Positions 1-64,000 of a DNA stretch of 64,000 nt are shown one piece after another. A model generated the notes under the pieces. It saw nothing but the letters and a program-made list of their open reading frames with translations. It searched no databases and had not been told where the DNA came from. Origin of the DNA: an uncultured Alphaproteobacteria bacterium (GTDB taxonomy: Bacteria; Pseudomonadota; Alphaproteobacteria; UBA11222); NCBI GenBank assembly GCA_947258435.1, contig CAMYID010000014.1:1-64000 (forward strand), written 5' to 3'. Within the stretch, counting starts at the first letter, position 1; each line of letters starts with the position of its first letter. The position numbers were made by a program, and so were the translations under genes.

Positions 1-4323
<4,323 letters not shown>

Positions 4324-4339
4324 TACGCCCTGTTTTTTG

Positions 4340-4442
4340 TCATTTCGGCTTAAAAATCTTGCTATTCATCTTTTCAACCATATCGCGGGTGTGATCCTCA
4401 GACAGGTGCGAGTAGCGTTTCACCATTTGAAGGGTATTGTGG
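4340..4442 (-). pseudogene. 3' remnant of a second tyrosine integrase
   Basis: The minus strand encodes the last 33 residues of a tyrosine recombinase (from HNTLQMVKRY, with the catalytic Tyr, to SKIFKPK and a TGA stop). About 100 bp match the 3' end of the intact integrase at 5877-6998 with about 10 differences. Eight of these are synonymous and only two change residues. This points to a related, once functional integrase, not a decayed copy of the present one. The match stops 3 bp from the stop codon of the Fic gene, so a recombination junction lies here. Confidence 0.85.
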
Positions 4443-4445
4443 TAA

Positions 4446-5567
4446 TCAGGGCTGGAGTTGGTCTGGTTCGATCAGTCTGTAGCTGGTGCTTCGGCCACCA
4501 CCGGGATTTTGAAGCAGAATGCCAGTTTCAAGCAGCTCTCGAATGTCGCGTAAGGCAGTGTCGGTCGAGCACTTGGCGAGCCTGGCATATTTTGATGTGT
4601 TCAGATGGCCTTGCCAGCCATCTTCCAGCATCCGGTTGATGACCAGCCGCTGCCGTTCGTTCACGGGATTGTGGTTGGCCTTGTCCCACAGCTTGGCCTT
4701 ATAGAGGACCGCTTCAAGCGTTTCTTCGGCTCTGTCAAAGGCCCGGCCCAAGCAGTTCAAAAACCAGTTCAGCCAGGGCGTTATATCGAGCCCACCTCGC
4801 TGCTGCGCTTCAAGCTGATCATAGTAATCTTTTCGTTCCGTCTCGATCTGGGCGGACATGCTGTAAAAGCGACCCTTGCTTTTGTCAGCACGCGCAAGTG
4901 ACATATCTGCGATTGCGCGCGCAATACGGCCATTCCCATCTTCAAACGGGTGGATCGTGACAAACCAGAAATGGGCGATTCCAGCCCGGAGAACGGGGTC
5001 GGTCGAAGAAGGTGTGTTGAACCATTCCAGAAACTTTGCCATTTCAGTTGGCAGCCTATTGGCATCGGGGGCTTCAAAATGGACCTTTTCCCGCCCATAA
5101 GGGCCTGAAACCACCTGCATGGCACCGGCACTCGATGGTCGCCAGCCACCTACGGTAATTTTCTGCATGCCGCTGCGGCCAGTAGGGAAAAGAGCTGCGT
5201 GCCAACCGAAAAGTCGGTTGCTGGTCAATGGTTCTGAAAAGTTCTGAGTGGCATCAAGCATCATTTCCACGATGCCTTCCACATTTCGGCTTGATGAGAC
5301 GAGGCCACCCACATCAAGGCCAAGGTGGCGGGCAATAGACGAACGGACTTCGTCAGGGTTTAGGTCTTCACCCTCAATCGCTGATGATTTAACAACATCG
5401 TCGGTCAGGGTCTTGAGGCTTGCTTCCTGCCTTAGAACGAAGCCCAAACCTTGCATCCGGCCAACCAGTTGCCCTTCTCGATAGCGTAAAGCAGCCAATT
5501 CTGTGGACAGTTTATCACTGTCCCAGATTAAATTTGGCCAATCTGTGTTCTCATGAATAAAGGGCAT
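4446..5567 (-). CDS. Class II Fic-domain protein (AMP-transferase) with winged-helix C-terminus
   Basis: A 373-residue Fic protein with an N-terminal DUF4172-like segment (MPFIHENTDWPNLIW). Residues 61-66 (SSAIEG) match the (S/T)xxxE(G/N) inhibitory helix of class II Fic proteins. The Fic core has the complete motif HPFEDGNGRIAR (206-217). The last 70 residues, from NERQRLVINRML to STSYRLIE, read as a winged-helix DNA-binding domain. Fic enzymes transfer AMP from ATP to hydroxyl side chains of target proteins. I chose ATG 5567 because a full AGGAGGT (5577-5583) sits 9 bases upstream and a perfect -10 box lies just beyond. A longer reading from 5603 would put the start upstream of that promoter. 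No separate antitoxin gene is adjacent. Targets are unknown. Confidence 0.88.
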   Translation of the reverse strand: MPFIHENTDWPNLIWDSDKLSTELAALRYREGQLVGRMQGLGFVLRQEASLKTLTDDVVKSSAIEGEDLNPDEVRSSIARHLGLDVGGLVSSSRNVEGIVEMMLDATQNFSEPLTSNRLFGWHAALFPTGRSGMQKITVGGWRPSSAGAMQVVSGPYGREKVHFEAPDANRLPTEMAKFLEWFNTPSSTDPVLRAGIAHFWFVTIHPFEDGNGRIARAIADMSLARADKSKGRFYSMSAQIETERKDYYDQLEAQQRGGLDITPWLNWFLNCLGRAFDRAEETLEAVLYKAKLWDKANHNPVNERQRLVINRMLEDGWQGHLNTSKYARLAKCSTDTALRDIRELLETGILLQNPGGGRSTSYRLIEPDQLQP

Positions 5568-5582
5568 ATTTGACGCACCTCC

Positions 5583-5663
5583 TGCGGTGATTATATTATT
5601 CATTTACCGCAAACGCAACAATCATCGCAAATTATGCGGTGAATATGGTGCGTATTTGCCGCA
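5583..5663. promoter_or_regulatory. Two 29-bp dyad operators over the Fic promoter
   Basis: Two 29-bp elements (5583-5611 and 5635-5663) begin with TGCGGTGA and end with ATTTACCGCA or ATTTGCCGCA, each an inverted repeat of TGCGGT. They start 52 bp apart, about five helical turns. The first covers the -10 box; the second lies upstream of the -35. A lone TCGCAAA half-site sits between them at 5625-5631. The layout fits repression, possibly by the Fic protein's own winged-helix domain, which is inference. Confidence 0.6.
5590..5618 (-). promoter_or_regulatory. Fic gene promoter
   Basis: On the minus strand a perfect TATAAT (5595 to 5590) lies 17 bp after TTGCGT (5618 to 5613), a partial match to the -35 consensus. 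The predicted transcript starts near 5583, giving a leader of only about 16 bases that begins with the AGGAGGT ribosome site. This is read from the sequence only. Confidence 0.6.
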
Positions 5664-5789
5664 AAATGCGTAAAACCGAGGGGGCGGACACGCGTAATAT
5701 AGCCGTTTTTGGAGATGGCAATCGGGCTATATGCAGAACTGGTTAAGTCCCCTTGTGTTTTTCAATCTGATACGTAGGGCTGTTGCAAT

Positions 5790-5855
5790 CGTCTAATTAG
5801 GATTATAGCAACGTCCAATTAGTATTTCATAACCGTCTGATTAGGGTTTATTGAG
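5790..5855. repeat. Three 22-bp direct repeats (iteron-like)
   Basis: CGTCTAATTAG (5790), CGTCCAATTAG (5812) and CGTCTGATTAG (5834) are spaced exactly 22 bp apart, with partly conserved tails (GGATTA, TATTT, GGTTT). They sit between the integrase stop and the Fic promoter. Regularly phased repeats usually bind a protein array; recombination arm sites, an excision factor or a replication iteron are all possible. No function can be assigned. Confidence 0.6.
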
Positions 5856-5876
5856 CGGCAATTCAGGATGGATGGA

Positions 5877-6998
5877 CTAGCTTTTCGGCTTAAAAATCTT
5901 GCTGTTCATCTTTTCGACCACATCACGGGTATGATCCTCAGACAGGTGAGAGTAGCGTTTGACCATCTGGAGGGTTTTGTGGCCAAGCACTTCGGCAATC
6001 TCAAGCTGGCTAGCACCGTTCATGGCGAGGTAGCTGGCGGCACTGTGGCGCAGATCATGGAAACGGAAATCCACAATGCCAGCTTTATCGCGGGCGTTTT
6101 CCCAAGCCTTACGAATATCAATAGGTTGTTTCCCGTCGGTACGCGGGAAAATGAAGTCTGAGCCATTTTCCATGTTCGCTACATAGTCCTTGCGCCAGTC
6201 TAGGTGATCCAGCAGCACATCTTTCAAATAACCGACAATCGGCACCTTGCGGGTTTCGCGGTTTTTGGTTTCGCGCAGAATGGCCACCTGGCGGTCAAGG
6301 TCCAGGTCTTTGAGCTTCAGCTTTAAAATCTCATTCTTTCGTGCGCCGGTGGATAAGGCAAAGACCACCACAGCGTATAGCTGAGGGTTCGGGCTGGCCT
6401 TGCAGGCAGCAAGCAGGGCTTGGCGTTCATCATCATCCAGGAAGCGCACACGCTCTTTATTGGCCTTAGTAATGCGGCCAACACCCTGCATGGGGTTCGC
6501 AGCGCCAAGCCAACCCCATTTTTGAGCATGGTTCAGCAGAATTTCCAGATTGTCACGATAGTGCTTCACGGTTTTGGGTGACTTGGGCTTGTTTGGCTTT
6601 TGATCTTCTTCAAGCTGCTCGCGTTGGTCACCTGCGTTTTTAAGTTCTGCCACTTTCTTGCTGATAATCTCATGGGTGAGGAAGGAGAGGGCATAGCTGC
6701 CCAGTTCCCGTTCCCAGTGGTTCAGATAGGTATTTTCCACCCGTTGGCTTGACGGGGCCTTATGGGGCAGCACATCTTCACGATATTTATTGATAACGTC
6801 GGCCAGGGTTTGTTTTTTGGCCTGCGTTGAAACATTGCGGAACTCGCCATCGGCAATTTGCGTTTCGATACGTTTGGCCCATGTTTGGGCATCGGTCAGG
6901 CGTTTGAATGTTTTGGCTTGGACAGGATAGCCATGCACCCGAACACGGGCGCGGTAGCTCACGCCTTTTTTGCCAACACGTTTATCAATAACTGCCAA
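5877..6998 (-). CDS. int: Tyrosine recombinase / integrase of the genomic island
   Basis: A 373-residue site-specific tyrosine integrase. An N-terminal SAM-like core-binding domain (residues about 60-170) precedes the catalytic domain with Arg220 (STGARKNEI), His314 and Arg317 (HDLRH), His340 (GHKTL) and the nucleophile Tyr349 (MVKRY). All active-site residues are present, so it is probably functional. It lies about 200 bp from a 3' tRNA-fMet fragment, reading away from it, which is the expected place for the integrase of an element inserted in that tRNA. The N-terminal part (YRARVRVHGYPVQAKTF) looks like the arm-site binding domain. Its 3' end is closely matched by the remnant at 4340-4442. 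Confidence 0.95.
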   Translation of the reverse strand: MAVIDKRVGKKGVSYRARVRVHGYPVQAKTFKRLTDAQTWAKRIETQIADGEFRNVSTQAKKQTLADVINKYREDVLPHKAPSSQRVENTYLNHWERELGSYALSFLTHEIISKKVAELKNAGDQREQLEEDQKPNKPKSPKTVKHYRDNLEILLNHAQKWGWLGAANPMQGVGRITKANKERVRFLDDDERQALLAACKASPNPQLYAVVVFALSTGARKNEILKLKLKDLDLDRQVAILRETKNRETRKVPIVGYLKDVLLDHLDWRKDYVANMENGSDFIFPRTDGKQPIDIRKAWENARDKAGIVDFRFHDLRHSAASYLAMNGASQLEIAEVLGHKTLQMVKRYSHLSEDHTRDVVEKMNSKIFKPKS

Positions 6999-7099
6999 AC
7001 TTCCATCCTCATATGTTTTGAATATGATCGCACTCTATCACATATGAAGGTCGTCACAAACATTTTTGGACCAAATTTGGACCACTAAACCATAAAAAA

Positions 7100-7183
7100 T
7101 GGCAATAAATGACAATAAGCCACAGTAAGGCGTGTTTTATAAACATTTGAAAAATAACAATAAATAAGTATGTGAATTATTGT
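7100..7183. repeat. Phased short repeats beside the att site
   Basis: TGGCAATAAA, TGACAATAAG and CCACAGTAAG follow one another with 10-bp spacing (7100-7129). Further on, AACAATAA (7156-7163) faces TTATTGT (7177-7183) as an inverted repeat. Together they give five CAATAA-like boxes between the integrase start and the tRNA fragment, a plausible set of arm- or core-type integrase sites. TTTGGACCA is also doubled near 7065-7083. Confidence 0.4.
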
Positions 7184-7203
7184 GAGTTATAGTTACCTTA
7201 AGT

Positions 7204-7559
<356 letters not shown>

Positions 7560-7750
7560 TTACCGTTTGCGGTACTTCGCAAGCGTCCTGGGGGTGATCG
7601 CCAGCTCCCGGCTCAGTTCCGCGACCGGACGCTTCCAATTGCCGCGGCGCTGTTCTGACAGCGTGCCCGGTCTTGGCGGTCCTGTGATGTACTTGTCCCC
7701 TATTGCTTCCTTCCATTCCAGCGAAAGGATCACACTGTCGAACCCCGGGA
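7560..7750 (-). pseudogene. Transposase-like helix-turn-helix fragment
   Basis: The minus strand encodes DSVILSLEWKEAIGDKYITG, then LSEQRRGNWKRPVAELSREL and AITPRTLAKYRKR before a stop at about 7560. ELSRELAITPRTLAKYRKR looks like the N-terminal HTH of some IS transposases. No start, catalytic domain or terminal repeats are present. It abuts the recombinase remnant in frame with it apart from the stop, so the two pieces could also be parts of one broken gene. Confidence 0.4.
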
Positions 7751-8048
7751 TCAGACAAGGTTAGGTCGGCGATCGATAGCGGAAATGTTGTGTGCATTAC
7801 CGCAGTCAGTATGGATTTCGCAATGGGCCGCCCTATCTATAACTTCTGGAAGAAGCCCGGTTGTCGGATAGTGAGATGCGCTGTGATGCGCTGTGATGAG
7901 GCGATGCATTTCCCGCCGGTCTGCTGAACTTCCGCTAATGTGTCGCCCGTGACCCCTGAAGAAGTTTCGCCGCAAACGAGGCGTTGTTCTTGGAAACGGG
8001 TGACAGATCGGGAAAAACCGGGTGGTAACACGCGGATAAGGGTATGTG
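7751..8048. other. Non-coding stretch before the alternative oxidase
   Basis: No supported gene. It contains two tandem copies of GATGCGCTGT plus GATG (7875-7898). The last 60 bp should carry the promoter of the alternative oxidase gene, but I see no clear -35/-10 pair. Confidence 0.5.
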
Positions 8049-8687
8049 ATGGACGAGAAATCCGGGAACGATCTGAATACACATCATTCGCCCAGGGGGA
8101 TATCTGAGCGGTTTGCATTCGGCGTGGTCAAAACCCTGCGCTTTTTTGCGGATGCGTTTTTCGCCGGTCGCTACGGTCATCGCGCAGTTGTTCTGGAAAC
8201 AGTCGCCGCGGTGCCGGGGATGGTCGGCGCCACGCTGAACCACCTTCGATCGCTGCGGCATATGCGGGACGATCATGGCTGGATTCGGACATTGATGGAC
8301 GAGGCGGAAAATGAACGTATGCATCTGATGACGTTTATAGAAATTGCCCGGCCGACGATGTTGGAGCGTATGCTTGTCCTGGTCGCGCAGGGCGTTTTCT
8401 ACAATGCCTTTTTCCTTATCTATCTTGTTTCTCCGCGTACAGCGCATCGTGTGGTGGGGTATTTCGAGGAAGAGGCGATCATCAGCTACACAGAATATTT
8501 GCGTGAGATTGACGCGGGGCGCCATGCCAATGTCGCGGCGCCGGAAATTGCGCGCGCATATTGGCAGTTGCCGCCGGAGGCTGATCTGCGCGATGTCGTT
8601 ATCGCCATTCGGGCAGATGAAGCAAAGCATCGCGACGTGAATCACGGCTTTGCAGATTGGCTGACTGAGGCCAGAAAGTCGGCGTGA
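8049..8687 (+). CDS. aox: Alternative oxidase (di-iron ubiquinol oxidase)
   Basis: A 212-residue alternative oxidase, which passes electrons from ubiquinol to oxygen without pumping protons and is insensitive to cyanide and NO. All di-iron ligand motifs are present: LETVA (Glu50), NERMHLMTF (Glu89, His92), [14 protein letters not shown] (Glu140/141) and [11 protein letters not shown] (Glu191, His194). Two membrane-associated hydrophobic helices ([17 protein letters not shown] and [20 protein letters not shown]) fit monotopic inner-membrane attachment. The N-terminal extension is short compared with plant proteins, as usual in bacteria. ATG 8049 is preferred over the GTG just before it; AAGGG lies upstream. 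It stands alone, convergent with the monooxygenase. Only some bacteria carry this enzyme. Confidence 0.95.
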
Positions 8688-8697
8688 GCGGCGAACC

Positions 8698-8730
8698 GTG
8701 AACGGGCCTAAAATGAGAATGCCCGTTCAC
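8698..8730. terminator. Bidirectional hairpin between aox and the monooxygenase gene
   Basis: GTGAACGGGC and GCCCGTTCAC form a perfect 10-bp stem with a 13-base loop, 10 bp after the aox stop. Only a short T-run follows, so strength is uncertain. It can serve both convergent genes. Confidence 0.6.
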
Positions 8731-8810
8731 TTTCCGCTATCGGCTCGATTTCACCGCATTTTTCGTTCTATGGGTATGTTGACTGCTGTCGTAGCGGCCT
8801 TGGCGAGTTT

Positions 8811-10676
8811 TCAGCCCCCGGTCTTGTCGAAGATGTAAGGGTCAAGCGAGCCTTGTGCTTTGGCGGCGATTTTGTGCCATTGGCTGCCACCATAATAGGC
8901 AAGGCTGCCCGGTTCCGCATTGCCTTCGCCATTATAATAGGAGATGCAGTCGCGCAGGGGCTGGGTGCGGATATCCGACTCGCGGCAATGTTCCGCATAG
9001 GCGAGCTCGGGTTCTTTCTTTACGTCGACCGTCGTCGCGCCGCGCTCGCGCATGGTTTTCAGCAGCCATACGACGTAATCCGCATGCACTTCGATTGCGG
9101 TGGTGAAGTTGAAGCTGCCGCCGCCGCCTTGCGGCCCGGAAACGATCAGAAGATTGGGAAAACCGTTGCTGTGCAGGCCGAGGAAGGTTTTTACCCCTTC
9201 CTTCTGCCATTTCTCCTTAAGCGTGATGCCCTCACGGCCGGTAATCATGTTGAAGGAGGCGGTTGCCATCCATTCAAAGCCGGTTGCGTAAATCAGCACA
9301 TCGAGCGGATATTCCCGGCCGTCATGAACCACCCCGCGGGCGTTGATTTCGCTGACGCCGGTGGGCGCGGTATCGACCAACGTCACATGCGGTTTGTTGA
9401 ATGTGGGCAGAAACTCGTCATGGAAGGTCGGGCGTTTGCAGCCATAGGGGTAATAGGGCTTGAGTGCCGCCGCGGTTTTCGGGTCTTCCACAATCGCATC
9501 GACCCGCGCGCGGATCTGTTCCATGATCCGGAAATTGGTTTCAAGCTGCTTCTGCACAAGCTCTTCCATGCTGAGCTTGGTTGCATGCTCTTTGCGTTCC
9601 TTGAAGTGTGCAATCTTGCCGGACAGATAATCGTCATTCGCCTTGATGGCGGTGCGGCCTTCCGAAATCCGGTCAAAGCGGGCCCGCCGTGCCCGTGCCC
9701 AGCCCGGTTCCTTTGCCCAGGCCGCGCGCTCATCCTGCGTTGTTTCGCGCTGGTCGCGTACATCGATGGTCGAGGGGGTGCGCTGGAATACGTAAAGTTC
9801 TTTCACCACCTTGGCGATTTCGGGGATGACCTGCACGGCCGTTGCGCCTGTGCCGATGATGCCGACGCGTTTGTTCTCAAGGCTGATGTCATAGTTCCAG
9901 CGCGATGTATGGAAGGATTCCCCTTCAAAGCTTTCCATCCCCTTGATGCGGGCAAGCTTTGGCGTTGTAAGGATGCCGTTTGCCAGAATCACGAAGCGTG
10001 CGCGCATGGCATCGCCCCGGTCGGTGCGCACCGTCCAGCGACCCGCCGCCTCGTCCCATTCGGTTTCCTCAACCGTGGTATGGAACAGGCAATGATCGTA
10101 AAAGCCTGTATCCTGTGCCATGGTCTGGCAATATTCCAGAATTTCGAAGCCGGAGGCGAACTTCATCGACGGCACATAGCCCATCTCGTCAAGCAGCGGC
10201 AGATAGGAATAGGATTCCACATCGCAGGCCACGCCGGGATAGCGGTTCCAGTACCAGGTGCCGCCGACATCGCCGCCCTTTTCACAGAAGCGGACATCGG
10301 TGAAGCCCGCGCTTTTCAGCTTGTGCCAAAGCAGAAGCCCGGCAAATCCGGCTCCGATGATCAGAATTTCGCATTCATCGGTGAGCGCGTCACGCTCAAC
10401 TCGCGGGCCTGAATACACATCCTCAAGATAGCGCGAAAACTCCCCTTCCATGGACATATAGTCCGCCGCACCGCGCCGCTCTTCCTTATAGGCGCGGTAT
10501 TTTGCCTGTTCTTGCGCGTTGAATACGGCACCGGCAGGCGGCTCGGGCAGGGTTTTCAGCGCATCGTCGGAGATGATCGAATAACCTTTACCCGCAATTC
10601 TGTCTGATGCCTTTGCGGCACGGGTATTAAAGACCTTAAGGCCTGTTTCCTCGTCGATCCGGATTGCCTGACTCAT
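8811..10676 (-). CDS. Baeyer-Villiger-type flavin monooxygenase
   Basis: A 621-residue FAD/NADPH monooxygenase. The first Rossmann motif GAGFAG (108-113) binds [23 protein letters not shown] follows, as in class B flavoprotein monooxygenases. [14 protein letters not shown] (250-263) matches the Baeyer-Villiger fingerprint FxGxxxHxxxW(P/D) with Asn at the last position. A second Rossmann motif GTGATA (275-280) binds NADPH. Such enzymes insert oxygen next to a ketone to give esters or lactones; the substrate is unknown. It has an N-terminal extension of about 100 residues before the FAD site, seen in the phenylacetone/steroid monooxygenase group. Start ATG 10676 has GAGGGACAGGG upstream. The gene stands alone; its promoter should lie in 10677-11179. 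Confidence 0.9.
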
Positions 10677-10950
10677 GTCCCTGTCCCTCTAATTCCGCAT
10701 ATTACGCGTTGTTTATTTCTTATACGAGTTTTCCTCTGGACTTAGGTTGGGCCGCTACTCATCCGCTGTCAAGATTTGCGGGGGCAGACAAATTTATGCA
10801 ATTGACAATGACTTGCAGTCGTGATTGCATTCGGGTGGAACCTTGGTTTGGGGCTTTCTTATGTATGCTTGGAAACCATTTGCCGCGCGGCACATTGCCG
10901 CGGCTTTGTCGGCTCCCCGCACGCGGCGGGTGAAACGGGGCGTTTGGCCC

Positions 10951-10972
10951 GCGCAGGCAGCCATGCCTGCGC
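10951..10972. repeat. Strong inverted repeat
   Basis: GCGCAGGCA-gcca-TGCCTGCGC: a perfect 9-bp stem with a 4-base loop, extendable with TTGG/CAA. There is no T-run on either side. It could be a transcription pause or end site for dnaE2 messages, or a structural repeat. Confidence 0.5.
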
Positions 10973-11058
10973 CAACGGGTGAGATCTCGCCCGCCATCGC
11001 CCCTCAGGCGGCGCCGGAAACACCGATCGATCCCCCGGTTGAAACCGCGACGTTTTCT

Positions 11059-11100
11059 TGAATATTCACTATCTTGAATATTCATTGCCCAGAATGTTCA
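11059..11100. promoter_or_regulatory. Three palindromes at 16-bp spacing (putative operator array)
   Basis: TGAATATTCA (11059), TGAATATTCA (11075) and AGAATGTTCA (11091) are spaced exactly 16 bp apart. The first two are perfect palindromes. They lie downstream of dnaE2 and about 390 bp upstream of the monooxygenase start. They do not match the alphaproteobacterial LexA box. The regulator and target are unknown. Confidence 0.5.
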
Positions 11101-11179
11101 TTTTCCAGGCTGTTTTTCCGGGATTCAGCCATTCGGGTTTTTCCTGTCCGCGCTCTGCTCTCTTGTTATTTTCTGACGC

Positions 11180-14100
11180 TCAATGAAAGTTGCGGCCCTT
11201 GGGCAGGGCGTTGCGGGCCGGATTTTCGGCGGGGGAGGCTGTCTGTGCAGGTCCGGCCGGTGCCGTAAGGCTGTCAAGCTCAGGCGTCAGATCGACTAGC
11301 GTGCGCGCAATGATATGAATGACAGATTCTTCTCTCTGCAAAAGGCCGCTCACGCCAAGAAAGCGTGCCCCGATCACCGTCTTGCGGTTCTGTTCGAACA
11401 GTTTCGGCCAGATGATCACATTGGCGATACCGGTTTCATCCTCAAGCGTTGCGAAGATAACGCCGCTTGCGGTGCCCGGGCGCTGGCGTACCAGTACAAG
11501 CCCGGCAATCGCAACTGGCCGGTCAGCCGGGTAATCGGCTAGCTGACGGTTTGCTATCATGCCGCGTTCCGTAAGCCCTTGCCGCAGCAGGCCCACGGGG
11601 TGGGCCTTCAGGGAAAGACGCAAACTCGTATAATCCTGTACTACATGTTCGCCAAGGCTCATGGGTGGCAGGGCGATTTCGGTTTCTTTCTGCAGCAGGC
11701 GGAATTCGCTATCCAGCGCATGGGAATAAAGTGGCAGATCCTCAATGGCACCGCGTTCCCCTGTTGGGGCGCCAAGTCCCTGCACCGCCCAGAGCGCATC
11801 GCGCCGGTCAAGTCCGATTGAGCGAAAGGCATCCGCCGCGGCCAGCCGTTCAAGTGTGGAGACGGCAAGCCCGGTTCGGAAATACAGATCCCTCACGCTG
11901 TCAAAGCCCTTGTCCCGCACGGCACAGATACGTTGTGCATCCTCTTCCCGAAATCCCGTAATCTGACGGAAACCGAGCCGCAACTCATAGCGGCCACCAC
12001 CTTCCGGGGTGGCGGGTGGCCGGCTTTTACCTTGCGCCAGACTGTTATCCCAGTCCGAAAAGTTGATATCGGGTGCATGCACGATGCCCCCGTGATCGCG
12101 GAAATCGCGGATGATCGAGGAAGCCGAATAAAATCCCATCGGTTGCGAGTTGAGCAGGGCGCAGGCGAACACATCCGGATAGAAACATTTCAGCCAGCTT
12201 GATACATAGGCCAGCAGCGCAAAGCTTGCCGAGTGGCTTTCGGGAAAACCGTAATCCGAAAACCCCTCAATCTGCCGGAAGCAGCGTTCGGCAAATGTCC
12301 GTTGATAGCCGTTTTTCGTCATGCCATCGATGAATTTTGCCCGGAAGTCGCCGATCTGGCCGGTGCGCTTGAAGGTCGCCATCGCCTTGCGCAACCGGTC
12401 CGCCTCGCCCGGGGTGAAGCCGGCTGCGACGATGGCGATTTTCATTGCCTGCTCCTGAAACAACGGCACCCCTAATGTCTTGCCGAGCACCTGTCGCAAT
12501 TCCTCGGACGGGAACGCGACCGGTTCGCGTTCTTCCCGTCGCCGCAGATAGGGGTGCACCATATCCCCCTGGATCGGGCCGGGCCGGACAATCGCAATCT
12601 CGATCACAAGATCGTAGAAATTTTTCGGCTTCAGGCGCGGCAGCATGGACATCTGCGCGCGGCTTTCAATCTGGAAAACGCCGATCGTATCGGCCTTGCA
12701 GATCATCGCATAAACCCGTGGGTCTTCCGCCGGGACGGTGGCCAGCGTCAATGGCCTGCCATAATGCGCCGCAATCAGTGTAAAGGCCTTGCGAATACAG
12801 CTCAGCATGCCGAGCGCCAGAATATCGATTTTCAGGATATTGAGAGCATCCAGATCATCCTTGTCCCATTCGATATAGGTGCGTTCGGCCATCGCCGCAT
12901 TGGCGATCGGCACGACGGTGTCAAGCGGGCCGCGGGTGATTACAAAGCCACCCACATGCTGTGACAGATGGCGCGGGAAACCGATCAGTTCACGAACAAG
13001 CATCAGCGTTTGCCGCAGCGTAACATCATGCGGGTCAAGCCCGGCCTCACGCAACCGTTCATCGTCGATTCCGCGCGAGGATCGTCCCCATACACCGCCC
13101 GTCAATGCGTTGAGCGTATCGTGCGACAACCCCATTACCTTGCCGACATCGCGGAGTGCACTGCGCGTCCGATAAGTGATGACGGTCGCGGCAATCCCCG
13201 CCCGGTGCCGGCCATATTTCGCGTAAATATACTGGATCACCTCCTCGCGTCGCTCATGCTCGAAATCGACATCGATATCGGGGGGTTCGTTCCGTTCGGC
13301 GGAAACAAACCGTTCGAACAGCAGGTCGATTTTTGTGGGATCGACAGAGGTGATACCAAGACAATAGCAAACGGTGGAATTTGCCGCCGAACCGCGCCCC
13401 TGACACAAAATGTCCCGGCTGCGCGCAAACCGCACAATATCTTCTACCGTCAGGAAATAGGGGGCGTAATCAAGCTCACCGATCAGCCGTAATTCATGTT
13501 CAAGCGTCTGTCGCACCTTGCCGGGGATGCCCGCGGGCCATCTGCGTGCCGCGCCGATCCAGGTCAGCCGCTCAAGCTCGGCCTGCGGGGTGGCGCTTTC
13601 CCCGCTTGGCTCGTCGGGATATTCATAGGCAAGTTCGTCAAGGCTGAAATCGCAGTGTGCGGCAATTTCCGCCGTGCGTGTAACAGCCTCCTCAAACCCG
13701 CTGAAAATACGACTGATTTCAGCGGGCGGTTTAAGGTAACGTTCCGCATTTGCGGCAAGCCGCAACCCTGCTTCCGCAATCGTGCAGCGCATCCGGATAC
13801 AGCTCAGCACATCCTGCAGCGGGCGGCGCTCAGGGATATGAAAATGCACATCATTGCTTGCGACAAGCGGCGTATCGCAGGCGGCGGCGAGGGCGGCCAG
13901 TTCTGCCATGCGGCGGTCATCATTACCCTGATAAAGTCGGGTGATGGCCAGATAGACATGGTTGCGAAAGCGGTGCGCGAGGGCGCTCAGCGCACTTTCA
14001 AATGCGGTATCCGGTACGGCAGGGGGCAGGGCGATGAGGATCTGATCATGTGTAAGGGTGGCAAGGTCTTCGGGGTAAAGCAGGCATTCCCCCTTCCCCG

Positions 14101-14425
14101 CACGGCGATTGCCGTGGCTCAGCAATTGCGTCAGCCTGCCATAGGCGGCCCGGTCTTGCGGGAAACAGAGGCAGGAAAAGCCATTTTCCAGCACCAGCCG
14201 CACCCCCGGGACAAGGCGGATTCCTTCCTGCCGGGCGGCGACATGCGCGCGTACAAGCCCGGCAACGCTGTTACGATCGGCAAGGGCGATCGCTTGGTAA
14301 CCAAGAGCGCTGGCCTGGGCGATAAGTTCCTCAGGGTGCGAGGCACCGCGCAGAAAGCTGAAATTGCTGCTGACCGCAAATTCGACGTAGTCCGTCCCCG
14401 ATGTATCTGTGCGGTCCGGGGTCAT
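11180..14425 (-). CDS. dnaE2: Error-prone DNA polymerase DnaE2 (SOS mutasome)
   Basis: A 1081-residue C-family polymerase. The N-terminal PHP domain begins YVEFAVSSNFSFLRGASHPEE, where the shortened SNFSFL form is typical of DnaE2. The catalytic acidic motif is DIDVDFEHERREE (about residue 383); GRGSAANSTVCYCLGIT lies before it. The C-terminus has the OB-fold (PVAIAGLVLVRQRPG and GVIFATLEDETGIANVIIWP). DnaE2 performs translesion synthesis after DNA damage together with ImuA and ImuB. The start overlaps the imuB stop by 4 bp, so it is the last gene of imuA-imuB-dnaE2, controlled by the LexA box at 16728. A His is lost from the PHP start as in other DnaE2 proteins, so no proofreading is expected. 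Confidence 0.96.
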   Translation of the reverse strand: MTPDRTDTSGTDYVEFAVSSNFSFLRGASHPEELIAQASALGYQAIALADRNSVAGLVRAHVAARQEGIRLVPGVRLVLENGFSCLCFPQDRAAYGRLTQLLSHGNRRAGKGECLLYPEDLATLTHDQILIALPPAVPDTAFESALSALAHRFRNHVYLAITRLYQGNDDRRMAELAALAAACDTPLVASNDVHFHIPERRPLQDVLSCIRMRCTIAEAGLRLAANAERYLKPPAEISRIFSGFEEAVTRTAEIAAHCDFSLDELAYEYPDEPSGESATPQAELERLTWIGAARRWPAGIPGKVRQTLEHELRLIGELDYAPYFLTVEDIVRFARSRDILCQGRGSAANSTVCYCLGITSVDPTKIDLLFERFVSAERNEPPDIDVDFEHERREEVIQYIYAKYGRHRAGIAATVITYRTRSALRDVGKVMGLSHDTLNALTGGVWGRSSRGIDDERLREAGLDPHDVTLRQTLMLVRELIGFPRHLSQHVGGFVITRGPLDTVVPIANAAMAERTYIEWDKDDLDALNILKIDILALGMLSCIRKAFTLIAAHYGRPLTLATVPAEDPRVYAMICKADTIGVFQIESRAQMSMLPRLKPKNFYDLVIEIAIVRPGPIQGDMVHPYLRRREEREPVAFPSEELRQVLGKTLGVPLFQEQAMKIAIVAAGFTPGEADRLRKAMATFKRTGQIGDFRAKFIDGMTKNGYQRTFAERCFRQIEGFSDYGFPESHSASFALLAYVSSWLKCFYPDVFACALLNSQPMGFYSASSIIRDFRDHGGIVHAPDINFSDWDNSLAQGKSRPPATPEGGGRYELRLGFRQITGFREEDAQRICAVRDKGFDSVRDLYFRTGLAVSTLERLAAADAFRSIGLDRRDALWAVQGLGAPTGERGAIEDLPLYSHALDSEFRLLQKETEIALPPMSLGEHVVQDYTSLRLSLKAHPVGLLRQGLTERGMIANRQLADYPADRPVAIAGLVLVRQRPGTASGVIFATLEDETGIANVIIWPKLFEQNRKTVIGARFLGVSGLLQREESVIHIIARTLVDLTPELDSLTAPAGPAQTASPAENPARNALPKGRNFH

Positions 14426-16011
14426 GCAAAAATACCGTGCAGAAACCAGCGCGGCACCTCCCCGCGTTCATAAAGCCCCAGCCGGAACAGCCAGAAGCGA
14501 TAACCCTGCGCATCCTCGATCCGGAAATAATCCCGCGTCAGTGCAGCCTGTGCATGGGGACGGGCCCACCATTCCGGTGCTATGCGCTCGGGTCCTTCGG
14601 CTTTCTGTACCCGGTGTTCAAGACGTCGCCATTCAAAACGGACGGGCGGGCCGTCGGGCACGGCGGCAATGGCGCTGACCGGTTCGGGCCGGGGCAGCAG
14701 CACGATGGGTCGGCCGGGGAAATCCCCGCCTTGCAGATGATGGACAAAGTCGCGCCAGCTTTCCTGTTTCTTGTCGTCGTGCGACAGGGGGCGCCATTGT
14801 TCGGCGCGTTCGGGTATGTGGCTGTGTCGCGGCACGGGTCGGGCAATATTTTCAAACCCCAGGCGATTGCCATAACGATCGAGCAGCAGTCCCAGCTCCG
14901 CCGCCTCGCCTGGAGGCGTCCCGTAATCGAGCCGGGGCTGGCGGTGCCGGGCGGTTTCGGTTGCAAAGGCATTAAGGACGATATGTTCGACCCCGAAACC
15001 CGCATCATAGTCTGCCTGCATCCTGTCCAGTGCTTCACCGAACAGGCGGCATAGATGATCCGCCTGCTGACATAAGCTGCTGGTGCGTAGCGTGATGTTC
15101 TTGACATGCCCGTCCACCCGGTAGAGCGACAGGGTAAAGACGCGCGCGCCGATCCCGTCTGCGCACAAGGTCCGGCAGAGCGGTCGCGCCAGCCCGACCA
15201 GCGCCTGTCGAACCTGATCGAGCAGCAGCAGCGGTTCTGGAAATTGCAGATAAGTGCGGTAATCAGGGGGTGCGGTAATCGGGGAAAGCGTTTCCCCTTT
15301 CTGCCCGAGCGCCTGATCAAGCCGGGTTACAAGCGTCATGCCATAGCGTGCGGCAAGCGGGGCGCGTGGTTTGCCGATCAGCGCGCCAATCGTTTTCAGC
15401 CCCACCCGTTCAAGTCTTTCTGTCTGTTGTGCCGGGATGCGCAGGGCACTGACAGGCAGCGGGGCAAGGGCTGTGGCTGTATCCCTGTCCTGTACGATCG
15501 TGATCGGATCGGCACCATGGTGGGCCAGCGCCCGGGCCGCGCCGATGGTTTTGGCGATGGCAATGCGGCTTGTCACACCCATCCGGGCAAGTTGACCGTG
15601 AAGTGTTTGCGCCAGCATTTCCTCGCCGCCGAAAAGATGAGAGCCGCCGGTCATGTCAAGGCACAGCCCGTCCGGCGGGTGGCTGGCAACCCAGGGGCTG
15701 TAGCGGATGCACCAGAGCGCCAGCCGCTCAAGCGCGGCCTGATCGGCGGCCGGGTCGTGATCGGCGGTCTTCAGAACGGGGCAGAGCGCCCGGGCATCGG
15801 CAAGTGGCTGATCGGTCAGGATACCGGCGCGGCGCGCGGCAGGGTTCGCGGCCATGATGCGCACACTGCCCTTTGTTGTGGCGGTAAGGGCAAAGGGATG
15901 GGTCTCAGGGCGTTCAGACGGCGGATCGCCACCCTGCTTCCGCCGGCCGGTCTGCTGGAAATGCCGGCTGATCGGCCAGTCGGGAATCCAGATCGAAAGA
16001 TAACGCCGCAT
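14422..16011 (-). CDS. imuB: ImuB, Y-family polymerase-like mutasome subunit
   Basis: A 529-residue ImuB. The fold follows Y-family polymerases (palm LCLDMTGGSHLFGGEEML; helix-hairpin-helix region LERVGLKTIGALIGKPRAPL), but the N-terminal catalytic DxD is replaced by LSIWIPDWPI, so it should not be a polymerase itself. Known ImuB proteins act as the hub that binds ImuA, DnaE2 and the beta clamp. It overlaps imuA by 98 bp and dnaE2 by 4 bp, indicating coupled translation of the operon. Confidence 0.94.
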   Translation of the reverse strand: MRRYLSIWIPDWPISRHFQQTGRRKQGGDPPSERPETHPFALTATTKGSVRIMAANPAARRAGILTDQPLADARALCPVLKTADHDPAADQAALERLALWCIRYSPWVASHPPDGLCLDMTGGSHLFGGEEMLAQTLHGQLARMGVTSRIAIAKTIGAARALAHHGADPITIVQDRDTATALAPLPVSALRIPAQQTERLERVGLKTIGALIGKPRAPLAARYGMTLVTRLDQALGQKGETLSPITAPPDYRTYLQFPEPLLLLDQVRQALVGLARPLCRTLCADGIGARVFTLSLYRVDGHVKNITLRTSSLCQQADHLCRLFGEALDRMQADYDAGFGVEHIVLNAFATETARHRQPRLDYGTPPGEAAELGLLLDRYGNRLGFENIARPVPRHSHIPERAEQWRPLSHDDKKQESWRDFVHHLQGGDFPGRPIVLLPRPEPVSAIAAVPDGPPVRFEWRRLEHRVQKAEGPERIAPEWWARPHAQAALTRDYFRIEDAQGYRFWLFRLGLYERGEVPRWFLHGIFA

Positions 16012-16699
16012 GGTTCCAGATTGTGTTTATCGTGCCGGGTTTCGCACCCCGGCTTCTGCTGATATCGATTTGCCATCGTGGCAGGCCCAGGGGCCGCCGT
16101 CGGGCAGCATAATAGGGATCGCTGGTTTGGCTTGGCCGGTTTGCGATCTGCCAGCGCGTCGCCGCCGCGCTTGTGCCGCCGGCCCCATGCGGGCGGAGCA
16201 GAAATCCGCTTACCCCGCTTTTACGCGCCCGCAGGGCAAGTCGCCGGCTGGCCGTGAAATCATATATTCTTTCGTTATCAAGCGCGCCGGCGACAATGGC
16301 GACAGCACTGCAGTCGAATGCTTCTTCCATCGCCCAGAGAAAATCGCGCTCATGGCGAAGCTTCAATCGGGTGATCAGGGCGGGGTCGATGCCAACCCCG
16401 ACAAGCCCCGGCGCATGCAGCGGCAGCGGGTCAGGCCCCGCCAGCTCGCACCAGATAACCGGGCCCGGTTTCGTGTGCAGCCGCCGCGCAATCAGGGCAA
16501 GCATCACGCCAAGGGCAGCGGCGCGGTCACGATAGCTTGTCCCCTGTATCTCGTGGAGGGCACCCAGTTCCAGCCGCCCGCCCGGCAACCGCGCATCAAG
16601 GGCTGTGCAGCCGGTCGAAAAACCATCGCTGCAGGCGGGGCGGATATCCCCGGGTACCGGGGAAGGTGCGCGCAGGGGGATGACAGGATCAGCCGGCAT
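15914..16699 (-). CDS. imuA: ImuA, RecA-like mutasome subunit
   Basis: A 261-residue ImuA, first gene of the SOS mutagenesis operon. It has the RecA/SulA-like pattern LELGALHEIQGTSYRDRAAALGVMLALIARRL and then the segment PVIWCE. A classic Walker A P-loop is not intact. ImuA binds RecA and ImuB. The C-terminal part (RWQIDISRSRGAKPGT, then FDLDSRLADQPAFPADRPAEAG) reads over the imuB start for 98 bp, a long overlap. A LexA site lies 29 bp upstream of the ATG, so induction by DNA damage is expected. Confidence 0.93.
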   Translation of the reverse strand: MPADPVIPLRAPSPVPGDIRPACSDGFSTGCTALDARLPGGRLELGALHEIQGTSYRDRAAALGVMLALIARRLHTKPGPVIWCELAGPDPLPLHAPGLVGVGIDPALITRLKLRHERDFLWAMEEAFDCSAVAIVAGALDNERIYDFTASRRLALRARKSGVSGFLLRPHGAGGTSAAATRWQIANRPSQTSDPYYAARRRPLGLPRWQIDISRSRGAKPGTINTIWNHAALSFDLDSRLADQPAFPADRPAEAGWRSAV

Positions 16700-16727
16700 G
16701 TGAATAGGGACCTTTATCGGTTAACTT

Positions 16728-16742
16728 GTTCACTGTTTGTTC
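16728..16742 (-). promoter_or_regulatory. LexA (SOS) box of the imuA operon
   Basis: GTTC-ACTGTTT-GTTC exactly fits the alphaproteobacterial LexA consensus GTTC-N7-GTTC. It lies 29 bp before the imuA start, and this gene group is a known SOS target. Confidence 0.9.
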
Positions 16743-16887
16743 TATTATTGATCAACAGGAAAACAAGAGTCAAGCAAAGTAAAGCGCGAACCGAGGAAGC
16801 GGCGGAACGAAAGGATATGCCCGGTTAGCCGATAGCATGATCCACGCACCGCTTATGGTGAGCAGGGGGTTCGCCTGTTGTCTTCAG

Positions 16888-16914
16888 TATAAATAAGATT
16901 GATAATCGTTATCA
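16888..16914 (+). promoter_or_regulatory. Fur-type iron box over the imelysin operon promoter
   Basis: TGATAA-TCG-TTATCA (16900-16914) is a near-perfect dyad close to the Fur consensus GATAATGATAATCATTATC. A -10-like TATAAA lies just upstream (16888-16893), so the dyad would cover the transcription start and block it when iron is plentiful. The content of the operon (imelysin, DUF1513) agrees. Confidence 0.75.
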
Positions 16915-16998
16915 TTTGCAATATGACTGCGACATTAAGCCCGCTTTGGCGGTGCTGTGATTGCTTTTACAACTCAACTGCAAAAAGGAGGGGCGGCC

Positions 16999-18285
16999 AT
17001 GACATCGGGCCTGAGATCCTGGACAATTCGATTGGTCGCGGCGGGGGGCTTGCTGGTGTCAGCCGGTCTTGCCCAGGCTGCGCCCGACAAACAGGCGATT
17101 ATCACAAACTATGCGGATATTGCCCATGCGGGCTATGCGGATTCGGTACAGCTGGCGCGGGATCTGCAAAAGGCGGTCGACGCATTGATCGCCGATCCCT
17201 CGGCGGCGCATATGGCGGCGGCGCGGCAGGCCTGGCTTGAGGCGCGGGTCCCTTACATGCAGACCGAAGTGTTCCGGTTCGGCAATGCCATTGTCGATGA
17301 CTGGGAGGGAAAGGTGAATGCCTGGCCGCTCGATGAAGGGCTGATCGATTATGTCGCCCCGGCTTATGGTGCGACGGCGGAGGCAAATCCGGTCTATGCG
17401 GCCAATGTCATCGCCAATCCCCAAATCAGCATCGGTGGCAAGACCGTCGATGCGGCGAAACTGACCAAGGCATTACTGGCGGACAGCCTGCATGAGATCG
17501 GCGGGGTCGAGGCAAATGTGGCAACCGGCTATCACGCCATTGAATTTCTGCTTTGGGGCCAGGATCTGAACGGTACCGGCCCGGGTGCTGGCAATCGCCC
17601 CTGGACCGATTATGCGAAAGACGATGCCTGCACGGGGGGCAATTGCGACCGCCGGGCAGCCTATCTTGACGCGGCGACCGAACTGCTTGTCGAGGACCTT
17701 GAATGGATGGCGGCGCAATGGGGCCCAAAGGGCGCGGCGCGGCAGGATTTGCTGGCAATCCCCGCCGATCAGGCACTGGCGCGGATTCTGACCGGACTTG
17801 GCAGCCTGTCATATGGCGAGCTTGCGGGTGAGCGGATCAAGCTGGGTCTGATGCTGCACGACCCGGAAGAAGAACATGACTGCTTCTCCGACAATACCCA
17901 TAACAGTCACTATTACGATGTTATTGGCATGCTGAACGTTTATAGCGGCAGCTATACCCGCGCCGATGGCAGCAAGCTCAGCGGCGCGGCGCTGGCGGAT
18001 CTCGTCGCGCAGAAAGATCCCGCGCTCAATGAGCAAATGCTCAAGGGTCTGCACGCAACCGAGGCGGCCATGGCCGCACTCAAGAAGCGGGCGGAAACGG
18101 TCGAGCGTTACGATCAGATGATCGGCGCAGGCAATGCGGAAGGCAATGCTACCGTACAGAATGTGGTCGATGCCCTGACCGCGCAGACGCGGACGATCGA
18201 AAAACTGGTCGACGCGCTTGGCCTGCAGACGATTGCGTTCGAAGGTTCCGACAGCCTCGATAACCCGGAGGCGGTCTTCCAGTAA
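16999..18285 (+). CDS. Imelysin (M75 family) periplasmic protein, first copy
   Basis: A 428-residue imelysin-family protein. A signal peptide is clear (LVAAGGLLVSAGLAQAAP). The family motif GxHxxE is present as GYHAIEFLLWGQD. A Cys-containing insertion (DDACTGGNCDRRAAYLD) and acidic or His stretches (HDPEEEHDCFSDNTHNSHYY) could bind metal. Imelysin-like proteins were named as peptidases, but they are mostly tied to iron uptake or handling and lack a proven protease site. ATG 16999 is chosen because AAAGGAGG lies 8 bases upstream; the frame opens earlier at 16957. It heads the operon imelysin / di-heme protein / imelysin-like / DUF1513 behind a Fur box. Confidence 0.92.
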   Translation: MTSGLRSWTIRLVAAGGLLVSAGLAQAAPDKQAIITNYADIAHAGYADSVQLARDLQKAVDALIADPSAAHMAAARQAWLEARVPYMQTEVFRFGNAIVDDWEGKVNAWPLDEGLIDYVAPAYGATAEANPVYAANVIANPQISIGGKTVDAAKLTKALLADSLHEIGGVEANVATGYHAIEFLLWGQDLNGTGPGAGNRPWTDYAKDDACTGGNCDRRAAYLDAATELLVEDLEWMAAQWGPKGAARQDLLAIPADQALARILTGLGSLSYGELAGERIKLGLMLHDPEEEHDCFSDNTHNSHYYDVIGMLNVYSGSYTRADGSKLSGAALADLVAQKDPALNEQMLKGLHATEAAMAALKKRAETVERYDQMIGAGNAEGNATVQNVVDALTAQTRTIEKLVDALGLQTIAFEGSDSLDNPEAVFQ

Positions 18286-18355
18286 AAGCCGACAGGCAGG
18301 CGGTGCGGCATAGCGGGTCGCGCCGCCTGTACTTCAAAGTGAGGATCAAGCCGCG

Positions 18356-19885
18356 ATGTACAAAGCCTGGCACGACAGCCGCACCTTATCTGCTCTGTTT
18401 GTTCTGCTGGCGGTGCTTTTTGCCGGGGCCGCTGGCCCCGCAGCCGCCGCACAACAGCAAACAGACGAGGCTGAGCGCCAGCGCATCGCCGATGTGATCG
18501 CGCCCACAACCGATTTTACCAAAGCTGAAAAGTTCGAATTGCGTCCCGGCGGGGCGGCCACTGTTTTCAAGCCGGTCAACCGCGATATATTTTCCCATGC
18601 CTCGGCCAATATGTCGTTCGAGAGGGAGCTGACTTTCAAGGTTGGCAACGGTTTTTTCAAAAAGCTCTGGGTGTCTTCGCCAAGTTCGACGACCGCGTCA
18701 GACGGGCTTGGGCCGCTGTTCAATGCCCGCTCCTGCCAGCGCTGTCACCTCAAGGATGGGCGTGGGCATCCGCCCGCTCTGGGTGAGGTTGCTGAGTCCA
18801 TGTTCTTGCGGCTTTCCGTGCCGCCCCGGACCGAGGCGGAAAAACAATTGCGTGCCGCGCATCGCGTCGCTGTGATCCCCGAACCGACCTATGGCGGCCA
18901 GTTGCAGAATTTCGCGCTGCAGGGGATGGATGGGGAAGGCGAGATGACGATTGCCTATACCCCTGTGCCTGTCACCCTTGCGGACGGAACGGTCATCGAA
19001 TTGCGTAAGCCGCATTATGGTGTCGCCAATCTGAAATACGGGCCGATGCATCCCGATGTCATGCTGTCGCCGCGTGTTGCCCCGCCAATGCTTGGCCTGG
19101 GATTGCTCGAAGCCATTCCCGCGGGAGCAGTTCTGGCCAATGCCGATGCCGATGACCGGGACGGGGACGGTATCTCGGGCCGTCCGAACCGCGTCTGGAG
19201 TGACGAGGCAGGCAAGGTGAAGCTTGGCCGTTTCGGCTGGAAGGCCGGGCAGCCCTCCGTGGCGCAGCAATCTGCCGGCGCCTTCGGTGGCGATATGGGT
19301 ATTTCGACACCGCTTTACCCCGCGCCTTATGGCGATTGCACGCCTGTGCAGGCAGACTGCCGCGCCGCGCCGCATGGCGGCGCGGATGCGACCGATACGG
19401 TTGAGGCGACCGCCGAGATGTTCGACCAGCTGGTCTTTTACAGCCGCAATCTCGGCGTGCCGGCGCGGCGGAATATCGATGACCCCGAAGTGCTGAAGGG
19501 CAAGCAGCTTTTTTATGAGAGTGGCTGCATTGCCTGCCATACACCGAAATTTGTGACCGGGCGGGATTCGCTGGGCCCCGAACAAGCGTTTCAGCTGATC
19601 TGGCCCTATACGGATCTGTTGCTGCACGATATGGGGGAAGGGCTGGCCGACGGTCGGCCCGAAGGGGTGGCCAATGGCCGGGAATGGCGTACCCCGCCGC
19701 TTTGGGGTATTGGTCATACAAAGGCGGTCAGCGACCATACATTCTTTTTGCATGACGGACGTGCGCGTAACCTGCTTGAAGCCATCCTGTGGCATGGGGG
19801 TGAAGGTGAGGCCGCGAAACAACAGGTGGTGGAAATGCAGGCGACTGACCGTGATGCGCTGATCGCCTTTCTTAACTCGCTTTGA
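18356..19885 (+). CDS. Di-heme oxidoreductase family protein (DUF1111)
   Basis: A 509-residue secreted c-type cytochrome-like protein. A signal peptide (LFVLLAVLFAGAAGPAAAAQ) leads to two heme-binding sites, CQRCH (127-131) and CIACH (391-395). The fold is related to di-heme peroxidases and MauG, but the chemistry of this family (often labelled thiol oxidoreductase) is not established. PNRVWSDEAGKVKLGRFGWK and the region up to TPPLWGIGHTKAVSDHTFFL are typical of the family. It sits between two imelysin genes, 70 bp after the first and 14 bp before the second, an arrangement recorded in other Proteobacteria under iron control. A role in reducing or oxidising iron for uptake is inference. Confidence 0.9.
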   Translation: MYKAWHDSRTLSALFVLLAVLFAGAAGPAAAAQQQTDEAERQRIADVIAPTTDFTKAEKFELRPGGAATVFKPVNRDIFSHASANMSFERELTFKVGNGFFKKLWVSSPSSTTASDGLGPLFNARSCQRCHLKDGRGHPPALGEVAESMFLRLSVPPRTEAEKQLRAAHRVAVIPEPTYGGQLQNFALQGMDGEGEMTIAYTPVPVTLADGTVIELRKPHYGVANLKYGPMHPDVMLSPRVAPPMLGLGLLEAIPAGAVLANADADDRDGDGISGRPNRVWSDEAGKVKLGRFGWKAGQPSVAQQSAGAFGGDMGISTPLYPAPYGDCTPVQADCRAAPHGGADATDTVEATAEMFDQLVFYSRNLGVPARRNIDDPEVLKGKQLFYESGCIACHTPKFVTGRDSLGPEQAFQLIWPYTDLLLHDMGEGLADGRPEGVANGREWRTPPLWGIGHTKAVSDHTFFLHDGRARNLLEAILWHGGEGEAAKQQVVEMQATDRDALIAFLNSL

Positions 19886-19899
19886 TTCTGGGGGGCAGG

Positions 19900-21012
19900 A
19901 TGAGCCGGAAACCGCATATATCTGTCCGAATGCGCCGGTGTGCCGTGCTGCTTTTCTGTCTTCTGCTCACCCCTGTTGCCGCGCAGGCCGGCGATGTGCT
20001 GCTGCCAGCCGATTATGCCGATATCAACAAGGCGCTGATCACCGGTCATGTGATCCCGCGCTATGCGGCGCTGGCCGAAAAAGCGGAGCGTTTCAATGCC
20101 GCGGTACGGGGTTATTGCGCGCCAGACGGCAGCTCGGCTGACGCGCTTGAGCCTGCGCGCACCGCCTATCAGGATCTAACGGATGCATGGGCGGGGGTTG
20201 CGCATATCCGTTTCGGGCCGGTTGAGCTTTTGATGCGCGGATCGCGTTTTTATTTCTGGCCGCAGGGGCGCGGCAGGGTCGCGGCGGCGATTGCCAGTCT
20301 TGAAGCATCGGCGGACCCGCAACCATTGACGCCGGACCGGTTCCGGTTTGCAAGCGTCGCGGTACAGGGGTTGCCGGCTGCCGCTTTCCTGCTTTATCCG
20401 AATGGCACAGAAAAAACGCTGACGGAGCGCTGCGCGTTAGTGTCCGCCATTGCGGATAATCTTGCCACGATCGCCACAGCTTTGCTGTCGGAGTGGCGCG
20501 ATGGTGCGAACGCCTTTGCCACGGTCGCGATGACGCCGGGCCCGGATAATGTCTATTTCGAAAGCCATGCGGAGGTCACGCTCAACTTCCTCAAAGCATT
20601 GCATACAGGATTGCAGTCGGTTGCCGATATCGAGCTGAAGCCTGCGCTGAACGATCCGCAGATCGCCTTCCTGCCGCCCGAGGGGCGCGAATTGCGGACC
20701 ATGCAACGGGTACTTGATGCCCTGTCTGAGCTTTATCTGGGCAAGCAGGGCGCGCGCGGGCTTGCGTCCCTGGTCGAAAGGCACGGTATCGATCCCGCGC
20801 TCGATCCGCTGATGCGGAAGGCTTTTGCGATGACAAGCGACACCGCTCATGCGATTGCCATGCCTTTGCCGCGTGCGGTGCGCGATGAGGCGGCGCGCGA
20901 AAAGGTGAAAAAGCTTCATACGCAAATTACCGCGCTGCGGCAGATTGTCGGACGCCGGCTGGCCCGTGCGCTTGATCTGCAGATCGGGTTCAATGCGCTT
21001 GACGGGGATTAA
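19900..21012 (+). CDS. Imelysin-like protein, second copy, lacking the GxHxxE motif
   Basis: A 370-residue secreted protein of the imelysin superfamily with signal peptide MRRCAVLLFCLLLTPVAAQAG. Early landmarks of the family are present (ADINKALITGHVIPRYAALAE, then WAGVAHIRFGPVELL). Where the first copy has GYHAIEFLLW, this one reads VQGLPAAAFLLYP, so the His and Glu of the GxHxxE motif are missing. It may bind a partner or a different ligand. Start ATG 19900 follows GGGGGGCAGG; the upstream gene ends 14 bp before. Its end overlaps the next gene by 20 bp, so the operon is tightly coupled. Confidence 0.85.
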   Translation: MSRKPHISVRMRRCAVLLFCLLLTPVAAQAGDVLLPADYADINKALITGHVIPRYAALAEKAERFNAAVRGYCAPDGSSADALEPARTAYQDLTDAWAGVAHIRFGPVELLMRGSRFYFWPQGRGRVAAAIASLEASADPQPLTPDRFRFASVAVQGLPAAAFLLYPNGTEKTLTERCALVSAIADNLATIATALLSEWRDGANAFATVAMTPGPDNVYFESHAEVTLNFLKALHTGLQSVADIELKPALNDPQIAFLPPEGRELRTMQRVLDALSELYLGKQGARGLASLVERHGIDPALDPLMRKAFAMTSDTAHAIAMPLPRAVRDEAAREKVKKLHTQITALRQIVGRRLARALDLQIGFNALDGD

Positions 21013-22135
21013 CCGCCGGCATTTGCTGCTTGGCGCGATGGCGGGATATGCGGTGCGCCCGGTCTGGGCGCGGGCGGATACCGGCTTCGGCGGCAAGCGC
21101 GGCGGGCTTTTTCTCGCTGCCTATGGCAATGAAGGGGGCGAATTCGGGCTTGCCGCTTTGGGGCAGGGCGGCGGTGTGGTCTGGGACCTGCCATTGCCGG
21201 CGCGCGTACATGCGGCCGCAGCCCGCCCCCATTCCGACGAAATCGTGCAATTTGCCCGCCGCCCTGGCCGCTTTGCCGCGATCGTGGATATTGCGGCCGG
21301 GCAGCAGATAAACAGGATTGAGAATGCGCCGGGCAGGCGTTTCAACGGCCATGGCAGCTTCGGTTCCGAAGGCCGGATATTGTATGCCACTGAAAATGAC
21401 TTTGCGGGCGCGCGTGGGGTTATCGGTATCTATGATGCGGGCAATGCCTATCGCCGGATCGGCGAGTTTTCGACCCATGGTGTCGGGCCGCATGAGATTG
21501 TGGCGCTTTCGGGCGGGCATGTTCTGGCCATCGCCAATGGCGGTATCCAGACCCACCCGGATATGCCACGGCTCAAGCTCAACCTGCAGCAAATGACCCC
21601 CTCGCTGGTCTATGTCGATGCGCGACATGGCCAGCTTTTGCAGAAGGTGCGGTTGCCGCCCTCGCTTCACCAGCTCAGTATCCGACATCTGGCAGTGGGA
21701 CGTGACGAAGTGGTTGCCATCGCCATGCAGTATGAAGGAGCCACCGGCGACCGGGTGCCTCTTGTCGCGATGCACAGACGCGGGGCGGAGCATGTGCAAC
21801 TGCTCGACCTGCCTGAAAAACTGCGCCGGCGGATGAAGCAATATTGCGGCAGTGTCTGCTTTGACAGATCAGGCCGGGTTTTCGCGGTTTCCGCGCCGCG
21901 CGGCAATCTCGTCACTTTCTGGGACGCCGGACAGGGGACGTTCATGCGCGCGATTACACTGGCGGATGGCTGTGCGCTTGCGCCCGATGCGACAGCGGGC
22001 GCGTTTTTGGTGGCGGGTGGCGCGGGGGATCTTGTGCGGGTGCATGCGGTGAGCGGGATGGTCGATCCGCTGCTTCCGCGCAACAGGCCCATGGTCCGCC
22101 ATTGGGACAATCATATGCTCGCCGCCGGAATGTAG
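20993..22135 (+). CDS. DUF1513 protein, Tat-exported, iron operon
   Basis: A 380-residue DUF1513 protein. The N-terminus MRLTGINRRHLLLGAMAGYA has a twin-arginine signal (NRRHLLLGA), so it should be exported folded. The body has repeated blades (GHGSFGSEGRILYATEND, YRRIGEFSTHGVGPHEIV, MLAIANGG-like) that suggest a beta-propeller. The function of the family is unknown; it recurs beside imelysin and di-heme oxidoreductase genes under Fur control. The start at 20993 lies within the preceding gene's last 20 bp; an earlier in-frame start at 20945 would hide the Tat signal. It is the last gene of the operon. Confidence 0.88.
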   Translation: MRLTGINRRHLLLGAMAGYAVRPVWARADTGFGGKRGGLFLAAYGNEGGEFGLAALGQGGGVVWDLPLPARVHAAAARPHSDEIVQFARRPGRFAAIVDIAAGQQINRIENAPGRRFNGHGSFGSEGRILYATENDFAGARGVIGIYDAGNAYRRIGEFSTHGVGPHEIVALSGGHVLAIANGGIQTHPDMPRLKLNLQQMTPSLVYVDARHGQLLQKVRLPPSLHQLSIRHLAVGRDEVVAIAMQYEGATGDRVPLVAMHRRGAEHVQLLDLPEKLRRRMKQYCGSVCFDRSGRVFAVSAPRGNLVTFWDAGQGTFMRAITLADGCALAPDATAGAFLVAGGAGDLVRVHAVSGMVDPLLPRNRPMVRHWDNHMLAAGM

Positions 22136-22926
22136 GTCCCGGCAGTGAAATATGTTGTGAAGGCCCGAGATGTCGTTGCTTTGAGTAACAGCGCGATATC
22201 CGTCAACCGCGCCTCAATTGTGGCCGTCTGCGCGGTGCCGGGGGTGATTTTGTCCCAAGGAACGGCCCGAAAGTTAATAATATTTCCCGCAAAACCGGGT
22301 CTTTATTATCCAATTCCCGTTGCCGGGGCAGGTAAATCTGCGGCGGTTCGATCCGGCTGTGAAGTAAGCATTCGTATTGCCCATCGCCCTTGGCCATAAA
22401 GACATAACTTTGTGGGGGCGGAATTTTTTTATGTTGGTGTTTTCTGTCATTCCATTAACGACACGGTTCAGAGCGCAAAATAAATATGAAAATAAATTTT
22501 GACTTATATTTGGCTTTTCTGAACGGTACCCAAGTCGCACATGGTTTGTGTCGGCCATCACACCCGCGCAACAATATTAACCATGTATTCTATCGGTTTT
22601 CCGTTGACCTGGTTAATGAATCTGTCTGCGACGCAGTCCGGGGGTTTTCCGTCGAACTTTCATTAAATAGCTGAAAAATAACAAAAAATCACTGATAAAG
22701 GGGAATTCTGTGTCGCCGGTGTTATTGTTAATTTTACCGCATTTTCCCGGCTCATTATTGTTGTTTCCTTACAATTCGTTACAAAAAATGCTTAAGCGCA
22801 TATTGACCGGGATGTATGGAAGAGCTATCTCATAGCCATCGATAGCGACACAATTCTAGTTATTCAGAAGTAGGCTTGAAACCGCAAGACGCGCAGTGGA
22901 TTGAAGGCGCGGAGGGAGCAAGGAAT
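22136..22926. other. Long AT-rich intergenic region upstream of the pilin genes
   Basis: No convincing gene in about 790 bp; the small frames here lack domains and ribosome sites. The region is AT-rich against its flanks. It contains TTAACCA (22577) facing TGGTTAA (22610), similar to CtrA half-sites, and two 10-bp-spaced copies of TTACAA (22769 and 22779). It probably carries the promoter and leader of the first pilin gene. Confidence 0.45.
22577..22616. promoter_or_regulatory. Inverted TTAACCA sites (possible CtrA-type half-sites)
   Basis: TTAACCAT at 22577-22584 and its inverse TGGTTAA at 22610-22616 are 25 bp apart. TTAACCAT is close to the half-site used by the alphaproteobacterial cell-cycle regulator CtrA. 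The distance to the first pilin start (about 310 bp) is large, so this is only suggestive. Confidence 0.25.
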
Positions 22927-23466
22927 ATGTTAAATCGTTCGAAAATCGCAGTTGGGCTGGTTGCGGCATTATCGGTGTCCGCCCTTAATGGCGCAGCGTT
23001 CGCTGCAACGCAGGGTTCTTTGGGATCCACCTCAACCGGCACTTCCAGCCTTGATGCGACAGTGACAGATCTTGTGCAGATTACGGATGTCAACGATATC
23101 ACATTGAGTGCGGCTTCGGCTTCGGATCCGCTTGTGGGTAGTGACAGCAGCGTCTGCGTGTATTCAAATGCGTCAGGCAATCTGTACGAAATTACAGCAT
23201 CGTCGGCAAACGGCTCAGGGTCGTTCCTGCTCAACGATGGCTCGAATACCATGGCCTATACGGTTAACTGGACTGATTCTGCTGCTACCACCGTTGCACT
23301 GAGCGAAGGGGCGCAGAGCAGTTCGAATTTTGCCGGTTCGGCCAGCACCAGCTGTGCTGATACAAAAGTCTCGAGCGTTGCATTGAGTGTGCCGGCGGCC
23401 ACCTGGACGACATCGCCGGCGGGTACCTACAACGATACACTGACATTGGTCGTTGCACCCAACTAG
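22927..23466 (+). CDS. Chaperone-usher pilin 1
   Basis: A 179-residue secreted subunit. The signal peptide (about 26 residues, ending NGAAFA) is followed by ATQGSLGSTSTGTSSLDATV, a donor-strand-like N-terminal extension of about 23 residues, and then the Ig-like pilin fold. Shared landmarks with the next two genes are CVYSN (Cys77), YEITASSANGSGSF, YTVNWTD, SxSC (Cys143) and the final strand AGTYNDTLTLVV. The two cysteines should form a disulfide. GGAGGGAGCAAGG lies just before the ATG. The function follows from resemblance to pilus subunits and from the usher and chaperone genes downstream; I place it with the CS1/alpha or spore-coat-U-like groups, without certainty. Confidence 0.75.
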   Translation: MLNRSKIAVGLVAALSVSALNGAAFAATQGSLGSTSTGTSSLDATVTDLVQITDVNDITLSAASASDPLVGSDSSVCVYSNASGNLYEITASSANGSGSFLLNDGSNTMAYTVNWTDSAATTVALSEGAQSSSNFAGSASTSCADTKVSSVALSVPAATWTTSPAGTYNDTLTLVVAPN

Positions 23467-23480
23467 GTCGGGCGGCAGGT

Positions 23481-23511
23481 TGCGGCAGGGGCTGATTGCA
23501 GTCCTGCCGCA
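23481..23511 (+). terminator. Hairpin after pilin 1
   Basis: TGCGGCAGG and CCTGCCGCA form a perfect 9-bp stem, with an inner CTG/CAG pair in the loop, 15 bp after the stop. No T-run follows, so it may stabilise the message end or limit readthrough to pilin 2 rather than act as a strict terminator. Confidence 0.5.
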
Positions 23512-23689
23512 GATATCCGCTGTGTCATGCCGCGTTGGGATCGGGGTCTTCACTGAATTTAAACGGTGTCCGGGAACCCGATTTTAACGATAATCTTTTG
23601 GCAATATTTAGTGAATTTGCGCGTAAATCGATAGGCGATGGCGGTAGCAGCCGTCGCAATCGCTAAAACGCAAAGAGTCGAGACTAAAT

Positions 23690-24235
23690 ATGAGGGGATG
23701 GTTACAGAAAAGCAGCCGATTTATCCTCGCCGGGGCGTTGGCTGCGCCATTTATCGGGCCGCAATCGCAGGCCCTTGCGGCAACGCAGGGACTTTTTGGT
23801 CCCACCTCCACCGCCATTGCCAAAATCAGTGTTATCATTCCGGCAATGGTTGCGGTCACAAATGTCGCCGATATGGTGCTGACGGCCGGTGACGCCGGGG
23901 AACCGATCGAGGGCAGCGAAGAAATCTGCGTTTATTCGAATGCCAATGCGCTTTACAAGGTGCGCGCCACCTCGGCCAATGGCAGCGGCGATTTTTCAGT
24001 GAGTTCCGATGGTGTCAGTCTGCCCTATGAGGTGATGTGGGCGGATGATAATGACACCCAGGCTGTTCTGTCGGAAGGCAATGTGACCAATGTGTCCTTT
24101 CTCGGGTCAGCAGATATGGATTGCTCCGATGATGTGAGGTCGCGCTTTTCCGTGAATGTCGCAAGCACTGATTGGCAGCTTGCGCCTGAAGGGGTGTATA
24201 CGGACACGCTGACCCTTGAGATTTCGCCAAGTTGA
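23690..24235 (+). CDS. Chaperone-usher pilin 2
   Basis: A 181-residue paralogue of pilin 1. The signal peptide ends at QALA (residue 30). The mature N-terminus ATQGLFGPTSTAIAKISVII aligns with that of pilin 1 (ATQG, then TST), giving a donor-strand extension of about 23 residues with alternating hydrophobics. The core repeats the landmarks CVYSN (Cys80), VRATSANGSGDFSV, YEVMWADD, MDC (Cys145) and EGVYTDTLTLEI. The divergence from pilin 1 is large, so this is an old duplication. It is separated from pilin 1 by 223 bp, and no strong ribosome site is seen. A structural subunit of the same fibre is likely. Confidence 0.72.
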   Translation: MRGWLQKSSRFILAGALAAPFIGPQSQALAATQGLFGPTSTAIAKISVIIPAMVAVTNVADMVLTAGDAGEPIEGSEEICVYSNANALYKVRATSANGSGDFSVSSDGVSLPYEVMWADDNDTQAVLSEGNVTNVSFLGSADMDCSDDVRSRFSVNVASTDWQLAPEGVYTDTLTLEISPS

Positions 24236-24241
24236 GTTTTC

Positions 24242-24265
24242 CCGGTAACCCATACCGGTTGCCGG
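24242..24265 (+). terminator. Hairpin after pilin 2
   Basis: CCGGTAACC and GGTTGCCGG pair over 9 bp (one G-T) around a 6-base loop, 6 bp after the pilin 2 stop. A weak AT stretch follows. Confidence 0.4.
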
Positions 24266-24518
24266 ATATATTACCCGGAACCAGCACCGTACCGCCCTTT
24301 CATGGGCGTGCGGTTACCACTCTGTTTGGTTTGATTAAGACAAGTTGGGTATATCCGTTCCGGCCAGTTTACCGCCTTTTTTTATTTTGGAAATTATCGT
24401 TAAAAAAGTTTGAAAAATGCTTTCTCCCTGATTGGTTGTGGCAGCCAACAAGCACCGGCCAGAGGTGATCTAACGCGCAATACCGGAATTTTCTGAATAA
24501 CCGTCGAATTTTGAATTA

Positions 24519-25025
24519 ATGTGTTTTCACGCTACCAGATTAAAAACTGTCTTTGCCTTTGCGATTGGCGTGGCACTGTTCTGCGTGAGCTTGCCGGGCG
24601 GGGCGTGGGCACAAAAGGTGCAAATAGATAATATCGACGATCTGGCGCTGGGTACCTGGAGCGGCGTTGGCGATTTGTCGGCTGCTGACAATGTCTGTAT
24701 TCATTCACGACATTCGGGTCAGACTTACGGTATCACGCTGACCGGGGATGGCGCTGGCGGGGCCTTCACATTATCAAGCGGTGCGCCAACCCTTTTGCCT
24801 TACCGTGTATACTGGAATGATGAAATCACCGAGGTCGGCAAGGTCGAAGTGTTCGCCGGTGTAAAACTCGGTAGTCAAACCGGTGCGTCACGTTTCAGGA
24901 GGTGCCGTTTTGTCCCGACGGGTACGAACGCCAATTTCTCGGTCGAAATCTCCTCAACCGATCTGGAAGGCGTCCAGGCGGGGACTTATTCGGGTGTTTT
25001 GACCCTGTTTCTTGGGCCACCCTGA
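24519..25025 (+). CDS. Pilin-like subunit 3 without donor-strand extension (candidate tip subunit)
   Basis: A 168-residue secreted protein. The signal peptide ends GGAWA (residue 31). The mature protein begins [13 protein letters not shown], which lines up directly with VQITDVNDITL of pilin 1 and VAVTNVADMVL of pilin 2. Mature start to first Cys is 28 residues here (Cys60) against 49-50 in the other two, so the 20-odd residue extension is absent. The rest is conserved: [30 protein letters not shown] (Cys129), and [13 protein letters not shown] subunit that receives but cannot donate a strand can only sit at the fibre tip. The role is inferred. The gene ends 17 bp from the convergent usher gene. 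Confidence 0.68.
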
Positions 25026-25042
25026 TCTTTCTGTGCCCCGAC

Positions 25043-27586
25043 TCAGCTTTCAGGTACGCATGTCAGATCGTCGTCCAGAACGATAAAGCCGGAGATTTTT
25101 TCAACTTTCCTGGGCAGGGTGGCGCGGCAGACACCGTCCCCGCGTATTTTAACGTCAATTGTTTCAGGCAGTCCGGTAAATTCCGTCTGGAAAAAACCGC
25201 CCTGTTCGATCGGGACATTGCCATTGGCTGAATTGGTGATATAGCCGTTCGCAACCGGTGCCCCGCGCATATCCAGCAATTTCCCGAAAACGACGATGAC
25301 CGGCGCAACATCCCAAGTCAGATGGATGACATTGCCCGGGTAAAGCGTAAGCTTGTGAATTTCTTCGGGGTAGCTCAACAGTTCCGCGCCGACCGCAGCG
25401 ATACTGACGGTATGTGTCTCAAAGGTATTCATCGGAATAACAACGGTCTTGCCGACGGCGCTGCGGCTGTTGACGGCCTGATTGACCAGAATATCGAATG
25501 GCGCCCCCTCAGGTTCGCCACGAATATCGACGACAATTGCTGCCTCGCGACGTTCCCGCCCGCCAATGGCGACAAATTTGCCATTGCTCACGACATTCAC
25601 GTCAAAGTTCGAGCTCAGCGTCCGGCTGCTGCTATTGTCATTGCGATTGAACAGTGAATTGACATCAATCTTGCCGAACCGGGATTGATAATCGCCGCCC
25701 AGTTGCAGTTGCCGCTCATCCCCTTCGCCCCGGAAGCTTGTGTTTACGCCATATTCATGGTCTTGCGGGTCGCCGAACTGATGGCTGGCATTGCCCTCGA
25801 CGATCGGGTCGAATCCATCCTGGGAACTGGTCGTTGGCCGACGGGACTGATCGTAAGAACCGCCCAGGTTCATAGAGGCGCTTGTCCGGGCATCGAGAAA
25901 GGAAAACTGAAACCCGAAACGGGTCAGTGTTTCATCCTGCGACATGGTGCTGTTACCCACGAATTCAAGCCGGTAGGGTGGCCTGGTTAACAGCGAGAGC
26001 CGAATATCGGGGCCAAATGACCAGCTTTCATCGCTATTGTTGCTTTCGCGCCAATTGGCCCGGAAACCCAGACTGGTGCCTTTAAGATTATAACTCAGAT
26101 TCAAGTTGGCTTGCTTGAAGGGGGCCGGCAACGGGTTGAAGGCATTTGTTGAACGCTCTTCCGTGCCGTCCACAATCGTTACCCCGACATTGCTGGAAAA
26201 GGGTTGCGCCTGAAACGTCAGATTGCCGGACAAACCAAACACGCCTTCCGCGCCGAAGACAAAACTCTGGCGATATTTCAGCAGCCGTGTCTGGTAATAG
26301 CCCTCAAAATCAACAAACGGGTCACCGGGGCTTGCGGTAACACCGGCCCCGACCGCAATGTTGTCACGAAGACGCCAACGGCTTGCCGCGCGTAACATGG
26401 GTTGGGTTGTAAAAGCGGGGACGCCCACATCCTGCTGCCCCTGATCGCGCAGAACTCCGGCTTCAACCGACCAGATGGGTTCTCCTGCCGGGGGGATTTC
26501 CATGCTTTTGGAATAGAAACGTTCGACTTCCCTTGTGCGGCCCGTGTTCTCGCGTATTTTCAGCGTCACATTATAGGCGCCGTCGGGCAGCCCGCTTGTA
26601 TCGATAATCTGATTGCCCGCCGGATAAAATCTGGTCGAGACGATCCGGTCGTCTTTCAGCAATTGTACCTCGCTCGCCACGGGCAGAAAGACCTGGATCT
26701 GTGATCCGAAGCCTTGCTGCAGATCAAGTCTTGTGTCACGGGAATAGCCCGCACCCAACCCCAGCACGTCTTCAGCGCCAATCGGACTGGCCGAACGTGT
26801 GCGGAACATGCCGGCTTTCAGCCGAATGCCTTTTCTGTCCTGCTGACCGACAATCTCACTGATGATGAGTTTTCCTGAATTGTCGGTTTCGTCTTTACTG
26901 ATCGAATTGGAAATCCGCAGGTTCTTTTCCTTGTGACTGAGATTTGTGATGCCGTTGAAATTGAAGACGCGCGCTTCGCTGTCGGTCTGGCTGAACGCAC
27001 CGCTGATATTCTGCAATAAGGAAAACCCGGCATCCGAATCGGGCAGGAATTTCAGTAAATCCGGACCTCGCACTTCCAGGAAAAACGGATTGATGAACAA
27101 ATCCGCCCGAAAATTGTCCAGATCGAATATGACGCCCGCGATCTCGGGCTGCAGGCGGCCGCAATTACCCTTGTTAAGCGGCCCGCAAAGCAAATGCGCA
27201 TTGGGGGACAGTTCTTTCCCAAGCGCGTCTGTGACAATCGCTTTGTCGCGGATTTGCGGAACCGCATCGACGACCGCTTCCGGATTCCGGAACTGAATGC
27301 TGTCAGGTGTATAGACAATATCGAAACCGTCGACGAACTGTCCGGCAAGGTAAAGATCGACAACTGTTTCCTGCGGTTCCGCCAGATCTTCGAAGCCCGG
27401 CGGTGGTTTCCTGCTGGTTTTCATTTGTGCGAATGCCGGCGTGCATAGCGCAACCGTCAACAGGCAGATCAAAATCCGCCCTGAAAGACAATGTACCGTT
27501 TTACGCGGTGATGCATGCCGCAGCAGGCTGGAAAAAATCAGTCTGACACTACCGGGTGGGGAACCTGCCACAATTGCGGTGTTCAT
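25043..27586 (-). CDS. Outer-membrane usher, TcfC/CS1-like
   Basis: An 847-residue usher that forms the outer-membrane pore for pilus subunits. A signal peptide (RILICLLTVALCTPAFAQ) is preceded by an unusually long n-region of about 35 residues. The N-terminal domain contains DLYLAGQFVDGFDIVYTP and a disulfide-like pair (CGPLNKGNC). A beta-barrel follows (many alternating strands such as SRWRLRDNIAVGAGVTASPG), with a C-terminal domain FGKLLDMRGAPVANGYIT and a final Cys pair (VCRATL, LTCVPES). The features match ushers of the alpha (CS1/Tcf) group more than the FimD group. It starts 5 bp after the chaperone stop with no own ribosome site, so translation is probably coupled. Confidence 0.85.
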   Translation of the reverse strand: MNTAIVAGSPPGSVRLIFSSLLRHASPRKTVHCLSGRILICLLTVALCTPAFAQMKTSRKPPPGFEDLAEPQETVVDLYLAGQFVDGFDIVYTPDSIQFRNPEAVVDAVPQIRDKAIVTDALGKELSPNAHLLCGPLNKGNCGRLQPEIAGVIFDLDNFRADLFINPFFLEVRGPDLLKFLPDSDAGFSLLQNISGAFSQTDSEARVFNFNGITNLSHKEKNLRISNSISKDETDNSGKLIISEIVGQQDRKGIRLKAGMFRTRSASPIGAEDVLGLGAGYSRDTRLDLQQGFGSQIQVFLPVASEVQLLKDDRIVSTRFYPAGNQIIDTSGLPDGAYNVTLKIRENTGRTREVERFYSKSMEIPPAGEPIWSVEAGVLRDQGQQDVGVPAFTTQPMLRAASRWRLRDNIAVGAGVTASPGDPFVDFEGYYQTRLLKYRQSFVFGAEGVFGLSGNLTFQAQPFSSNVGVTIVDGTEERSTNAFNPLPAPFKQANLNLSYNLKGTSLGFRANWRESNNSDESWSFGPDIRLSLLTRPPYRLEFVGNSTMSQDETLTRFGFQFSFLDARTSASMNLGGSYDQSRRPTTSSQDGFDPIVEGNASHQFGDPQDHEYGVNTSFRGEGDERQLQLGGDYQSRFGKIDVNSLFNRNDNSSSRTLSSNFDVNVVSNGKFVAIGGRERREAAIVVDIRGEPEGAPFDILVNQAVNSRSAVGKTVVIPMNTFETHTVSIAAVGAELLSYPEEIHKLTLYPGNVIHLTWDVAPVIVVFGKLLDMRGAPVANGYITNSANGNVPIEQGGFFQTEFTGLPETIDVKIRGDGVCRATLPRKVEKISGFIVLDDDLTCVPES

Positions 27587-27591
27587 CAGTA

Positions 27592-28284
27592 CTATTCAAG
27601 GCGGAAAGATCTGAATTCGTCACCGATTCGCGCGGTAAATTCCACCGGTATATTGGCAAGCGGAAGTTCTGTGACGATTTCGTTGCCCGCATAGAGCCGA
27701 CCGATCGTGATTTCTTCGCAATCTTCGGCCGCACGGCATTGATTTGCGACACCCACCATGATGTTGGTGTTGCCGCTGTTGCGCAGTTTCAGCGTTTTTC
27801 CGGTGATTTCATGCTCAAGTTGCGGGGCCATCGGATTGGGGCGCACCATGACAAGCATATCATAGCCAACCAGTACCTTGATGCCTGTCACTTCCGCTTC
27901 GACATCGCCGATAACCGGACGCACGCGAACGCGAAATATCCTTTCAGTTTCAAAACTGTCGCGGATATTGACAATCCGGATCCGGCGGCTGCCGCCGGGA
28001 TTGATGGCAAGTCTGATCGGGCTGATCAGCAGGCCGGCATCGCGGGGATCGCGAATCGGCGCGCGGGATTCGGTTTTTTCGCCAGGATTGAGGATTTCAG
28101 CCGGTTCGATATCGACGTAAACAGTTTCGTCCCATGTGTTGCGGACGACCACATCCTGTCTGTTCGGACTATCTGGCAGGAAATCCAGGACAATTTTGTC
28201 CAGCGCCAGCTGTGCATGAGCGTCGAACGAAAAAGTTAGGCTGCACACGCACAGCGCAAACAGTGCGAATAGTCCCCTTACCAT
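27592..28284 (-). CDS. Periplasmic pilus assembly chaperone
   Basis: A 230-residue chaperone with two Ig-like domains. The signal peptide is MVRGLFALFALCVCSLTFSF, with cleavage after DAHA. The first domain begins LALDKIVLDFLPDSPNRQDV and has the SPIRLAINPGGSRRIRIV region, matching the subunit-binding strand where conserved basic residues anchor subunit ends. Chaperones of this type hold each subunit by donating a strand and deliver it to the usher. The frame is open upstream to 28446, but the signal peptide places the start at 28284. First gene of a two-gene operon with the usher; no pilin gene is in this operon. Confidence 0.85.
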   Translation of the reverse strand: MVRGLFALFALCVCSLTFSFDAHAQLALDKIVLDFLPDSPNRQDVVVRNTWDETVYVDIEPAEILNPGEKTESRAPIRDPRDAGLLISPIRLAINPGGSRRIRIVNIRDSFETERIFRVRVRPVIGDVEAEVTGIKVLVGYDMLVMVRPNPMAPQLEHEITGKTLKLRNSGNTNIMVGVANQCRAAEDCEEITIGRLYAGNEIVTELPLANIPVEFTARIGDEFRSFRLE

Positions 28285-28610
28285 CTGCTTACCCGAAAAA
28301 TTGCCGCAATTTGTTAGCACTGGTCCACCGGAGTTTTTCGACGATCGCATTATCGCCAGCCATAGCCGCAAGGGGCTTGCCCTGTCTAAAGGGCCGGCCC
28401 GCAAGATACCATAGGTCCTGCAAATAAATCTGTGTGCCTTAAACACACGGTATACGTATAACGCAAGTTAGTTAAAATTTATGATTAAACAGTCGGATAT
28501 CGGTAAACATAGCCAAATAGCCGGAAAATTCCAGTATCGATCCTGCCTAAATGATGCAGAACTGCAACATCTGGCAAGATCTGACGGTGTTTTCCTGCGA
28601 CTGTTTGCCT
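28285..28610. other. Intergenic region upstream of the chaperone-usher operon
   Basis: About 325 bp without a supported gene, between the histidine kinase 3' end and the chaperone start. It is AT-rich around 28440-28520 and should contain the operon promoter. TTAA pairs occur at 28473 and 28487, but their spacing does not fit the CtrA consensus. Confidence 0.4.
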
Positions 28611-31265
28611 TTATTGCGCGGCGTTCAGGGCGGGTTGTGCATCGGTCTTGCGGGTAGCCACCTCCGGCGGTCCCGATATGGGTAAGCGCACCGTGAAGGT
28701 AGAGCCTTCGCCGACCGCGCTGTCGACGGTGATGTTGCCGCCATGCATTGTAACCAGTTGCTGGACCAGGTTGAGGCCGATACCGGTGCCCGCGATACCT
28801 GTGGATGTTTCGGCCCGAAAAAACCGGGTGAACAAATGCTGCTGGTCCGCCGGACTGATTCCCAGCCCGTGGTCCCGCACAGACATATATATGTCATCGC
28901 CGCCGCGCCAGCCGGTAATTGTGATTTCAGGGCTGTCGGGGGCATATTTCACAGCATTTGAAATGAGGTTGGTCACGATCTGATCGACCGCAGCGCGGTC
29001 GGCACAGATTTTCGATGGCAGCTCATCCAATGCGATCGTGAATTTGTGATTTGTCGAGACGTCCTGCTGGCGTTCGCAGACCTCGCGGACAAGGCGGGCA
29101 ATATCGAAACTCTGTGGATTGATCTCAATCTTGCCGGCATCGATCCGTGCCGCGGTCAGTGTGCTTTCGATCAGGTTGGTCATGCGGATGACCGCAGCGC
29201 GGATTTTCTCAACCCGCCTGAGCGGTCGCTCCGCACGATGTTTTTTCAGATCGCGCGTCAGCAACTGGGCCGAACTGTCGATTATCGCAAGCGGTGTCCG
29301 GAATTCATGTGATGCCATAGAGACGAACTGCCGTTGAAGGTCATTGAGTTCTTTTTCCTTGCTGAGCGCTTGACCCAGTTCCGTTGCCTGTTCGACAAGC
29401 CGCCGTTCCTGCTGCTTGTATCGTGTGACATCTGTATGCAGAATAATAAGTCCGCCATCGGGAACCCGTGCGCGCGTGATTTTGACCCAACGCCCATTGG
29501 GCAGCTCCATTTCATCTTCTGCATCGCCGCGGCGAATTTGCTCGAAATGCGTGGTCCAGTCGCGGTCATGATATGCGTCTCTCTGACGCTGAATTATCAT
29601 GCGTTCCATCAGGTCATTGAGGCTGCGTCCCGGTTCCAGAACATCTCTGATCTCGCTATGCATTTCTTTCATATGTTCATTGACGAGAACGATTTTCTCA
29701 TCGTCATCGAGCAGACAGAACCCGTCAGAAATGGCGTTAATGGCTGCCACAAGGCGTGCCTGGCTGTTCGAGATGTCGCGTGTCTGCGCCTCAACCAGTT
29801 CGGCCAGCTGATCCCGATGCCGCCGCAGTTCATTTTCGGCTGTAACCCGCGCGGTGATTTCCGTCATGGAGCCAGCGGCGCGGATGGGGCGGCCTTTCGC
29901 ATCCCGTCGCAATGCGCCCTTGCTATGAAACCAGTGATAGGCACCGTTCTTGTCGCGCAGTCTGAATTCTGAGTCGAAGGTAAGCTGTTTGCCATCCAGC
30001 CCCCTTTCGATCCGCCGGCGGGAGTCTTTCTGGTCATCGGGGTGGATGTAATCGTCAAGCTCTTCAATTGTATCGGCAAATTCCCCTTCTTCATAACCCA
30101 GTAATTCGCGCAGCCGCGGTGCCAGAAATGTCTGACCGGCCTTGAGGTCAATATCCCAAATGGCCGATTCCGCCCCCTCGATACAAAGCTGAAAGCGTTC
30201 TTTTATGGCTTCTGTATCAGCAAGCGCGTCCTGCAGCTTTTTCTGGATTGCATATTCATCCGTAATGTCCTGAATCATCGCGACAAACAGGTGGCGGTTG
30301 TCCGAGAATATCTCTGTCACGCGAATTTTGACCGGTGTGCTGCCCCCTTTACGGTGTTTTAGCCGCACGGGCCGGTTGGTGCCCAAAGCAAGTTCTGCCC
30401 AGCCACCGAGCGGCAGAGAGGGATCGCCGCTTTCCTCATCCTCGGTGGGTAGCAGGTCGCTGATCGAGTGGTTCAGCATTTCATCCGCGCGATAGCCAAA
30501 TATCTGTTCCGCCGCGCGGCTAAAGGTGTGGATAATGCCATCCTCATCGAAGGAGACTGTACCGTCGATGCTGAAATTCAACATGGCTTCGGCTGCTTCG
30601 GCCCGCTGCACCAGCAATTGTCTGGCGCCCAGCGTGCTGTTCTCCATATCCTTGGCGTATCTGATTTTCGGGCGCAGCACCCATAGTTCAAGGATCGCCA
30701 GAAAGCCGAGAATGCCTATCAGGCCGTAAACAGACCAGTGAATCAGTTCAATATTGATCCTGTTTCCGGCGCGGGAGAGCAGGTGATAAAACTCCTGTTG
30801 CGGCAAATCCGGGGCGACGGGAATGACAAGCGTCTGGCCTTGCCAGTCAGCCTCCAATAATTGCTGGATACTTTGTATGTAGGAATCGATGTCCTGTTCA
30901 TAGATATCAGCGAACTTGATGAGGATCTCATCATCACGGCTGTTGAAGATTTTTGTCGGTAGCGGCAGGTCCGACCGCCGTGCATGCGCGGCAACAAGCC
31001 CGTCTATTGCGCCCTCCAGCGCGCGGCGTACAAGCAGCCGGCTCTGGTCCGTATTATTGACCTCAAGCAATTGTGCCAGGCGCTCGGATTTCGCGGTATA
31101 ACGCGCTTCCCTTTGCAGGGCTTCCTGCAATGCCTGATAGTCGTAACTTTGCGTCACCAGATAGACGATGCTCAGCGCAAACAGCAGTATCACCGCGATT
31201 GCGGCGATCATCCCCGCTCTGACTGCTTGCTCGATCGGGCGAACGATTTCACTGGTCCGGTCCAT
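28611..31265 (-). CDS. Membrane sensor histidine kinase with three PAS domains
   Basis: An 884-residue sensor kinase. Two membrane helices (about residues 19-38, MIAAIAVILLFALSIVYLV, and 178-195, VYGLIGILGFLAILELWVL) enclose a periplasmic sensing region of about 140 residues. Three PAS domains follow: SIDGTVSFDEDGIIHTFSRA, AESAIWDIDLKAGQTFLAP and AISDGFCLLDDDEKIVLVNE. The HisKA phosphorylation site is SHEFRTPLAI, and the ATPase has NLISNAVKYAP, DHGLGISP and GTGIGLNLV. No receiver domain is attached. ATG 31265 follows AGGAGG; an upstream TTG (31289) is less likely. The divergent response regulator at 31445 is its likely partner. Whether the pair controls the adjacent pilus operon is not known. 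Confidence 0.93.
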   Translation of the reverse strand: MDRTSEIVRPIEQAVRAGMIAAIAVILLFALSIVYLVTQSYDYQALQEALQREARYTAKSERLAQLLEVNNTDQSRLLVRRALEGAIDGLVAAHARRSDLPLPTKIFNSRDDEILIKFADIYEQDIDSYIQSIQQLLEADWQGQTLVIPVAPDLPQQEFYHLLSRAGNRINIELIHWSVYGLIGILGFLAILELWVLRPKIRYAKDMENSTLGARQLLVQRAEAAEAMLNFSIDGTVSFDEDGIIHTFSRAAEQIFGYRADEMLNHSISDLLPTEDEESGDPSLPLGGWAELALGTNRPVRLKHRKGGSTPVKIRVTEIFSDNRHLFVAMIQDITDEYAIQKKLQDALADTEAIKERFQLCIEGAESAIWDIDLKAGQTFLAPRLRELLGYEEGEFADTIEELDDYIHPDDQKDSRRRIERGLDGKQLTFDSEFRLRDKNGAYHWFHSKGALRRDAKGRPIRAAGSMTEITARVTAENELRRHRDQLAELVEAQTRDISNSQARLVAAINAISDGFCLLDDDEKIVLVNEHMKEMHSEIRDVLEPGRSLNDLMERMIIQRQRDAYHDRDWTTHFEQIRRGDAEDEMELPNGRWVKITRARVPDGGLIILHTDVTRYKQQERRLVEQATELGQALSKEKELNDLQRQFVSMASHEFRTPLAIIDSSAQLLTRDLKKHRAERPLRRVEKIRAAVIRMTNLIESTLTAARIDAGKIEINPQSFDIARLVREVCERQQDVSTNHKFTIALDELPSKICADRAAVDQIVTNLISNAVKYAPDSPEITITGWRGGDDIYMSVRDHGLGISPADQQHLFTRFFRAETSTGIAGTGIGLNLVQQLVTMHGGNITVDSAVGEGSTFTVRLPISGPPEVATRKTDAQPALNAAQ

Positions 31266-31444
31266 TGGACGATAGCCTCCTGCACGCAAATATGGCGGCC
31301 AGAACTACACGTCAAAATAGTTATAAAACCGTGTATCCCGTTAAACGGTATTTGAATTCATAAAAAATATCAAAAATAGCATTTATTAATATTTTTCGTG
31401 TCAAGGTATGCATCCCAATGGGTTTTGGTTGTGGGAGGTTTGCA

Positions 31445-32326
31445 ATGGCCAGGATTGTATGTGTCGAGGATGAACAGGATATTCGGGAGGATGTTGCGGA
31501 AATCCTCGAGGATGCCGGTCATGAAGTCACCCAGGCGGAAAATGGGCGGCGTGGGCTTGAGACGATTATCGACATTCAGCCCGACCTTGTATTGTCAGAT
31601 ATCACAATGCCGGACATGGACGGCCATCAATTGCTTGTCGAATTGCGCGAAAGCCATCCGGAGCTTGGCGACATTCCGTTTGTCTTTCTGACCGCGCTGG
31701 CTGACCGAAAGGATCAGATCGCCGGTCGTCAGCTTGGTGCGGATGACTATCTGACAAAGCCGATTGATTTCGAAATGATGATGGTTGTTGTCGAATCCAA
31801 GCTGGAAAAGCAACGTCATATTCAGGCGCAGCGCGATCGGCAGCTTCTGAAGCTCTATACCGCACTGACAAACACCGAACATCTGATACCGTCTTCGAAC
31901 AGGGCGGCTTCCGGGCAGGCGGTGTCGCCCATGACAATCGTTTCGGTCAGCAATGAAGAGATCGATCTTTCAGCGCTGCATGCGGCGTTGAAACAGGAAG
32001 GCCATGCCGTATTTATATTTCACAGTGGCCGGGATTTTCTCGATCAGGCATCGGGTATCGACCCTGATATTCTACTGATCGGATTTAACACGACGGATTT
32101 GCAGGCACCGCTTGTGGTGAACATGTTGCGCAGGGAAATGTCGCCTGCTTATCCTGTCATCCTGCTGATGCCCCCTGAGATGCCCGATTTCCCGGTCGAT
32201 AATACGATGCGTGGGTTTGATGCAAAGATCCGCGCACCGATCGACAAGGCTGTGGTGCTTCGTCAGATCCGGGAAAGCATTTCGATTGCCGATGAGGATG
32301 CCGCCGATCTGATGGCGGCGTTATAG
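31445..32326 (+). CDS. Response regulator with a second, degenerate receiver-like domain
   Basis: A 293-residue regulator. The N-terminal receiver is complete: acidic pair Glu8/Asp9 (VEDE), phosphoacceptor Asp52 (VLSDITMPDMDG), Thr83 (FLTALAD) and Lys105 (LTKPID). A coiled linker (about 110-135) leads to a second part, VSPMTIVSVSNEEIDLSALH, then PDILLIGFNTTDLQAPLVV and KIRAPIDKAVVLRQIRESIS, which follows the receiver fold order but has no acceptor Asp. There is no DNA-binding domain, so output may go through protein contacts. ATG 31445 is chosen because GGGAGG lies 7 bases upstream. It is divergent from the histidine kinase. Confidence 0.88.
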   Translation: MARIVCVEDEQDIREDVAEILEDAGHEVTQAENGRRGLETIIDIQPDLVLSDITMPDMDGHQLLVELRESHPELGDIPFVFLTALADRKDQIAGRQLGADDYLTKPIDFEMMMVVVESKLEKQRHIQAQRDRQLLKLYTALTNTEHLIPSSNRAASGQAVSPMTIVSVSNEEIDLSALHAALKQEGHAVFIFHSGRDFLDQASGIDPDILLIGFNTTDLQAPLVVNMLRREMSPAYPVILLMPPEMPDFPVDNTMRGFDAKIRAPIDKAVVLRQIRESISIADEDAADLMAAL

Positions 32327-32495
32327 CTGCCGCCGCCGCGGTTCCGGCATGCGGGACCAGTTGAAGCCGCTGTTTTGCGCGCGGTGCGCGGGCGGTTCTG
32401 CATAGGGCTGTCGCTCCATGTTGCAGTATCCGCCCGCCCCCGATCTTCAAATCTGTTAGTGCGCCCGTTGGGCAGCATATGTTGTGCGGTTGCTG

Positions 32496-35918
<3,423 letters not shown>

Positions 35919-35968
35919 ACGCGTCTTGGCGCGGGGCGCGATCGCAAAAACCGTGCCCCGGGGTCATT

Positions 35969-36022
35969 GTGATGCGTGACGTGTGATGCGTGACGTGTGA
36001 TGCGCGACGTGTGATGCGGGAT
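35969..36022. repeat. 14-bp tandem repeat (about 3.7 copies)
   Basis: GTGATGCGTGACGT is repeated perfectly at 35969 and 35983, with one change at 35997, and a partial copy at 36011. It lies just downstream of tRNA-Gln (minus strand). It may be a slippage product; no function is apparent. Confidence 0.8.
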
Positions 36023-36036
36023 GCCAAGTAAGGTGA

Positions 36037-36111
<75 letters not shown>

Positions 36112-36243
36112 GCATGCGCGGAGGTCCGAGAATCGGCGTTCCGTGCGGGCCGCAACATAGCGGGCAATTCGACAAGGCGCAATGCCGTGAGAGGCACGCG
36201 ATTAGCGCTCGCGCCGCGTCGCTGCAACGATTATAGAGTGGGC

Positions 36244-37416
36244 ATGCGCATACTGCACGTCATTACAGGGTTACAGTCGGGCGGGGCGGAGGCCATGCTG
36301 TACAAACTGTTATCCGCTTCCCATGGACAGCAGTTCACCCATCATGTCATCGCACTGACCAGTGGCGGCCCGTTTGAGGAGAAAATTCGCGATCTGGGGG
36401 TGGAGGTCGAGACACTCGATCTCACCATGCCGTTCGTCGGCCCCGGCGCGATTCTGCGGTTGCGCCGGCACATTGCTGAAATCGGTCCCGATATCGTACA
36501 GGGCTGGATGTATCATGCCGATCTGCTTGCGAGTCTGGCATTGAAGTGGCCTTGCCGGGATGGAGCGCGTCCGCCGCATATCTGGAATATTCGCCTGTCG
36601 GAAATCGATCCGCGCTATATCGGCCGGGCGACGCGGCTGGTTATCCGCTGTCTTGCGGTTTTGTCTCATAAGGCCCCTGCGGCGATTGTCATCAATGCGG
36701 AAGCGTCCCGGCAGACCCATATTGCCGCCGGATATACCGCTGAAAAGTTCCAGCTTATTCCCAATGGGTTCGATCTGGAAAAATTCAGACCCGACCCTGA
36801 GGCCCGTGCGGCGTTGCGCCGCGAATTGGGGCTTGCGCCCGATACGCTGCTGGTCGGGATGGCAGCGCGCTTTGATCCGCAGAAAGACTACCCTGCTTTT
36901 TTCGCTGCTGTCGAAAAGGTCATCGCGCAGAGAGGGAATGTGGCATTCGTTGCCTGCGGTTCGGGTGTCGCGGTCACAAATCCCGCCATCGCGCGGGCAA
37001 TTGACGGGGGAGATCTCGCGCAGCATGTGCATTTGCTTGGCCGGCGCGCGGATATGGAGCGGATTTATCCGGCCCTTGATGTCTATGTCTCAACCGCAAT
37101 AGGCGAAGGCTTTGCCAATGTGGTAGGGGAAGCAATGTGTTGCGCGGTGCCCTGCATCGTCACCGATGTGGGGGATTCACGAGCGATCGTGGGCGATAGC
37201 GGTATTGCGGTGCCACCTGCCGACCCGGCTGCAATGGCACGCGCGATCATTGCATTGCTCGATCGTCCGGCGCATAACCGGCAGGCGATGGGTACCCATG
37301 CGCGCGAGAGGATGCGCGACTTCAGCATCGCGGCGGTAGCGCGGCAGTTTGAGGAGATGTGGCGCAGAATTGCGGCGGACACGTTCCGCCAGCATGAAGC
37401 AAAGGCGGCGAGATGA
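36244..37416 (+). CDS. Glycosyltransferase family 4
   Basis: A 390-residue GT-B glycosyltransferase. The N-terminal domain begins MRILHVITGLQSGGAEAML, with the GG-AE acceptor loop usual for this family. The C-terminal nucleotide-sugar domain has LVGMAARFDPQKDY, and the E-x7-E-type motif is STAIGEGFANVVGEAMCC. It transfers a sugar from a nucleotide donor to a glycan or lipid carrier; donor and acceptor cannot be told. The frame is open back to 36067 across the tRNA-Gln gene, which cannot be coding, so ATG 36244 is used. It is followed at 16 bp by a nucleotide-sugar epimerase and then a methyltransferase, suggesting a small surface-polysaccharide or lipopolysaccharide set. Confidence 0.9.
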   Translation: MRILHVITGLQSGGAEAMLYKLLSASHGQQFTHHVIALTSGGPFEEKIRDLGVEVETLDLTMPFVGPGAILRLRRHIAEIGPDIVQGWMYHADLLASLALKWPCRDGARPPHIWNIRLSEIDPRYIGRATRLVIRCLAVLSHKAPAAIVINAEASRQTHIAAGYTAEKFQLIPNGFDLEKFRPDPEARAALRRELGLAPDTLLVGMAARFDPQKDYPAFFAAVEKVIAQRGNVAFVACGSGVAVTNPAIARAIDGGDLAQHVHLLGRRADMERIYPALDVYVSTAIGEGFANVVGEAMCCAVPCIVTDVGDSRAIVGDSGIAVPPADPAAMARAIIALLDRPAHNRQAMGTHARERMRDFSIAAVARQFEEMWRRIAADTFRQHEAKAAR

Positions 37417-37432
37417 AAGGTAATGCGGGACG

Positions 37433-38413
37433 ATGAGTGTTCTTGTAACCGGCGCGGCGGGGTTTATCGGATTGCATGTCTGTCAGGCATTGCTTGCGCG
37501 CGGCGAAACTGTGATCGGTGTCGATAATCTGAACGACTATTATCCGGTCAGCCTGAAACGCGACCGTCTGGCATTGCTCACGCCGCAAAAGAATTTTCGC
37601 TTTGTCGAGATCGATATCGCGGACAGGGAAAACTTCTTCCGCGCCCTTGAGGGTGAGCCTGTTAGCGGTGTCATTCATCTGGCAGCGCAGGCGGGGGTGC
37701 GCTATTCGCTGGAAAACCCATTTGCCTATGTGAACGCCAATCTTGTGGGGCAGATGGTGATGCTGGAATATTGCCGGCATCTTGACGGGCTTGAGCATTT
37801 TGTTTTTGCCTCATCCAGCTCGGTCTATGGCGGCAACGAGAAACTGCCATTTTCCGAAAATGATCCGGTCGACCGGCCGGTATCGCTTTATGCAGCGACA
37901 AAGAAAGCCGATGAGCTGATGGGGCATGCCTATGCGCATCTCTACCGTCTGCCGCAGACAGGCTTGCGTTTTTTTACGGTATATGGGCCGTGGGGGCGAC
38001 CCGACATGGCGATGTGGCTCTTCACTCAGGCCATTCTGGCCGGTAAGCCCATCCGGGTCTTCAACCACGGGGATATGCAGCGCGATTTCACCTATATTGA
38101 CGATATTGTCGCGGGCGTCCTTGCCTGCTTCGACAGTCCGCCGCCCGATAATGATGTGCCGCCCTACCGTATTTACAATATCGGCAACCATCGTCCTGAA
38201 GAGCTGCTGCATCTGATTGAGGTGCTTGAGCAGGCGCTTGGCCGCAAGGCGGAACGGCTGCTTGAACCGATGCAGCCGGGGGATGTGCAGGCGACCTATG
38301 CCGATATTTCATCGATTCGGAGGGATCATGGTTTCGTCCCGACCACGACGATTGAGGAAGGCGTTCCGAAATTCGTCGCATGGTACAAGCAATATCACCG
38401 GATCAACGATTAG
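37433..38413 (+). CDS. NAD-dependent epimerase, UDP-glucuronate 4-epimerase-like
   Basis: A 326-residue extended short-chain dehydrogenase. The Rossmann motif is GAAGFIG near the start, followed by DNLNDYYPVSLKRDRLALL, typical of UDP-glucuronate 4-epimerases. The catalytic set is Ser-Ser-Ser (FASSSSVYGG) and YxxxK (YAATKKADE). The segment GLRFFTVYGPWGRPDMAMWL is strongly conserved in this subgroup. The product would be UDP-galacturonate for envelope glycans. It lies 16 bp after the glycosyltransferase gene. Confidence 0.9.
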   Translation: MSVLVTGAAGFIGLHVCQALLARGETVIGVDNLNDYYPVSLKRDRLALLTPQKNFRFVEIDIADRENFFRALEGEPVSGVIHLAAQAGVRYSLENPFAYVNANLVGQMVMLEYCRHLDGLEHFVFASSSSVYGGNEKLPFSENDPVDRPVSLYAATKKADELMGHAYAHLYRLPQTGLRFFTVYGPWGRPDMAMWLFTQAILAGKPIRVFNHGDMQRDFTYIDDIVAGVLACFDSPPPDNDVPPYRIYNIGNHRPEELLHLIEVLEQALGRKAERLLEPMQPGDVQATYADISSIRRDHGFVPTTTIEEGVPKFVAWYKQYHRIND

Positions 38414-38457
38414 CGCGACCGCGAGCGGCGGTCGGCAGAAGCTGCCGGGAATAACGC

Positions 38458-39222
38458 ATGCAGCTTGATCTTGAATTTCTGCGCTGCCTGCGCGCAGCCG
38501 AACTCGCCGTCTGGCAGGCGCATTTCCCGCTTGATCAATCCGCAGCGCTGCTTGAGGTGGGTGCCGGTGCGGGGTTTCAGACGCAGCAGCTTGCCGGCAG
38601 CCTTGCCCGGGTAGCGGCAATCGATTTGCCGTCTTCTGCCTATGCGCCGGTGCAGATTTTCCCGGTTCAACCCTATGACGGGCAAAGCTTTCCTTTTGCC
38701 GGCGATGAATTCGATTATGTGTATACAAGCCACGTGCTTGAACATGTCACCGATCTTGAGGGTTTTCTGTCGGAAACCGGGCGTGTGTTGCGCCCCGGCG
38801 GTTCTGCGATTCATGTTGTGCCGACCCCGGCCTGGCGGCTTTGGACGGTTCTGGCTCATTACCCCGCCTTGCCGGGGCTGATATATAGTCGCCTGATCAA
38901 GGGGGGCACGGGTGAAGAGGATGCGGACAGCGGTAGTGGACAGCAGGCAAAAAGCCTGCACCATAAAATCGCCGCTGTTCTGTTCCCGCCGCCTCATGGG
39001 GAAACCGGCAATCGTTTTTCCGAAGCGTATTTTTTTCGCCAGCAATATTGGCGGCGCAAGTTTGCGCAGAATGGCTGGCATGTGACGGGCTGTTATCCGC
39101 TTGGCCTGTTTTACACCGGCTATATGCTGCTTGGCCCCCGTTTGTCTTTATCTATGCGCGCAAAAATAGCAAAGATCGCAGGTTCCGCGTCAACCTGCTT
39201 TGTTCTGCAACGTATGGTTTAA
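38458..39222 (+). CDS. Class I SAM-dependent methyltransferase
   Basis: A 254-residue protein with a Methyltransf_11-like core: motif I LLEVGAGAGFQTQQLA, motif II region FPFAGDEFDYVYTSHVLEHV, and DLEGFLSETGRVLRPGG after it. The C-terminal part carries the hydrophobic segment LGLFYTGYMLLGPRLSLSM. It probably methylates a sugar, lipid carrier or glycan made with the preceding two genes, an inference from position only (45 bp gap). The start ATG 38458 is preceded by CCGGGAATAACGC. Confidence 0.82.
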   Translation: MQLDLEFLRCLRAAELAVWQAHFPLDQSAALLEVGAGAGFQTQQLAGSLARVAAIDLPSSAYAPVQIFPVQPYDGQSFPFAGDEFDYVYTSHVLEHVTDLEGFLSETGRVLRPGGSAIHVVPTPAWRLWTVLAHYPALPGLIYSRLIKGGTGEEDADSGSGQQAKSLHHKIAAVLFPPPHGETGNRFSEAYFFRQQYWRRKFAQNGWHVTGCYPLGLFYTGYMLLGPRLSLSMRAKIAKIAGSASTCFVLQRMV

Positions 39223-39413
39223 AAATCGAGCGGACCTGAGAAGTAAAACATCTTCTGAGTTAGTTGTTTTTACACAACCATGGATTATTTTTACTAAAGT
39301 GAGCATTTTAATTTTTTCAGTTAGAAAATTAACCTTCTGCCCATTCAGCAATATTTAGAAGACCCTCACAAAAACAAACGAGACAGACTTTCATTCGTAA
39401 AAGGGAATGGCCT

Positions 39414-39611
39414 GTGCGTAAGATTTTACACTCTCGGCGTAGATTTCGAACCGATCAGTCAGGGGCAACCAAGGTCGAATATGCGCTGATTGCGACAGGA
39501 ATTATCCTTGCAATTATTGCGGCCTTCGGCACCCTGAAAAAGGGGGGTGAAAAGCTCCCCGATACCAGCGCGCCCGAAAAGGTTCAGGAAATGCTGCCTG
39601 ACGCGCGGTGA
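39414..39611 (+). CDS. Flp-family type IVb pilin, orphan
   Basis: A 65-residue Flp pilin. A basic leader MRKILHSRRRFRTDQSG ends at Gly17, the expected prepilin peptidase site, followed by ATKVEY with the conserved Glu5 and Tyr6, then the hydrophobic helix ALIATGIILAIIAAFGTL. The start is GTG with AAGGG 8 bases upstream. These pilins build Tad pili, but no tad/cpa genes lie in this window. The C-terminal tail is longer and more charged than in many Flp proteins. The region before it is AT-rich with TTAA boxes. Confidence 0.88.
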   Translation: MRKILHSRRRFRTDQSGATKVEYALIATGIILAIIAAFGTLKKGGEKLPDTSAPEKVQEMLPDAR

Positions 39612-39843
39612 ATGCCGTGTGGATGCGCCGGGTCAGGTTGAAGCTATCTGTACCGCAATCTGCGCGGCAATAGCGGGTAAGGCTGTCATTCCGCTGGATT
39701 TTGTATAAATAATATGGGCTGTGAAAGCCCCTGTCGCGCCAGTTGTCTGGTGGAAAGCGAGGAGTTTGTGTTCCTTCGCCTGCGGCAACAGACGGCGCAT
39801 ATTCGATCGATGCAGCGCTGTTTGCATCCGGAAGATTTTGGCA

Positions 39844-40911
39844 ATGAAGTCTGGCATTCTTCCCTGGTTTCTGATCGCAGCGGTGGTTGCCATCGGCGCG
39901 GTCGCCTCCCTGGTCAGCAGTGATGCGCCCGAGGAGGTCACGCCACGGCAAATCTCCTATTTCCGGATTGCGACGGCCTCACCATCGGGGACCTATTTTC
40001 CTGTGGGGCAATTGCTTGCGGCGCTGATCAGCGGACCGGCGGAAAGCTATTGCGGTGAGGGGGGGCCGTGCGGCGTGCCCGGTGTTATCGGGCTGGCCGA
40101 AGTATCCGAAGGGTCTGTGGCGAATTTACGGGCGGTCAATGCGGGCCTTGTTGAATCGGGTCTTGCACAGGGGGATCTTGTGGACTCGGCGGTCCGCGGC
40201 GTTGGCCGTTTTGCCAATGAACAGCGGATGCGTGGGATCAGGGCTGTCGCGAATTTGTACTTTGAACGATTCCACCTTGTTGCCGCACCTGATTCGGGTA
40301 TCGGGCAGGTGAGCGATCTTGCAGGCAAAAGGTTGTCAATCGACCGCAAGGGCTCGGGCAGTTATGCCGAGGGAATGGCGCTGCTGAAGGCATTTGGTCT
40401 GAGCGATCGCGATGTCGAGCTTTTCTATGAACCGCCGGGCAAGGCCGCGGAACTTCTTGCTGCAGGCAGGCTGGATGCCATCTTCTTCGTAGGCGGTTAT
40501 CCCGCTGTCAGCATTTCCGAGCTGGCGCGCGAGCATGCTGTCAGGCTTGTGCCGCTGGCAGGCCCGCAGATCGATCAGATGATGCGCGATAACCGGTTCC
40601 TGATAGCCGATGTCATTCCAGGCGGTAGTTATGTGTCCGAAGACAATGCGGTGCCGACCCTTTCTGTCGGTGCGCAATGGATCGTCAATGCCGGGCTGGA
40701 TGAGGAGCGCGTTTATCAGGTGACGCGGGCCTTGTGGGACGAGCGCAACCGGTCCGCCTGGCGGGGGGCGCATGAACGGGCGGCGGAGATCACCTCCCGA
40801 TCAGCGCTTGCCGGAATTACGATCCCGTTGCATGCGGGTGCTTTGCGCTATTATCGGGAGGTCGGACTGCTGCCCGTTGTCGAAATCCCCAGCCCCGATA
40901 GGGCCGATTAA
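39844..40911 (+). CDS. TAXI-family TRAP transporter substrate-binding protein
   Basis: A 355-residue exported protein. The N-terminal hydrophobic stretch ILPWFLIAAVVAIGAVASLV is a signal or anchor. The TAXI binding fold begins FRIATASPSGTYFPVGQLLA and continues with GSVANLRAVNAGLVESGLAQ, LAGKRLSIDRKGSGSYAEGM and a C-terminal SALAGITIPLHAGALRYYRE. An insertion with two Cys (YCGEGGPCGVPG) sits near residue 65. TAXI proteins deliver substrates such as glutamate to a TRAP permease. No permease gene is nearby, so it is an orphan or works with a distant partner. ATG 39844 follows GGAAG. Confidence 0.85.
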   Translation: MKSGILPWFLIAAVVAIGAVASLVSSDAPEEVTPRQISYFRIATASPSGTYFPVGQLLAALISGPAESYCGEGGPCGVPGVIGLAEVSEGSVANLRAVNAGLVESGLAQGDLVDSAVRGVGRFANEQRMRGIRAVANLYFERFHLVAAPDSGIGQVSDLAGKRLSIDRKGSGSYAEGMALLKAFGLSDRDVELFYEPPGKAAELLAAGRLDAIFFVGGYPAVSISELAREHAVRLVPLAGPQIDQMMRDNRFLIADVIPGGSYVSEDNAVPTLSVGAQWIVNAGLDEERVYQVTRALWDERNRSAWRGAHERAAEITSRSALAGITIPLHAGALRYYREVGLLPVVEIPSPDRAD

Positions 40912-40917
40912 GCAACC

Positions 40918-41556
40918 TTACTGTCCACCGGCCGGTCTGCAGCCGGCCAGCCATTCCGCCATGGCGGGCAGTGCCAGAACCGTCTGCATATAGTCGCGGC
41001 ATGGTGCATCCACCGGTACGGCATATGTTTCAAAACGGCTGACGACAGGGGCAAACATGGCGTCGGCTATGGTGAAATGACCGAACAGAAACGGACCCGC
41101 TGCGTGGAATAGGTCGCGGCAATCGCGCCAGATATCGTTGATCCTGTCGATATCTGCGCCCACCCCTTCCGCGTCGCAGCCCTGCCCGGGAAAACGGCCA
41201 AGGCAGTCCATCGGCAGATGTTGCCGCAGCGGTTGGAAACCCGAATGCATTTCCGCCGAAATGGCGCGGGCATGGGCACGCGCATCGGGCGCATCAGGCC
41301 AGAGACGCCTGTCAGGGAACTGTTCGGCCAGGGTTTCCAGAATAGCCAGTGAATCCCAGATGGCTTGGCCGTCCTGCTTCAGAACCGGTACATGTCCCGA
41401 TGGAGAATGGCGCAGGCAAGCGGCGCGTGTGTCGGGTTGGCGGAGTTCAACATACGCCTCGCGAAAGGGAATATCGCTGACACGCATCGCAAGCCAGGGC
41501 CGCAGTGACCAGCTTGACCAGTTTTTATTGCCGATTACCAAAATGCGTTCGCTCAT
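40918..41556 (-). CDS. Glutathione S-transferase family protein
   Basis: A 212-residue GST. The N-terminal thioredoxin-like domain begins ILVIGNKNWSSWSLRPWLAM, where the Ser after NW is the likely glutathione-activating residue, followed by the cis-Pro motif SGHVPVLKQDG and DSLAILETLAEQF, which bind glutathione. The C-terminal helical domain ends LFGHFTIADAMFAPVVSRFETY, containing the conserved N-cap Asp. The substrate is unknown. It is convergent with the TAXI gene (6 bp apart) and divergent from the aminopeptidase. Confidence 0.9.
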   Translation of the reverse strand: MSERILVIGNKNWSSWSLRPWLAMRVSDIPFREAYVELRQPDTRAACLRHSPSGHVPVLKQDGQAIWDSLAILETLAEQFPDRRLWPDAPDARAHARAISAEMHSGFQPLRQHLPMDCLGRFPGQGCDAEGVGADIDRINDIWRDCRDLFHAAGPFLFGHFTIADAMFAPVVSRFETYAVPVDAPCRDYMQTVLALPAMAEWLAGCRPAGGQ

Positions 41557-41616
41557 CTTTACCTGTTCCTTGACCGGGGCTTGCGCCAGAATGGCGGGTC
41601 TGTAGATTTAGCTGTT

Positions 41617-43047
41617 ATGACGAATTCGAATCCAGAGGGAATACAGGTGCACCCATTATTCGCGGACAGGGCGGCGGCCGGCGCGATTCCGGTCTGGCCG
41701 GTAGCCAAAGCCGATTGTGAGAGCTGGCTGGCGCAGCAGCCCGCCCGCGTCGGACAATGGGCCAAAACCAGTAAATTCGATGGCGGTGAAGGGCAGGTCG
41801 TCAAATTTCCCGATGCCGAAGGCGGAGTTGCGGCGATTGGGTTCGGACTTGGCGATAATGATAATCCGCTTGTCTGGCGCGCCTTGCCTTCAGCGGTTCC
41901 CGAAGAGGAATGCTACCGGATCGATACGCCACTTGCGCCTGAACGGGCCACCCTTGCTGCGCTTGGCTGGCTTCTGGGTAGCTACAGTTTTACCCGCTAC
42001 AAATCCGCAGGGGAAGCAGGGGACACCAAACCCAAACCACGCCTTGTTGTACCCGAAGGTGTCGATGCGGCGGATATTGGCCGGATTGCGGAAGGTGTCT
42101 ATCTTGCCCGGGATCTGATCAATATACCGGCATGCGATCTTGGCCCTGAGGAGCTTGCACAGGCGGCCCATAGGCTTGCTGAGCGATATGGCGCCGATTT
42201 TCGCGAAATTGTCGGCGAGGCGCTGCTTGAGAAGAACTATCCCATGATTTACGCGGTCGGCAAAGGCAGTGTGCGCCCGCCGCGTCTTATCGATTTTACC
42301 TGGGGGGATCCGGACGCGCCAAAGCTGACGCTTGTTGGCAAAGGTATCGTTTTCGATTCAGGCGGGCTTGATCTCAAGCCCAGCTCGGCCATGTTGCTGA
42401 TGAAAAAGGATATGGGCGGGGCTGCCAATGTGCTTGGCCTGGCGCAGATGATCATGGATGCCGCATTGCCTGTGCGTTTGCGCGTTCTTGTTCCGGCAGC
42501 CGAAAACGCAATTTCCGGCGGCGCTTTCCGGCCCGGCGATGTTCTGAAGAGCCGAAAAGGGATCAGCGTGGAAATCGGCAATACCGATGCGGAAGGCCGG
42601 CTTGTACTGGCTGATGCGTTGGCCGACGCCGATGGTGAGGCACCCGATTTGCTGATTGACCTTGCGACATTGACGGGGGCGGCGCGGGTGGCGCTTGGGG
42701 CGGAAATCCCACCCTTTTTTACCGATGATATGACGCTTGCCGAGGATTTGTCGCGGCATGCGGAAGATGTGGCAGACCCGCTTTGGCGCCTGCCGCTATG
42801 GAAACCCTATGCCAGGGGGCTGGATAGCAAGGTTGCCGCGCTGAGCAATGTCACCGATGGTGGTATGGCGGGGGCGATTACCGCCGCGTTATTTCTTCAG
42901 AAATTCGTGACTGGCACAAAAAGCTGGGTGCATTGCGATATTTACGGCTGGAACGCGACGGCAGGGGCTGGCCGCCCCGTCGGTGGGGAGGGGCAGGCGA
43001 TCCGCGCGCTTTACAGCCTGATCTGCGCCCGCTATTCACCGCGCTGA
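41617..43047 (+). CDS. Leucyl aminopeptidase family protein (M17)
   Basis: A 476-residue M17 metallo-aminopeptidase. The metal and catalytic motifs are intact: LVGKGIVFDSGGLDLKP (Lys and Asp), MKKDMGGAANV, and the family signature NTDAEGRLVLADAL. It removes N-terminal residues in the cytoplasm. The N-terminal domain is shorter and more divergent than PepA. ATG 41617 is used although no clear ribosome site precedes it; a GTG at 41647 with AGAGGG upstream is an alternative that would shorten it by 10 residues. MarR-type and NlpC/P60 genes follow, a neighbourhood that suggests peptide or cell-wall peptide recycling. Confidence 0.92.
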   Translation: MTNSNPEGIQVHPLFADRAAAGAIPVWPVAKADCESWLAQQPARVGQWAKTSKFDGGEGQVVKFPDAEGGVAAIGFGLGDNDNPLVWRALPSAVPEEECYRIDTPLAPERATLAALGWLLGSYSFTRYKSAGEAGDTKPKPRLVVPEGVDAADIGRIAEGVYLARDLINIPACDLGPEELAQAAHRLAERYGADFREIVGEALLEKNYPMIYAVGKGSVRPPRLIDFTWGDPDAPKLTLVGKGIVFDSGGLDLKPSSAMLLMKKDMGGAANVLGLAQMIMDAALPVRLRVLVPAAENAISGGAFRPGDVLKSRKGISVEIGNTDAEGRLVLADALADADGEAPDLLIDLATLTGAARVALGAEIPPFFTDDMTLAEDLSRHAEDVADPLWRLPLWKPYARGLDSKVAALSNVTDGGMAGAITAALFLQKFVTGTKSWVHCDIYGWNATAGAGRPVGGEGQAIRALYSLICARYSPR

Positions 43048-43082
43048 TCACGGTCGCGGCGGCTGAGTGGAATAGCGGCGAT

Positions 43083-43427
43083 ATGGCGACGGAGCTGACG
43101 ATGCAGCAGGCACTTACCCTCTGGCGAGAGGTGCTTGCACAGTCGCTTGCCAATGAGGGGCCTGATCTCTCCGCACGGCAGATGGCGATCCTGCTGACCG
43201 TTTATGGTGAGCCGCCGCCCCACACGGTGCGCGGGCTGGCGTCGCGGCTTGATATTCCCAAGCCGGCGATTACCCGCGCGCTTGATACGCTGGGGCGCAG
43301 CGATTTACTGCGCCGTAAGCGTGATGCGGCGGATCAGCGCAATATTCTTGTGCAGCGGACGGTTAAAGGGTCGGTTTTTCTGAGCGAGCTTGCCGAAACC
43401 ATTGCCGCGAAGGTGCGTGAATTATGA
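43083..43427 (+). CDS. Small MarR-like transcription regulator
   Basis: A 114-residue winged-helix protein. ARQMAILLTVYGEPPPHTVR leads into the recognition region GLASRLDIPKPAITRALDTL and the wing RRKRDAADQRNILVQRTVKG, the MarR pattern. It is shorter than usual (about 140 residues), lacking part of the N-terminal dimer helix. The open frame starts at 42933 inside the aminopeptidase gene; ATG 43083 is the first start outside it. It overlaps the NlpC/P60 gene by 4 bp. Its targets are unknown. Confidence 0.8.
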   Translation: MATELTMQQALTLWREVLAQSLANEGPDLSARQMAILLTVYGEPPPHTVRGLASRLDIPKPAITRALDTLGRSDLLRRKRDAADQRNILVQRTVKGSVFLSELAETIAAKVREL

Positions 43428-44278
43428 GCGATGACAGACGTCGCTTGGCGGCCCGCGGCGATATCGCCGCGGGCCATCTGAAAGGCAGGGTAGAAGCCGC
43501 CCGGTTTGTCGACGCCCGCAAGTTTCAGGTCGGCGTCGGCGCTGTCCCGCTGCTCCGTGCGGCCCGGGACAGGGCACCGGTCGATACCGAGCTTTTGTTT
43601 GGCGAAATATTTTCGGTTTATGACATCACGGATGGCTGGGCCTGGGGACAGGCTGAACGCGATGGCTATGTCGGTTATGTCCGGGAAGACGGGCTGACGC
43701 CGTTCGCCACGCCACCGACGCATATGATCGCGGTCCCGCGCGGTTTTTTGCTTGCCGAACCGGACGTGACCGCGCGCATGCGCCATTGTGTAAGTATGAA
43801 CAGCCTGCTTACGGTGACGGGGGAACAGGATATGTTCTGCGCGGTGTCGTCATCGGGCTGGGTTCACAAGGATCACATCGTGCCGCTTGAACGGTACGCC
43901 TCCGATTTTGTCGCGGTCGCGGCACTTTTTCTCGGCGTGCCATATTTGTGGGGTGGACGGACGAGTTTGGGAATCGATTGTTCGGGGCTTGTGCAGACTG
44001 CCATGCAGCGGGCCGGCCTGATCTGCCCGCGCGACAGCGATATGCAGGCCGCAGAAATCGGCACCGCGCGCCCGGCTGTGGCGGAAGGGTTGCGGCGGGG
44101 GGATCTTGTCTTCTGGCGCGGCCATGTCGGAATCATGCTGGATTCTGAAAATCTGCTGCATGCGAATGCCCATCATATGTGTGTCGCACGTGAACCTCTG
44201 GCGCAGGCCGCTTTGCGCATTGCTGCCGGTGATGGCGGGATTGTTGCGGTTCGCCGGCCGGATGCTCTTTGCAGGTAA
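43424..44278 (+). CDS. NlpC/P60 (C40) family cysteine peptidase with SH3-like domains
   Basis: A 284-residue peptidase. The N-terminal half shows two SH3-like segments (LLFGEIFSVYDITDGWAWGQ and LTVTGEQDMFCAVSSSGWVH). The catalytic domain has Cys186 in WGGRTSLGIDCSGLVQTAM, His234 in GHVGIML and a later His near 246-250. Such enzymes cut gamma-D-glutamyl to diamino-acid bonds in wall peptides. No signal peptide is visible, so it may work in the cytoplasm on recycled muropeptides, consistent with the aminopeptidase upstream. Start ATG overlaps the MarR stop by 4 bp. Confidence 0.9.
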   Translation: MSDDRRRLAARGDIAAGHLKGRVEAARFVDARKFQVGVGAVPLLRAARDRAPVDTELLFGEIFSVYDITDGWAWGQAERDGYVGYVREDGLTPFATPPTHMIAVPRGFLLAEPDVTARMRHCVSMNSLLTVTGEQDMFCAVSSSGWVHKDHIVPLERYASDFVAVAALFLGVPYLWGGRTSLGIDCSGLVQTAMQRAGLICPRDSDMQAAEIGTARPAVAEGLRRGDLVFWRGHVGIMLDSENLLHANAHHMCVAREPLAQAALRIAAGDGGIVAVRRPDALCR

Positions 44279-44306
44279 TCGCGGATCAAAGGAAAATCCG
44301 GGTGCC

Positions 44307-45944
44307 CTACATACGCACCGCGTCATAATCAGTGGTTTCAAGCGCAAATGCGGCGGCCATCAGCGCGCGGGTATAATCAGTTTGCGGATTGTCAAAGATA
44401 TCATCGGCAGGCCCTGCTTCGACAACCTGTCCGTCTTTCATAACGATCACATTATTGGCAAGGGCGCGCACAACTTTCAGATCATGGCTGATGAACATAT
44501 AGGCAAGCCGGTGGCGCGCCTGCAATTCACGCAGCAGATCGACAATCTGCGCCTGCACCGACATATCAAGCGCGCTTGTGGGCTCGTCCAGTACAACAAA
44601 GCGCGGGGCAAGTACCATGGCGCGTGCGATTGCGATCCGTTGCCTTTGCCCGCCTGAAAATTCATGCGGATAGCGGTCCTGCGCGTCCGGGTCGAGCCCC
44701 ACCTCCCGCAGGGCGTTGGCCACGATGCTGCGCATTTCAGCCCGGCTCTGGCCTTGCGCTTTCCGATGTACGGTCAGGCCTTCGGCCACGATATCGCCAA
44801 TCGACATGCGCGGGCTTAGAGAACCGAACGGGTCCTGAAAGACAATCTGCATTTCCTGCCGCAACTGCCGCAATGCACGACTTTTGCGTTGATGGATCGG
44901 GTCGCCGCAGTAAAGGATCGGCCCCTCCGAGCCAATCAGTCGCAGCAAGGCAAGCCCAAGCGTTGTTTTACCCGACCCCGATTCACCGACAATGCCGAGC
45001 GTCTCACCCTCGCGCACGCGCACCGATATTCCGTCCACCGCCCTGATATAGTCTGTTTGTTTGCTGAACAGGCGCTTTTTCACCGGAAACCAGACGCGGA
45101 TATTATCTCCCTCGATAATTGTGGGTGCGTTATCAGGCACTTGCTGCGGTCGTCCCTTGGGTTCAGCTGCCATCAGCTGCCGTGTATAGGCTTCGCGCGG
45201 ATTATCGAACAGCGTCTCGGTGCGGCCGCTTTCCACGATCTGACCGCCGGTCATCACGCAGACCTGATCGGCCATTTTACGCACGATGCCCAGATCATGG
45301 GTAATCAGCAGCATCGCCATACCAAGTTCGCTCTGCAGTTTGCGCAGTAACTCAAGGATTTGCGCCTGCACGGTTACGTCGAGCGCGGTGGTCGGTTCGT
45401 CAGCGATCAGCAGGTCGGGTTCGTTGGCAAGCGCCATGGCGATCATCACCCGCTGCCGCTCGCCCCCCGACAGTTCATGCGGATAGGCACCCAGCCGGCG
45501 TTCGGCATCGCGCAGCCCGACCAGCGTCAGCAATTCAAGCACGCGTCGGCGAAGCTGTTCCCCCCGATATCCCTTGTGCAGTTCCAGGATCTCTCCCACC
45601 TGTCGTAAGATGGGATGCAGCGGATTAAGGCTTGTCATCGGCTCCTGAAAGACCATCGAAATCCGGTTGCCACGCACTTTGCGCATTACCTGTTCAGGCG
45701 CGCCCATCAGTTCCTGCCCGTCGAATTGGATGCTGCCTGAGGGGTGGGAAGCTGCCGGATAGGGAAGAAGCTGCATAATGCTTAGTGCACAGACAGATTT
45801 CCCCGAGCCCGATTCCCCGACAAGCGCCAGCGTTTCCCCGTGCGCGATGGCGAAGTTGGCACCTTCAAGCGCCACTGTCTGCCTGCCTTCGCTCTGGAAG
45901 GCAACGGAGAGATCCCTGACTGTCAAAAGCGGCGTATCGTTCAT
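44307..45944 (-). CDS. yejF: Peptide ABC transporter ATP-binding protein, two fused domains (YejF-like)
   Basis: A 545-residue protein with two ATP-binding domains in one chain. Walker A GESGSGKS (43-50) and GESGSGKT (around 320), with signature sequences LSGGERQR and FSGGQRQR and Walker [13 protein letters not shown] and [12 protein letters not shown]. The order matches YejF, which powers the YejABEF importer for peptides and microcin C in E. coli. It overlaps yejE by 4 bp and ends the operon yejA-yejB-yejE-yejF. Confidence 0.93.
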
Positions 45945-47005
45945 TTCGATCCCAATGCCTTGCGCGGATCGAAGGCGTCGCGTACCGCCTCGCCCACGAA
46001 GATCAGAAGGCTCAGCATGACAGCGATTACCAGAAACGCGGTAATTCCGAGCCAGGGGGCCTGGATATTATTCTTGCCCTGCGCCAGCAATTCGCCAAGC
46101 GAGGGGGAACCGGGCGGCAACCCGAAGCCCAGAAAATCAAGCGAGGTCAGCGTCGTGATCGAACCGTTCAGGATGAAGGGCATGAAGGTCAGGGTCGCCA
46201 CCATGGCATTGGGCAGCATATGGCGTAGCATGATCGTCAGATTGCCCACGCCAAGCGCGCGCGCGGCACGCACATATTCGAAGTTGCGCGCACGCAGAAA
46301 TTCAGCGCGCACCACCGGTACAAGCGCAATCCAGCTGAAGGCCAGCATGATGCCGAGCAGAATCCAGAAATTAGGCTCAATCACCGCGGCCAGAATAATC
46401 AGCAGATAGATGATGGGAATACTTGTCCAGACCTCAATGAACCGCTGAAAAGTCAGATCAATCCAACCGCCGAAATAACCCTGTACGGCCCCTGCCAACA
46501 CCCCGACAAAACTTGAAAACAAGGTCAGTATCAGGCCGAACAGGACCGAAATCCGGAACCCGTAGATCAGCCGCGCCAGGACATCGCGCGCCTGATCGTC
46601 TGTTCCGAGCCAGTTCTCCCGCGAGGGCGGGGCGGGGGCAGGTACCGGCAGGTCAAGATTGATCGTGTCATAGCTGTAGCGGATGGGCGGCCACCAAAGC
46701 CGCCCCCCCGTGTCGGTGATCAGCGTCTGCACATAGGGGTCGCGATAATCCGCTTCGGTTTCAAAATCGCCGCCGAATGCGGTTTCGGGATAGGCGTTGA
46801 AGATCGGCAGATAATAGGCGTCCTCATAATGGACAAGCAGCGGTTTGTCGTTGGCAATGAATTCGGCAAACAGGGTGAGCAGAAACAGCGCCAGAAAGAT
46901 CCACAACGACCAGAAACCGCGCCGGTTCGCCTTGAAATTCTGCCAGCGCCGCCGATTGATGGGGGAGGGGTCGAACAAGCGTCGGGACGGATTTCGCAAA
47001 CTCAC
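45941..47005 (-). CDS. yejE: Peptide ABC transporter permease YejE
   Basis: A 354-residue inner-membrane permease. N-terminal NRRRWQNFKANRRGFWSLWI is the YejE start, then a long periplasmic loop (YADR-like region with TDTGGRLWWPPIRYSYDTIN) and GTDDQARDVLARLIYGFRIS. The permease loop is YVRAARALGVGNLTIMLRHM, which contacts the ATPase. It lies 3 bp after yejB and overlaps yejF by 4 bp. Confidence 0.93.
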   Translation of the reverse strand: MSLRNPSRRLFDPSPINRRRWQNFKANRRGFWSLWIFLALFLLTLFAEFIANDKPLLVHYEDAYYLPIFNAYPETAFGGDFETEADYRDPYVQTLITDTGGRLWWPPIRYSYDTINLDLPVPAPAPPSRENWLGTDDQARDVLARLIYGFRISVLFGLILTLFSSFVGVLAGAVQGYFGGWIDLTFQRFIEVWTSIPIIYLLIILAAVIEPNFWILLGIMLAFSWIALVPVVRAEFLRARNFEYVRAARALGVGNLTIMLRHMLPNAMVATLTFMPFILNGSITTLTSLDFLGFGLPPGSPSLGELLAQGKNNIQAPWLGITAFLVIAVMLSLLIFVGEAVRDAFDPRKALGSK

Positions 47006-47008
47006 CGT

Positions 47009-48121
47009 CTATACCTCACGGGATGCGAAATCGATGCGTGGATCGATCCAGACATAGGTCAGATCGCTGATCAGGGAGATGACAAGCCCCATCAGGGAAA
47101 AGATATAAAGCGTGCCGAACACGACCGGATAGTCGCGATTGATGATCGATTCAAAGGATAACAGCCCCAACCCGTCGAGGGAGAAGATGGTCTCAATCAG
47201 CAGGGAGTTTGCGAAAAAGATGCCGATGAAGGCACCGGGAAATCCCGATATGACGATCAGCATCGCGTTGCGGAAGACATGGCCGTAAAGCACTTCGCCT
47301 TCGCTTAAACCCTTGGCGCGGGCGGTGACGACATAGTGTTTCTTGATTTCGTCGAGAAAGGAATTCTTGGTCAGAAGCGTTGTCGTGGCGAAGGCGCCGA
47401 TCACCATCGCCGCAATCGGCAGCGCCAGATGCCAGAAATAATCCACGATCCGCATCGGCCAGGACAGCGTGTCCCAATTTTCCGAAACGATGCCGCGCAG
47501 GGGGAACAGGTCAAGAAAGCTGCCGCCTGCAAACAGGATGATCAGCAACACGGCGAACAGAAATCCCGGAATTGCGTACCCGATGATGATGACAGCGCTT
47601 GTCCACATATCGAAGCGGCTGCCATCGCGCACCGCCTTGGCGACGCCAAGCGGAATGGAAATCAGATAGGCGATCAATGTCGTCCACAGGCCAAGCGAAA
47701 TCGACACCGGCATCTTTTCGAGTACAAGATCGATGACACGCACATCGCGGTAATAGCTTTCGCCGAAATCGAATTGCGCATAGTCGCCGATCATCTGGAC
47801 AAAGCGTTCATGGGCGGGCTTGTCGAAGCCGAATTGTTGCTCAAGTTCAGCGATGAATTCGGGATCAAGCCCCTGGGCGCCGCGATATTTGCTGGTTGTG
47901 TCAGCATTGAAATTCTGCATCCGGCTTGCCCCGCCCGCGCCACCATCGCCGCCGCCACCCGAAAACCGCGCTGTTGCGGAAACATCAGTACCCTGTACCT
48001 GGGCAATAATGCGTTCCACCGGGCCGCCTGGTGCAAACTGCACAAGCAGGAAGTTAATCAGCATGATTCCGAACAGGGTGGGTATGATCAGCCCGAGGCG
48101 ATAGGCGATATAGCGCGCCAT
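47009..48121 (-). CDS. yejB: Peptide ABC transporter permease YejB
   Basis: A 370-residue permease. MARYIAYRLGLIIPTLFGIM is the usual first helix, followed by LVQFAPGGPVERIIAQVQG and a periplasmic loop of about 80 residues, the YejB hallmark, with a Gly-rich insertion (FSGGGGDGGAGGASR). The ATPase-contact loop is HYVVTARAKGLSEGEVLYGH. It forms the translocation pore with YejE. The gene directly abuts the upstream binding-protein gene (stop next to start). Confidence 0.93.
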   Translation of the reverse strand: MARYIAYRLGLIIPTLFGIMLINFLLVQFAPGGPVERIIAQVQGTDVSATARFSGGGGDGGAGGASRMQNFNADTTSKYRGAQGLDPEFIAELEQQFGFDKPAHERFVQMIGDYAQFDFGESYYRDVRVIDLVLEKMPVSISLGLWTTLIAYLISIPLGVAKAVRDGSRFDMWTSAVIIIGYAIPGFLFAVLLIILFAGGSFLDLFPLRGIVSENWDTLSWPMRIVDYFWHLALPIAAMVIGAFATTTLLTKNSFLDEIKKHYVVTARAKGLSEGEVLYGHVFRNAMLIVISGFPGAFIGIFFANSLLIETIFSLDGLGLLSFESIINRDYPVVFGTLYIFSLMGLVISLISDLTYVWIDPRIDFASREV

Positions 48122-50011
48122 TTATGGTGTGCCTTTATTGTCTATCGTGGCGGTATCTGCCGGCAGCGCGGTACCGCTTGTCTGCCACCAGGTTTCGATA
48201 ATACCGCGATTATAAAGCGGTGCGGTCTCGGGGCGGGCATATTTGTTCCAATAGGCGATATTATGCTCCGCCTTGTACCAGTGCGGGACCCAGTAATGAC
48301 CGGCCCGCAAGACACGGTCAAGCGCGCGTGCGGCGGTGTGCAACCCTGCGCGGTCCGGTGCGGCGATGATCTTTTCAACAAGCGCGTCGACAACCGGGTC
48401 GGCGATGCCCGCCAGGTTGCGGCTGCCCGGAATATTGGCGAATTTCGATCCGGCAAAAGCGCGCAGTCCGACGCCGGGGGTATTGGCATGCGCATAGCGT
48501 GAAATCGCCATGTCGAAATCATAGTTTTCAAGCCGGGATTCATATTGCGCGGGATCGACCTGGCGGAGTTTCGCATCGATCCCCAACCGTTTGAGGTTGC
48601 GCAGATAGGGGGCGATCACCCTTTCGAATGCGGGCTCGTATGTCAGAATTTCAATCGCAAGCACTGTACCTTGCGCATTCCGCCGCTCGCCCTCCACGAT
48701 CTGCCAGCCTGCCGCGCGCAACAGCTTGTCCGCCTGCCGCAGGGCGCGGCGGTTATTGCCGCTGCCATCGTTGACGGGCGGCACATAGACGTCTGCGAAA
48801 ACAGCGTCAGGCAGTTGGTCGCGATAGGGTGCCAGCAATGCAAGCTCGGCAGCATCCGGTTTGCCCTCCGCGCGCATGCGTGAATTTTCAAAATAGCTGA
48901 CGGTACGTGCGTAAAGCCCGTAAAACAGGTTCTTGTTCGTCCATTCGAAATCGAAGGCATAATCGAGCGCCTTGCGCAGTTGCGGATCGGCGAGTTGCGC
49001 GCGGCGGGTATTGATGAAAAACCCCTGCACACCCGAGGGGCGTGCATCGGGCAGGGTATCAAGGACGACACGGCCTTCCCTTACGGCGGGAAAGTCATAT
49101 TCAGTGGCCCAGCTCTTGGAGGTAAATTCCTCCCGCAGGTCGTAGGTGCCGGCCTTGAACGCCTCCAGGGAGACAGCGCGGTCACGGAAATAGTCAAACC
49201 GGATTTCCGCAAAGTTGAACCGCCCGCGATTGACGGGCAGATGCCAACCCCAGTAATCGGGATCGCGGCGATAGGTGACCGCGCGGCCGAGCGCCACATC
49301 GGCGAGCTTGTAAGGGCCGCTGGCCATCGGTGGTTCGACGCTTGTCTTGTCGAATTCACGATCTGCGTAATAGCGGTGCGACAGAATGGGAAGCGATGCC
49401 ACGATAAGGGGCAGGTCGCGTGTTTCTTCCCCTGTAAAAACAAAGCGGACCTCGTAGGGGCCAAGGATTTCCGCCCGTGTCACATCGCGCAGCGGAAAGC
49501 GCAGGAAGGGATGCCCCTCGCGCTTGAGAATATCGAAGCTGAAGGCGACATCATCGGCTGTCACCGGACTGCCGTCATGGAACCGTGCCTCGGGACGCAA
49601 GGTAAAGGTAACCCCGCTGCCATCAGCCGCAATGCGCGCCGATTCCGCAACAAGCCCGTACATGGCATCGGGTTCGTCATAGGCGCGGGTCATCAGTGTG
49701 TCGAACAAAAGTGTCGGTCCGTCGCCGGGAATGCCGCGCAGCATCCCCTCGGCGGGCTGGCCTTTCAGAATGAGCGGGTTCAGGCTGTCAAAAGACGTTG
49801 TTCCCGACGTGCCGATAACCGCGAGCCGGCCGCCGACGGGGGCGGCCGGATTGACATAGTCGAAGTGTTTGAAATCGGCCGGATATTTCAATGTGCCGAA
49901 CGCCGATATTCCATGCTGCGCTGTTTGCGCATTTGCCGCGCCGGCACAGAGCGCGACCGACAGTGCAAGCACGGAAAGGAAAATTGCTGAGTTGAGGGGG
50001 GCGAATCGCAT
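48122..50011 (-). CDS. yejA: Extracellular oligopeptide-binding protein, YejA-like (copy next to the permeases)
   Basis: A 629-residue periplasmic binding protein (SBP_bac_5). Signal peptide FLSVLALSVALCAGAANAQT. The mature part begins HGISAFGTLKYPADFKHFDY and has DSLNPLILKGQPAEGMLRGI, a YejA hallmark, then FHDGSPVTADDVAFSFDIL. It captures peptides and passes them to YejB/YejE. A second related protein is encoded just upstream. Confidence 0.92.
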   Translation of the reverse strand: MRFAPLNSAIFLSVLALSVALCAGAANAQTAQHGISAFGTLKYPADFKHFDYVNPAAPVGGRLAVIGTSGTTSFDSLNPLILKGQPAEGMLRGIPGDGPTLLFDTLMTRAYDEPDAMYGLVAESARIAADGSGVTFTLRPEARFHDGSPVTADDVAFSFDILKREGHPFLRFPLRDVTRAEILGPYEVRFVFTGEETRDLPLIVASLPILSHRYYADREFDKTSVEPPMASGPYKLADVALGRAVTYRRDPDYWGWHLPVNRGRFNFAEIRFDYFRDRAVSLEAFKAGTYDLREEFTSKSWATEYDFPAVREGRVVLDTLPDARPSGVQGFFINTRRAQLADPQLRKALDYAFDFEWTNKNLFYGLYARTVSYFENSRMRAEGKPDAAELALLAPYRDQLPDAVFADVYVPPVNDGSGNNRRALRQADKLLRAAGWQIVEGERRNAQGTVLAIEILTYEPAFERVIAPYLRNLKRLGIDAKLRQVDPAQYESRLENYDFDMAISRYAHANTPGVGLRAFAGSKFANIPGSRNLAGIADPVVDALVEKIIAAPDRAGLHTAARALDRVLRAGHYWVPHWYKAEHNIAYWNKYARPETAPLYNRGIIETWWQTSGTALPADTATIDNKGTP

Positions 50012-50095
50012 GGGTTCAGTCTACCGGACAATTCTGTGAATGCGTATCGTCAGCGATCCCGAAGCGCCGCAAGTGAACGGATGGGGGCAATCTGG

Positions 50096-51946
50096 TCAGG
50101 GTGTCGCCGTTTCGCCGCTTGCCTGCGCGCGCCACCATAGTTCGGGAAATCCGATATTATAGTCAGGCGTAGGCTCGGGGAAGTGGATACCCTGCCAATA
50201 GGCGATGCGCGAAACCGGTGTATACCATTGCGGCACGACGTAATGTCCCCATTGCAGGACCCGGTCAAGGGCGCGGCTGGCAGTGATAAGGGACGCCCGG
50301 TCTTCGGCAAAGATGATCTTATCGATCATCGCCTCAACGACCGGGTTTTTAACCCCGGCCAGATTGCGACTGCCAGGCCGGTCGGCGGCGGCAGCCCCCC
50401 AATATTCACGCTGCTCATTACCTGGTGACAGGGAATTGCGCCAGGAACCAATGATGATGTCGTAATCGAAACTATCCACCCGGTTCTGATATTGTGCGGG
50501 ATCGACAAGCCGCATGGAGGCTTTGATGCCCAGCCGCTCAAGATTCCGGATATAGGGGGCGACGACCCGCTCGAATGTCGGCTGGACGATCAGGAATTCC
50601 ACCACCATCTCCGTGCCGCTTTCGGCATGGGTCAATATGCCGTCCTGCACCTGCCAGCCCGCTTCGGCCAGCAACCGGCTGGCTTTGCGCAGACCGGTCC
50701 GGTTTGTTCCGGTGCCGTCTGTCTTCGGGGGCTTATAGGGGGTTGTGAAAAGTTCTGGCGGCAATTGGTCGCGAAACGGTTCGAGCAAGGCAAGCTCGGC
50801 CGCATCCGGTAGCCCGGTGGCGGCCAGTTCGGAATTCTGGAAATAGCTTCGTGTGCGGGAATACTGATTATAGAACAGGTTCTTGTTCGCCCATTCGAAA
50901 TCGAAAGCATGGTTGAAGGCAAGCCGGACCTTCGGGTCGGCGAATTTGTCACGGCGGCTGTTCAGTACGAAGGCCTGCATCGGTTCGGCATTCCTGGTCG
51001 TCAGCTCGACGCGTTTCACCTTACCCGCGCGCGCGGCGGCGAAATCATAGGCGGTTGCCCAGTTTTTGGCGCTGGATTCGATACGGACATCGAAATTGCC
51101 CGCCTTGAACGCTTCGAGCGCAACGGTATCGTCGCGGTAATAGTCAAAGCGGATTTCATCGAAATTATTCGCACCGACATTGACGGGCAGCGTGTTTCCC
51201 CAGTAATCCGCAACCCGCTCGACAGTCATATAGCGGCCCGTTTCCACCTTGCCGATGCGGTAGGGGCCACTGCCAAGCGGCGGTTCGAGTGTGCTTGCGG
51301 TAAAGTCCCGCGCCCGCCAGTAATGTTCAGGCAGTACCGGCAATTGCCCCATGATGAGCGGCAGTTCGCGGTTGCCGGGCGCATCGAATACAAAACGTAC
51401 CGCCTTTGGGCCGACTTTTTCCACTTTCACCACATTTGCGTAGTAATAACGATAATGAGGCGCCCCCTTCTCGGTCAGTGCGTTGAAGGTGAAAATCACA
51501 TCTTCGGGGGTAACCGGTTTGCCGTCATGCCAGCGTGCCTCGGCCCGCAGGTTGAATATGACCCAGGAAAAGTCCGGCGGATACTCAACTGTTTCAGCAA
51601 GCAGCCCATATTCGGAACTTGGTTCATCAAGCGATGATTTCAGCAGCGTGTCATAAATCAGGCCAGCGCCCCGGGCAGGTTTGCCTTTCAGGACAAAGGG
51701 ATTGAGGCTGTCAAAACCGCCAATCGCCGACAGGCGCAACGCGCCGCCTTTCGGGGCATCGGCGTTGACATAGTCGAACCGCTCAAACTGTGGCCCGTAT
51801 TTCAGGGCGCCAAACAATGATAAACCGTGCACGGTCCGGCTGCTGTCATCAGCAAGGGCAGCGCTTGTCAACAAGAGGGCGCAGGAGGTCGCGATGCCGG
51901 CAATCAGGCGTCTGATTCGGGGTCGTATCGTTCCTGTCACGCTCAT
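50096..51946 (-). CDS. Second YejA-like peptide-binding protein
   Basis: A 616-residue paralogue of the neighbouring YejA protein, with signal peptide LIAGIATSCALLLTSAALAD. It shares VHGLSLFGALKYGPQFERFD, GFDSLNPFVLKGKPARGAGL, WHDGKPVTPEDVIFTFNAL and the C-terminal RALDRVLQWGHYVVPQWY with it. ATG 51946 is chosen because AGGAAAG lies before it; the open frame runs to 52150 but crosses the cycM terminator. The two genes are 84 bp apart on the same strand, so they could share one transporter with different substrates. Confidence 0.9.
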   Translation of the reverse strand: MSVTGTIRPRIRRLIAGIATSCALLLTSAALADDSSRTVHGLSLFGALKYGPQFERFDYVNADAPKGGALRLSAIGGFDSLNPFVLKGKPARGAGLIYDTLLKSSLDEPSSEYGLLAETVEYPPDFSWVIFNLRAEARWHDGKPVTPEDVIFTFNALTEKGAPHYRYYYANVVKVEKVGPKAVRFVFDAPGNRELPLIMGQLPVLPEHYWRARDFTASTLEPPLGSGPYRIGKVETGRYMTVERVADYWGNTLPVNVGANNFDEIRFDYYRDDTVALEAFKAGNFDVRIESSAKNWATAYDFAAARAGKVKRVELTTRNAEPMQAFVLNSRRDKFADPKVRLAFNHAFDFEWANKNLFYNQYSRTRSYFQNSELAATGLPDAAELALLEPFRDQLPPELFTTPYKPPKTDGTGTNRTGLRKASRLLAEAGWQVQDGILTHAESGTEMVVEFLIVQPTFERVVAPYIRNLERLGIKASMRLVDPAQYQNRVDSFDYDIIIGSWRNSLSPGNEQREYWGAAAADRPGSRNLAGVKNPVVEAMIDKIIFAEDRASLITASRALDRVLQWGHYVVPQWYTPVSRIAYWQGIHFPEPTPDYNIGFPELWWRAQASGETATP

Positions 51947-52001
51947 TGCTTTCCTGCACTCCCCTTGGTGGTATTTGGTCTTGTTTGTTATGGCCCTTCC
52001 G

Positions 52002-52034
52002 ACAAAAAAGGGTCTGAACCGATGTTCAGACCCT
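52002..52034 (-). terminator. Rho-independent terminator of cycM
   Basis: On the minus strand AGGGTCTGAAC and GTTCAGACCCT form a perfect 11-bp stem with a 4-base loop, directly followed by TTTTTT. It lies between the cycM stop and the second yejA start. Confidence 0.92.
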
Positions 52035-52170
52035 AATCCGACTAAAATATGACTGTGAAGGCACAATTCGTATCTTCCCCAACCGTCCGGGTTTCCTGTG
52101 TTGTCGTGCCGAACCTGTGTTGTCGTGCCGAAGATGACCCGAATTGCCACATACCGGCCTGAGTGACCGG

Positions 52171-52734
52171 CTATTCGGTGGGCAATGCGGGCTTGGTGTC
52201 GCCATTCTCGCGCAGATACAGGATCACATCCGCCCGCTGCTGCGGCTTTCTCAGGCCAGCAAAGGCCATTTTGTTACCGGGAATGAAATCCCTTGGCTTT
52301 TCGAGGTATTTGTTGAGTTTGTCATAGCTCCAGCTGCCACCAAAGTTGGCAAGCGCATCGGAATAGCTGAACGAATCAAGCGCAGCCAGTTCGCGCCCGA
52401 CAATATTGTGCAAATTGGGGCCGACCTTGTTCTTGCCGCCAGCTTCCACCGTATGGCATGCGGCGCATTTCTTGAATACTTTCGCGCCCTTCTCAGCGCT
52501 GCCCGCAGCAAGCAGTGCGGCAAGATTTTCGCCCTGCGCGGCCTCCGCCGCCCCTTCCATGGCGTCTTGTGCGCCGCCGGCGGCCTGTTTGGCGGCCTCG
52601 CTCATGTTGCCGTCAGCCGCGTGGGTGCCATCACCCCGTGGAAATACGACATTGCCAATTTCATTGATCGCAAAAAGCAGCAGCACAGATCCCAAAACCG
52701 CGCCCGCAATCTTATTGAAAAAGAACGAATCCAT
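52171..52734 (-). CDS. cycM: Membrane-anchored cytochrome c (CycM / c552 type)
   Basis: A 187-residue class I cytochrome c. An uncleaved N-terminal anchor ([20 protein letters not shown]) is followed by an Ala/Gly-rich linker (residues 45-80) and the heme domain with CAACH (90-94); the axial Met is Met156 in GNKMAF. In alphaproteobacteria CycM shuttles electrons from the bc1 complex to terminal oxidases. It is monocistronic, ended by a strong terminator, and divergent from kdsB. Confidence 0.92.
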
Positions 52735-52859
52735 GGCGTTCTCAAATTCCCCGCATAGCTAGCATTCAGATGCTGCGGACATTAGCCGCTTCCTGCCGGT
52801 CGGTGCAAGCCGTATAACTGAACTGATTTGCAACACTTCCTTTGGGCCCGCGTCAGAAT

Positions 52860-53609
52860 ATGACTGCTACAAATCCGATATTATTAATTCCTGCCCGGCT
52901 GGCCTCCACACGTCTGCCCGACAAGCCGCTGGCGGAGATTGCGGGAAAGCCGATGATCGTTCAGGTCTGGCAACGGGCAATGGAAGCCGGTGTCGGGCGT
53001 GTCGTCGTCGCGGCGGCCGAGACCGAGATCGTCGACGCGGTGGCGGCAGCAGGGGGGGAGGCTGTCCTGACGGACCCCGAGTTGCCCTCGGGTTCCGATC
53101 GCATCTGGGCGGCGTTATGCAGGATCGACCCGGATGCGCGACATGACTGTGTCGTCAATTTGCAGGGCGATCTGCCGACCATTGCACCGGGCGATATTCA
53201 GGCGGTTCTTCAACCGCTTGCAGACCCTGCGGTCGATATTGCGACCCTCGCTACCGAAATCATCCGGGAGGAAGAACGGGACAATCCCAATGTCGTCAAG
53301 GCAGTGATTGCACAGCATCCGCAAAAGCGCGAGGGTTTGCGGACAGGCCGCGCCCTGTATTTCACCCGCGCGACCGCCCCTGCGGGCGACGGTCCGCTAT
53401 TCCATCATATCGGTATCTACGCCTATCGCCGGGCTGCGCTTGCGCAGTTTGTCGGCATGCCGCCCTCACCGCTCGAGATCCGCGAAAAGCTTGAGCAACT
53501 GCGCGCGCTGGAAGCGGGGATGCGGATCGATATTGCCTGCATTGACACGCTTCCGCTGGGTGTCGATACTCCCGCCGATCTGGAGCGGGCCCGGCAATTG
53601 CTGGGCTGA
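52860..53609 (+). CDS. kdsB: 3-deoxy-manno-octulosonate cytidylyltransferase
   Basis: A 249-residue KdsB that activates Kdo with CTP for lipopolysaccharide core synthesis. [19 protein letters not shown] is the nucleotide-binding start; [12 protein letters not shown] carries the metal-binding Asp; [17 protein letters not shown] and [14 protein letters not shown] follow, all characteristic. The start ATG 52860 is just before the conserved block; an upstream start at 52842 is possible. It lies 26 bp before pheA on the same strand. Confidence 0.95.
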
Positions 53610-53635
53610 TCGCGCAAGCTGGATTTCTTGAAAAT

Positions 53636-54505
53636 ATGACCGACAAACCGAAAAGAATCGCCTTTCAGGGGGAGCCTGGTGCCAATTCGCAAATGGCCTG
53701 CCAGGAGGCGCTCCCCGAACTTGAACCGATTGCCTGTCCGACATTCGAGGCAGCATTCGGTGCGGTTGAGGAAGGGCGCGCTGATCTGGCGATGATACCG
53801 ATCGAAAATTCAGTCTCGGGGCGGATCGCCGATATTCACCATTTGCTGCCCGAATCGGGGCTTTACATCATCGGCGAGCATTTCTTTCGGGTGCATCATC
53901 AGCTGATGGCGCCGCGCGGCGCGACCCTTGACGGTTTGAAGACGGTGCACAGCCAGCTGCCCGCCCTGGGGCAATGCCGCAAGCTGATCGCAGAGCTTGG
54001 GCTGACACCGGTTGCCGCCGCCGATACGGCGGGTTCGGCCCGCTATGTGGCGGAGCGGAATGACCTGACAGAGGCGGCATTGGCGACCAGTCTGGCGGCC
54101 GAGCTTTACGGGCTTGATGTATTGCGCGCGGATGTCGAGGATGCGGGGCATAACACGACCCGTTTTGTCATCATGTCGCCCACCCCAAAGGATGCGCCTG
54201 CCGGCCCTGAACCTGTGCTGACAAGTTTTGTGTTTCAGGTGCGCAATGTCCCGGCCGCCCTTTACAAGGCGATGGGCGGTTTTGCCACCAATGGCGTCAA
54301 TATGACCAAGCTTGAAAGTTACCAGCTCGACGGCTCTTTCAATGCGACGCAGTTTTATGCGGACATTGAAGGGCATCCGTCGGACCGGCTTGTGCGATTG
54401 GCGCTGGAGGAGCTGGAATTTTTCTCCGCTCATCTCAAGATCCTCGGCATTTATCCGGCACATAGCTACCGGCTTCAGCATAAGCGCAAGCAGACGGACA
54501 GCTGA
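53636..54505 (+). CDS. pheA: Prephenate dehydratase
   Basis: A 289-residue monofunctional prephenate dehydratase for phenylalanine synthesis. The catalytic domain begins RIAFQGEPGANSQMACQEAL, with PIENSVSGRIADIHHLL and the catalytic NTTRFVIM. The C-terminal ACT domain (TSFVFQVRNVPAALYKAMGG) has the phenylalanine-binding LESY region, so feedback inhibition is expected. No chorismate mutase domain is attached. The kdsB-pheA pair is common in alphaproteobacteria. Confidence 0.95.
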   Translation: MTDKPKRIAFQGEPGANSQMACQEALPELEPIACPTFEAAFGAVEEGRADLAMIPIENSVSGRIADIHHLLPESGLYIIGEHFFRVHHQLMAPRGATLDGLKTVHSQLPALGQCRKLIAELGLTPVAAADTAGSARYVAERNDLTEAALATSLAAELYGLDVLRADVEDAGHNTTRFVIMSPTPKDAPAGPEPVLTSFVFQVRNVPAALYKAMGGFATNGVNMTKLESYQLDGSFNATQFYADIEGHPSDRLVRLALEELEFFSAHLKILGIYPAHSYRLQHKRKQTDS

Positions 54506-54604
54506 TCGCCGCGCAATTTGATTGTGCATTGCACAACCGCGCGCGCCATGGCATTTATGCGCGCCGTGATGTGTGTGGATAGAGGCCGTATTTTGCCCAG
54601 AACG

Positions 54605-55462
54605 ATGAAATTTGACGATGTGCGCGACGAGCTGCAACTCGAGCAGCTTGACGCAAATTTATTCCGTGGCTGGAGCCCGCCGCGCCGCCGCGCGATTTTT
54701 GGCGGTCTGGTACTTGGCCAGTCACTGCGTGCTGCGGTCGGGACGATTGATCCCGTGCTGACGACACATTCGCTGCATTGCTATTTCCTGCGACCGGGCA
54801 ATGCCGAGATTCCGACGATCTACGAGGTGGATCGTATCCGCGACGGGCGTAGCTTCACGACCCGCAGGGTCGTGGCGATACAGGATGGCAAGGCCATTTT
54901 TTCCATGTCCGCTTCGTTTCAGGTGGCTGAAAAAGGGTTCGAGCATCAGGCACCGATGCCCGATGTTCCCGGTCCCGAAGAGCTGCCCAGCGAAGAGGAA
55001 CGCCGCAGGGAGGTTGCGGAACATCTGCCGGAAGAATTTCGCGAGTGGTTTTTGCAGGAGCAGCCGATCGATCTCAGACCCCTCGATCCGCCGAATTTTC
55101 TGGATGGCCAGAAATATGAGCCGGTGCAGCGCGCCTGGATCCGGTCGCGTGTGCAGTTGCCGGTCGACGATATTCACCTGCATCAATGTGTGCTGGCCTA
55201 TGCGTCGGATCTGACCTTGCTGGGCACAAGTTCCCGCCCGCACGGGGTCAGCTGGTTGATGGAGAACTTCCAAAGCGCAAGCCTTGACCATGCAATGTGG
55301 TTTCATCGCCCGTTCCGGGCCGATGAATGGCTGCTTTATGTGATGGATAGCCCCAGCGCCTCGAACGCACGTGGCTTCAACCGCGGCAGCATTTACACCC
55401 GCGATGGCGTTCTGGTCGCCTCGGTCGCGCAGGAAGGGCTGATCCGCTATCACGCCTCCTGA
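54605..55462 (+). CDS. tesB: Acyl-CoA thioesterase II
   Basis: A 285-residue double-hotdog thioesterase, the length of E. coli TesB. The first hotdog holds RRAIFGGLVLGQSLRAAVG and the second the catalytic Asp region (LAYASDLTLLGTSSRPHG), with SLDHAMWFHRPFRADEWLLY after it. It frees fatty acids from CoA. I use ATG 54605 because the conserved LEQLDANLFRGWSP follows shortly; the open frame begins at 54518. It is convergent with the antiporter gene. Confidence 0.93.
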   Translation: MKFDDVRDELQLEQLDANLFRGWSPPRRRAIFGGLVLGQSLRAAVGTIDPVLTTHSLHCYFLRPGNAEIPTIYEVDRIRDGRSFTTRRVVAIQDGKAIFSMSASFQVAEKGFEHQAPMPDVPGPEELPSEEERRREVAEHLPEEFREWFLQEQPIDLRPLDPPNFLDGQKYEPVQRAWIRSRVQLPVDDIHLHQCVLAYASDLTLLGTSSRPHGVSWLMENFQSASLDHAMWFHRPFRADEWLLYVMDSPSASNARGFNRGSIYTRDGVLVASVAQEGLIRYHAS

Positions 55463-55507
55463 CCCGGTTTCTTGCTGACCCGTATGCTACGTGAAGGGGG
55501 TGCAGGG

Positions 55508-57295
55508 TCAGCTGCGCTTCTGATCGGAAGCGGGTGCCCGGGTTTGGGTGCCTTGCTGGTCGGGCGATTCAGATTGCTGGAGACCGGCATATTGTTCGTC
55601 GCGGATCCTGTCGATCAGCGTATTGACCGCCTCCATCGGCGTGCCAAGTCCGTGCAGCACCTGGCCGGCCAGCGCCAGGCTTGATTCCAGCGTTTCAGGC
55701 ACGATGCCGGTCGCGCCAAGTTCTTCCAGTTCGCCCGAATGGCTGTTATCACGCGCACGCACATAGATCAGAATATCGGGCCAGCGTTCGCGGATTGTGC
55801 CGACCGCATGCTTTGTCATCTGCGGATTATCCAGGGTCAGTACGATGGCCGCCGCGTGATCCATGCCAAGCCGTTCCAGCACATCGGGGCGGCTTGCATC
55901 GCCGAAATAAACCGGCAGGCCGGCGCGCCGGCGGCGATAGGTTGCTGCCGCATCGAGGTCGAGCGCGACATAGGGAATTTTCTGATCGGTCAGCAATTGT
56001 GCAACAGTTTGGCCAACCCGCCCAAAGCCGGCGATCACCACATGCGCATTCATGTCGTTTTGTTTCGGCGCCAGCGCATCGGGTGCACGAACACCGGAAA
56101 AGCGTTGCTGCACCCATTTCGCGCAGATTTGCCCCAGCGGCATCATGAAAGGGGTGGTCGCCATGGACAGTGCGGCGACAATCAACATGAACTGACCGAC
56201 ATCGGGCGACAGGATACCGCCTGTCATGGCCGCGCCGACGATGACCAGGGCAAATTCGCCTGCTGTACCAAGCAGCAGGGCCGAACGGATTGCGGTTGGC
56301 CAGGGAACGCCAAACAGCCGGGCGGCGGGCACAAACAGCGTGGCCTTGATCACGATGAGCCCAAACACCGAAGCGCCGATCCAGAAAATTCTGTCGATGA
56401 CCATTAGGGCGTCGATTCCCATGCCGACACTGATGAAGAACAAGCCAAGCAGCAAACCCTTGAATGGCTGGATATCGATTTCGACCTGATGACGAAATTC
56501 GGTTTCCGCCAGAAGCAGCCCGGCAAGAAATGCGCCCAGTGCCATGGACAGGCCGGCCATTTCGGTGCCGATGGCGGTCGCCAGTATCGCGAGCAGGGTG
56601 AGGGCCATCAGCATTTCGGGGCTGCGCCCGCGCGCGACCAGCCGGAAAACCGGCCGCAGGGTCAGCCGCCCCAGTCCGAGGATCAGCGCAAATGCGATCG
56701 CGGCTTTGACAAGCGACAGACCAAGCGCGGCAAGGACCGATCCGCCATCGCCGGCAAAACTGTTTACAAGTACCAGCAGCGGGACCACGGCAAGGTCCTG
56801 AAACAGCAGAACAGCGAATGCGGTACGCCCGGTACGCGATGAAAATTCGCCCTTTTCCACCAATAGCTGGGTGACGATTGCGGTGGAGGACAGGGCAAGG
56901 CATATACCCAGAATGATTGCGGCTTCCGGGCTGTTGCCCCAGCCCCAGGCAATGAGACCGATCATGATTGCGGACAATCCGACTTGCGCGCCGCCCAACC
57001 CGAAAATCAGCCTGCCCATGGCGCGTAATCGCTCAAGCGAGAGTTCAAGCCCGATAATGAACAGCAGGAAGACGACACCCAGCTGGGCGAGCGCTGCCAC
57101 ACCATCCACATCGGAAATGATTCGCAGGCCGAACGGCCCGATCAGCGCGCCGACGAACAGATAGCCAAGCACAGGGCTTGCGCGCAGCCGTTGCAGCAGC
57201 GGCACGACAAGCACGGTTGCCAGCAGAAAGACCAGCACTTCCCGTAAATAGGGAACGGATGGGCCATGGCTGATCTGGGAATCGATAAGTTCCAT
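55508..57295 (-). CDS. Monovalent cation:proton antiporter, Kef/CPA2 type with RCK domain
   Basis: A 595-residue CPA2 protein. About 12 membrane helices (for example LLFIIGLELSLERLRAMGRL and LALSSTAIVTQLLVEKGEF) form the Na+/H+ exchanger domain. The C-terminal RCK/TrkA-N domain begins VVIAGFGRVGQTVAQLL (about residue 418) and binds nucleotide. It resembles KefB/KefC glutathione-gated potassium efflux, but no KefF/KefG partner is adjacent, so gating is unknown. The C-terminal tail is charged and probably unstructured. Confidence 0.92.
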   Translation of the reverse strand: MELIDSQISHGPSVPYLREVLVFLLATVLVVPLLQRLRASPVLGYLFVGALIGPFGLRIISDVDGVAALAQLGVVFLLFIIGLELSLERLRAMGRLIFGLGGAQVGLSAIMIGLIAWGWGNSPEAAIILGICLALSSTAIVTQLLVEKGEFSSRTGRTAFAVLLFQDLAVVPLLVLVNSFAGDGGSVLAALGLSLVKAAIAFALILGLGRLTLRPVFRLVARGRSPEMLMALTLLAILATAIGTEMAGLSMALGAFLAGLLLAETEFRHQVEIDIQPFKGLLLGLFFISVGMGIDALMVIDRIFWIGASVFGLIVIKATLFVPAARLFGVPWPTAIRSALLLGTAGEFALVIVGAAMTGGILSPDVGQFMLIVAALSMATTPFMMPLGQICAKWVQQRFSGVRAPDALAPKQNDMNAHVVIAGFGRVGQTVAQLLTDQKIPYVALDLDAAATYRRRRAGLPVYFGDASRPDVLERLGMDHAAAIVLTLDNPQMTKHAVGTIRERWPDILIYVRARDNSHSGELEELGATGIVPETLESSLALAGQVLHGLGTPMEAVNTLIDRIRDEQYAGLQQSESPDQQGTQTRAPASDQKRS

Positions 57296-57337
57296 GGCTG
57301 TTTACATACCCTATCGGGACAGGCTGGCGCGAGCGGC

Positions 57338-60300
57338 TTATTCCGCAGGCGTGCGCTGTGTGCGGCGTTTCAGCAATTGATCCGCCAGTCGGGCAAGTCT
57401 TCCTTCGCTCAGCCGTTGCGGCAATGCCAGCGCACAAGGCGTTACAAAAAGGGTCAGCAATGTTGCAAAGCCCAGCCCGAAAACCACGGCGGTGGCAAGT
57501 TGTGTCCACCAGAGCGATACCGGCGCCCGATAGGTAATGGTGCGGTCGAAGAAATCGATATTCAGCATCAGTACCATCGGCATCAGCCCGGCAACGGTTG
57601 TCGCAGTCGTCAGCAATACCGGCCGCAGCCTTTGTGCGCCGGTCCGGATTATCGCTTCATAGCGGCCAAAACCTTCACGCAGCAGATGCTGATAGGTATC
57701 GATCAGCACGATATTGTTGTTCACCACAATGCCGGCCAGGGCCACGATCCCGGTGCCTGTGAAAATCACGCTGAATGTCTGGTTCATCACCAGCATGCCC
57801 AGCAGCACGCCGACGGTGGACAGGATCACCGATGACAGAATCAGCACTGACTGGTAGAAGCTGTCAAACTGGGTGATCAGGATGATTGCCATCAGAAACA
57901 ATGCGGCACTGAATGCAATTACCAGGAAGCCGCCCGCCTCTTCCGCTTCTTCGTTTGCGCCGCGGAAACGGATTTTCACGCGCGGGTCGATGTCTGCTGT
58001 CTTCATCCATTCAGTGATTTCAGCGACTTTTTCACTTGGTAGATAGGCTTCCGTCGTATTCGCACGGATGGTCATAACCTGGGTGCCATCCACCCGTTCA
58101 ATGGTATCGGTTGCCGGTTGCGGTGTCCGCGTGACGAAATTCGTAATCGGGACAAGCCCGTCACGGGTTTGCACCCGTAACAGGTCAAGCTGCGACAAAC
58201 CCCGCTGGTCGCGCGGATAGCGGATGCGGATATCGACCTCCTCTTCCGCATCGTCAGGGCGGTATTCGCCGATCTTGATGCCGTTTGTCACCAATTGCAC
58301 AAGCGCGCCGACTGCGCTGACATTGGCGCCAAACCGGCCGGCCTGTTCGCGGTCGACCTTGATCTCCCATTCGATGCCGGGCAGCGGCCGGGTGTCGTCA
58401 ACCTCGATCAGCCCGTCTGTCTGGTTGATCATGTAATCGGAGAACTTTGCGATTGTTGGCGCCAGCAGTTCGGCATGCCGCGAGCCCAGCTCGATCTGTA
58501 CATCCTTGCCCGTGGGGGGACCGTCCTGACGCTTGATAACCTGTGTCTTGATCCCGGGTATGGTGCTTGTGCGCGCGCGAATTTCGTCAAGCACCTGTTT
58601 CATCGGGCGGTCGCGGGTGCGCCAGTCTTCAAGCTCGACACGCAGGATGCCGATACTGTCCTTGGGCGCACCTTCACGGTCGCCGCCGGTCGACCGGCCT
58701 GACTGCGCAAAAACCAGACGTACGCCATCCACCGAACGCGTGGCACGGTCGACTTCGAAAACCAGCGCACGCATTTCATCAGCCGACAGATTACCGCGCG
58801 CGGAAATATGTACGACGGCATTGTCGGATTCAGTATCGGCAAAGAATTCCACCCCGTTGCCGAACCTGCCATACAGCATGACAACCAGGACCAAAGTGGC
58901 GATTGCGGCCAGGATAACCATGCCGGGTACCGCGATCAGTCGCTGCAGAAGCCTTGCGTAAAAACCGGTAAAGCCGCGCAGTTCGGCAATATCGCCCTTC
59001 TCGGATGCGGCAAGGGCTTTCAGGGTTTCTGTATCGGCCCGGGCGACGCCGCCGAAACGCGACCCCAGAACCGGAAGGAAGATAAGCGCCATCAGCAGCG
59101 AGCCCGCCAGCACGAAAATCAATGTGATCGGCAGATAGCTCATGAACTTGCCCGACACGCCGGGCCAGAACAGCATCGGTACAAAGGCGGCAAGCGTCGT
59201 CGCCGTCGAAGAAACGATCGGCCAGAACATGCGTTTCGCCGCCAGGCTGTAAGCCTGATCGCGCCGCACGCCTTCGGCCATTTTCCGGTCCGCGAACTCC
59301 ACGACAACGATGGCACCATCCACCAGGATGCCGACAGCCAGGATCATCCCGAACATCACCATCATATTGACGGTCACCCCTGTCACCCCGAGCAAGGTGA
59401 AACCGATCAGAAAGGAGCTGGGGATTGCGATGCCTACCAGCGCGGCGGAGCGCAGCCCCAAAGCGGCAAGCACAACGATCATGACCAGCGCAATCGCGGT
59501 AATCACCGCCGATTCCAGACTGGACAGCATACCCAGCACCCATTTCGACGCGTCCGCCCCGTAATCGATTGTCATGCTGGGCGGCAGGTCGGATCTGTAA
59601 TTGTCGACGGTCGCGCGGACTTGATCTGCCGTTGTCAGAATATTGTGGCCGATACGCTTGGTGACCGCGATGGCGATGGAGGCTTCGCCATCAAGCTGTG
59701 CATAGCTGTCGGCATCTTTGAAAGTTCGGCGTATTTCGGTGATATCGTGCAGGGTTACGACGCTTTCGCCGTCGGTTTTGACCGGCAATTGCATGACATC
59801 GGCGGCGGTTTCGAACAGTCCGGGGACCTTGACCGCAAAGCGGCCCGCGCCGGTATCAAGTGCGCCCGCGGCAACCAGCCGGTTATTCAGCGTGACCGCG
59901 TTGATCAGCTCGGTTTGTGAAATATTATAGGATTCAAGTTTTGCCGGATCGACGATGACCTCAAGCAGTTCCTCCCGCTGGCCGACCATCCGCGCACCCA
60001 GCACAGAGGGGATCGCCTCCAGCTCATCCTGCAGCAGTTGCGCATGCCGCAGCAATTGCCGTTCGGGCGCGCTGCCTGACAACACCACGATCATGATCGG
60101 AAAGATACTGGTGTTGAACTCCATCACCGTCGGTTCTTCGCTGTCGTCGGGCAGATCCGGCTTGGCAAGGTCGACCTGTTCGCGCACGTCGCTGAGCGCG
60201 GTTTCCTGATCGAAGCTGACATCGAATTCCAGGATGATGCCGACATGGCCTTCGCTGGCAACCGAACGGATTTCCTCAAGCCCTTCGATCGAGCGCAGTT

Positions 60301-60511
60301 TGGCTTCCATCGGTTTGACGATCAGCCGGTCGGCATCTTCAGGGGAAATGCCCGGATGCGGCACCTGCACATAGACAAAGGGAATGGGAATGTCGGGGTC
60401 CGCTTCCTTCGGGATCGTCAGATAGGCGGATACGCCAAACAGAATGATCGCAAAAAGCGTTGTCAGTACGGTGCGTTGCCGCGCGAAAGCCGCATCAATC
60501 AGCGTATTCAC
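57338..60511 (-). CDS. RND efflux permease (AcrB-like family)
   Basis: A 1057-residue RND pump. It has 12 membrane helices and two large periplasmic loops. The start FARQRTVLTTLFAIILFGVS, porter sequence PKEADPDIPIPFVYVQVPHP, and the helix-4 motif GILVDGAIVVVEFADRKMAE are typical of drug or lipid RND pumps. The short two-gene operon overlaps the adaptor gene by 4 bp; no outer-membrane channel is encoded here. The substrate is unknown. Confidence 0.94.
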   Translation of the reverse strand: MNTLIDAAFARQRTVLTTLFAIILFGVSAYLTIPKEADPDIPIPFVYVQVPHPGISPEDADRLIVKPMEAKLRSIEGLEEIRSVASEGHVGIILEFDVSFDQETALSDVREQVDLAKPDLPDDSEEPTVMEFNTSIFPIMIVVLSGSAPERQLLRHAQLLQDELEAIPSVLGARMVGQREELLEVIVDPAKLESYNISQTELINAVTLNNRLVAAGALDTGAGRFAVKVPGLFETAADVMQLPVKTDGESVVTLHDITEIRRTFKDADSYAQLDGEASIAIAVTKRIGHNILTTADQVRATVDNYRSDLPPSMTIDYGADASKWVLGMLSSLESAVITAIALVMIVVLAALGLRSAALVGIAIPSSFLIGFTLLGVTGVTVNMMVMFGMILAVGILVDGAIVVVEFADRKMAEGVRRDQAYSLAAKRMFWPIVSSTATTLAAFVPMLFWPGVSGKFMSYLPITLIFVLAGSLLMALIFLPVLGSRFGGVARADTETLKALAASEKGDIAELRGFTGFYARLLQRLIAVPGMVILAAIATLVLVVMLYGRFGNGVEFFADTESDNAVVHISARGNLSADEMRALVFEVDRATRSVDGVRLVFAQSGRSTGGDREGAPKDSIGILRVELEDWRTRDRPMKQVLDEIRARTSTIPGIKTQVIKRQDGPPTGKDVQIELGSRHAELLAPTIAKFSDYMINQTDGLIEVDDTRPLPGIEWEIKVDREQAGRFGANVSAVGALVQLVTNGIKIGEYRPDDAEEEVDIRIRYPRDQRGLSQLDLLRVQTRDGLVPITNFVTRTPQPATDTIERVDGTQVMTIRANTTEAYLPSEKVAEITEWMKTADIDPRVKIRFRGANEEAEEAGGFLVIAFSAALFLMAIILITQFDSFYQSVLILSSVILSTVGVLLGMLVMNQTFSVIFTGTGIVALAGIVVNNNIVLIDTYQHLLREGFGRYEAIIRTGAQRLRPVLLTTATTVAGLMPMVLMLNIDFFDRTITYRAPVSLWWTQLATAVVFGLGFATLLTLFVTPCALALPQRLSEGRLARLADQLLKRRTQRTPAE

Positions 60512-61623
60512 GACGCATCTCCGACAGTGACCGGTTCGGTCGATATCGCAACCGGCAGACCGTCGATGACATATTCATGCCCCACCGTGATGATGCGCGC
60601 CTGTTCGGGGGGGCCGGTAATCCAGACTCCATCCTGCGTATCGGCGATAATTTCAACGGCGATGAAACGAACGATCCGGTTCGCATCGACCACGCGGATG
60701 CCGATTTCGCCCGCATCATTCAGTGTAAGCAGTGCGGGGGAGATAAAATGCGCCATAACCGGGTCCGCATGCACCGCGATTTCGGCTGTAACCCCGTCGC
60801 GCAGGCGAAAATCGGTATTGGGTATTTCAAGCTCAAGCCGGAATGTCCGGGTTTCGGGACTTGCCGATTTCCCGACAAAGCGGATTTCGCCCTGCACGGT
60901 TTCGCCGGTGATCAGCCGTGCGGTGCCGCGATCGCCGACCGCGAATTTGCCAACCTCACGCTCGGATACATGCCCGACAATCAGCATGGGATCGTCATCC
61001 ACCAGATGCGCGCAGACCGCCCCTTTTGCGATATAGTCGCCGATTTCGACGGGCAGTTCTTCAATAACGCCTTCGAACGGCGCGGTGATTTTTGTGTGGG
61101 CGATTTCGTTCTCCGCCCGTATCACCATGGCGCGCGCGGCATCGAGATTGGCGCGTGCCGCCGCTGTCTGGGTTTCGGAACGATGCCCTTTCTCGGCCAG
61201 TTCAGTCGCCGCGTCAAATTCAAGCTGACGGCTGCGCAGCAGTGCACGCGCTTCCCTCAGTGTGGCCGCACGGGCATCAATATCCAGCTTGCACACCGTT
61301 TCGCCCCCATTCACCCGCTTGCCCTTGGAGAACGGCAGATCTTGTACATAGCCGCTGGTCTGTGACCGCAGGGCGACCGTGCGATAGGCCTGGGTTTTGC
61401 CCCTTACAACGGAAACTGTGGCATGGGGGTGGGCGGTGAAATCCCGCACGCGTACCGGCACCCGGTTTTTCGCGTCGTTATGGGCCACTTGCGAAGAACT
61501 GCGGGCATCTGTTGCAGAAAGCGGCCCGTCCTGAGCCGGAGCGTCATTGCCGAACTGTCCTGACAAGAGCCACAATCCGATCAGGCCTGCTACCGCCACT
61601 GCGGAAAGATAGGTGCGCTTCAT
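60508..61623 (-). CDS. RND efflux periplasmic adaptor
   Basis: A 371-residue membrane-fusion protein. The N-terminal anchor (LSAVAVAGLIGLWLLSGQFG) is followed by a lipoyl half (VALRSQTSGYVQDLPFSKGK), a short hairpin (ATLREARALLRSRQLEFDAA) and the second lipoyl half ENEIAHTKITAPFEGVIEEL, then a beta-barrel. It connects the RND permease to an outer-membrane channel. It is the first gene of the operon, divergent from the TetR regulator. Confidence 0.93.
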   Translation of the reverse strand: MKRTYLSAVAVAGLIGLWLLSGQFGNDAPAQDGPLSATDARSSSQVAHNDAKNRVPVRVRDFTAHPHATVSVVRGKTQAYRTVALRSQTSGYVQDLPFSKGKRVNGGETVCKLDIDARAATLREARALLRSRQLEFDAATELAEKGHRSETQTAAARANLDAARAMVIRAENEIAHTKITAPFEGVIEELPVEIGDYIAKGAVCAHLVDDDPMLIVGHVSEREVGKFAVGDRGTARLITGETVQGEIRFVGKSASPETRTFRLELEIPNTDFRLRDGVTAEIAVHADPVMAHFISPALLTLNDAGEIGIRVVDANRIVRFIAVEIIADTQDGVWITGPPEQARIITVGHEYVIDGLPVAISTEPVTVGDAS

Positions 61624-61934
61624 AAAAAGTTCCTCAAGGGGCCTGTGGCACGGCAGGCGGAATTCCGGTTTTCAAATTCAGTGACCTTATATAGCCGCAC
61701 TGGGCACGGGTCCTGCAATGTCACCTGTCTCCAGTTAGCCCCGGTTTTGGCCGCGTCAATAGCCAGCCCGGCAGGATAGCGACTGTTTTCGCAAATTTCA
61801 CTATCAGTTGCTATTTAATACGGACTTGTTGATACGGGCTTGCCGCTGACGCTGCAGGCGAGGGCCGCAAAGCAGCGCGTGATGTGGATAATCGCATGGC
61901 CAAGTCCCTTGAACAGGAAGAAGAAACAGTGTTT

Positions 61935-61975
61935 ATGGACAATGTCAATATCAGACATATGGACAATGTCAATAT
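61935..61975. promoter_or_regulatory. Two identical 17-bp operator-like repeats at the TetR gene start
   Basis: ATGGACAATGTCAATAT occurs at 61935-61951 and again at 61959-61975 (24-bp spacing). Each contains the palindrome GACAATGTC. On the minus strand each gives TTGACATTGTC, so a -35-like TTGACA for the efflux operon is present twice. They also form the first codons of the TetR gene in the preferred reading. Auto-binding by the TetR protein is a reasonable guess. Confidence 0.55.
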
Positions 61976-62624
61976 GCCCGTTGGAAAAACCCCGTATCAC
62001 CACGGAGATTTGCGCGCAAACCTCGTTGAAATCGCAGTTTCATTCATTGAAAAGGACGGGGTATCGAAGCTAAGCCTGCGGCGGATCGCAAGCCAGGCGG
62101 GTGTCAGTCACAATGCGCCTTACATGCACTTTCCCAACAAGGATGCACTTCTGGAGGAGGTGGTCGCCCATGGTTTCGCGCAACTCCGCTCCGATATCGC
62201 CGCGGCAGGCGGACGCGAAACGCTGACCATTTCTGACTGGTACGAACGCGTGAAGCGGGGATTTCGCGCTTATGTCGCTTTCGCGCAACAGCATCCGAAC
62301 CTTTATGCCTTGATGCATGCACCTTTGCGGCGCGCGCGGTCTGACAAACAGCCCGAGCCTGGAAAACCGGACACCACCGCGCCGGGAAATGCCACGCTGC
62401 AAGGATTGGTCGCGACATTGGAGGCGGGCCAGAAACTGGGCACGGTCAGCACGGGGAACGCAAAAGAGATGGCGCTCTGGGTTTGGTCGACGCTTCACGG
62501 CCTGGCATCGCTCACGTCGGAAGATCGTTTGGCTTTTGAAGGCCGATCAAAAGAAGCGGTTTGCGCGACCGTGCTGGATAATCTTCTTCTGGCGCTGGGT
62601 CGCGCGCCTGCCGACCGGACATAG
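61935..62624 (+). CDS. TetR/AcrR family regulator of the RND efflux operon
   Basis: A 229-residue TetR protein. The HTH is KLSLRRIASQAGVSHNAPYM followed by HFPNKDALLEEVV. A ligand-binding helical domain (residues about 95-220) includes WYERVKRGFRAYVAFAQQHP and WVWSTLHGLASLTSEDRLAF, like the TetR_C_33/WHG groups. The start is uncertain: ATG 61935 has AGGAAGAAG 11 bases upstream, but GTG 61884, ATG 61896 and ATG 61974 are in frame. With 61935 the protein begins with a doubled peptide MDNVNIRHMDNVN. It is divergent from the efflux genes, which it probably represses. Confidence 0.88.
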   Translation: MDNVNIRHMDNVNMPVGKTPYHHGDLRANLVEIAVSFIEKDGVSKLSLRRIASQAGVSHNAPYMHFPNKDALLEEVVAHGFAQLRSDIAAAGGRETLTISDWYERVKRGFRAYVAFAQQHPNLYALMHAPLRRARSDKQPEPGKPDTTAPGNATLQGLVATLEAGQKLGTVSTGNAKEMALWVWSTLHGLASLTSEDRLAFEGRSKEAVCATVLDNLLLALGRAPADRT

Positions 62625-62765
62625 ACTGACCCATTCAGAGTTTCAGAAGTCACCTCCCCATATGGATGCCCGCTATGTTCCGGGCGGTACCTTCTGGAAG
62701 CTTGAGACCGGAACCGGCCCGATCCGATTGCTTCAGCCCGTACCCCTGCCCTGATCGAACCTATA

Positions 62766-64000
62766 TCAGCCTGAACCGGCCTTTTCTTTGCTCCGTGCGG
62801 CCTTTCGCGGTGATTTCGGTTTGGCTTTTGCCCTTGTCTTCGATGTTACGGTCCGGGCCTGGCTGGCGGACAGGATGGGGGCGAGGAACTGGCCGGTATA
62901 GCTGTCGGCGTTGGCGGCCACATCTTCCGGTGTGCCGGCGGCAACGATCAGCCCGCCGCCATCGCCCCCTTCGGGGCCCAGATCGATCAGCCAGTCAGCG
63001 GTCTTGATGACTTCGAGATTATGCTCGATCACCACCACGGTATTGCCCGTATCGACAAGTTCCTGCAGCACTTCAAGCAGTTTACGCACATCCTCGAAAT
63101 GCAGCCCCGTGGTCGGTTCATCGAGGATATAGAGTGTGCGTCCGGTGGCGCGTTTGGACAGCTCCTTGGCAAGTTTCACCCGCTGCGCTTCGCCCCCCGA
63201 CAGGGTGGTTGCCTGCTGCCCGACCTTGATATAGCCAAGCCCCACCCGCTTCAGCGTGACAAGCTTGTCGCGCACCGCGGGCACCGCCTTGAAGAACTCG
63301 GCCGCGTCCTCGACGGTCATATCAAGGATATCGGCAATGGATTTGTCGCGGAATGTGACTTCCAGTGTCTCGCGATTGTAGCGTTGGCCCTTACAGATGT
63401 CGCATTGCACATAGACATCGGGCAAAAAGTGCATCTCGATCTTGATGACGCCATCGCCCTGGCAGGCCTCACACCGTCCGCCCTTCACATTGAAGGAAAA
63501 CCGGCCCGGCTTGTAACCCCGCGCTTGCGCCTCGGGCAGGCCCGCGAACCAGTCCCGGATCGGGGTGAAGGCGCCGGTATAGGTTGCCGGGTTCGAGCGT
63601 GGGGTGCGGCCGATCGGCGACTGGTCGATATCGATCACCTTGTCGAGGAATTCCAGCCCGTCGATCCGGCTATGGGCACCGGGCAGATCGCGCGCGCCGT
63701 TGAGCCGCCGCGCAGCGGCCTTGTATAGGGTTTCAATAACAAGTGTCGATTTGCCGCCGCCCGACACCCCGGTCACGCAGGTAAAAGTACCAAGCGGGAT
63801 ATGCGCATCGACCGCATGCAGATTGTTGGCTGTCGCGCCGATCACGCCCAGATACTGGTCCTGCCTTGCGCTGCGTCGTTCGGCGGGGATCGGCACCGCG
63901 CGCGCGCCGGTCAGATACTGCCCGGTCAGGCTGTCGGGATTGGCCATAACCGCATCGGGCGTGCCCTCTGCGACGACCCTGCCTCCATGGACGCCGGCAC
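62766..64000 (-). CDS. uvrA: UvrA excinuclease subunit, C-terminal part (partial at right edge)
   Basis: The C-terminal 411 codons of UvrA, continuing beyond the window; codons up to 64000 ([17 protein letters not shown]) are in frame. The second ATPase has Walker [10 protein letters not shown], a zinc finger with CEACQGDG and [10 protein letters not shown], signature [13 protein letters not shown] and Walker [13 protein letters not shown]. The tail ([20 protein letters not shown]) is basic. UvrA finds bulky DNA lesions for nucleotide excision repair. An internal ATG at 63947 is not the start. Confidence 0.96.

Follow-up and report, generated by a model that had tools for sequence, protein, structure and literature searches.

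A pilin paralogue without an N-terminal extension is the probable single-domain tip of an alpha-type chaperone-usher fiber in Alphaproteobacteria

The DNA stretch analyzed here (64,000 nucleotides, referred to as the window) encodes three pilin paralogues, pil1, pil2 and pil3, together with an alpha-type usher and a periplasmic chaperone (Table 1). The third paralogue consists of a single pilin domain, lacks the N-terminal extension of the other two and is most likely the distal cap (tip) of a chaperone-usher fiber built from pil1 and pil2. Extension-less paralogues of this kind recur in the great majority of the alphaproteobacterial genomes that were found to carry an alpha-type usher.

Results

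The first-pass annotation of the locus had counted 49-50 residues from the mature N-terminus to the first cysteine in the first two pilins versus 28 in the third, and had concluded that an extension of about 21-23 residues is missing while the rest of the fold is kept. Both statements hold. With AxA signal-peptide cleavage sites set by hand, the distances amount to 50, 49 and 28 residues for pil1, pil2 and pil3, respectively, and only 2 residues precede the conserved first core strand in pil3 as compared with 23 in each of its two paralogues. The alignment of an 11-residue segment of the pil3 core with VQITDVNDITL and VAVTNVADMVL was reproduced without any other large gap, and the domain aligns with its paralogues over its full length, including the two cysteines and the C-terminal strand.

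An upstream start or a frameshift that restores the extension, which the first-pass annotation had named as the finding that would speak against its proposal, is ruled out by the in-frame TAA at 24498-24500 and by the non-conserved upstream DNA. Because of this stop codon, there is no room for a longer N-terminus; the intergenic region between pil2 and pil3 has diverged and is not conserved in comparison with the sister genome. A second species of the genus exhibits the identical gene order and encodes a pil3 of 169 residues (L015/L024, 1461-1967), which is 75-77% identical and also lacks the extension. Between the two species, dN/dS is 0.116 for pil3 and 0.086-0.108 for the neighboring genes, and pil3 is under purifying selection. 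These analyses confirm pil3 as a real gene from which the extension is really absent. Among the five proteins, pil3 has the lowest amino acid identity (75% versus 84-90%), and its dS is also the highest. The low conservation would be in keeping with an exposed tip, although it is no proof of one. The structure prediction proposed in the first-pass annotation was run for monomers, and the resulting AlphaFold (AF2) models of pil3 and pil2, based on a five-sequence alignment, were too poor to use (pLDDT 41.7 and 30.8), which is why they were not submitted to a fold search.

Table 1 Genes and gene parts of the chaperone-usher locus, with positions in the window.
Feature	Position	Strand	Assignment and basis
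pil1	22927..23466	+	Long pilin; ORF; mature start ATQG at about 23005
pil1 N-terminal extension, 23 residues	about 23005-23073	+	Extension length measured
pil2	23690..24235	+	Long pilin; ORF; extension about 23780-23848
pil3	24519..25025	+	Extension-less single-domain pilin, proposed tip/cap; ORF, alignment, sister-genome orthologue
pil3 signal peptide	24519-24611	+	Mature protein begins at Q32 (24612), core at V34
In-frame stop TAA	24498..24500	+	Just upstream of pil3; stop-to-stop frame from 24501 (PSNFEL-M)
Usher, alpha type	25043..27586	-	Pfam TcfC and CooC_C above cut-off
Periplasmic chaperone	27592..28446	-	TcfA chaperone model sole match, far below cut-off; orthologue adjoins usher in G001

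The assembly machinery is of the alpha type by the domains of its usher, which matches PF16967 (TcfC) with 53.4 bits (cut-off 29.4) and PF15976 (CooC_C) with 39.3 bits (cut-off 29), and weakly also the NCBIfam TcfC model. The chaperone, which in an alpha-type system would be of the FGA type, had its sole match to the NCBIfam TcfA model (E 1.6e-6, 27.9 bits, cut-off 500). For pil1, pil2 and pil3 neither Pfam nor NCBIfam returned a pilin family above cut-off, and they do not qualify as CS1/CfaB-type pilins. Scores for SCPU (PF05229) stayed under the cut-off of 22.4, with 13.2 bits (E 0.12) for pil3 and 18.7 bits (E 0.0023) for L017, and the profile of the pilin family picks up genuine SCPU proteins in genomes G047 and G179. 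A profile search of the PDB with the pilin family revealed nothing significant and no AfaD/AggB-type chain up to E 10. The chaperone gene is followed by a gene for a large protein resembling sensor histidine kinases (28611-31289, minus strand) and, beyond it, by a response-regulator-like frame, a layout also present in G001 (L024); the two proteins possibly regulate the pilus.

The first-pass annotation had suggested a search for homologues of the same length next to alpha-type ushers. When 385 sampled alphaproteobacterial genomes were searched with the pilin profile, matches were obtained in 17 of them, and a search with the usher CooC_C domain yielded 14 genomes in a largely overlapping set. 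G073, which appeared in the first list of PF15976 matches, was discarded as a false match with no homologue of the pilins, the chaperone or the usher nearby. The orders of three matching genomes were added to the sample, and the loci were collected. The curated set comprises 57 pilins, 38 long and 19 short, after exclusion of one FecR-fused protein; as the labels were assigned by hand, these counts are good to a few, with those for G354, G238 and G290 being less certain. A short pilin is encoded in 16 of the 18 genomes with an alpha-type (TcfC/CooC_C) usher, always together with at least one long pilin, and was not found in the remaining two, G128 and G326. This frequency excludes chance as an explanation for the architecture of pil3. 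A phylum-wide search in 299 genomes contributed few further members; every genome it listed belongs to the Alphaproteobacteria, so that it covered little beyond this class.

The long and the short pilins differ in the region preceding the core. In the 38 long pilins the positions -10, -8, -6 and -4, counted from the core strand, are hydrophobic in 68, 95, 95 and 92% of the sequences, respectively, with mostly polar residues in between, an alternation that is expected of a donor strand and is absent from all 19 short pilins. Their pre-core region mostly comprises 1-11 residues (19 in G290, mainly aspartate). The cores themselves are alike, with median lengths of 136 residues for short versus 135 for long pilins, and the short proteins end where the long ones end, without an extra C-terminal strand as a replacement. 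In the short pilins of G088, G404, G402 and G401 (L022, L089, L094, L097) a pair of cysteines resides just before the core (CLPTDLC, QCADPLSDKC), and an extra disulfide perhaps substitutes for the extension there.

Short pilin genes adjoin the usher or chaperone gene in the window and in G198, G290, G175, G294 and G387. The order is long pilin, short pilin, usher in G198 and G290, and short pilin, chaperone, usher, long pilin in G387, while in G175 a short and a long pilin both lie beside the usher gene. In G088, G063, G278, G184 and G402 the short pilins are encoded at a distance from the usher, one of them within a flagellar cluster; the G088 gene (L022 5461-5937, plus strand) is located next to genes resembling flgF, flgG, flgA and flgH, as named by eye.

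Several of the collected loci contain further peculiarities. The ushers of G198 and G290 (L075 6572-10375; L076 6549-10415) are alpha-type proteins of about 1270-1290 amino acids that continue via a long linker into a SPOR domain at the C-terminus, identified by a Pfam match on L075, and this domain suggests that they are anchored to peptidoglycan. The usher of G238 (L081 3626-7234; 1203 amino acids) carries a long, repeat-rich tail, and on the same contig SCPU-type pilin genes and an usher of their own come immediately after its alpha-type pilus locus. In G184 an open frame for 439 amino acids (L080 6188-7504, minus strand) combines an N-terminal FecR domain with a C-terminal domain of the pil1-pil3 pilin family. 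An open frame for 361 amino acids in G290 (L076 3708-4790, plus strand) has a long N-terminal part and a signal-like hydrophobic stretch ahead of an ATQG-type pilin sequence and possibly represents a fused or processed pilin.

Two phylogenetic analyses of the core domain bear on the origin of the short forms. In a tree of the complete initial set of rows, monophyly of the short forms was rejected (p 0.008); when the most divergent rows were dropped and new ones added, it was not rejected (p 0.083). The short and long pilins of G175 appeared as sisters in both (support 94/92, then 91/95), which hints at repeated loss of the extension.

The search for another tip was negative. No CblD-type two-domain tip (PF07434) was detected at a meaningful score in the 18 genomes with alpha-type ushers, and SCPU proteins above cut-off occur in these genomes only in G238, beside the second usher. 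In the 95%-complete genome from which the window stems, pil1, pil2 and pil3 are the only proteins in which the pilin domain was found, and the locus itself did not reveal any other tip candidate.

Discussion

In chaperone-usher fibers, each subunit normally lends its N-terminal extension strand to a neighbor. As pil3 retains an incomplete Ig-like core and the C-terminal strand, it would need a donor strand, which would be supplied first by the chaperone and then by the subunit added next, through its N-terminal extension, so that the groove is predicted to be completed by pil1 or pil2. Pil3 has no extension and for this reason cannot donate a strand itself. A subunit with a groove and no extension could therefore enter the fiber only by being the first to arrive at the usher, and it would hence come to lie at the distal tip, in one copy per fiber. 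In this position pil3 probably primes the usher and initiates assembly, and it may carry any tip-specific adhesion. Initiation by the tip has also been proposed for class 5 assembly (PMC7531860). The suggestion made at the outset that pil3 is a one-domain subunit confined to the distal end thus stands as the best reading and is strengthened by the recurrence of the architecture across the class; the position follows by deduction from donor-strand rules.

In principle, pil3 can be interpreted in other ways. We consider it unlikely that pil3 is a chaperone-dependent, pilin-like protein that resides in the periplasm or is secreted and acts outside of fibers, for example as a regulator that occupies the chaperone or the usher and limits assembly. 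Several short paralogues are indeed encoded away from the usher, and a pure strand acceptor could tie up donor subunits. However, one or two short copies recur together with long pilins and an usher, the short genes adjoin the usher or the chaperone gene in several genomes, and known caps have the same build (PMC5029526). Rather improbable is also that the real tip is a different, two-domain protein and that pil3 serves as a second minor cap or an adaptor-like subunit. The characterized alpha-type tip CfaE does possess two domains (PMC7531860), and profile searches could miss a tip that has diverged strongly, but an adaptor role requires strand donation, of which pil3 is incapable, and neither a CblD, an SCPU nor any other pilin-domain protein was found in the 95%-complete genome, nor any other candidate within the locus.

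Isolated subunits can swap strands, as exemplified by the engineered HdaB-dsA, which crystallized as a domain-swapped dimer (PMC5029526), and pil3 might accordingly be an adhesin that is exported unpolymerized, either as a dimer or on its own, with its fold closed by swapped strands or by its own terminal strand. The fact that the short forms, pil3 included, end like long pilins, with no strand to spare, renders this very improbable. Least of all do we believe that pil3 is a decaying gene copy or has a wrongly annotated start and is short of the extension by accident. A 5' stretch is easily lost by mutation, and one of the tree tests suggests more than one origin of the short forms, yet pil3 is conserved in a second species with a low dN/dS, the upstream stop codon leaves no space, and the short form recurs across the class.

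As a distal cap, pil3 would follow a principle that is already known from gamma3/FGL fibers. AggB and AafB are described as capping subunits lacking an NTE, with HdaB as the AAF/IV counterpart (PMC5029526), and SafD caps Saf pili (PMC5700814). These proteins and AfaD/DraD of the polyadhesive gamma3/FGL fibers resemble the proposed cap in that a single Ig-like minor subunit, completed by the extension of the major subunit, caps the fiber, and pil3 likewise has one pilin domain without a donor strand and partner pilins with extensions in the same locus. In contrast, their fibers depend for assembly on FGL chaperones of the classical kind and on gamma3 ushers, and a profile search did not find sequence similarity between their solved chains and the pilins studied here. 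The initial view that a one-domain cap is unusual among tips must therefore be narrowed in the light of AggB, AafB and SafD; what is new is the recurrent, probable single-domain, extension-less cap in alpha-type systems of Alphaproteobacteria. A first literature query on alphaproteobacterial alpha fimbriae found no paper.

With the alpha systems CFA/I (class 5; CfaA-CfaB-CfaC-CfaE) and Salmonella Tcf, the locus shares the TcfC and CooC_C domains of the usher, a chaperone that is weakly TcfA-like and an N-terminal extension donated by the major pilin. It differs from them in that its pilins show no match to the CS1 family and a two-domain tip resembling CblD/CfaE, in which an adhesin domain is combined with a pilin domain (CfaE of CFA/I; PMC7531860), was not found. 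The distant SCPU likeness of the pilins, visible in weak matches, recalls the archaic (sigma) Csu and CupE pili, from which the usher differs by its domains. The archaic tips CsuE and CupE6 contain two Ig-like domains (PMC10104325).

One may speculate, with considerable reservation, that one-domain, extension-less caps replace two-domain adhesins in a whole class of alphaproteobacterial chaperone-usher fibers, that they arose by repeated duplication of shaft pilins and loss of the donor strand, and that the identity of the tip would be set solely by the missing strand. The data document alpha-type ushers in Alphaproteobacteria and provide a simple sequence rule, core kept and extension gone, by which the tip of uncharacterized chaperone-usher fibers without a recognizable adhesin domain can be named. 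They also make it testable whether a shaft pilin can become an assembly-initiating tip through a missing donor strand alone, without the need for a lectin domain.
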